The position numbers were made by a program, and so were the translations under genes. From Acidimicrobiia bacterium (lineage in GTDB: Bacteria > Actinomycetota > Acidimicrobiia > UBA2766), in contig JADZDR010000091.1 in assembly GCA_020850945.1 (NCBI GenBank), positions 1 to 35,564 on the forward strand: DNA of 35,564 bases. The letters run 5' to 3'. The notes under the pieces are model-generated. The model saw nothing but the letters and a program-made list of their open reading frames with translations. It was not told where the DNA came from and ran no database searches. Shown piece after piece: positions 1 through 35,564 of the stretch; the stretch's first letter is position 1; each line of letters starts with the position of its first letter.

Positions 1-2
1 CC

Positions 3-830
3 GGCTACGAGGGGATACAGGGCTTCATCGAGCAGATGATCCAGGGGTCACCGATCGAATCGCTGCCCGAGGCGGAGCGCACGCGGTTCCGCTGGGAGTT
101 GCAGTCCTGGATGGTCAGCCAGTTCATGCACGGCGAACAGGGTGCCCTCGTCGCGACGAGCCGCCTCGTCGAGACGGTGCCCTCGATCGACGCCAAGTAC
201 TACGCGGCGGTACAGGTCATGGACGAAGCACGCCACGTCGAGGCCTACGCCAAGTACCTGAACGAGAAACTCCACCACAGCTACCCGATCACCGGCGCGC
301 TCCAGTCGCTCCTCGAGGACATCGTGACCGAGACCCGCTGGGACATCACCTACCTCGGCATGCAGATCATGGTCGAGGGCCTCGCCCTCGCTGCCTTCGG
401 CCTCGCGAACTTCATGGTCCAGGACCCGATCGTGAAGCAGATCACCGACCTCGTGATGCGGGACGAAGCCCGTCACGTCGCCTTCGGTGTCCTCTCCCTC
501 CAGGGCATCTACGAAGACATGTCCGGGCCGGAGCTTGCCGAGCGCGAGGAGTTCGTGATGGAGGCGTCGACCCTGATGCGTGACCGCTTCCTCCTCGAGG
601 ACGTCTGGGAGCGAATGGGAGTGGACGTCGCGGCGGGCAGGCACTTCGCGAACGTGGCCGCCCCCATGATCGCGTTCCGCCAGATGCTCTTCTCCAAGAT
701 CGTCCCCAACCTGAACAAGCTCGGCCTTCTCACGGACCGCGTGCGGTGCCACTTCGAGGAGTTGGGCGTGATCCAGCACGAGCACAACCTCGATTCGGCG
801 ACCGAGCTCGACCCGTCTCTCGTCGCCTGA
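3..830 (+). CDS. Ferritin-like diiron protein, 5' truncated
   Basis: The reading frame is open to the left edge of the window, so the N terminus is missing; the first in-window ATG (36) is probably internal. Two DEARH motifs (DEARHVEAY and DEARHVAFG) plus Glu in HGEQGAL and in MVEGLAL give the E...ExxH...E...ExxH ligand set of a four-helix-bundle carboxylate-bridged diiron site. This is the fold of ferritin-like oxidases and oxygenases (R2-like and AurF-like families). The specific substrate cannot be read from the sequence. The gene is cytosolic (no membrane segment) and ends 46 bases before the O-methyltransferase, so the two may be co-transcribed. The diiron-fold call is firm; any named oxygenase activity would be a guess. 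Confidence 0.75.
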   Translation, partial: GYEGIQGFIEQMIQGSPIESLPEAERTRFRWELQSWMVSQFMHGEQGALVATSRLVETVPSIDAKYYAAVQVMDEARHVEAYAKYLNEKLHHSYPITGALQSLLEDIVTETRWDITYLGMQIMVEGLALAAFGLANFMVQDPIVKQITDLVMRDEARHVAFGVLSLQGIYEDMSGPELAEREEFVMEASTLMRDRFLLEDVWERMGVDVAAGRHFANVAAPMIAFRQMLFSKIVPNLNKLGLLTDRVRCHFEELGVIQHEHNLDSATELDPSLVA

Positions 831-876
831 TCGAGCAGCCCCGCGCACGGCCGCCCACCATGCGCGAGAATGCCCG

Positions 877-1542
877 ATGTCCGACCAGCCCAAGTCGTTC
901 CACCTCCCGACCCACATCCATGATTACGTGCTGGCGCATTCCACCCGTCTCGATGACGTGCAGCAGGCGCTCGTCTCGGACACGCAGGAGCTGGGCGGGC
1001 TCTCGCTCATGCAGATCTCGCCTGACCAGGGCCTCCTCCTCACCCTCATGGCACAGGCGATCGGCGCCCGCGAAGCAGTCGAGGTCGGGACGTTCACGGG
1101 CTTCAGCGCCCTCTGCATCGCCAAGGGCCTGCGGCCGGACGGCCGTCTCGTCTGCTGCGACGTGAGCGAGGAGTGGACGTCGACCGCTCGCGGGTACTGG
1201 GCGCGCGCCGGTCTCGCCGACCGCATCGAGTTGCGCATCGCCCCGGCCATCGAGACCCTGCGGGAGCTGCCCACCGATCGCTACCTCGATCTCGCCTTCA
1301 TCGACGCCGACAAGCGCGGCTATGTCGACTACTACGAGGAGCTCGTGGCCCGGCTCAAGCCGGGCGGTCTCCTCTTCGCCGACAACGTCCTCTGGTTCGG
1401 GGCCGTCGCCGACCCGTCGGTACAGGACGACGACACGAAGGCGATCAGAGCCTTCAACGACAGGCTCGCGAGCGACGACCGCGTGGAACAGCTCATCCTG
1501 CCCGTCGGGGACGGCCTCACGCTCGCACGTCGCCGCGACTGA
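877..1542 (+). CDS. SAM-dependent O-methyltransferase, CCoAMT/COMT-like
   Basis: 221 residues, the usual length of the caffeoyl-CoA O-methyltransferase-like family found widely in bacteria. The SAM-binding motif I is VEVGTFTGFSAL (about residues 69-80). The acidic metal-binding motif FIDADKRGYVDYYE and the later DNVLWFG motif carry the Asp/Asn ligands for the divalent cation that positions a catechol-type hydroxyl. The N-terminal stretch with SPDQGLLL also matches the family. It is soluble and probably transfers methyl from SAM to a small hydroxylated aromatic or similar acceptor; the true substrate is unknown. The ATG at 877 is used because the alignment-like start (MSDQPKSFHLP) sits at the normal distance from motif I. 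Confidence 0.85.
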   Translation: MSDQPKSFHLPTHIHDYVLAHSTRLDDVQQALVSDTQELGGLSLMQISPDQGLLLTLMAQAIGAREAVEVGTFTGFSALCIAKGLRPDGRLVCCDVSEEWTSTARGYWARAGLADRIELRIAPAIETLRELPTDRYLDLAFIDADKRGYVDYYEELVARLKPGGLLFADNVLWFGAVADPSVQDDDTKAIRAFNDRLASDDRVEQLILPVGDGLTLARRRD

Positions 1543-1583
1543 TCAGAACCGCGTGCAGTCTCCCGACCCGGCTCGTCCCGTCC

Positions 1584-1817
1584 TCAGGGTTCACCGGCCT
1601 GCTCGAGCTGCTCGGTGCGCTGCTCCACCTCGTCCGCCGTCTCACCCGCCCGGTCGACCGCGGGGCCGTACGGCACGCCGCTCCCCCCGTAGGTTCCCGA
1701 GGACGAGGGTGCAGAGGTCGACGTGGCAGCCGGTGACTCCACGTCGCCTCCGCTCCCGCATGCCACCAGTGCGAAACCTGCCACACCGGCGACGAGGACC
1801 AGTCCGAGTCGCCTCAT
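1584..1817 (-). CDS. Small predicted lipoprotein
   Basis: 77 residues. The N terminus MRRLGLVLVAGVAGFALVAC is a type II signal peptide: two arginines, a hydrophobic core and an LVAC lipobox with the acylated cysteine at residue 20. The mature part is short, Ser/Thr/Gly-rich, then acidic and helix-like at the C terminus (ETADEVEQRTEQLEQAGEP). No enzymatic motif is visible. It is convergent with the O-methyltransferase (41-base gap) and divergent from the NDH-2 gene (58-base gap). A longer in-frame ORF reaches upstream, but the lipobox strongly favours the ATG at 1817. Function unknown; the lipoprotein prediction is good. Confidence 0.65.
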   Translation of the reverse strand: MRRLGLVLVAGVAGFALVACGSGGDVESPAATSTSAPSSSGTYGGSGVPYGPAVDRAGETADEVEQRTEQLEQAGEP

Positions 1818-1875
1818 ACCCGGCTGATCGACACGGGGCCGGTCCCAACTTGAGCCACCGTGGCAGACTCCGCGC

Positions 1876-3162
1876 ATGGGAAAGCCGCGGGTCGTCGTCG
1901 TCGGTGCCGGTTTCGCGGGGCTCCAGTGCGCTCGCCGCCTCGACGGCCGGCCCGTCGACGTCCTCCTCGTCGACCGCTGCAACTACCACCTCTTCACACC
2001 CCTCCTCTACCAGGTGGCGACCTGCCTCCTCACGCCGTCGGACATCGCCATACCGCTGCGGAAGGTCTTTCGCGGTTCTCCCAACGTGCGCTTCCGCCAG
2101 GCCGGGGTGGTAGGCGTCGACCTCGACGCGAAGCGGATCCGCACCGACGAGGACGGACACATCGGCTACGACAGACTCGTCCTCGCCGCGGGCAGCGAGT
2201 CGAACTACTTCGCGAACGGGGGGATCGAACGCAACTCCATCGGCCTCAAGTCGTTGCCCGAAGCCCTCGCGCTGCGAAACCACACGCTGCGCTGCCTCGA
2301 GGAGGCGACCGCATCCACGTCGGACGTGGCCGACTGGCTCACCTTCGTGGTCGCCGGCGGCGGGCCAACAGGGGTCGAGTACGCCGGGGCCCTCGCCGAG
2401 CTCGCCCGCCTCGTCCTCCCCCTCGAATACCCCGAGGTCCCGGCGAATCTGTTCCGGATCGTCCTCGTCGAGGGCAGGGAACGGCTGCTCCCCCAACTCT
2501 CGGAGGCATCGAGCAGGCACGCGCTCCGCGCGCTCGAGCGACGTGGAGTCGAAGTCCACACGTCCACGTTCGTGTCGGACGCAGACGCCAAGCGTGTCCG
2601 CCTGTCCGACGGAACCGAGATCGCCGCCCGCACACTCGTCTGGTCGGCGGGGGTGCGACCGACGGATCTCGTCGCCTTCGTGCACGGCCGCCCTGACGGT
2701 GGCCGCATCCAGGTCGACTCGCGGCTCGGGATCGAGGGCCGCACCGACGCGGTCGCGATCGGCGACGCCGCCGCGGTCCGATGGGACGAGGGGGAGCTCC
2801 CCATGCTCGCCCCACCCGCCATGCAGGAGGGACGCTACGTCGCGGCACGCATCCTCGCCCTGGACGCCGGTTCCGACACGGAACCCTTCGTGTACAAGGA
2901 CAAGGGGACGATGGCGACGATCGGCCGCAGCGCCGCCGTGGTCGAGCTCGGACCGCTGCACATCTCCGGGTTCGCAGGTTGGGTCCTGTGGTTGCTCATC
3001 CACCTCTATTACCTGATCGGGTTCAAGAACCGCCTGCAAGTGCTCACGTCGTGGGCGTGGAACTACGTACGCTATGACCGGCCGATCCGGATCGACATCG
3101 CCGCAGACAGAACGGCCGACGGCCTCGTCCCGTCACCGCGTGCTCAGTCGTCGTCGTCCTGA
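1876..3162 (+). CDS. ndh: Type II NADH:quinone oxidoreductase (NDH-2)
   Basis: 428 residues, normal for NDH-2. It oxidises NADH and reduces the membrane quinone without proton pumping. The FAD Rossmann motif VVVVGAGFAGLQCA is at the N terminus, and the second, NADH-binding glycine motif VVAGGGPTGVEYAGAL lies near residue 160. A C-terminal AIGDAAAV motif contacts FAD. The end (GFAGWVLWLLIHLYYLIGF...) is the amphipathic/hydrophobic segment that docks NDH-2 to the membrane. The hexamer CAGACT ends six bases before the ATG, so a leaderless message is possible. The 3' end overlaps the convergent PAC2 gene by 19 bases. Confidence 0.9.
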   Translation: MGKPRVVVVGAGFAGLQCARRLDGRPVDVLLVDRCNYHLFTPLLYQVATCLLTPSDIAIPLRKVFRGSPNVRFRQAGVVGVDLDAKRIRTDEDGHIGYDRLVLAAGSESNYFANGGIERNSIGLKSLPEALALRNHTLRCLEEATASTSDVADWLTFVVAGGGPTGVEYAGALAELARLVLPLEYPEVPANLFRIVLVEGRERLLPQLSEASSRHALRALERRGVEVHTSTFVSDADAKRVRLSDGTEIAARTLVWSAGVRPTDLVAFVHGRPDGGRIQVDSRLGIEGRTDAVAIGDAAAVRWDEGELPMLAPPAMQEGRYVAARILALDAGSDTEPFVYKDKGTMATIGRSAAVVELGPLHISGFAGWVLWLLIHLYYLIGFKNRLQVLTSWAWNYVRYDRPIRIDIAADRTADGLVPSPRAQSSSS

Positions 3163-4004
3163 CGCGCGAGCCACGCCTGCAAGTCGGCCAGGAGCGCATC
3201 CACGTCTGCCGCGGCAGGCAGATCGGGCAAGACCCCCTCCGCAGGAGGCGTCGCCGCATCGAGCCGGTCCACGAGCTCGGCGAGGTCGGGACGCTGCACG
3301 AGTTGCTCCTCCACCCGCCTCGCGTATTCCACGGCCTGACGGTCGAGCGCCGATGTGTCGACCTCGATTCCGCTCAGCTCGCGGAGGCGTCCGAGCAGAG
3401 CGGCGATGGCCGGCGGAGACGGCAGGGCGGTGAGGTACGGCGGGATCTGAGCCCACAGACCGTACGCGCCGATGTCGTGAGACCCGAGCTCGACCTGGAG
3501 CACCGACTGTGCACCTGTCGGTCCGCTGTAGTCCTCTCGCGAAGGGTGGGCGCGAGCCACGAGCTGCGAATCGTTCACGGTGGTGAGAACCACGGGCGGC
3601 CGTCTGTGCGTGACGGCTGCGGGCATCCCACCGAGGCAATAGGCGGACTCGACCTCGAGCCGCACCGCGAAATCGACCACCTCTCCGACGAAGGAACGCC
3701 AGTGCAGGGACGGCTCCGGCCCGTGAACGACCACGAGGTCCCGTCCCAACGTGCCGGCCACGAGACGTACGGACGGGTAGGTCACGCCCCCGACCTCTCC
3801 TCCCCTGACACGCACGATCGGTCTGTGCTGCTGGAGGTCGCACTCCTCCGCGAGATCGAACCGTCCGAGATCGGCAGGCTCGTCGAAGGCGGCGATGAGG
3901 TGTGAAGCGGCACCGACCCCTGCGAAACCCGAGTCCACCCAACCCGTCAGCATGAGGACGAGGACCGGGGACTCCAGCTTCGGTACGTCGAGTAGTCGAA
4001 GCAT
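3144..4004 (-). CDS. PAC2 family protein
   Basis: 286 residues. The sequence has the PAC2 (proteasome assembly chaperone 2-like) pattern common in Actinobacteria and Archaea: an N-terminal LVLMLTGWVDSGFAG strand-loop, the YPSVRLVAG and LVVVHGPEPSLHWRSF segments, and a central YCLGGMPAAVTHRRP motif. The C-terminal 90 residues are helical and acidic, ending RQDDDD. In eukaryotes PAC2 helps assemble the 20S core; in actinobacteria the role is not established, and no proteasome gene lies in this window. A TAGGGT hexamer sits exactly six bases before the ATG, which suggests leaderless transcription. Family call firm, role unknown. Confidence 0.8.
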   Translation of the reverse strand: MLRLLDVPKLESPVLVLMLTGWVDSGFAGVGAASHLIAAFDEPADLGRFDLAEECDLQQHRPIVRVRGGEVGGVTYPSVRLVAGTLGRDLVVVHGPEPSLHWRSFVGEVVDFAVRLEVESAYCLGGMPAAVTHRRPPVVLTTVNDSQLVARAHPSREDYSGPTGAQSVLQVELGSHDIGAYGLWAQIPPYLTALPSPPAIAALLGRLRELSGIEVDTSALDRQAVEYARRVEEQLVQRPDLAELVDRLDAATPPAEGVLPDLPAAADVDALLADLQAWLARQDDDD

Positions 4005-4010
4005 GCGATG

Positions 4011-4016
4011 ACCCTA
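4011..4016 (-). promoter_or_regulatory. Predicted -10 element of a leaderless PAC2 transcript
   Basis: Read on the minus strand, TAGGGT is followed by six bases (CATCGC) and then the ATG at 4004. TANNNT at this distance places the transcription start on or next to the A of the start codon. No clear -35 box is visible. This is inference from the recurring spacing also seen at 11416, 11992, 13734 and 18665. Confidence 0.45.
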
Positions 4017-4074
4017 TCGCCTCCGTGGCCGATCGACCGGCTCCGACGCCTGCAACCCCCGTGGCCGGTTCCGC

Positions 4075-4080
4075 TAGGTT
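4075..4080 (+). promoter_or_regulatory. Possible -10 element for the polyprenyl synthase gene
   Basis: TAGGTT, identical to the hexamer before the MaoC gene, lies in the 219-base gap between the divergent PAC2 and polyprenyl synthase genes. It would start transcription near 4087 and leave a leader before any of the candidate GTG starts (4137, 4158, 4224). No convincing -35 box was seen. Confidence 0.25.
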
Positions 4081-4170
4081 CGATCTGGCGTGTTCGGCAC
4101 CAGCCGGGTGCCGACGTCTCTGCAGGCGGATCGTGCGTGGGCCCTTCCAGACGACCTGTGTCCTTCAACC

Positions 4171-4200
4171 GGCATGAGGGCGACCGGCATGAGGGCGACC
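4171..4200 (+). repeat. Perfect 15-bp tandem duplication
   Basis: GGCATGAGGGCGACC occurs twice in direct succession just upstream of the most likely start of the polyprenyl diphosphate synthase. If an upstream start were used it would be translated as RHEGD repeated. It may be a slippage product in the leader. Confidence 0.9.
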
Positions 4201-4223
4201 ATCCCGAGACACCAGAGCACACC

Positions 4224-5225
4224 GTGCATCTCGACGGCACCACCGAGTCGTCCGCCTCCGTCGCCCGCATGGCGGGCCACGCCGAGCTCGCCGACCATCT
4301 CTACGCGGTCGAACGCTGTCTCGCGGTCGCGATCGGGAATCCCCCGACACTCCTCGCTGAATCCGCCGCCCACCTCCTCTTCGCCGGCGGCAAGCGAATC
4401 CGGCCGGCACTCACGCTCATCTGTGCCGACGCGTACGGCGACGTGCACGACGATGCGATCGACGCGGCCGCTGCCGTCGAGCTCGTCCACCTCGGCAGCC
4501 TCCACCACGACGACGTGATCGACGAGGCCGAGACGCGCCGCGGGGTCCCCACGGTGAACGCCCGTTGGTCGAACACGGTCTCCGTCCTCTCGGGCGACTA
4601 CCTGCTCGCACGAGCATCCGAGATCGCAGCCTCGATCGGGGCCGAACCGGCGCGCATCCTCGCATGGACGATCGGCCGGCTGACCGAGGGGGAGATCGTC
4701 GAACTCGCGCACCTCCACGACACGGGTACGGATATCGAGCACTACTACGAGGCGATACAGGGCAAGACGGCTGTCCTCATGGGTTCCTCGTGCCATCTCG
4801 GCGCACTCGTCGCCGGTGCGCCGGAAGATGCAACTTCCCTCGCCGCGGAGTTCGGGTTCGAACTCGGCCTCGTCTTCCAGATCGTCGACGACGTCCTCGA
4901 CCTCGTCGGCGACGAGGCGCTCACAGGCAAGAAGCGCGGCGTCGATCTCGTCGAAGGTGTGTACACACTGCCCACCCTCCTCGCTCTCGACGGGGACGAC
5001 GGGACCCTCGAGGCACTCCTCTCGAACCGGCCCGACGGAGACAGCGTCGAAGCCGCGATCGACCTCGTCGTACGTCGCGGTGGAGTCGCCGGCGCCGTCG
5101 AAGCTGCCGCCCGACACCTCGCCCGATGCGACGCCCTCCTCTGCGAGTTCCCGCCGGGGGGACCCCGCGACGCGTTGTCCCGCCTCTCCCGTTACGTGCT
5201 CGCCCGCGTCCCGAACGACAAGTAG
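4224..5225 (+). CDS. Long-chain polyprenyl diphosphate synthase
   Basis: About 333 residues from the GTG chosen here. It is a trans-isoprenyl diphosphate synthase that condenses IPP onto an allylic primer. LFAGGKRIRPALTL is the IPP-binding region; LHHDDVIDEAETRRG is the first Asp-rich motif (DDxxD) with the RR pair; GKTAVLM follows; FQIVDDVLDLVGD is the second Asp-rich motif and TGKKRGVDL the C-terminal Lys motif. Small residues upstream of the first DDxxD (HLGSLHH) and the overall type suggest long-chain products, such as a menaquinone side chain. The frame is open upstream to 4008; GTG at 4137, GTG at 4158 and ATG at 4269 are alternatives, and none has a strong ribosome-binding site. The enzyme call is firm, the start is not. 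Confidence 0.85.
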   Translation: MHLDGTTESSASVARMAGHAELADHLYAVERCLAVAIGNPPTLLAESAAHLLFAGGKRIRPALTLICADAYGDVHDDAIDAAAAVELVHLGSLHHDDVIDEAETRRGVPTVNARWSNTVSVLSGDYLLARASEIAASIGAEPARILAWTIGRLTEGEIVELAHLHDTGTDIEHYYEAIQGKTAVLMGSSCHLGALVAGAPEDATSLAAEFGFELGLVFQIVDDVLDLVGDEALTGKKRGVDLVEGVYTLPTLLALDGDDGTLEALLSNRPDGDSVEAAIDLVVRRGGVAGAVEAAARHLARCDALLCEFPPGGPRDALSRLSRYVLARVPNDK

Positions 5226-5345
5226 GCCTGCGCACGGGATGCACGCCACCCGCCGAGTGGTTCCGACATGCGCAGTGTCTGAGGCAGAATGGGAGTGATT
5301 CAGGCACCGAGACGGGGGCTGCGGCTCCGAACCCCGGGGAGACGC

Positions 5346-6182
5346 ATGCACGGGCGGGACGAGGATTCCCAGGTCATCCGGATCAGGACCGGCAACCTCG
5401 GTTCGACCGCGCCCGGGCGCACGCAGGACACACCCTGGTCCGAGATCGGCGCTGCCCGGCGGGAAGCCGGGCTGTCGGTCGAGCAGGTGGCACTCGAAGC
5501 GCGAGTGAGCCCTCTCGTCGTGGAGGCAATCGAGAGCGGTGCCGTCGAACGGATCCTCATCGGCGACGGAGGACGCCGCGAGACAGTAGCGGTGTGCCGC
5601 GTCCTCGAACTCGACCCCCTTCCCTACCTCCAGGATCTGCGAGTGCGCCGCCCCGCCGTCTCCGGCCAACTCGACACACCCCGCACCACCGTTGGACGCC
5701 GTACCCGGTTCCTCATCATCGGCCTCGTCTGGGCCGCACTCGGCGTCCTCCTCGTCGTCGGCCGCTCGCTTGGCTGGATGGGCTCTGACGACAGCCCGGT
5801 ACCCAGGACCTCTGCCCCTGCCGGCGTGTCGAGCACGGCGCCGACGTCGACACCACCGAATCCGGCCGTCGCGTTCAGCGTGGAGGTCCACGCCACGCGA
5901 GGAGGCTCCCCCGTCCGTGCGACCGTTCAGGGCACTGTCACGTACGACGAGATCCTCCGGCTCGACGAGGAAGTCCGCTTCGAAGGCGACTGGATCCAGC
6001 TCCGCATCGTCCAACCGACGATGGTGCGGGTCTTCGTGAACGGCACTCCTGTCGCGGCCGAGACTGACATGGCCTTCGGAACGGCACCGACCGATCCGTC
6101 AGAGGAGTCCCCGGCGCAAGCCCCGGCGGATGCAGGCGACACTCCCGCCGACACACCGGCAGACGATGTCAGTCGCCGGTGA
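5346..6182 (+). CDS. RodZ-like HTH membrane protein
   Basis: 278 residues. The N-terminal part (about residues 30-95) is an XRE/HTH_25-type helix-turn-helix (WSEIGAARREAGLSVEQVAL ... LEARVSPLVVEAIESG ... LELDPLPYL). A single membrane helix follows (RTRFLIIGLVWAALGVLLVV), then a Ser/Thr/Pro linker and an extracytoplasmic beta-rich domain (about 175-245) resembling the RodZ C-terminal domain. The tail is Ala/Asp/Pro-rich. RodZ links MreB to the cell-wall machinery; actinobacterial relatives often lack MreB, so the role here is open. ATG 5346 is preferred over ATG 5289 because GGGGAGA sits directly upstream. The 3' end overlaps the convergent kinase gene by 14 bases. Confidence 0.7.
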   Translation: MHGRDEDSQVIRIRTGNLGSTAPGRTQDTPWSEIGAARREAGLSVEQVALEARVSPLVVEAIESGAVERILIGDGGRRETVAVCRVLELDPLPYLQDLRVRRPAVSGQLDTPRTTVGRRTRFLIIGLVWAALGVLLVVGRSLGWMGSDDSPVPRTSAPAGVSSTAPTSTPPNPAVAFSVEVHATRGGSPVRATVQGTVTYDEILRLDEEVRFEGDWIQLRIVQPTMVRVFVNGTPVAAETDMAFGTAPTDPSEESPAQAPADAGDTPADTPADDVSRR

Positions 6183-7155
6183 GCTGTCGGGCGAGCTCAC
6201 CCAGAGGAACCATCGGCCGCGCACCGAGATGTGAGATGACCTCGGCCGCGGCGATGGCGCCGAGCTCACCGCACGTACGCGGACCGAGGCCTCGGGCGAG
6301 GCCCCACAGGACCCCGGCTGCGTAGAGGTCGCCGGCACCGGTTGTATCGACGACTTCGTCCACGCCGACGGCATCTATCTCGAACACGCTCCCGTTCGTC
6401 CGGATCAGACTCCCCTGCGCCCCGCGTGTCAGGGCAGCGAACTCACAGCGGGCCGCGGCTTCGTCGGCAGCCGACTCGAAGTCGGTGTCGAAGAGAGACG
6501 TGATCTCGGCCTCGTTCGCGAAGAGGATGTCCACCTCCTCGATGAGCGTGAGGAACTCCTCGCGGTGGCGATCTACGCAGAACGGATCCGACAGGGACAG
6601 GGCGACCTTGCGTGAGTTGCGGGAGGCGACTTCGAACGCGCGCGTGATCGCCCTCTTCGCCGACGGCTCGTCCCACAGGAAGCCCTCCACATACGTGATC
6701 CGGGCTGCAGCCACGACATCGGGATCGACATCTTCGGGACCCAGCCTCTGCGCGACACCGAGGTGCGTGCACATGGTGCGCTGCGCGTCAGGTGAGACGA
6801 TCACGAGACAGCGTCCCGTCGGCTCGGTCTCATCGGCGGCGCGCGTGTCGAATGCAACCCCCTGCGCCCTCAGGTCGTGGCGGAACACACCACCGAGTTG
6901 ATCCGCGGCGACCTTGCCGATGTAGGCGGGTGTCCCGCCGAAGGAGGCCACGCCTGCAACCGTGTTGGCGGCAGATCCGCCGGAGACCTCGGTCCCCGGA
7001 CCAAGTCTCCGGTAGACGGCGTGTGCCCGCGCGGATTCGACCATGGTCGCGGCTCCGCGTTCCAAGCCCATCTCCTCGATGAGACCGTCATCCTCGCGGC
7101 TGAGCACATCCACGAGCGCGTTGCCGATGCCGAGGACGTCGTATCTCGTCTCCAC
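6169..7155 (-). CDS. PfkB-family carbohydrate/adenosine-type kinase
   Basis: 328 residues from GTG 7155. Ribokinase/PfkB hallmarks: the N-terminal [11 protein letters not shown] strand, the substrate/glycine motif [16 protein letters not shown] (about 57-72), FANEAEI in the middle and the C-terminal [14 protein letters not shown] motif with the catalytic Asp (GAGD). The layout (length, SGGSAANT) resembles bacterial adenosine kinases and related nucleoside/sugar kinases; the exact sugar or nucleoside cannot be read. Start: the frame is open to 7221, but that would run over the rpmG promoter. GTG 7155 has AAGGTGG five to six bases upstream and gives the normal N terminus [16 protein letters not shown]. 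Confidence 0.85.
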
Positions 7156-7165
7156 TGCCACCACC

Positions 7166-7196
7166 TTGTCGGACTCGAACGGGATGGTCGTATACT
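7166..7196 (+). promoter_or_regulatory. Predicted rpmG promoter
   Basis: TTGTCG (7166-7171) and TATACT (7191-7196) resemble sigma-70-type -35 and -10 boxes. The spacing is 19 bases, slightly long. The -10 lies 45 bases before the rpmG ATG, leaving a leader with a strong CGGAGGA ribosome-binding site at 7231-7237. Confidence 0.45.
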
Positions 7197-7241
7197 GGCT
7201 CCTCGTCGCGAGTTTTCCCACCTGACCTCCCGGAGGACGTC

Positions 7242-7406
7242 ATGGCAAAGAACGAAGTGCGTGTGAAGGTCACGCTCGAATGCACCGAGACCGGTGACCG
7301 CAACTACGTGACGACGAAGAACAAGCGGAACACACCCGGCCGCATCGAGCTCATGAAGTACTCCCCCCGCCTGCGCCGCCACACACTGCACCGCGAGACG
7401 AAGTAA
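7242..7406 (+). CDS. rpmG: 50S ribosomal protein L33 (zinc-independent form)
   Basis: 54 residues, [20 protein letters not shown] followed by [20 protein letters not shown] and a basic end. This is the canonical L33 sequence: structural component of the large ribosomal subunit near the E site. Zinc-type L33 has two CxxC pairs; here only the first cysteine remains (LECTET) and the second pair is SPRL, so the zinc ribbon cannot form (a C-minus type). CGGAGGA ends five bases before the ATG. The last 56 bases are overlapped by the 3' end of the convergent histidine kinase gene. Confidence 0.93.
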
Positions 7407-9216
7407 CGCGGACTCCGGACGCGGGCAGCCCTACAGTCACCACGGTCCCCCGCGCGGGATCGCTCGTGAACGTCACTTCGCCACCCATCGCCCGCACGAG
7501 CTCCTGCACGACCGTGAGACCGACACCGAGTCCGCCCACACGACGTGTCGACGAACCGTCTCCCTGTTTGAAGGCGACGAGGGCGAGATCGAGCTCCTCC
7601 TCGGTCATGCCGGGACCGGCGTCGGACACGCACAGGACCACGGGAGCGCCGTCACCGGCCTCTGAGCGCCGCACGTCGATCTCGACTGCGCCGGGGGTGA
7701 ACTTCAAGGCATTGTCGACGAGCTCGTGGAGCACCTGGCGGAGTGCGGCCTCGTCCGCTTGGGCCCACACCTCCCCGTCGGGTGTGAGAGTCCGGACTCG
7801 GTCGCCTGCACCCGGTACGCGAGGTGCCTCCAGTTCGACGATCCGCACCAAGTCGACCGCGGTGGCCGAGAGCGTGGCACCTTCGGCAGTGGCTGCACCG
7901 ACGACGATCAACCTGTTCACCTGCGAGAGCAACCGGTCTCCGTTCGACTCGATGAGCTCGACGAGCTGGTCGCGTGTCGTGGCGTCGAGGTCGTCCCTCC
8001 GCAGCATCGAGGCGGCCCCCTTGATGGGTGTGAGGGGGGTGCGCAGCTCGTGGGAGACGTTGGCGATGAGCTCGGTCTTCGCCTCGTCGAGAGCGCGCAA
8101 CTGACCGATCACGGCGTTCTGCTCGCTTCGGTACTGGTCGAGGCGCTCGGCCATCGTGTTGAAGGCGCCGGCCAGCCCGGCCAGCTCGTCCCTGCCGCCC
8201 AGATCGATGCGCGTCGAGAAGTCACCCGTGGCGATCCCCTCCGCTCCGTCTCGGAGGCAGCGCACCGACCTCGACACACGTCGCGTGAAGAGCATCCCGA
8301 TACCAACCGCTGCGAGCAGACCGACTCCGAAGAGCAGCAGGACCTGGCTGCGTGTGGCATCGACGGCCACCGCAACCGGTGCGGCCGACGCACTCACGGC
8401 CAGGATCGCCTGCGGGACACCTCTCACCCGCCATGGCGTCGCCCCCACGGTGTAGGTGCCTCCCTTCCAGTTGGTGCGCACGACGTTCGCGTCCTCGGCT
8501 GCCGCCACGACCGCCTCGGGTGAGAGGGCGAAGGGCCCGTGCATGCCGGCACCATCGTCGTACGTGGAGACGAGGAGACGGCCGTCCACGTCGTGGATCG
8601 CAACACCGAGAGCGGCATCTTCTCGCATCGCGGCAGCGACCGTCTCGAGGCGCGTGAGGACGACCGCGGCCCCCAACAGCGTCCCATCCGGGTCTCGCAC
8701 CGGTGCTGCCGTGACCAGCCCGATCCGGTTCACCTCGGCGAACTTGTCCCCCAGGTGATCCACGCGACCGGCGAGGACAGCCGCGACGGGCGCGGACGTG
8801 ACGACAGAGCCGACCTCAGCCGCGCTCGCGCGAGGCATGAGGGTCTCGGCCGCGCCGGCGAGCTCGGGCGCGCCCGAGGTAGACCGCCTCACGACCAAGA
8901 GCGCATCGACGTTCCCGGAGCCGGCAACCTCCGAGAGAGCAGCGGGTGGCACACCCCCGCCTCCGCGCAGGGATTCGGTGACTTCCCGCACGGTCTCGAC
9001 GTGTGCCGCGGTCTCGAGGGTGGCGGTCTCGAGATCCCCTGCGGTTGCGTGAGCCCTAACCAATCCCTCTGAGAGCCTCGCGAGCTGGCGTTCCTCGAAC
9101 GTGCCGAACTGCTGGCGCGTGAACATCCAGCTTCCCGCCGTGGCGAGGAAGAGGACCACGACGACGAAGGGCAGGGTGAGGCGGGTCCCGAGTCTCCGCA
9201 CGCCCAGACGATGCAC
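7351..9216 (-). CDS. Membrane sensor histidine kinase (orphan)
   Basis: 621 residues from GTG 9216, chosen because GGGAGG lies five bases upstream and a membrane helix follows at once. Order: TM1 (about 14-33); extracytoplasmic sensor domain of about 255 residues, probably Cache/PAS-like (contains [20 protein letters not shown] and [16 protein letters not shown]); TM2 (292-310); HAMP (311-365); HisKA with H389 in [12 protein letters not shown]; HATPase_c with N502 (DNALKF), G1 DAGPGM (532-537) and G2 [10 protein letters not shown]. All catalytic boxes are intact. It lies 22 bases after the repeat-protein gene on the same strand, so the two are probably co-transcribed. No response regulator gene is nearby. 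Its last 56 bases overlap rpmG on the opposite strand. Confidence 0.9.
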
Positions 9217-9238
9217 AAGAGCCTCCCGAGCCGACGAC

Positions 9239-9997
9239 TTACCTGCCCCACGCTCCCCGCGCCCGGGCCCGCATCTCGTCCTGCGCCGCCCGCGCCCGGG
9301 CCCGCATCTCGTCCTGGCCCGCCCGCGCCCGGGCCCGCATCTCGTCCTGCGCCGCCCTCGCCTGCGCCTCCATGTCCTCCCGAGCCGCCGCCGCCCGCGC
9401 CTCCAACTCATCCCGAGCCGCCGCCGCCCGCGCCTCCAACTCCTCCCGAGCCGCCGCCGCCCGCGCCTCCAACTCCTCCCGAGCCGCCGCCGCCCGCGCC
9501 TCCAACTCCTCCCGAGCCGCCGCCAGGGTCGAAGCCGGCGGGGGAGGCGTAGGTGGTGTGACAGGGGCCGGCGGTCCCGTCGATCCGCCCCCGCCTCCAC
9601 CCGTGCCGGGCGGGTTCGGGCTCGGTGCAGGCGGGCTGCCCGGACCGGGTTCATCCGGTCCGTCGTCGCGGGGCGCACCCGAGCCGGGTGCCGGGATGGC
9701 GGGAGTTGCGTCGGGCGTCCCGAACGAAGCGAGCGCGTAGTCCCCCGTGAGGTCGGATGCCGACCCACGCCCGAAGCGGGAAGCGAGGGACTCGAAGAAC
9801 GTTGCCGCCCCCGGCAAGAGGGACTCGTACGCAGCCGGAGGTCGGGACGACGCGTAGCCGGACATGCCCGACCCGGCTCCTCCTCCTCCCACCGGGTGGC
9901 TGCCGGGAGTCCCGGCCAGGATCGCCGCCGCCCAGGTGGCCGTGATGAACGCCATCACCACGAACAGCGACTTGCCGGAACCGCGAAGTTTGTCCAT
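9239..9997 (-). CDS. Membrane-anchored protein with 11-residue helical repeats
   Basis: 252 residues from ATG 9997 (the frame is open to 10072). Residues 1-8 are basic, and 11-29 (LFVVMAFITATWAAAILAG) form a signal anchor. A Gly/Ser/Pro-rich stretch follows to about residue 158, including a possible small helical patch (YESLLPGAATFFESLASRFG). The C-terminal 94 residues are eight nearly perfect 11-residue units (159-246): five like AAAREELEARA and three like RAAQDEMRARA, with the tail RGAWGR. The units predict one long, highly charged amphipathic helix or hendecad coiled coil. I do not recognise a family. Its position 22 bases before a sensor kinase suggests a partner or ligand-sensing accessory for that kinase; this is inference. 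Confidence 0.7.
   Translation of the reverse strand: MDKLRGSGKSLFVVMAFITATWAAAILAGTPGSHPVGGGGAGSGMSGYASSRPPAAYESLLPGAATFFESLASRFGRGSASDLTGDYALASFGTPDATPAIPAPGSGAPRDDGPDEPGPGSPPAPSPNPPGTGGGGGGSTGPPAPVTPPTPPPPASTLAAAREELEARAAAAREELEARAAAAREELEARAAAARDELEARAAAAREDMEAQARAAQDEMRARARAGQDEMRARARAAQDEMRARARGAWGR
9260..9523 (-). repeat. Eight tandem 33-bp coding repeats
   Basis: Two sub-families are visible at DNA level. Five units are rich in GAGGAGTTGGAGGCGCGG (9359-9523, the last diverging) and three units carry GACGAGATGCGGGCCCGG (9260-9358). Near identity within each sub-family points to recent expansion by slippage or unequal exchange. All units keep the reading frame (33 bp equals 11 codons). 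Confidence 0.95.
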
Positions 9998-10116
9998 CCC
10001 GATGGTTGCATCGGCATCGGCCCGCCTGTCCGAGACCGCAAACTGCCTCTGACCGGGTGATTTGATGCGCACGACCCATCCGCATAGCCCGTTCAGGTGA
10101 GTCCCAACCCCCCCCG

Positions 10117-10167
10117 AACTTGTGGGCAGTCGCAGCCATCACATGTGAGGGCTCCCACTGCCCAGTT
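10117..10167 (-). ncRNA. Candidate structured leader upstream of the repeat-protein/kinase operon
   Basis: GGGCAGT at 10124-10130 pairs with ACTGCCC at 10157-10163; AACT 10117-10120 pairs with AGTT 10164-10167 across a three-base bulge. Inside, AGCC 10134-10137 pairs with GGCT 10150-10153, enclosing the palindrome TCACATGTGA (10139-10148). The same 3' arm can instead pair with CTGCCCACA at 10220-10228. The region lies 120-230 bases before the start at 9997 on the minus strand. It could be a cis-regulatory RNA or protein operators; the strand assignment is inferred from gene order. Confidence 0.3.
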
Positions 10168-10197
10168 TGGCCGAAACCGTGATGCGGGCTTGGATAC

Positions 10198-10213
10198 CCC
10201 TCACGGATGAGGG
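10198..10213. other. Short hairpin between malic enzyme and repeat-protein genes
   Basis: CCCTCA-CGGA-TGAGGG is a perfect six-base stem with a four-base loop, 23-38 bases past the malic enzyme stop. It has no T-tract, so it is at best a weak terminator or part of the leader structure downstream. Confidence 0.35.
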
Positions 10214-10235
10214 TTGATCCTGCCCACATGGTTGG

Positions 10236-11408
10236 TCAGATGCGGGCGAGGCCCTTCTGGCGGGCGACGGAACGCACGGCCTCGGCGACGACAGGCACGA
10301 CGGCACGGTCGAACACGCTCGGAATCACGAGCTCCGGAGCGAGGTCGGCCTCCGGGATCGTGGCGGCGATGGCGCGGGCTGCGGCCACCTTCATGTCGTT
10401 GTCCACACGGCGTGCACGCACGTCGAGCAGACCGCGGAAGACGCCGGGGAAAGCCAGCACGTTGTTGATCTGGTTCGGATAGTCCGAGCGGCCCGTGGCC
10501 ATGACGGCGACGTTCGCCGGAACCTCCTCGGGCATGATCTCGGGCACCGGGTTCGCCATCGCGAACACGATGGCATCCGAGCTCATGTTCTCGATCCACT
10601 CCGGCTTCACGAGACCGGGCCCCGACACGCCGATGAAGACGTCCCGATCCACCAACGCGTCGTCGATGCCCCCGGCGATCCCCTGCGGATTCGTCCTGTT
10701 CGCGAACCACCGCTTCTGGCCGTTCATGTTCTGCTTGCGGCCCTTGTAGATGGATCCGCTCCGATCGACACCCACGATGTCGTGCACACCGAGGTGCATG
10801 AGCAGCTTCGCGATCGCGACACCGGCGGCACCGATGCCCATGATCGTCACGGACAGGTCCTCGAGGCGCTTGCCGACGAGCTTCGCGGCGTTGAACAGGG
10901 CAGCCTGACTGACGATCGCCGTGCCGTGCTGGTCGTCGTGGAAGACCGGGATGTCGAGCTCCTCGGCGAGCCGCCCCTCGATCTCGAAGCAACGCGGCGC
11001 CGAGATGTCCTCGAGGTTGATGCCGCCGAACGTCGGCGCGAGAGCCTTCACAACCGAGATGATGTCGTCGGGCTCGCGGGCATCGAGACAGATCGGGTAC
11101 GCATCGATGCCGGCGAAGTGCTTGAATAGCACAGCCTTGCCCTCCATCACAGGCATGGCGCCCTCGGGACCCAGATCACCGAGGCCGAGGACTGCAGACC
11201 CGTCCGTCACGACGGCGACGGCGTTCCCACGGCCCGTGTACTCCCACACGGCGGACGGGTCAGCGGCGATCTCCTCGGAGACGAGGCCGACACCCGGCGT
11301 GTACGCCAAGGACAGGTCGGCGCGCGTCTCGACCGGGCGTGTGATCTCCGTGCCGATCTTGCCGCCGACATGGAACTCGAACGCGGGATGAGAACGATCG
11401 GTACCCAT
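10236..11408 (-). CDS. NAD(P)-dependent malic enzyme (oxaloacetate-decarboxylating)
   Basis: 390 residues, the short bacterial form without a phosphotransacetylase domain. It converts malate to pyruvate and CO2 with reduction of NAD(P). Tyr36 in SLAYTPGV and Lys91 in MEGKAVLFKH are the expected catalytic pair; NLEDISAPRCFEIE (131-144) and VFHDDQHGTA (155-164) supply the divalent metal ligands. IMGIGAAGVAIA (189-200) is the dinucleotide-binding loop; GVSGPGLV, FAMANPVPEI and GRSDYPNQINN complete the family signature. It follows the MaoC gene on the same strand after a 63-base gap with its own leaderless-type promoter. Cofactor preference was not resolved. Confidence 0.93.
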   Translation of the reverse strand: MGTDRSHPAFEFHVGGKIGTEITRPVETRADLSLAYTPGVGLVSEEIAADPSAVWEYTGRGNAVAVVTDGSAVLGLGDLGPEGAMPVMEGKAVLFKHFAGIDAYPICLDAREPDDIISVVKALAPTFGGINLEDISAPRCFEIEGRLAEELDIPVFHDDQHGTAIVSQAALFNAAKLVGKRLEDLSVTIMGIGAAGVAIAKLLMHLGVHDIVGVDRSGSIYKGRKQNMNGQKRWFANRTNPQGIAGGIDDALVDRDVFIGVSGPGLVKPEWIENMSSDAIVFAMANPVPEIMPEEVPANVAVMATGRSDYPNQINNVLAFPGVFRGLLDVRARRVDNDMKVAAARAIAATIPEADLAPELVIPSVFDRAVVPVVAEAVRSVARQKGLARI

Positions 11409-11415
11409 GTGCGCC

Positions 11416-11421
11416 AGAGTA
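11416..11421 (-). promoter_or_regulatory. Predicted -10 element of a leaderless malic enzyme transcript
   Basis: TACTCT on the minus strand is followed by seven bases (GGCGCAC) and then the ATG at 11408. No ribosome-binding site lies between. The spacing is that of a leaderless promoter; no -35 consensus was seen. Confidence 0.5.
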
Positions 11422-11427
11422 GCCGGT

Positions 11428-11470
11428 CCCTCCTCAGGCCCCTTTGGGTTTCGAGACCCGCACAGGAGGG
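11428..11470 (-). terminator. Possible terminator after the MaoC gene
   Basis: CCCTCCT (11428-11434) and AGGAGGG (11464-11470) form a seven-base stem that encloses a second hairpin, GGGTTTCGAGACCC. The structure begins one base after the MaoC stop codon on the minus strand and lies before the malic enzyme promoter. There is no T-tract, as is common for high-GC actinobacterial terminators. Confidence 0.35.
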
Positions 11471-11471
11471 C

Positions 11472-11984
11472 TCAGGCACCCGGCTCCCGCTTGGGAACGA
11501 GGACCTTGCGCACGAACTCGACGACCTCTTCCCCCCGCTGATTCGTCCCGACCGTCCGCACCTTGACGATGCCCCGATCCGGCTTCGACTTCGACGGGGT
11601 CTTCTCGAGAACCTCGGTCTGGGCGTAGACCGTGTCGCCGTGGAACGTCGGCTTGGCGTGCTTGAGGTTCTCGATCTCGAGGTTCGCGATCGCCTTCCCG
11701 GAGACATCGGGCACCGTCATGCCGAGGACTACGGAGTAGACGAGGTTCCCGACGACGACGTTCTTGCCGAACTGAGTCGCCTGCTCGGCGTAGTTCGCGT
11801 CCATGTGGAGAGGATGGTGGTTCATCGTGATGAGGCAGAAGAGGTGGTCGTCGGATTCGGTGATCGTCTTGCCAGGCCAGTGGTGGTAGACGTCACCCAC
11901 CTCGAAGTCCTCGAAGTAGCGGCCGAAGCGGCCCGCGGTGCCCTTGTCGTCGTCGTTGGGAAGAGGCAGGTAGGTGTCGGACAT
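11472..11984 (-). CDS. MaoC-family hydratase, candidate mesaconyl-CoA hydratase
   Basis: 170 residues, a single hot-dog-fold MaoC domain. The active-site segment is ESDDHLFCLITMNHHPLHMD (about 44-63), matching the family Asp...Asn-x-x-x-x-His hydratase dyad arrangement. The downstream part (NLVYSVVLGMTVPDVSG, then KPTFHGDTVYAQTEV) is also typical. MaoC enzymes hydrate 2-enoyl-CoA thioesters. It lies 53 bases downstream of an N-terminally extended acyl-CoA dehydrogenase that looks like methylsuccinyl-CoA dehydrogenase, so mesaconyl-CoA is the favoured substrate by context. The MaoC family is firm; the substrate is inference. A TAGGTT hexamer seven bases before the ATG suggests its own leaderless promoter. 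Confidence 0.8.
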   Translation of the reverse strand: MSDTYLPLPNDDDKGTAGRFGRYFEDFEVGDVYHHWPGKTITESDDHLFCLITMNHHPLHMDANYAEQATQFGKNVVVGNLVYSVVLGMTVPDVSGKAIANLEIENLKHAKPTFHGDTVYAQTEVLEKTPSKSKPDRGIVKVRTVGTNQRGEEVVEFVRKVLVPKREPGA

Positions 11985-11991
11985 CCCGAAG

Positions 11992-11997
11992 AACCTA
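11992..11997 (-). promoter_or_regulatory. Predicted -10 element of a leaderless MaoC transcript
   Basis: TAGGTT on the minus strand, then seven bases (CTTCGGG), then the ATG at 11984. It would give an internal start within the acyl-CoA dehydrogenase-MaoC pair. Confidence 0.45.
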
Positions 11998-12037
11998 GTG
12001 GCGGCCCGCGCGTGCGTGCGAGCGGCCCCACGTGCAC

Positions 12038-13726
12038 TCAGCCTGCGGCAAGCGCATCCTCGAGCAGGCGGCGGATGATCACGCGCAGGGCGAGGATCTC
12101 CTCGGCGCCCTCGAAGATCGAGAGGACACGGGCATCCACGAAGTACCGGCTCACGTCGTACTCCTCGGCGTAGCCCATCCCGCCGTGGATCTGCATCGCC
12201 TCCCGCGTCACCCATTCGGCTGCGCGGCACGCGTACATCTTGACCATCGACGCCTCGCGCTGGCCCGAACTGCCGCCGGCGGAGAGCATGCGCGCCACGG
12301 CATAGGTGTACTGCCGGCACGACTGGATGAGGGCAGCCATGCGGGCCAGCTTCGCCTGCGTGAGCTGGTACTCCCCCAGGAGCCTGCCGAACACACGCCG
12401 CTCCCGCGAGTACGCGAGGGCGGCTTCGAACGCGGCCTGCATGAGACCGACCGCCCGCGCCGCCGTCTGCACACGTCCGTTCGCGAACGCGTCCATCTGC
12501 ATGTAGAAGCCCTTGCCCTCGACCTCACCGACGAGGTCCGCCGCCGGCACGAACCAGTTGTCGAAGCTGACCTCGTAGCTGTGCATGCCGCGATAGCCGA
12601 GCGTGTCGATGGCCCTGCCCTCCATGCGGCCCGCACCGTGGGCATGCGTGGCGGTCTCGACGAACTCGTGTCCGGGCGCCGGGGCCTTCGGGACGACGAA
12701 TAGGGAGAGGCCCTTGTGGCCGTCTTCACTCGCGCCCGTGCGGGCGAGGAGCATGAGGTAGTCGGCGCGGCCCGCGAACGTGCACCACGTCTTGACACCG
12801 TTCACGAGGTACCCGTCACCGGCCTCGGTGCGTTGCGCCCGCACCTTGATGTTCGCGACATCGGAGCCGAAGTCGGGTTCGGTCACAGCGACACCGACCA
12901 TCTTCTCGCCGCTCGCGATGCCCGGCAGCCACCGCTGCTTCTGCTCTTGCGTGCCGTAGCCGACGATCGCCTTGGACAGGATCTCGGGACGTGTGATCAG
13001 GGCACCGCCGATTCCGAGACTCGCCCACGTGAGCCATTCGGTCGCGATGACCATCGCCATCGTGTGGTCGACACCGGCACCCGCGCTTCCCCCGTACTCC
13101 TCGGGGATGGTGAGTCCGAACCCACCCATCGCGGCGACGGCCTCGATCACGTCCTCGGGCAGATCGGCGTTCGTACGGTGCACGTGCTCGGCCTGTGGCC
13201 TGATCTTGTCCTCGCCCAGGGCCTTGAACGCCTCCACCATCATCTCGAACTCCTCGTCGAGATGCCGTGGGCCACCCGGGATCGAGCCCGACCCGGCTGC
13301 CGTGGCGAGGTGCTCGAGGAGGAGCGGGGACCGTCCCGCGTCGAGGAGAGCGCGAACCTCGGGCGAGTCCAGCGTCCCGTCCCAGTCGGCCCTGTCGACA
13401 CCGAACGCGGCGAGGCGGCCGTCCAGCCGCGCGCGGAGGTCGGCCACGACGTCTGCCGCGAATGCGACGGCGAGGTCGGCCTCGACCTCGCCCTGACCCG
13501 CGTAGCCGGCGAGGACGAGTCGGGCACCGTCGAGTCCCGACGCGCAGTACGCGAGGTCGTAGCCGACGACCTGGTGGCGGTCGATGGATGCCATGTCGAG
13601 ACGACCGTCCACGCTCGAAGCCTCTGCAAGGGCACGCAGCGAGAGGTCGACGAGGCGCTGTGCAGCTCCCACAGCTCGCGACGCGGTCTCGACATCGACG
13701 CCGGGTGCCTGAGCAGTGTCTGACAT
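12038..13726 (-). CDS. Acyl-CoA dehydrogenase with N-terminal extension, candidate (2S)-methylsuccinyl-CoA dehydrogenase
   Basis: 562 residues, about 160 longer than ordinary acyl-CoA dehydrogenases. Residues 1-160 are a helical extension (contains DRHQVVGYDLAYCASGLDGA) of the kind found in methylsuccinyl-CoA dehydrogenase (Mcd). The rest is a complete FAD-dependent dehydrogenase: FGLTIPEEYGG, VGVAVTEPDFGSDVANI for flavin/substrate binding, QIHGGMGYAEEY, and the catalytic-Glu region SIFEGAEEI near the C terminus. Mcd oxidises (2S)-methylsuccinyl-CoA to mesaconyl-CoA in the ethylmalonyl-CoA pathway; the next gene is a MaoC hydratase, which fits the next step. No crotonyl-CoA carboxylase/reductase or mutase gene is in the window, so the assignment rests on architecture and the neighbour. 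The ATG at 13726 follows a TATCGT hexamer by seven bases. Confidence 0.85.
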   Translation of the reverse strand: MSDTAQAPGVDVETASRAVGAAQRLVDLSLRALAEASSVDGRLDMASIDRHQVVGYDLAYCASGLDGARLVLAGYAGQGEVEADLAVAFAADVVADLRARLDGRLAAFGVDRADWDGTLDSPEVRALLDAGRSPLLLEHLATAAGSGSIPGGPRHLDEEFEMMVEAFKALGEDKIRPQAEHVHRTNADLPEDVIEAVAAMGGFGLTIPEEYGGSAGAGVDHTMAMVIATEWLTWASLGIGGALITRPEILSKAIVGYGTQEQKQRWLPGIASGEKMVGVAVTEPDFGSDVANIKVRAQRTEAGDGYLVNGVKTWCTFAGRADYLMLLARTGASEDGHKGLSLFVVPKAPAPGHEFVETATHAHGAGRMEGRAIDTLGYRGMHSYEVSFDNWFVPAADLVGEVEGKGFYMQMDAFANGRVQTAARAVGLMQAAFEAALAYSRERRVFGRLLGEYQLTQAKLARMAALIQSCRQYTYAVARMLSAGGSSGQREASMVKMYACRAAEWVTREAMQIHGGMGYAEEYDVSRYFVDARVLSIFEGAEEILALRVIIRRLLEDALAAG

Positions 13727-13733
13727 CTGAGTC

Positions 13734-13739
13734 ACGATA
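13734..13739 (-). promoter_or_regulatory. Predicted -10 element of a leaderless acyl-CoA dehydrogenase transcript
   Basis: TATCGT on the minus strand, seven bases (GACTCAG), then the ATG at 13726. There is no ribosome-binding site in between, and the spacing matches the other leaderless candidates in this window. Confidence 0.5.
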
Positions 13740-13802
13740 GGGGCGCCACCCGGACTCGAACCACTCCACGCAGGTACGCGGTGAATGGGAATGTCGGGCG
13801 TG

Positions 13803-15293
13803 TCAGCCGTCGTGAAGGGGAAGGGGTACGACGTTGTCCCGTCCCTTGAGCTGACGGCTGAATGCGGCAAAGACGTCCGGATCGAGGTGCGTGCCCACCT
13901 CGGCCCGCATCATCATCAAGGCATCGTCCTCACTCAGCGCCTCACGGTAGGAACGCGGTGTCGTGAGAGCATCGAACATGTCGGCCACGGCGATCACGCG
14001 GGCCTCGATCGGGATGCCGTCGCCGGCGAGACCATCGGGATAGCCGGATCCGTCCCACCACTCGTGGTGATGCCGGACCGCCAGGGCCGCCTCCCAGAGG
14101 AGGTGGACCCGGCTCGCCATCGCGTAGCCCGTCTCGACGTGGGACTCGATCAACTCGCGCTCGGCGTCCGTCAGGGCACCGGGCTTGTTCAGGATCTCGT
14201 CCGGGATCGCGAGGGTTCCCACATCGTGGAAGAGGGTGCCGAGGACTATCACACGCAGTCGGCCGGGAGGCAGGTCGAGCTCCTGGGCCGTGCCGACGGC
14301 CATGTGGATGACGAACTGGTTGTGCTGTGGGCCCTCATGCGCGGCACCCGCAGCTCGCAACAGCGCTTCCGCCGCCTCGCTCAGGTGCTCGTTCGCGTCG
14401 TCCTGCGGCGCCCACTCGAAAATGCCCTCGACGGCCATGCTGTATCTCCTTCCCCTGGCGTATCCCATCGCCAGAGAACCGCAGACCATGAGTCCTGCGG
14501 CGAAGATGACCACAGCCGCGATCTCCGAGCTGAGTCTCCCCTCTACCCCGATTCCTGCCGCCGCCGCGGCCCCGGCCGTGGCGGCCGCACCGACTGCAAG
14601 AACGGTGCGTATCGGATCGGGCCGCCCGGACGATGTGGGCGAGAGCCCGCGCCAGGTGGCGACGAGTCCGAGGGCGAGAGCGACGGCGGCAGCGACAACC
14701 GTAGCAACACGGGCCGAACCCGGTCCTCCGAACTGCCCCACGGCAATGACGAGAGCTACGACAGCCGGTGTGAGACATGCGCCGAGCACGAGCCAACGTC
14801 GACGCACGGCACCACTCACGAGAGGACCGAACCGGGGCATCAGGGCGACGCAGAGGCCGGCCGCGCCCAGAGTGGACGCGATCGCGAGCCAGAGCGCGGA
14901 TGTGCCCACTCCTCCGCTCAGGCTCGCCGTGGCCGTGATCACGACGAAGCCGGCGGCAAACGTGAACCCGGCAGCCAGCACCGTCGTGCGTCCGTCGCGC
15001 ACGCGGGCAGATGGGAGGATGAGCCCGGCCGCGAGGATGTAGAGAGCCGCACCACATATGAGGAGCGCGAGATCCCATCCGGTGGAGAGGGTCGGATCGG
15101 GCACGATGCCCGCCCGGGCAAGGGCAGACCAGAGCAAGGGGACCAGAGCCGCGCCTGCACAGAGGGCCGGCCACTTGCCCCACCGGAGCCGCACCGGGGT
15201 GGCATCGGCGACCGTGGTCGTCGCCTCGAGCGCGGCGATGGAGTCTGCCGCGGCGTCGATCGCCTCGACCCCTCTCAGATCCTCGTCCTGCAA
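13803..15293 (-). CDS. Membrane-bound HD-GYP domain protein
   Basis: 496 residues from TTG 15293, which follows GAGGAGAGG; the frame stays open to 15839 but that part runs under the divergent gene. After a short acidic N terminus come about eight hydrophobic segments (roughly 40-285), a membrane sensor of no family I can name. The C-terminal HD-GYP domain (about 310-480) has QHNQFVIHMA, then FHDVGTLAIPDEIL (H356, D357), HHHEWWDGSGYPDGL (GYP near 417-419) and ADMFDALTTPRSY. HD-GYP domains hydrolyse cyclic di-GMP. Here the Lys of HDxGK is Thr360, so activity may be changed. The gene convergently faces nothing; it is followed 76 bases later by the acyl-CoA dehydrogenase start on the same strand. 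Confidence 0.85.
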   Translation of the reverse strand: MQDEDLRGVEAIDAAADSIAALEATTTVADATPVRLRWGKWPALCAGAALVPLLWSALARAGIVPDPTLSTGWDLALLICGAALYILAAGLILPSARVRDGRTTVLAAGFTFAAGFVVITATASLSGGVGTSALWLAIASTLGAAGLCVALMPRFGPLVSGAVRRRWLVLGACLTPAVVALVIAVGQFGGPGSARVATVVAAAVALALGLVATWRGLSPTSSGRPDPIRTVLAVGAAATAGAAAAAGIGVEGRLSSEIAAVVIFAAGLMVCGSLAMGYARGRRYSMAVEGIFEWAPQDDANEHLSEAAEALLRAAGAAHEGPQHNQFVIHMAVGTAQELDLPPGRLRVIVLGTLFHDVGTLAIPDEILNKPGALTDAERELIESHVETGYAMASRVHLLWEAALAVRHHHEWWDGSGYPDGLAGDGIPIEARVIAVADMFDALTTPRSYREALSEDDALMMMRAEVGTHLDPDVFAAFSRQLKGRDNVVPLPLHDG

Positions 15294-15478
15294 GACCCTC
15301 TCCTCGGATCTCCCCACACAAGATTCTTGTCGACAGATTCGATGTCCCGGACCGAGTTCCGGCTCTTCCGACGAGAAATCGGCTGACCACGGATGTCGGC
15401 CCGTCCTACGCGAATCGATTCTGCATGAGACCTGGGACATATGGGGGGGATTCGAACACCTCGCGCATCTCGCACCCG

Positions 15479-15490
15479 CCACACGTGTGG
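15479..15490. promoter_or_regulatory. Perfect 12-bp palindrome, possible operator
   Basis: CCACACGTGTGG ends 14 bases before the GTG at 15505 and abuts the GGAGGT ribosome-binding site (15489-15494). It lies in the 211-base divergent gap between the HD-GYP gene and the PLP enzyme. A regulator dimer could bind here; this is only a symmetry argument. Confidence 0.3.
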
Positions 15491-15504
15491 AGGTAGGGTG
15501 CGGA

Positions 15505-16605
15505 GTGGCCGCCGCCCCCGCTCCTCCCGTCACGAACAAGGACAGCCGGGACGACGTGACCCGGCGCCTCGACGAACGACTCCACGAGTATCGGGTGGCG
15601 CTGGCCGCTGTCGCGGGGGAGAGACCGATCCATCGCGCCGTACCCGGCCTCACGGACATCGTGCCGTTCCGCAAGCTCGCCGACGGTCTGCCCACGCCTG
15701 TCACCGAGCTCGAGCTGGGTGGGTCCACCCTGCTCGTGAAGAGGGACGACCTCACGTCGTCGCTGTACGGGGGCAACAAGGTGCGCAAGCTCGAATGGCT
15801 CCTCGGTGCGCCTGCCGCCGCCCACGAAATCGTCGTCACAGGTGGGGGAACCGCATCGAATCACGTTCTCGCAACCGCGCTCTACGGACGTCTCCTCGGT
15901 GTCGAGACCGAAGCCGTGCTCTTCGACCAGCCCCCCAACCCTGGAATCGAGGAGCTCGCCGTCGTCATCGCAGCCTGCAACACCCGCGTGCACAAGATGT
16001 CCTCCATGATGCTCTATCCCCTGAAGCTGCTGGAGGCTGCTGCCGGTATCGCGATGCGGGGTCGACGGCCACGCATCCTCTACCCCGGCGGGTCGACTGG
16101 TGCGGGCGCGCTCGGCTTCGTCGACTGCGCGTTGGAGATCGCCGCATCCGTGGACCGGGGCGAGATCGAGGAACCGGAGTTTGCCTTCTGCGCGCTCGGG
16201 TCCGCGGGGACCGCAGTCGGCCTCGCCATCGGGTTCGAGTTGGCCGGTCTCAGGACACGCGTGGCCGCGGTCCGCACGGCGGACGCGATCGCGAACGGGC
16301 CGGTCGTGCTGCACGCGATCGACGGCGCTTGTCGCGGGATCCTCATGCTCGCCGGGCGCAGGGTCGCATCGGGCGTGGGGCGCATAGACATCGTTGACAC
16401 CTACTACGGAGACGGATACGGGGCCTCCACGAGTGAGGGAACGGCCGCGGTCGAGATAGGACGGCGCCTCGGAATCCCGGTCGAGCAGACCTACACGGGC
16501 AAGGCCCTGGCCGCTGCCCTCGATCGTTCACGCTCCTGGCATCCGAGCCGGGGACCGCTCATGTTCGTCGACACCGTCTCGGCGACGTATCCGCTCGCGC
16601 GGTGA
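15505..16605 (+). CDS. PLP-dependent D-cysteine desulfhydrase / ACC deaminase family enzyme
   Basis: 366 residues from GTG 15505; GTG 15487 is an alternative and the frame is open far upstream. GGAGGT lies ten bases before 15505. It is a fold-type II PLP enzyme: LLVKRDDLTSSLYGGNKVRK holds the Schiff-base Lys (NK), TGGGTASNHVLATALYGRLLG the Ser-Asn-His loop that binds the substrate carboxylate, and ILYPGGSTGAGALGFVD the phosphate/substrate region. Members release ammonia and pyruvate/sulfide from D-cysteine or open the ACC ring; some act on other D-amino acids. The usual Gln before SNH is Ala here. The enzyme family is firm, the substrate open. It ends 22 bases before the convergent membrane-protein gene. 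Confidence 0.85.
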   Translation: MAAAPAPPVTNKDSRDDVTRRLDERLHEYRVALAAVAGERPIHRAVPGLTDIVPFRKLADGLPTPVTELELGGSTLLVKRDDLTSSLYGGNKVRKLEWLLGAPAAAHEIVVTGGGTASNHVLATALYGRLLGVETEAVLFDQPPNPGIEELAVVIAACNTRVHKMSSMMLYPLKLLEAAAGIAMRGRRPRILYPGGSTGAGALGFVDCALEIAASVDRGEIEEPEFAFCALGSAGTAVGLAIGFELAGLRTRVAAVRTADAIANGPVVLHAIDGACRGILMLAGRRVASGVGRIDIVDTYYGDGYGASTSEGTAAVEIGRRLGIPVEQTYTGKALAAALDRSRSWHPSRGPLMFVDTVSATYPLAR

Positions 16606-16627
16606 CGTACGACATGCCGGACCCCGT

Positions 16628-17101
16628 TCAACGCCAGACGGTGAGGACGAGGGCGAGGAGTGGGGAGAGCTCGACGAGTGCCCACGCCACGTCAAGGGCG
16701 CGTACGGAATACAGCTCCTTCCGGCTCCAGTCGAGCTCGTGGAACTCGTGTCCTGCCGTTCCGTCCTCCACGTCTGGCTCGTCCACGTCTGACAGGATCA
16801 CGACGACGGCGACACCCAGCGCCACAGCACCCAGGACCACCCACCAACGCGGGATGGTGGGAGCGACTCTCGCGAACGTCCCGTAGAAGGCGAGTCCGAA
16901 CACACCGAGCGCCAACGCCCACACGGCCAGGACGAGGGCCCGCATGAGCGTGCGCCCGTTGAATCTCAACCCGCGAAGGGAACCCGCCGCTCCGAACAAC
17001 TCCACGTCGGTCGGGGCGGACGAGGGCGCGTTGCGCTCCGGTACGACCGGGATCTCCTCCGTCGTCTCGCCGATCACCGGGCCGGGTGTCTGGGGGCTCA
17101 T
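16628..17101 (-). CDS. Small membrane protein of unknown function
   Basis: 157 residues. A polar N-terminal stretch of about 50 residues (Pro/Glu/Thr-rich) is followed by two clear membrane helices (LMRALVLAVWALALGVFGLA and WWVVLGAVALGVAVVVIL). An acidic segment with HEFHELDWSRKELYSVR comes next, and a third hydrophobic stretch at the C terminus (ALVELSPLLALVLTVW). No family recognised. Its ATG overlaps the stop of the permease-like gene (ATGA at 17098-17101), so translation is coupled and a joint role with that protein and the upstream thioredoxin-like protein is likely. Confidence 0.65.
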   Translation of the reverse strand: MSPQTPGPVIGETTEEIPVVPERNAPSSAPTDVELFGAAGSLRGLRFNGRTLMRALVLAVWALALGVFGLAFYGTFARVAPTIPRWWVVLGAVALGVAVVVILSDVDEPDVEDGTAGHEFHELDWSRKELYSVRALDVAWALVELSPLLALVLTVWR

Positions 17102-18087
17102 CCCGCGACAGCCCCCCAGACTCCGGCTGCGATCCCGAACGAAGTTGCGATCACACAGAAGCGCAGGCCGGTGCGGCGCGGCAGGAAGCCGGCGATGTGC
17201 CGCCCGAACCCGATGTTGCCGAGCAGGGCCGGGACCGCGAACGCGATCTGTGTGCCCGCACCGAGAGGGGCGAGCGCGACGAAGGCAGGTCCGACCGTCT
17301 CGGGCACGGGCGGGAAGATCAGGCCGAGGAGGGTCCCGACGACGATTCCGAGAACAGGACGTGCCTGGAGCCATTCCACCCATGTGTCGGGTGGCAGCCC
17401 GACAACGATCGCGACGGCGGCGGCCGCGGGCACGGCGAGTCGGTACGACACACCGATGATGTCGGAGCACCTCGCCACGCGGTCGTCCCGCCCCCGGGGT
17501 GCGATGCCCGCTTCGGCGTCGGGCACTTCGAGGTGCGCCTCTGCCCCGCCGCCCACGGTCCTGTCGTGGCGGCCGTCCACGCCGATCCGGTCGTCCGGCC
17601 ACGACGCGAAGATGGATGCCGCCACTGCCGCGGCGGCTGCGACTGCAACAGTGGGCAGCCAACGATCGAACTGGTCGGGTGCGACGAGTCCGGCGAGGAC
17701 GACCGTCGGCGCGATCACGAAGCCGAGACCTACCCGGGCGAGCACCCATCGTGCTCCCCCTCCGCGACTGTGCGACTCCGCCACGAACCATGGCACGCGG
17801 GACGGTCCGACCAGAGAAGTGGCAACCGTGCCTGCCCACGAGTCGGCTGCAGGCCGGACACCCGGCACCTCGACGGCGGCAAGGATCGAGGCGACGATCA
17901 CGAACGGTGTCGCCCACACGATCACGGTCACGAACACGCTCGCTGCGCGCTGCACGGGCGCCGTCCCACCCAGGGCGGCCACGACACCGATTCCGAGGAG
18001 CAGTGCGGCGAGCAGCACCGGACCCGAGGAGACCGCCCCCACCCCGCCACCCGTGTCGTGCCGGCCGGCCGGCACGACCTCAGTCAC
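17098..18087 (-). CDS. Putative permease, possibly YraQ/DUF318-like
   Basis: 329 residues starting at GTG 18087. About eight hydrophobic segments are visible, with a polar, His/Asp/Arg-rich cytoplasmic loop in the middle (about 165-215). The C-terminal half has GIVVGTLLGLIFPPVPETVG, then ALAPLGAGTQIAFAVPALLG. The pairing of a GxxxGLIFPP segment with a later helix resembles the YraQ/DUF318 predicted permeases, but I am not certain of the family. No substrate can be read. The start overlaps the thioredoxin-like gene by eight bases and the end overlaps the small membrane protein by four, so all three form one operon. Confidence 0.6.
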   Translation of the reverse strand: MTEVVPAGRHDTGGGVGAVSSGPVLLAALLLGIGVVAALGGTAPVQRAASVFVTVIVWATPFVIVASILAAVEVPGVRPAADSWAGTVATSLVGPSRVPWFVAESHSRGGGARWVLARVGLGFVIAPTVVLAGLVAPDQFDRWLPTVAVAAAAAVAASIFASWPDDRIGVDGRHDRTVGGGAEAHLEVPDAEAGIAPRGRDDRVARCSDIIGVSYRLAVPAAAAVAIVVGLPPDTWVEWLQARPVLGIVVGTLLGLIFPPVPETVGPAFVALAPLGAGTQIAFAVPALLGNIGFGRHIAGFLPRRTGLRFCVIATSFGIAAGVWGAVAG

Positions 18088-18658
18088 GACCGTCCTGCGT
18101 GTGACTCAGAACGTCCTCGGCGGAGACATCCGGGCCGAACTCGGCCACCACCTTGCCGCCGTCCACAACGAGCACACCGGGAGAGCCCTGTTCACCGAGC
18201 ATCTCCGAGACACTGCCGGACGGGTCGAGCGCGGACGGGAAGAGGTGGCTCCCCTCGTAGGCACGTCGGGCGGCGGACTCGACGTCACCTGCCGTGACGA
18301 TCCCGATCCACGTGACATCCTCACCCGCTTGTGCCATCGCCGCGTTCATGGCCGAGAACATGGCACTGCAGTCACAGTCGGGGGTCCAGGCGACGAGCAC
18401 GTAGGTGCCCGTCTCGGTCGTGGCGAGGGGGCGGCCGTCGAGGAGACTGATGCCTGCGAACCCCGGGAAGGCCTGCCCTACGAGTGATCCCTCGGTCCCT
18501 CCCCTCTCCACGGTGGTGCTAGTCGTGGCACCGGGCCGCCCGTATACGGCCGCGACGGGACCCGCGCCACGCGCGGCGAGGAGGACGAGTCCGCCCAGTG
18601 CGACCACGAGACAGGCGAGCACGGTGACGATGGCGGGGTCACGCAGGCGTCTTCGCAC
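18080..18658 (-). CDS. Membrane-tethered thioredoxin-like protein with CxC motif
   Basis: 192 residues from GTG 18658. An N-terminal membrane anchor (about 8-28) is followed by a Ser/Thr linker and a thioredoxin-like domain (about 58-185). The active-site region reads VLVAWTPDCDCSAMF, so the usual CxxC is CxC (C95, C97). The QGSPGVLVVDGGKVV segment supplies the cis-Pro loop and following strand, as in TlpA/peroxiredoxin-like proteins. It would face the outside of the membrane and act as thiol-disulfide oxidoreductase or as a disulfide-relay partner of the permease encoded next. TAGCCT sits six bases before the GTG. Confidence 0.75.
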   Translation of the reverse strand: MRRRLRDPAIVTVLACLVVALGGLVLLAARGAGPVAAVYGRPGATTSTTVERGGTEGSLVGQAFPGFAGISLLDGRPLATTETGTYVLVAWTPDCDCSAMFSAMNAAMAQAGEDVTWIGIVTAGDVESAARRAYEGSHLFPSALDPSGSVSEMLGEQGSPGVLVVDGGKVVAEFGPDVSAEDVLSHTQDGRD

Positions 18659-18664
18659 ATCGGA

Positions 18665-18670
18665 AGGCTA
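18665..18670 (-). promoter_or_regulatory. Predicted -10 element of a leaderless thioredoxin/permease operon
   Basis: TAGCCT on the minus strand, six bases (TCCGAT), then GTG at 18658. An ATG two bases upstream of the GTG is in another frame, so the GTG is the start. Confidence 0.45.
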
Positions 18671-18734
18671 TGCGCGTGGTCCGCTCCCGCCGTCCCGCCG
18701 CGGACGGACATCGGGACCCCTGGCTCAACCGCAC

Positions 18735-18740
18735 TAAGCT
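18735..18740 (+). promoter_or_regulatory. Possible -10 element for pgl
   Basis: TAAGCT lies eight bases before GTG 18749 and 62 bases before GTG 18803. It would drive 6-phosphogluconolactonase, either leaderless from 18749 or with a short leader and the GGAG site at 18793-18796. Confidence 0.3.
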
Positions 18741-18802
18741 GCCTCGAGGTGAGCCGGCGTCTTGCGGTGTGCCCGGTGCCCGGTGTGCGAACGGAGTGGC
18801 AG

Positions 18803-19579
18803 GTGCAGCAAGTGGAGCTGATCGTGGGGAGCACGCTCGATCAGGCCGTCGGGTGGGTCGCCGAGATGCTCCACGATCGCTACACGAAGGCGGTCAAGGC
18901 GCACGGCAGGTTCGACATGGCGTTCGCCGGCGGAGGCACACCCCGCGCTCTTTACTCGCTGCTCGCCACGCCCCTCTGGCGAGCCAAGGTCGACTGGAGC
19001 CGCGTGGGTGTCTACGTGGGCGACGAACGCCACGTCCCGACCGGTGACCCGCGCAGCAACTTCCGCATGGTCCGCGAGACCCTCCTCGACCGGGTCCTGG
19101 TCTCACAGGGCAACGTGCATCCGATCCCGACCTCGACCCGGCTCGACGATGACGCGGCAGCCTACGAGCAGACGATGCGGACCACGTTGGCGACGCTCGA
19201 CGGCATGCCGCGCGTCGACCTCATGCTCCTCGGCCTCGGCCCCGACGGGCACACCGCGTCCCTGTTCCCCGGCTCTCGGGCTCTGGGCGAGACAGAACGC
19301 GCCGTCGTCGGGGTCGGCCCTCCGGATGCCCCGACGGAACGGATCACTGTTACCCCGCCGGCGATCAACGCCGCGCGTGATGTCGTCGTCCTCACAGCCG
19401 GGAACCTGAAAGCGGGTGCGCTTGCGAAGCTCCTGGCCGCGGAAGGCTCCTGCACCGAGCTGCCCGCGCGTTGCATCGGGCCGCTCGACGGCGAGTTCAC
19501 GGTCGTGTGCGACCTCGCCGCGTGCGAGCACCTCGACCGTCAGGCTCTTCGGCAGGGAATCGTCACGCGCCGTCTCTGA
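18803..19579 (+). CDS. pgl: 6-phosphogluconolactonase (DevB/Pgl type)
   Basis: 258 residues from GTG 18803, chosen for the GGAG six bases upstream and the normal family length; GTG 18749 would add 18 residues. It hydrolyses 6-phosphogluconolactone to 6-phosphogluconate in the oxidative pentose phosphate pathway. Motifs: MAFAGGGTPRALYSLLA (N-terminal phosphate loop), VYVGDERHVPTGDPRSNFRM, LGLGPDGHTASLFPGS with the catalytic His, and ITVTPPAINAARDVVVL. Soluble. Its 3' end overlaps the convergent LPFTG surface-protein gene by 17 bases. No zwf or gnd gene is next to it. Confidence 0.92.
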   Translation: MQQVELIVGSTLDQAVGWVAEMLHDRYTKAVKAHGRFDMAFAGGGTPRALYSLLATPLWRAKVDWSRVGVYVGDERHVPTGDPRSNFRMVRETLLDRVLVSQGNVHPIPTSTRLDDDAAAYEQTMRTTLATLDGMPRVDLMLLGLGPDGHTASLFPGSRALGETERAVVGVGPPDAPTERITVTPPAINAARDVVVLTAGNLKAGALAKLLAAEGSCTELPARCIGPLDGEFTVVCDLAACEHLDRQALRQGIVTRRL

Positions 19580-21380
19580 GCACACGCTGCACTCTCGTGC
19601 CGAGGCCAAGGAGGCTCCCGCCGAGGAGGAGGACGAGCACGGCGAGCAAGCTCAGACCGCCACCCGTGCCCGCACCGGTGAACGGAAGGCCGGCAACGGC
19701 GACATGGGAACGGGTCGAGCCGGTGTCAGAGCCCGGGTCGTCGGCGGGTGGCACGATCACCGCGGCCGTGACGGTCGTCTCCGCCCCGGCTCGCTCCGTG
19801 AAGTCGGGCCCGAAGACGTCGTTCTCCCATCTCACGTCGACCTCGTTCAGGAGGACGGTGCCGCCGGGCACGGCGGCGCCCACCGTTCCCGACAGGGCGA
19901 ATGTCGTCGCCCCGACCGGCATCGTGGCGGCAGTGCAGACGACCCCGCCGCACTGCCACGTGCCGACTCCGGACACGAAGGAGAGGACGGCATCCACCAT
20001 GCCGGGTGGCGGGACATCTGCGACCACCACGTTCGTGGCATCGACCGGGACCAGACCGTTGCCCTCGTTCGTCACGGTGATCGTGTAGGAGACCTTCCCG
20101 CCCGCTTGGACGGACGTCTGGTCGGCCTGTTTCGTGACTGTGACGAACGTGTCGGTCGGGCGGTAGATCGTCACGTCGTCGGCCGCGTCGACGGACTGCG
20201 GGCCGCCACCGTTGTCGTATGTGAGCCGAGCCCGGTTCTCGACCGTACCGTCGGCGAGGGTGTCGACGAAGGCGGTGTATGTGAACGCCCACGCGTCCCC
20301 GGGCCACATGTAGAGGATGTCGCACGTCAAAGCGAAGCACGGCCATGGTCCGTCGTCTGCGGTGAGGGTGCCGCCTACGAACTCCGGCGGTGGCAGTTCT
20401 GTGAGCGTGCCGAACATGACGGGGGGTCCACCCGGCTCAGCGGGGTAGGCGACGCTGAGACCGCAGGTGATGTTCGTGCCCGCCTCGATCGTGTCCGGGC
20501 AGGACTTCTTCAGCAACAATCCCACGCCGAGGTCGATGGTGATCGTGTCCTCTGCGCGGGGTGGGACGAAGAGCTCCTCGGGGAAGCGGTAGAACTTCAC
20601 CGTCTCACTGACCTGTCCGCCGATCTGGTCTGTCGTATACGAGAAGCGGAACTTCGGTTCCTGGCCCGCTGTGTGATGGTTGAACTTCGCGCACACATTT
20701 CGACTGAACCCGAGGACATCGATCATCACATGCGCCCAACCACCGGAGAGGCAGGACACACCTGTGAGTGTCATGTCGGGAGGGTCCTGTTCCGGCTGTA
20801 CGACACACTGCAAGAGGAGGAAGTGGCACACGACATTCGAGTCGAGTGTCGCTTCGATGACGATCGTCCAGTGGTCGCCCTGCCACGTCTTCTCGACGAG
20901 TGCCTGCGTGATGCTCGAGGAGCATTCGGGGCAACCGACGTCGCTCGGGGCGAGCCCGGGATTCCCGTCCCCCACGTGCGGATCTGCACTCTCGACGGCG
21001 GCGAGCCGCGAGGCTTCGTCCGTCTCGGGGGTCTCGGGTTCCGAGCTCGGGCCGGCGTCCGGTTCGGGGGCGGGTGCCGGTTCGGGGACTTCCCCGGCCA
21101 CCTCCTCTGGGGCGGGCGGGGGTTCCTGCTCGACAGCCGGCTCCTGACTCGGCGGGGACGGGTCCTCCTCCTCGGGCACGTCGACTTCGTGGGTCTCCTC
21201 GGATTCGGTCGGGGGGGCGGATTCGGGAGCGGGCGTGCGGTCGACGACAGCGACCTCCGCCCCGGCCGGTGCATCCGCGCTCTCTTCGGCACCACCGGCA
21301 GGGCCCCACAGGAAGAGGAGGGCCGCACATCCCGCCGTGACCGCGCCGAAGCGCAGCAGGCGGAGAACGGCGGTGTTCAT
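19563..21380 (-). CDS. LPFTG-anchored surface protein with DUF11-like domains
   Basis: 605 residues from ATG 21380, which has AAGGAGG six bases upstream. Signal peptide (about 1-30), then a long acidic Pro/Glu-rich linker (about 30-125). A cysteine-containing region follows (CPECSSS, VVCHFLLLQCVV, CLSGGWAHV, NVCAKFNHH), then two beta-sandwich segments. The second (VTKQADQTSVQAGGKVSYTI and onward) matches the DUF11 repeat found in surface adhesins. The C terminus is a sortase signal: LPFTG at 565-569, a hydrophobic helix and a basic tail. The protein would be covalently fixed to the wall by a class E/A-like sortase, which is not in the window. Ligand unknown. Confidence 0.8.
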   Translation of the reverse strand: MNTAVLRLLRFGAVTAGCAALLFLWGPAGGAEESADAPAGAEVAVVDRTPAPESAPPTESEETHEVDVPEEEDPSPPSQEPAVEQEPPPAPEEVAGEVPEPAPAPEPDAGPSSEPETPETDEASRLAAVESADPHVGDGNPGLAPSDVGCPECSSSITQALVEKTWQGDHWTIVIEATLDSNVVCHFLLLQCVVQPEQDPPDMTLTGVSCLSGGWAHVMIDVLGFSRNVCAKFNHHTAGQEPKFRFSYTTDQIGGQVSETVKFYRFPEELFVPPRAEDTITIDLGVGLLLKKSCPDTIEAGTNITCGLSVAYPAEPGGPPVMFGTLTELPPPEFVGGTLTADDGPWPCFALTCDILYMWPGDAWAFTYTAFVDTLADGTVENRARLTYDNGGGPQSVDAADDVTIYRPTDTFVTVTKQADQTSVQAGGKVSYTITVTNEGNGLVPVDATNVVVADVPPPGMVDAVLSFVSGVGTWQCGGVVCTAATMPVGATTFALSGTVGAAVPGGTVLLNEVDVRWENDVFGPDFTERAGAETTVTAAVIVPPADDPGSDTGSTRSHVAVAGLPFTGAGTGGGLSLLAVLVLLLGGSLLGLGTRVQRVLRDGA

Positions 21381-21493
21381 CTCGAGCCTCCTTCGACAGC
21401 CCACGGCCATAGGGCGACAGGGCACCTTCGTGACCGAGCGAGGCTACATGCGTGCGGGAGACCCCCGGTCCGCCGCGGCTCCGTCCCGGAGCC

Positions 21494-22222
21494 TCAGCGC
21501 AGACGGTCGACGAGGTCGAGCAGCTCGGGGAGGCGCTGCACCTCGAAGTCCGGCTCCACACCCGGCCACTGCTTGGCGAGCCGCGTGTGCTTCCACACAC
21601 CCCGCATCCCGACCTGCTGCGCGCCCTTGACGTCGTCGAGCTGGCGGTCGCCGACCATGACGGCGGAGCGCGGGCCGGAGTCGAGCCGTTCGAGAGCGAG
21701 CTCGAAGATGCGGGGATGCGGCTTCATGTGCTCTTCCTCCGACGAATAGACGCGCACGTCGATGAAGGGTGCGAGACCGTCCCGCTCGAGGAAGTGCTCG
21801 TGCCACGCCTCCGGCCAGTGCGTGTTCGAGAGGAGACCGATGCGGATCCCGCGCTCGTGCAGGCCGGCCAGGGTCTCGACGGCCTCCGGGTCGTGACGCA
21901 CGTGCGGGGTCCACGTGTCGAGGTGGTGCAGGGCGGCCTCCTCGAGGACAGCCTCGGCCACGTCGATGCCGAGCTCACGCGACGCCGTCTGCATGATCTC
22001 GGACAGCGTGAAGGACCTGAAGTCGCGGGTGGTCCCCTCCTCCCACATGCGCCCCTCCACCTCGACGAGGCGGGCGACGAGCTCGTCGCAGCCCGCTCCC
22101 GTCTGTTCGGCGATGTGGGTTGCGGCCAGTCTCCACATGTCGACGACTTCGACTTCGGCCCAGATCGACAGCGTGCCGCCCCAGTCGAAGACAACGGTCT
22201 CGATCCGGTCTACTCCGCTCAT
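21494..22222 (-). CDS. HAD-superfamily hydrolase (downstream of a coupled pair)
   Basis: 242 residues. Motif I is VVFDWGGTLS (nucleophile Asp; the usual second Asp is Gly), motif II GLLSNTHW, motif III MKPHPRIFELAL, motif IV MVGDRQLDDVKGA. A helical cap lies between motifs I and II. HAD enzymes with this layout are mostly phosphatases or haloacid-dehalogenase-like. The Gly in place of the acid/base Asp makes a standard phosphatase less certain. The start overlaps the stop of the upstream HAD gene (ATGA). Substrate unknown. Confidence 0.8.
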   Translation of the reverse strand: MSGVDRIETVVFDWGGTLSIWAEVEVVDMWRLAATHIAEQTGAGCDELVARLVEVEGRMWEEGTTRDFRSFTLSEIMQTASRELGIDVAEAVLEEAALHHLDTWTPHVRHDPEAVETLAGLHERGIRIGLLSNTHWPEAWHEHFLERDGLAPFIDVRVYSSEEEHMKPHPRIFELALERLDSGPRSAVMVGDRQLDDVKGAQQVGMRGVWKHTRLAKQWPGVEPDFEVQRLPELLDLVDRLR

Positions 22223-22947
22223 GAGTACCCCAGGACAGCCAAGAGATCCTCGTGCGAACTGACCACAACATCGGCGTCCGGATGCTCACTGTCATCGTCG
22301 TTGTGCAGGTTGATCCGCACTGTCTGCATACCGAGAGCGCGTGCTCCTGCCACATCGGTTCGCTTCAGGTCACCAACATGTACAGCATCGTCGGGAGCTG
22401 TGCCCAAGCCTTCGAGCGTTCTCGAAAAGACGAACGGGTGTGGTTTGGGAACTCCCATCTCATCGGAGAATGTCGTGACCTCGAAGTAGTCGAGGAGGCC
22501 GGTTCTGGCCAATATCATGCGCAGTGTCGAGCCGGGCGAGTACCCCGTGTCGCAGATGAGGCCGATCCGCACCCCCTCGCGGCGGAGTGCCCGCAGGGTC
22601 TCGTCCACACCGGGGAGGGGGAGAACGCGCCGCTCGAGGGACTGCACGGCGAGAGCACGCGCGAGGGAACCACGAACCGGCACACCGGGGGCGCCGACGA
22701 ACTCGAGGATCCACCCGGCCATGTCGTGGGGGGTCGGTGCGACCTGCGCCTCCCAGTTCACGTCGAATCGGTCCCATGTCCGCCTCAGCACGTCGGCGGC
22801 CAGGTCTTCGTCCACAGGCATGCCTGCGGCGTGGGCGGCCTCGCAGACGATCTCGATGCGGCGTGTATGCGCGGCATCCGGGTCGGTTTCGTAGATGACG
22901 GTGCTCCAGCAGTCGAACGTGACCGCACGCGGTCTTTCCAGCAGCAT
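22219..22947 (-). CDS. HAD-superfamily hydrolase (upstream of a coupled pair)
   Basis: 242 residues from ATG 22947; the frame is open further upstream. Motif I is VTFDCWSTVIYE (Asp nucleophile, Trp-Ser in place of the usual xD or YG), motif II GLICDTGYSPG, motif III GVPKPHPFVF, motif IV HVGDLKRTDVAGA. The C terminus is an acidic stretch with NLHNDDDSEHPDADVVV. It overlaps the next HAD gene by four bases, so the two are translationally coupled. They are the same length but differ at motif I, so they are probably an old duplication with distinct substrates. CAGACT lies six bases before the ATG, as in the NDH-2 gene. Confidence 0.8.
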   Translation of the reverse strand: MLLERPRAVTFDCWSTVIYETDPDAAHTRRIEIVCEAAHAAGMPVDEDLAADVLRRTWDRFDVNWEAQVAPTPHDMAGWILEFVGAPGVPVRGSLARALAVQSLERRVLPLPGVDETLRALRREGVRIGLICDTGYSPGSTLRMILARTGLLDYFEVTTFSDEMGVPKPHPFVFSRTLEGLGTAPDDAVHVGDLKRTDVAGARALGMQTVRINLHNDDDSEHPDADVVVSSHEDLLAVLGYS

Positions 22948-23040
22948 GTCTCCAGTCTGGCCACATGCCGGCCCATGACCAAGCGCATGGGTCCGGCTAT
23001 CCTCGAACGGCCACGGAACCGGGATGACTGCGGGTCTCAC

Positions 23041-23631
23041 ATGGACATCCACCACCTCTGCAAGGCGCCCCTGGACCTCGACGCGGTCGCGGCGTTCCTC
23101 GACTCCCTGCACCACGAGGGGCGGGTGGTGGCATGCCGCTCGCTCACGGGCCAGGAGCAGGCGCGTCTCTTCGAAGCCGCCGAGGGATATCGCAAGACCA
23201 CCGTCGAGGACATCGTCCCGGCGAGCGTCGCCCCTCTCGTGCCTGTGCCTCACTGGGGAAAGAACTCGCTTCCCGCCTTCACCGTCTTCCAGAAGGTGTT
23301 CTGCCGCCCGGACGACACCGCGGCCCGCGACGCAGGGGAGCTGTGGGGGTACAACGAGTTCGGGCTCAAGGCGTTCACGGGTCCCGGCTACTACGTCGCG
23401 TACAACCTTCCCGACGGGGAGGTCCTCGTCGACTACACGCGTATTCCCGGGGGACGAGCACCCGGCTGGCCTCGGGTCATTCCCAACTCGCGTCGCCTCG
23501 GCCGGTTCATCTACTACGGCACCCAGGACACGCTACGCGGTGTGAGCGAGCACGTCACGATCGGGCGGGCCGCCCGCGATGGCGAGTGGATGCCGAACTG
23601 GTTCGTGCTCGTGCGCCAGGACCCTGCCTGA
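23041..23631 (+). CDS. Conserved-looking protein of unknown function
   Basis: 196 residues from ATG 23041. I do not recognise a family with confidence. It is soluble, without a signal peptide, and rich in aromatic and Gly residues in the second half: LWGYNEFGLKAFTGPGYYVA, VLVDYTRIP, RAPGWPRVIPNSRRLGRFIY, and GVSEHVTIGRA. That pattern suggests a compact beta-rich ligand-binding fold, possibly of a fatty-acid/lipid-binding type. Codon use matches its neighbours, so nothing suggests transfer. It is divergent from the HAD pair (93-base gap) and is followed by two tandem hairpins before the convergent subtilase gene. Confidence 0.6.
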   Translation: MDIHHLCKAPLDLDAVAAFLDSLHHEGRVVACRSLTGQEQARLFEAAEGYRKTTVEDIVPASVAPLVPVPHWGKNSLPAFTVFQKVFCRPDDTAARDAGELWGYNEFGLKAFTGPGYYVAYNLPDGEVLVDYTRIPGGRAPGWPRVIPNSRRLGRFIYYGTQDTLRGVSEHVTIGRAARDGEWMPNWFVLVRQDPA

Positions 23632-23648
23632 CCCGAGCACCCCCCCAC

Positions 23649-23695
23649 ACGTGGGCGTACTCAACCACGACATACGTGGTTGGATACGCCCAGGT
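23649..23695. repeat. Hairpin copy 1 of a tandem 61-bp repeat (imperfect)
   Basis: Two 21-base arms (23649-23669 and 23675-23695) flank a five-base loop, ACATA. The left arm is identical to that of copy 2; the right arm has three mismatches. It starts 17 bases after the stop of the upstream gene and could act as a terminator. The loop sequence is identical in both copies. Confidence 0.9.
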
Positions 23696-23709
23696 AACAA
23701 GATCCACCC

Positions 23710-23756
23710 ACGTGGGCGTACTCAACCACGACATACGTGGTTGAGTACGCCCACGT
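23710..23756. repeat. Hairpin copy 2: perfect 21-bp inverted repeat
   Basis: Arms at 23710-23730 and 23736-23756 are exact reverse complements, separated by ACATA. The unit begins 61 bases after copy 1. It ends 25 bases beyond the subtilase stop (minus strand), so both convergent genes could use it as a bidirectional terminator. There is no T-tract. Confidence 0.95.
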
Positions 23757-23781
23757 AATGAGAAATGCCACGCGGCACGGT

Positions 23782-25470
23782 TCAGCCTGCGCGCACGACG
23801 AGGTGACCGGCAGGGTCGATGCCGTCGGCCACGACGACTCCACCGACTTCGAGGCGGATCCTGTCCCCCGCCGGCGTGTCGACGAGGAGCGCACGCCATG
23901 TGACCTGGCGGAGCCCGCCGGGTCCGACACGGAAACCCCTGCCCGAGAGCGTCGCACCCGACATCGACGTGCCGGGAGCCCGCATCGCCATCACGGCGAT
24001 GAGCCGGTCCTGGCCGAGATCGAATCGGAGAGAGCCGACGCCGGCCAAGCCGAGGAAGTCGAACCATCCGGCGCTAACCGTCGCGCCCCCGACACTGGCC
24101 CTTCCACTCAACGCCTGCACCTGCCATACGAGCGGGTCCTCGGGCGCGGCATCCCAGTCGTCGACGAAGCCGTCGTCGTCGAGGTCTCCGTCGTCAGCCG
24201 GCTCGTAGGCGAGGGCCGCCGCCGCATCGACCCGTCCCATCCCCGTCTCGCGATCCCTCCCCGGCGTCGCCACGTCCATCGCCGTGTTGAGCAGTGCCGC
24301 CCGCACCCGCCCCGCACTCCAGTCCGGATGCGCGCTGCGCACCAGAGCTGCCACCCCCGCCACGTGGGGTGTCGCCATCGACGTGCCGCTGTAGGCGGCG
24401 ACCGCGTCCGGAGCCCCCTCCGCCGCGGGCGGGGCGACCGGACCGAGCACCCCCGTTCCCGGTGCGGCGATGTCGACTGCGTCGTTGAACTGGCTGAACC
24501 AGGCACGATCTCCCGTTCCCGTCTCGAGAGCTGCAACGGACAGGACCGAGGGGAAGCTCGCCGGATACGAGTACTGAGCCTTGCCGGAGTTCCCGGCCGC
24601 AGCCACGACGACGACGTCGTGTGCCGCGGCGTAGTTGACGGCATCCCGCCACGGGGGCAGAGGCACGGGACCGCCCAGACTCATGTTGACGACCTCGGCC
24701 CCATCGTTGGCAGCGTCGACGAGCCCGCTGACCAGGTCACCCACCCAGCAGAACCGCCCCTGGCAGGTCTTGTAGACGTAGATCGGCGATGTCGGCGAGA
24801 TACCGGCGATCCCGGCCGAGTTGTCGGCCACGGCTGCCGCTGTCCCGGCCACGTGCGTGCCGTGCGAGATGTCGTCCGTGGCGTGGTTGAAGCAGTTGAC
24901 CGGGTCGTAGAGGGGGTTGGGAGGGTAGGACTTGCAGATCGGGACCTTGGACGCGAAGGGTTGGAACTCGACGTGGTCGGGATCGATCCCCGAATCGAGC
25001 ACGGCGATCGGCGCTCCGTCGTATGGGCCGCCCGCCTCGAATCCACCCGCACCCGGGTAGGCGTCCCAGGCGGCAGCGGCACCGATGTCGGTGAGGTTCT
25101 GCATGTCGGGGAACAGCGGGTCGTCCGGAACTGCCTGCAGCGAGACGACCTCGTCCCGCCCCGTCCAGATCACGGCCGGATTCGCCGCGAGCGCTCTCAC
25201 CTCACGACGATCCGCCTCGATGATCACCGTCGCGATCTCGGGCACACGGCGCACCACCCGGCTCGCGGGGATGCCGGCGACGCGAAGTGACACGTCGCGA
25301 AGCAATAGCGGGGTTGCGCGTGAGAAGACGACGAGGGTTCGCTCCCGCGCCCCGACCGCAGGGCTGTCCGGGCGGGCGGCGAGGGCAGGCCCACCGACGA
25401 CCGCGCCTGCGACCACCAGCCATGCACACCATGTCGCCAGCATCGCGATGCCGACACGCCGCCACCGCAT
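23782..25470 (-). CDS. Secreted subtilisin-like serine protease (S8)
   Basis: 562 residues from ATG 25470 (GGGAGG ten bases upstream); ATG 25509 is possible but lacks a site. Signal peptide about 1-32, then an I9-like propeptide (about 45-112). The S8 domain follows with D159 (IAVLDSGID), H203 (SHGTHVAGT), N294 (AAAGNSG, oxyanion hole) and S364 (YSGTSMATPHVAG), all present. An acidic DGDLDDDGFVDDWD stretch after the protease domain looks like a thrombospondin type 3/EF-type calcium loop. It is followed by a beta-rich C-terminal domain of about 115 residues. Exported, probably self-processed. Convergent with the unknown gene at 23041, with the two hairpins between. Confidence 0.92.
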   Translation of the reverse strand: MRWRRVGIAMLATWCAWLVVAGAVVGGPALAARPDSPAVGARERTLVVFSRATPLLLRDVSLRVAGIPASRVVRRVPEIATVIIEADRREVRALAANPAVIWTGRDEVVSLQAVPDDPLFPDMQNLTDIGAAAAWDAYPGAGGFEAGGPYDGAPIAVLDSGIDPDHVEFQPFASKVPICKSYPPNPLYDPVNCFNHATDDISHGTHVAGTAAAVADNSAGIAGISPTSPIYVYKTCQGRFCWVGDLVSGLVDAANDGAEVVNMSLGGPVPLPPWRDAVNYAAAHDVVVVAAAGNSGKAQYSYPASFPSVLSVAALETGTGDRAWFSQFNDAVDIAAPGTGVLGPVAPPAAEGAPDAVAAYSGTSMATPHVAGVAALVRSAHPDWSAGRVRAALLNTAMDVATPGRDRETGMGRVDAAAALAYEPADDGDLDDDGFVDDWDAAPEDPLVWQVQALSGRASVGGATVSAGWFDFLGLAGVGSLRFDLGQDRLIAVMAMRAPGTSMSGATLSGRGFRVGPGGLRQVTWRALLVDTPAGDRIRLEVGGVVVADGIDPAGHLVVRAG

Positions 25471-25602
25471 CAGCTCAGACCTCCCAGTTCGGAGAACTCC
25501 TTCGACCATGAGGATTCTCTGTGGACCGGCAAGCGTCCTGCCCGCCCTCGATCGCTACGCTGGAAACGCCCCGACGGCGAGTCCAGGAGTTGAACCCACG
25601 AG

Positions 25603-28278
25603 ATGACTGACCGCGCTACCACGAATCCACTCGGAACGAGATCGTCCCTCGAAACCGCATCCGGGAGCATCGACTACCTCGACCTCGGTAGGCTCGCGGA
25701 CTCACTCGGAATCGATCTCGCACGCACACCCGTGACGGTTCGGGTCCTGCTCGAGAACGTGTTGCGCCAGGTCGGCACACCCCATGCCTCCGAAGACGAC
25801 GTGGCGGGCCTCGCCGCCTGGGATCCCGCCACCGAACGCGAGTTCGCGTTCATGCCGGCCCGCGTGCTCCTTCAGGACTTCACGGGTGTTCCCGGCGTGG
25901 TGGACCTCGCCGCCATGCGCGCGGCCCTGGCACGGGATGGCCACGATCCGGAGCGCGTCGACCCGCAGGTCCCCGTCGATCTCGTCATCGACCATTCCGT
26001 GCAGATCGACGCCTTCGGCACTCCCGACGCCTACGCCCGGAACGTGGAGCTCGAGTACGAGAGGAACAGGGAGCGCTATCTCCTCCTCCGCTGGGCCCAG
26101 GGTGCCTTCAGCGGATTCCGTGTCGTGCCCCCGGGCACGGGCATCGTCCACCAGGTCAACCTGGAGTACCTCGCCCGCGTCGTGATGACGATCGAGGACG
26201 AAGCCGGTGCGCTCGCGGTGCCCGACACCCTCGTCGGGACCGACAGCCACACCCCGATGGTGAACGGCCTCGGCGTGCTCGGCTGGGGTGTGGGTGGGAT
26301 CGAAGCCGAGGCAGCGATGCTCGGCCAGCCCATGCCCCTGGTCACGCCCAAAGTCGTCGGTGTGCGCCTCACCGGTGAGCTCACACCGGGGGTGACGGCG
26401 ACCGATCTCGTCCTCACGGTCACCGAACACCTACGCCGCCACGGTGTCGTGGGGAAGTTCGTCGAGTTCTTCGGAGACGGCGTGCGCCGCCTGACCGTCC
26501 CCGACCGGGCGACCCTGTCGAACATGACGCCCGAGTACGGTGCGACCGCCTGCCTCTTCCCGGTGGACGACAAGACACTCGACTACCTCCGCCTCACCGG
26601 TCGTCCCGACGCGCTCGTCGACCTCGTCGAGCGCTACATGAAGGCACAGGGGCTGTTCGGCGGTGACGGCGGTGAGCCCGCCTACTCCGAGACGACCGAG
26701 CTCGACCTCTCGGCGGTCGAACCGTGCATGGCAGGACCGAGCCGGCCCCAGGATCGCGTCGACCTCAGCCGGTCGGCCGCGTCACTCCAGGCGGCGTTCG
26801 CGCCCCAGCTCGCGGGGAGCCGGAGCCCGCAGGACGTCGAGTTGAACGGTGAGCACCTCGATCTCGAGGACGGGGACGTCGTGATCGCCGCGATCACGAG
26901 CTGTACGAACACGTCGAATCCGTCTGTCATGCTCGCTGCAGGTCTCCTCGCCAAGAAGGCAGTGGAGAAGGGCCTCACGCAGCGGCCATGGGTGAAGACC
27001 TCCCTCGCGCCGGGCTCTCGTGTCGTCACGGACTACCTCGAACGCGCGGGGCTGCTCCCGTACCTCGAGAAGCTCGGCTTCAACGTCGTCGGGTACGGTT
27101 GCACGACCTGCATCGGCAACTCCGGCCCCCTGCCCCCACCGGTCGCTGCAGCCGTCGACGCCGGTGACCTCACCGTCGCTGCCGTCCTGTCGGGGAACCG
27201 GAACTTCGAGGGTCGCATCCATCCCCAGGTCCGGGCGAGCTACCTGGCCTCACCGCCTCTCGTCGTCGCGCACGCGATCGCGGGCACGGTCCTCGGCGAC
27301 CTCACGCGGGATCCGATCGGATGCGACGAGGAGGGCAACGACGTCATGCTGGCCGACATCTGGCCGAGCGACGCAGAGGTGGAAGCGGCCCTCGGCGCCG
27401 TCGCCTCGGAGACGTTCCGCGAGAGGTACGCGACCGTCTTCGACGGCGACCTCCACTGGCGCGAGCTCCGAGCCCCGACTGGGGCGACGTATGCGTGGGA
27501 CGAGGAGAGCACGTACGTGCGTGAGCCGGGCTTCTTCCGGGATCTCGGCGAGAAACCACCGCCGCTGCAGGACATCGTGGGTGCGTACGTCCTGGCCGTG
27601 CTCGGGGACTCGGTCACGACGGACCACATCTCACCCGCGGGGATGATCCCGTCGTCCGGTCCGGCCGGACAGTGGCTCCAGGCCCATGGTGTGACACCGG
27701 CCTACTTCAACAGCTTCGGCTCGAGGCGCGGGAACCACGAGGTGATGATCCGCGGCACCTTCGCCAACATCAGGCTGCACAACCGCATGGTCGACCCCAA
27801 GGAGGGCGGCTTCACCGTGCACGTGCCGACGGGTGAGGAGATGACGATCTTCGATGCCGCCGCCCGCTACGCCGAGAGCGCGACCCCGCTCGTGATCCTC
27901 GCCGGCAAGGAGTACGGGTCGGGCAGTTCCCGCGACTGGGCGGCCAAGGGCACACGTCTCCTCGGTGTGCGAGCCGTGATCGCCGAGAGCTACGAACGGA
28001 TCCACCGGTCGAACCTGATCGGGATGGGCGTCCTGCCCCTCCAGTTCAAAGGAGAGAACGCTCTCTCGCTGCGGCTGGACGGGCGGGAGATGTTCAACAT
28101 CCCGGGTATCGCCGCCGGTCTGCACCCGGGCCAGGAGCTCTCCGTCACGGCCTCACGGCCCGACGGCACCGAGACGAACTTCCCCGTCCTGTGCCGGATC
28201 GACTCCGAGGTCGAGGTCGAGTACTACCGCCACGGTGGCGTCCTCCAATACGTCCTCCGCGGGATGCTCGGTACCTAG
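25603..28278 (+). CDS. acnA: Aconitate hydratase A
   Basis: 891 residues, the normal length of the AcnA/IRP-type enzyme. It isomerises citrate to isocitrate via cis-aconitate in the TCA cycle. The [4Fe-4S] cysteines lie in AAITSCTNTSNPS and in GYGCTTCIGNSGPLP. Substrate-binding segments are LVGTDSHTPMVNGLGVLGWG in the first half and YGSGSSRDWAAKGTRLLGV, with AESYERIHRSNLIGMGVLP, in the swivelling C-terminal domain. Starts at ATG 25603; ribosome-binding site weak (CACGAG). It ends immediately before the stop of the convergent NTF2-like gene, with no gap. Confidence 0.95.
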   Translation: MTDRATTNPLGTRSSLETASGSIDYLDLGRLADSLGIDLARTPVTVRVLLENVLRQVGTPHASEDDVAGLAAWDPATEREFAFMPARVLLQDFTGVPGVVDLAAMRAALARDGHDPERVDPQVPVDLVIDHSVQIDAFGTPDAYARNVELEYERNRERYLLLRWAQGAFSGFRVVPPGTGIVHQVNLEYLARVVMTIEDEAGALAVPDTLVGTDSHTPMVNGLGVLGWGVGGIEAEAAMLGQPMPLVTPKVVGVRLTGELTPGVTATDLVLTVTEHLRRHGVVGKFVEFFGDGVRRLTVPDRATLSNMTPEYGATACLFPVDDKTLDYLRLTGRPDALVDLVERYMKAQGLFGGDGGEPAYSETTELDLSAVEPCMAGPSRPQDRVDLSRSAASLQAAFAPQLAGSRSPQDVELNGEHLDLEDGDVVIAAITSCTNTSNPSVMLAAGLLAKKAVEKGLTQRPWVKTSLAPGSRVVTDYLERAGLLPYLEKLGFNVVGYGCTTCIGNSGPLPPPVAAAVDAGDLTVAAVLSGNRNFEGRIHPQVRASYLASPPLVVAHAIAGTVLGDLTRDPIGCDEEGNDVMLADIWPSDAEVEAALGAVASETFRERYATVFDGDLHWRELRAPTGATYAWDEESTYVREPGFFRDLGEKPPPLQDIVGAYVLAVLGDSVTTDHISPAGMIPSSGPAGQWLQAHGVTPAYFNSFGSRRGNHEVMIRGTFANIRLHNRMVDPKEGGFTVHVPTGEEMTIFDAAARYAESATPLVILAGKEYGSGSSRDWAAKGTRLLGVRAVIAESYERIHRSNLIGMGVLPLQFKGENALSLRLDGREMFNIPGIAAGLHPGQELSVTASRPDGTETNFPVLCRIDSEVEVEYYRHGGVLQYVLRGMLGT

Positions 28279-28635
28279 TCAGCCGCCGACACCGATCTCC
28301 CAGCAGGATCCGATCTTGCCGTCGCGCAGCGTCCAGAACGCGGCCATGAGGACCCGCGAGTGCGTCCCGTCCCGGGCGGTCGCCTCGACCGTGTAGCGCG
28401 TGGCGGCGCGGTCGCCGGCGACGACGATCTCGTCGAACGGGAGGACGTGTATCGACTCGTACTGGTCGGCGAGCGCCTGCACGTGGTGCACGAACCGGGT
28501 GCGGTCGAGATGCTCCCCGTTCGTCGTCTGCTCGTAGGCGGGGTGGAAGTAGCGGTCCACGGCGTCGGTGTCGAGATCCTGGAAGACCTCGCCGAAGGCG
28601 TCTTCGAGGAGCTGGACGATCTCGGCCTCCTGCAT
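28279..28635 (-). CDS. SnoaL/NTF2-like protein
   Basis: 118 residues. The pattern is that of the SnoaL-like branch of the NTF2 superfamily: an N-terminal helix (VQLLEDAFGEVFQDLDTDAV), the turn DRYFHPAYEQTTNG and central helices. The C-terminal sheet is IVVAGDRAATRYTVEATAR, then MAAFWTLRDGKIGSCWEIG. These cone-shaped alpha+beta folds serve as isomerases, cyclases or ligand carriers; many have no known function. No catalytic residue can be assigned. The ATG at 28635 is taken because upstream in-frame sequence has no NTF2 character. Confidence 0.75.
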   Translation of the reverse strand: MQEAEIVQLLEDAFGEVFQDLDTDAVDRYFHPAYEQTTNGEHLDRTRFVHHVQALADQYESIHVLPFDEIVVAGDRAATRYTVEATARDGTHSRVLMAAFWTLRDGKIGSCWEIGVGG

Positions 28636-28738
28636 ACCCGAAGACTGCCACACGTCACAGGACGTGCTCGGACACCCGCCGGGCCGACGGAACCTGACTT
28701 GGGAGGGGGCGGCTTCGCGCGAGGGGAGCATGCGGCGG

Positions 28739-28744
28739 TAGCTT
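28739..28744 (+). promoter_or_regulatory. Possible -10 element of the carboxylase/AtuA operon
   Basis: TAGCTT would place transcription start near 28751 and leave a 27-base leader carrying GGGAGGG before the ATG at 28778. No -35 consensus seen. Confidence 0.3.
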
Positions 28745-28777
28745 CTGTCCTTGCACGAACACGCGTGCGGGAGGGCA

Positions 28778-30390
28778 ATGCGCGCCACGACTGTCGGGCG
28801 ACCCCCGATCCGAAGCACCCTGGACGTCAGATCGGACGAGTTCCGTCGCAATCGGGACGAGATGCTCGCCATGCTCGAGACGATCGGCGTGGCACAGCGT
28901 GAGGCCCTGGCCGGAGGCGGCGAGAAGTACGTATCGCGTCATCGTGACCGGGGCAAGCTCATGGTGCGGGAACGGATCGAGCTCATGCTCGACCGCGACT
29001 CCGCCTTCCTCGAGCTGTCCCCGCTCGCCGCCTGGGGGACCGATGATCCCGTGGGGGCCAGTGCCGTGCACGGGATCGGTGTCGTGAGCGGCGTCGAGTG
29101 CATGATCGGGGGCAGCGACCCCACGGTGAAGGGTGGGGCGAGCAACCCGCACAGTCTCGTGAAGGGACTGCGATCGCAGGAGATCGCGATCGAGAACCGC
29201 CTGCCCGTCATCGGCCTCACCGAATCGGCCGGCGCGGACCTCCCCCGCCAGGCCGACATCTTCGTGCCCGGAGGCGCCACGTTCCGCAACCTCACTCGCA
29301 TGTCGGCCGCGGGCATCCCGACCGTCTCGGTCGTGTTCGGATCCTCGACGGCGGGCGGCGCGTACGTGCCGGGCATGAGCGACTACGTCGTGATGGTCAA
29401 GGGCCAGGCGAAGGTGTTCCTCGGCGGGCCGCCACTCGTCAAGATGGCGATAGACGAGGACGCCGACGAGGAGGAGCTCGGCGGGGCGGAGATGCACGCC
29501 CGCATCTCCGGCCTCGCGGACTATCTGGCGGTGGACGAGCTCGACGCGATCCGCATCACGCGGGACATCGTGGCACATCTCGACTGGCACAAGCTCGGTC
29601 CCGGCCCGACAGAACCTGCCGACCTACCCCTTCACGACCCGGAGGAGCTGCTCGGTGTGGCCTCGGCCGACGTCCGGGTTCCCTTCGACGTGCGAGAGGT
29701 TCTCGCCCGCGTCCTCGACGGCAGCCGCTTCGAGGAGTTCAAGGCTGCGTACGGTACGCAACTCGTGTGCGGGTGGGGTTCGGTCTGCGGGTTCCCGGTC
29801 GGCGTCCTCGGCAACAACGGCATCCTCTTCTCGGAGGAGTCCCAGAAGGGCGCCCAGTTCATCCAGCTCTGCAACCGCACCGACACACCGCTCGTCTTCT
29901 TCCAGAACATCACCGGCTTCATGGTGGGCACTCGCTACGAGCAGGGTGGGATCATCAAGGACGGCGCCAAGCTCATCAACGCCGTGGCGAACTCGACGGT
30001 GCCTCACGTCACGATCATGGTCGGGGCGAGCTACGGGGCGGGCAACTACGGCATGTCGGGACGCGCCTACGACCCCCGCTTCGTTTTCACGTGGCCGAAC
30101 CACAGGATCGCGGTCATGGGCCCGAAGCAGCTTGCCGGCGTCCTCTCGATCGTGCAGCGCCAAGCCGCCGCCCGTGCCGGCCGAGAGTACGACGAGGAAG
30201 CGGATGCGGCGATGCGGGAGCTGGTCGAGGCACAGATCGAGAAGGAGTCGACAGCGCTCTTCGCGACGGGACACCAGTGGGACGACGGGATCATCGACCC
30301 GCGGGACACGCGCACGGTTCTCGGCCTGAGCCTCTCGGCTGCTCATTCGGCTCCCGTCGTGGGGACGAAGAACTTCGGTGTCTTCCGCAT

Positions 30391-30394
<4 letters not shown>
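28778..30394 (+). CDS. Acyl-CoA carboxylase carboxyltransferase subunit (geranyl-/methylcrotonyl-CoA type)
   Basis: 538 residues from ATG 28778 (GGGAGGG just upstream; a TTG at 28751 is possible). It has two crotonase-fold halves of the biotin-dependent carboxyltransferase family. The first contains [39 protein letters not shown] and [13 protein letters not shown]; the second [40 protein letters not shown], and [20 protein letters not shown]. It transfers CO2 from carboxybiotin to an acyl-CoA. The AtuA and acyl-CoA dehydrogenase neighbours favour geranyl-CoA (AtuC role); leucine-derived 3-methylcrotonyl-CoA is the main alternative. The stop overlaps the biotin carboxylase start by four bases. 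Confidence 0.9.
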
Positions 30395-32384
<1,990 letters not shown>

Positions 32385-32388
<4 letters not shown>

Positions 32389-34181
32389 CGGAGCCGATCC
32401 GCATCGCGAACTGCAGCGGCTTCTTCGGGGACAGGATCACTGCGGCCCGCGAGATGGTCGAGGGAGGGCCGATCGACGTCCTCACAGGCGACTGGCTCGC
32501 CGAGCTCACGATGCTCATCCTCGCCCGGCAGCGCATGAAGCGGCCCGAAGCCGGCTGGGCACGGACGTTCCTCACGCAGATGGAGGACGTCCTCGCCCGC
32601 TGCATGGATGACGGCATCAAGGTCGTGACGAACGCCGGAGGCCTCAATCCCGCCGGTCTCGCGACCGCCGTGCACGAACTCGCGGCACGCCTCGACGTGC
32701 CGTGCAGCGTCGCGCACGTCGAAGGTGACGACATCCATCCCCGCCTCGACGAGATCCGGGCAACCGGCTGCTCGCTCGAGAACCTCGACACGGGGGAGAA
32801 GCTCGAGGATGCGGGAGCCCACCCGATCACGGCGAACGCCTATCTGGGCGGTCGGGGCATCGCGACCGCGCTCGCCGCGGGTGCAGATGTCGTGATCTGC
32901 GGCCGCGTCACCGATGCCGCGCTCGTCGTCGGCCCGGCCGCGTGGCACCACGGCTGGAACTGGGACGACTGGGACGCCCTGGCAGGGGCAGTCGTGGCGG
33001 GTCACGTGATCGAGTGCGGGCCGCAGGCGACGGGTGGGAACTACGCCTTCTTCGAAGAGGTGCCGGGCCTCGAGCATCCGGGCTTCCCCATCGCCGAGGT
33101 CGCCGCCGACGGATCGTCGGTGATCACGAAGCATCCCGGTACAGGCGGACTCGTCTCGGTGGGGACGGTGACAGCGCAGCTCCTCTACGAGATCTCATCG
33201 CCCGAGTACCACAACCCGGACGTGACCGCCCGATTCGACACGATCCACCTCGCCCCGTCGGGTCCGGACCGCGTGCGTGTGAGCGGGGTGAGAGGGATGC
33301 CGCCGCCGCCGACGCTGAAGGTCGCGATGAACTACCTCGGCGGGTTCCGCAACAGCATGACCTTCGTCCTCACAGGGCTCGACACGCCGGCCAAGGCAGA
33401 ATTGGCGGAGCGCACCCTCTGGCAGGCGATCCCAGGTGGGCGCGACGCCTTCGACGAGGTCGACGTGGCCTTCGTCGACTCTGGCCGGACGGATCCGCCG
33501 ACGAACGACCTCGCCGTCTCGACGCTGCGGATCACGGTGAAGGACCGGGACGAGTCCAAGGTGGGCCGGGCGTTCTCCGATGCCGTCATCCAGATGGCGC
33601 TCGCGAGCTACCCCGGGTTCAGCACCACTTCCGTACCGCAGGCGGCCCAGCCCTTCGGCGTGTACTGGCCGGCTGTGATACCGCGGTCTCTCGTGGCCGA
33701 GACGGTGGTCATCGGCGAGCAGCGGATCGCCCTGCCCCCGGCCGAGACGGGAGATGCGGAGCTCCCTCCTCCACCGCCGGCAGAGCCCGTCAGAGCCGAG
33801 GTCGGAGACGGCGACACCGTCCCTGTTCCGCTCGGCCGTGTCGCCGGGGCGAGATCGGGAGACAAAGGCGGCAACGCCAACCTCGGTGTCTGGGCGAGGG
33901 ACGACGCCGCCTTCGCGTGGCTCGACGCGTTCCTCACGACCGAACGCCTGCGTGCCCTCCTGCCCGAGGCGCGGGCCCTCGAGATCGAACGCCATGCCCT
34001 CCCGAACCTGCGTGCCCTCAACTTCGTCCTGCACGGCCTCCTCGGCCGGGGTGTCGCCGCCTCGACGCGGGCGGATCCGCAGGCGAAGGGCCTCGGCGAA
34101 TACCTGCGGGCGAAGACCGTACCCGTCCCCTCGACTCTGATCCCCCGAGAGCAAGGAACCGGAGATGCAGTTCACACCTGA
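32385..34181 (+). CDS. atuA: AtuA-family protein (acyclic terpene utilisation, DUF1446)
   Basis: 598 residues. The N terminus IRIANCSGFFGDRITAAREM and the motifs VLTGDWLAELTMLILARQ, KVVTNAGGLNPAGLATAVH, ICGRVTDAALVVGPAAWH and HVIECGPQATGGNY are those of the AtuA/DUF1446 family. The last 120 residues (RVAGARSGDKGGNANLGVWA onward) are the separate C-terminal AtuA-like domain. AtuA is needed for citronellol/geraniol growth in Pseudomonas, but its reaction is unknown. The position inside a biotin-carboxylase operon reproduces that linkage. ATGA overlap with the gene before and a 17-base overlap with the dehydrogenase after show tight coupling. Confidence 0.88.
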
Positions 34182-35310
34182 GCACGAGATCTTCCGCAAG
34201 ACCGTGCGGGAGTTCGTCCAAAAGGAGATCGATCCCCACATCGACACGTGGGAGGCCAACGGCGGGTTCCCCGCCCACGAGCTCTTCCGCAAGATGGCTG
34301 CCGTAGGTCTCCTCGGCCTCGAGTACGACCCGAAGTGGGGGGGCCAGGGCGCCGACCACTCCTTCACCGTGGTCTTCGGCGAGGAGATCGGCAGAGCAGG
34401 CGCCGGGGGTGTGCCGATGGGGATCTCGGTGCAGACGGACATGGCCACGCCGGCCCTGCACCGCTTCGGCAGCGACGACCTGCGCGAGAGGTACCTGCGG
34501 CCGGCACTTGCAGGCAACATGGTCGCGGCGATCGCGGTCACCGAGCCCGACGCCGGATCCGACGTCGCCGGCTTGCGGACGCGGGCCGTGCGCGACGGTG
34601 ACGACTGGGTCGTCTCGGGTGCGAAGCTCTACATCACGAACGGCGTCCAGGCCGACTGGCTCTGCCTCCTCGCCCGCACGTCGGACGAGGGCGGCTATCA
34701 CGGCATGAGCCAGATCGTCTTCCCGACCGACACCCCCGGGTTCGCCGTGAGCCGCAAGCTCGACAAGCTCGGCAACCGCTGCAGCGACACGGCGGAGCTC
34801 GCTTTCGACGAGTGCCGCGTCCCCGTGTCCAACACGATCGGCGAGATCGGGCGCGGCTTCCAGCAGCAGATGTGGCAGTTCCAGAGCGAACGTATGATCG
34901 GCGCATATCAGGCCGTGGGGTCGATGCAACGTGCCCTCGACCTCACCCGCACGTACCTGAAGGAGCGCCACGCGTTCGGCAAACCGCTGATCGCGAACCA
35001 GTATGTCGCCTTCAGGCTCGCCGAGCTCGCCGCGGAGCTCGACCTCCTGCGCCAGTACAACTACACGTGCTGCGAGAGGTACATGGGAGGCGAGGACACG
35101 ACCCGCTTCGCGACGATCGCCAAGCTCAAGGCGGGCCGCCTCATGCGCGAGATCTCGGATGCCTGCATCCAGTTCCACGGCGGGATCGGATACATGGAGG
35201 AGACCTGGACAGCCCGCTTCTACCGCGACTCGCGGCTCCTCTCGATCGGAGGTGGCGCGGACGAGGTCATGCTGCGCGTCCTCTGCGGACTCGACGACTT
35301 CCTGCCCTGA
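34165..35310 (+). CDS. Acyl-CoA dehydrogenase, candidate citronellyl-CoA dehydrogenase (AtuD-like)
   Basis: 381 residues, normal length. The FAD/substrate motif is MVAAIAVTEPDAGSDVAGLR, followed by GAKLYITNGVQADWL, KLDKLGNRCSDTAELAFDEC, YLKERHAFGKPLIANQ and the C-terminal QFHGGIGYMEETWTARFYRD. The catalytic-Glu region reads IGGGADEVMLRVL, where typical short-chain enzymes have GTxEI; ADEVM is what I recall for AtuD-type enzymes. Context (carboxylase, AtuA) supports oxidation of citronellyl-CoA to cis-geranyl-CoA; isovaleryl-CoA dehydrogenase is the alternative. AAGGA lies about nine bases before the ATG, inside the end of atuA. Confidence 0.88.
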   Translation: MQFTPEHEIFRKTVREFVQKEIDPHIDTWEANGGFPAHELFRKMAAVGLLGLEYDPKWGGQGADHSFTVVFGEEIGRAGAGGVPMGISVQTDMATPALHRFGSDDLRERYLRPALAGNMVAAIAVTEPDAGSDVAGLRTRAVRDGDDWVVSGAKLYITNGVQADWLCLLARTSDEGGYHGMSQIVFPTDTPGFAVSRKLDKLGNRCSDTAELAFDECRVPVSNTIGEIGRGFQQQMWQFQSERMIGAYQAVGSMQRALDLTRTYLKERHAFGKPLIANQYVAFRLAELAAELDLLRQYNYTCCERYMGGEDTTRFATIAKLKAGRLMREISDACIQFHGGIGYMEETWTARFYRDSRLLSIGGGADEVMLRVLCGLDDFLP

Positions 35311-35317
35311 CCCAGCC

Positions 35318-35563
35318 CTAACCCAGGCCCGACCCCGGCGAGTCCGCGCCGACAGGGGCGACCACCTGGGCGGGGCGTGTGAACACGACGAGGGCACCAT
35401 CGGCCGTGCAGCCCACGGGCCAGTTCCCGGCCAGCCAGAGGTCGAGCAAGGGCCGGTACGCCAATTCCGTCCCGGCGATCAGCGCCGAAACGGCGCACGT
35501 GAGTGTGGCACTGAGCGCCCTGTGGACGAGCTCGTAGGCTGCCGACCTCTCGTCGTCGCTGAA
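35318..35563 (-). CDS. Unknown protein, 5' truncated by the window end
   Basis: An open frame enters from the right edge and ends at a TAG (35318-35320), eight bases beyond the acyl-CoA dehydrogenase stop. The 81 visible residues read FSDDERSAAYELVHRALSAT, then LTCAVSALIAGTELAYRPLL, DLWLAGNWPVGCTADGALVV and FTRPAQVVAPVGADSPGSGL before a final Gly. Regular composition, no frame breaks and the neat convergent ending favour a real gene; no family recognised. The missing N terminus prevents more. Confidence 0.5.
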   Translation of the reverse strand, partial: FSDDERSAAYELVHRALSATLTCAVSALIAGTELAYRPLLDLWLAGNWPVGCTADGALVVFTRPAQVVAPVGADSPGSGLG

Positions 35564-35564
35564 G

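Follow-up and report, generated by a model that had tools for sequence, protein, structure and literature searches.

The two tandem palindromes examined here belong to a family of elements that are always 47 bp long, lie just past stop codons, differ in sequence from species to species as dialects do, and show no conservation of pairing between their arms. Sequence comparisons suggest that this is probably a REPIN-like palindrome family, devoid of a RAYT transposase and maintained largely by vertical descent, whose members are putative double-stranded protein-binding sites arranged in helical register.

Two palindromes in a convergent gap

In the window (the entire stretch of 35,564 nucleotides that was analyzed), the palindromes and their neighbors are arranged as follows.

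23041..23631, strand +: upstream convergent gene that matches no Pfam family; 17 bp separate its stop from copy 1
23649..23695, no strand assigned: 47-bp element, copy 1, whose right arm carries three changes
23696..23709, no strand assigned: 14-bp spacer, aacaagatccaccc, which makes the period 61 bp
23710..23756, no strand assigned: 47-bp element, copy 2, with perfect 21-bp arms and the center ACATA
23782..25509, strand −: subtilase gene (Peptidase_S8); 25 bp separate its stop from copy 2

Gene boundaries come from our own codon-usage caller, which produced plausible genes throughout the window. The subtilase was identified by its match to PF00082 (E 8e-54). Elsewhere in the window (21494–22947), two adjoining genes encode HAD-superfamily hydrolases of about equal length (242 aa each) and may have arisen by tandem duplication.

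The original prediction of two nearly identical 47-bp palindromes with a 61-bp period in a 150-bp convergent gap was confirmed in its coordinates. The copies start 61 bp apart, and the gap (23632–23781) extends from the stop of the + strand gene to that of the − strand subtilase. Copy 2 is, as described, a perfect inverted repeat with 21-bp arms around the 5-nt center ACATA, and the three positions that distinguish copy 1 from it all fall in the right arm. The length of the perfect stem, to which the prediction attached weight, is real in copy 2 but exceptional in the family: only 4 of the 61 measured copies in the source genome, copy 2 included, have perfect arms. A 17-nt arm sequence matched the window five times, four matches being the copies' own arms, compared with 0.15 expected from dinucleotide shuffles. 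Neither an Rfam scan of the window nor a blast search with the array against phages and plasmids returned a match.

A dispersed family of fixed length

According to the original prediction, many dispersed copies would speak for a mobile palindromic element. The unit is indeed not unique in the source genome (G000, 3.91 Mb). The arm pattern had 153 matches genome-wide against 19 for a reversed control, and a gapped outer-arm pattern that allowed a range of lengths found 52 places, with a length of exactly 47 bp among the matches listed. A covariance model search detected about 65 clear copies, and our own scan yielded 65 dispersed copies, each exactly 47 bp, grouped into 42 loci, of which 21 hold one copy, 19 two and 2 three. 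Isolated half-sites were not in excess over chance in this genome.

We then looked at relatives using a cross-genome pattern of fixed length 47, ACGTGGG-N33-CCCACGT. It detected 37 copies in G001, which belongs to the same genus as the source genome, and 149 in G003, which belongs to the same taxonomic family, whereas the whole genome of G002, another member of that family, contained 0 copies. The remaining 292 genomes of the class had 0 or 1 match each. No similar palindrome family was found in 382 kb of G002 either. G+C makes up only some 54% of the G002 stretches that were read. A scan of 84,980 species genomes and IMG/VR, which used the G000 ends as its pattern and would therefore miss other dialects, returned 15 outer-arm matches; on inspection the inner sequence was unrelated in all of them.

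The inner sequence is specific to each species. The arm reads ACGTGGGCGTA-CTC-AACCAC in G000, ACGTGGGCGGATCCAGACAC in G001 and ACGTGGGGACG in G003, where the inner half is different. Almost every copy has complementary outer arms (positions 1–11), and both arms change together between species, with changes at positions 8–11 occurring on both sides. Mismatches between the arms are concentrated at positions 12–14 and 16–17 in all three species.

Arrays lie past gene ends

Convergent gaps hold 15 of the arrays of the source genome, tandem gaps 19 and divergent gaps 4, an enrichment of convergent gaps (Fisher p 0.0003) and a depletion of divergent ones (p 0.0025); like all array statistics given here, these values are uncorrected for shared ancestry of the sites. 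The median distance to the nearest stop is 21, 21 and 11 bp in G000, G001 and G003, respectively. Within tandem gaps, arrays are closer to the preceding stop than to the next start (Wilcoxon p 0.001, 0.07 and 0.016 in the same order). Among 37 tandem arrays, element and genes point the same way in 18 (10/19, 3/11 and 5/7). The genes beside arrays showed no functional enrichment and are ordinary housekeeping genes.

Several individual neighborhoods are worth recording. At locus L052 of the source genome (contig C32, 4980–6114), an extra DUF559 (endonuclease-like) gene lies between two element arrays, while its ortholog in G001 (C516, L221) has one array without the DUF559 gene; in G003, array L245 (2501–2609) adjoins an AbiEi_4-DUF559 gene. 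Open frames exceeding 1,600 aa start or end next to arrays at L044 (5157–9998) and L048 (5031–10001). At L208 of G001 (C280, about 2530–2590), a GC-rich hairpin (GCCTCGCCGGCGGAGCCGGCGAGGC) beside the 47-bp element is a more usual terminator candidate.

Tandem copies keep helical phase

Across the three species, per-array spacings fall at 61–63 bp in 40 cases, at 71–73 bp in seven, and at 83 and 94 bp in one each; none of the arrays with at least two copies has a spacing of 64–70 bp. The nine longer spacings follow a 10.5-bp phase closely (R = 0.94, simulated p 5e-6). Copies and spacers within one array are near-duplicates, and in clear cases the spacer consists of a suffix of the left flank joined to a prefix of the right flank. 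The split varies by locus (for example 9+7 at L045, 10+5 at L065, 3+12 at L070 and 11+4 at L147), and the arrays therefore look like independent duplications of equal total length. Tandem amplification is thus local, proceeding in units of 61–62 bp plus helical-turn increments. Selection for binding on the same face of the helix would be the simplest explanation of this spacing pattern, although a duplication mechanism that measures length could produce it without any selection for binding.

Read in this way, the element would act as double-stranded DNA, a pair of half-sites of about 20 bp, and a candidate dimeric or oligomeric protein would engage neighboring copies on the same helix face. 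It might act at gene ends, for example through a DNA-bridging, topological or transcription-roadblock site. The dialect could shift when the specificity of the putative protein changes, or through genome-wide recopying. Among the original proposals, that of a site for a dimeric regulator is favored by the helical phasing. That the outer 11 bp are symmetric is compatible with a dimeric protein site and with a structural stem alike, and the co-changing complementary outer arms would also be seen in a structural hairpin.

Site history and the question of mobility

In G001, the two convergent genes of the window locus are the same, but only about 10 bp separate their stops and there is no element. 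Within a 14-kb syntenic segment, G000 has two arrays that G001 lacks, and G001 has one that G000 lacks. Five other sites with orthologous neighbor genes are occupied in both genomes (L031–L218, L040–L161, L041–L208, L043–L209 and L052–L221). They amount to 5 of 38 arrays, against a chance expectation of roughly 0.5 by our own estimate, which assumes about 2,500 gene-end sites. The copies at these sites are no more alike than others: inner identity between orthologs is 0.41–0.52, compared with 0.49 for non-orthologous cross-species pairs and about 0.75 within a species. Ortholog copies thus match the dialect of their own genome, which means either that inherited sites were rewritten or that independent insertion prefers the same sites. 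By eye, L031 and L218 also have in common a decayed end motif adjoining the array, which favors inheritance of that site.

These observations bear on the strongest competing explanation, a miniature REPIN- or MITE-like element moved by a non-RAYT transposase, having no host function and tolerated at gene ends. Dispersal, element-free orthologous sites and the small number of shared ones would all be accounted for, species-wide dialects are expected if master copies re-disperse, and known REPs are distributed likewise in genomes (PMC3733652). However, searches of G000–G003 for Y1_Tnp/RAYT (PF01797) gave no match at E ≤ 0.01, while positive controls were matched (the drafts are 87–98% complete). 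Single copies have inverted ends but no consistent direct repeat, as a target-site duplication would leave, was seen by eye; half-sites on their own are not above chance; and no separated arm pair was noticed among the arm matches listed. Such an element would also give no reason for helical phasing. We consider this explanation unlikely, if still deserving attention. The original suggestion of a REP/MITE-like mobile palindrome therefore holds as to form, with many dispersed, intergenic and tandem copies and an element-free ortholog site in the sister species, but the RAYT/Y1 transposase that would go with it was not found in the four genomes.

Within the preferred reading of double-stranded binding sites, a more specific version can be offered only tentatively. 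The family may be a binding-site network that is rewritten at inherited, fixed positions as the specificity of the candidate protein changes, with tandem phase under selection: a REP-like system in which a new type of partner would replace RAYT.

Pairing does not support a hairpin

Were the arms selected to pair as a hairpin, native arms should pair better than arms swapped between copies. Swapping did not weaken pairing in G000 or G001, where exchanged arms equaled the native ones or did slightly better, and in G003 the native combination was the less stably folded one in 200 of 200 trials. As native arms are no better paired than swapped ones, selection for hairpin pairing is not supported. 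Covariation between the arms in G000 was likewise equal to that of shuffles, lending a hairpin no support.

Pairing, orientation and the rarity of U-tracts together speak against both an RNA hairpin and an intrinsic terminator. In particular, bidirectional terminators that lack U-tracts and have spread by copying appear improbable. They would be in keeping with the closeness to stop codons, the preference for convergent gaps and a folded energy near −30 kcal/mol, and a bound protein or a stable stem may cause termination incidentally. However, a U-tract (a 6-nt stretch within the first 12 nt that contains at least 4 T) was present in just 9 of 170 flanks and missing in 161, pairing is not conserved and in G003 the arms are even anti-matched, the two stops at the orthologous junction in G001 are only about 10 bp apart and have no element between them, and there are only about 42 loci in a 3.9-Mb genome. 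Nor would helical phasing between copies be expected from RNA termination. Two of the original proposals, the structured small RNA and the tandem bidirectional terminator, are therefore not supported: conservation of pairing stops at the outer arms that the copies share, orientation is random with respect to genes, U-tracts are absent, and the junction in the sister species is element-free.

Least probable is a single-stranded DNA or RNA hairpin with a conserved internal loop recognized by a nuclease or RNA-binding protein: the mismatch clusters at positions 12–14 and 16–17, recurrent in three species, would fit bulged single-stranded recognition, as would the asymmetry of the element (median orientation log-likelihood ratio 6.6–18), but arrays have no orientation bias relative to genes, Rfam offers no match, mismatch types in G000 are not consistently wobble on one strand, and helical phasing is left without explanation.

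Relation to known palindrome families

E. coli BIMEs are arrays of palindromic units at the 3′ ends of genes, for which DNA binding by gyrase and IHF has been reported, and they alternate REP types with set linkers. The present arrays resemble them in being palindromic and in their location at gene 3′ ends, but consist of one element repeated head to tail with locus-specific spacers.

The REPs of the GTAG and CGTC groups are 20–40 bp hairpins with an unpaired tag at one end, CGTC stems being 8–9 bp; they are found downstream of ORFs in gaps of the convergent and unidirectional kinds, often with less than 20 bp between stop and REP, and CGTC REPs have no dedicated transposase (PMC3733652). Our family shares the placement past ORF ends in such gaps and, with CGTC REPs, the missing dedicated transposase. 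It differs in its 47-bp length, its 21-bp arms and the absence of a GTAG or CGTC unpaired tag; the bases flanking the 47-mer are not constant from copy to copy or between species, being in G000 mostly C at the left end and G/A at the right end, and in G003 G and C.

REPINs, described in P. fluorescens SBW25 and E. coli, are inverted REP doublets associated with a RAYT transposase (PMC3116915). Like them, the copies in G000 are dispersed extragenic inverted doublets of high copy number. The short inverted arm pair, the lineage-specific sequence and ordered clusters of tandem, near-identical units, flanks included, are further points of likeness, whereas the constant 47 bp, the lack of RAYT/Y1 in four genomes and of a GTAG tag, and unit spacing locked to 61–62 bp plus helical turns set the present elements apart (PMC3116915). 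The family works like a REPIN population, yet is outside both the RAYT–REPIN and the tagged REP families because two defining features, the Y1/RAYT gene and the GTAG/CGTC tag, fail. What role REP-type palindromes play, and how they are copied without RAYT, are questions on which the family in G000, G001 and G003 bears: it comprises three species with three dialects, both shared and unshared sites, and a phasing signature that would point to a double-stranded DNA-binding partner, which can be searched for directly by pull-down and by comparing the carriers with the non-carrier G002.
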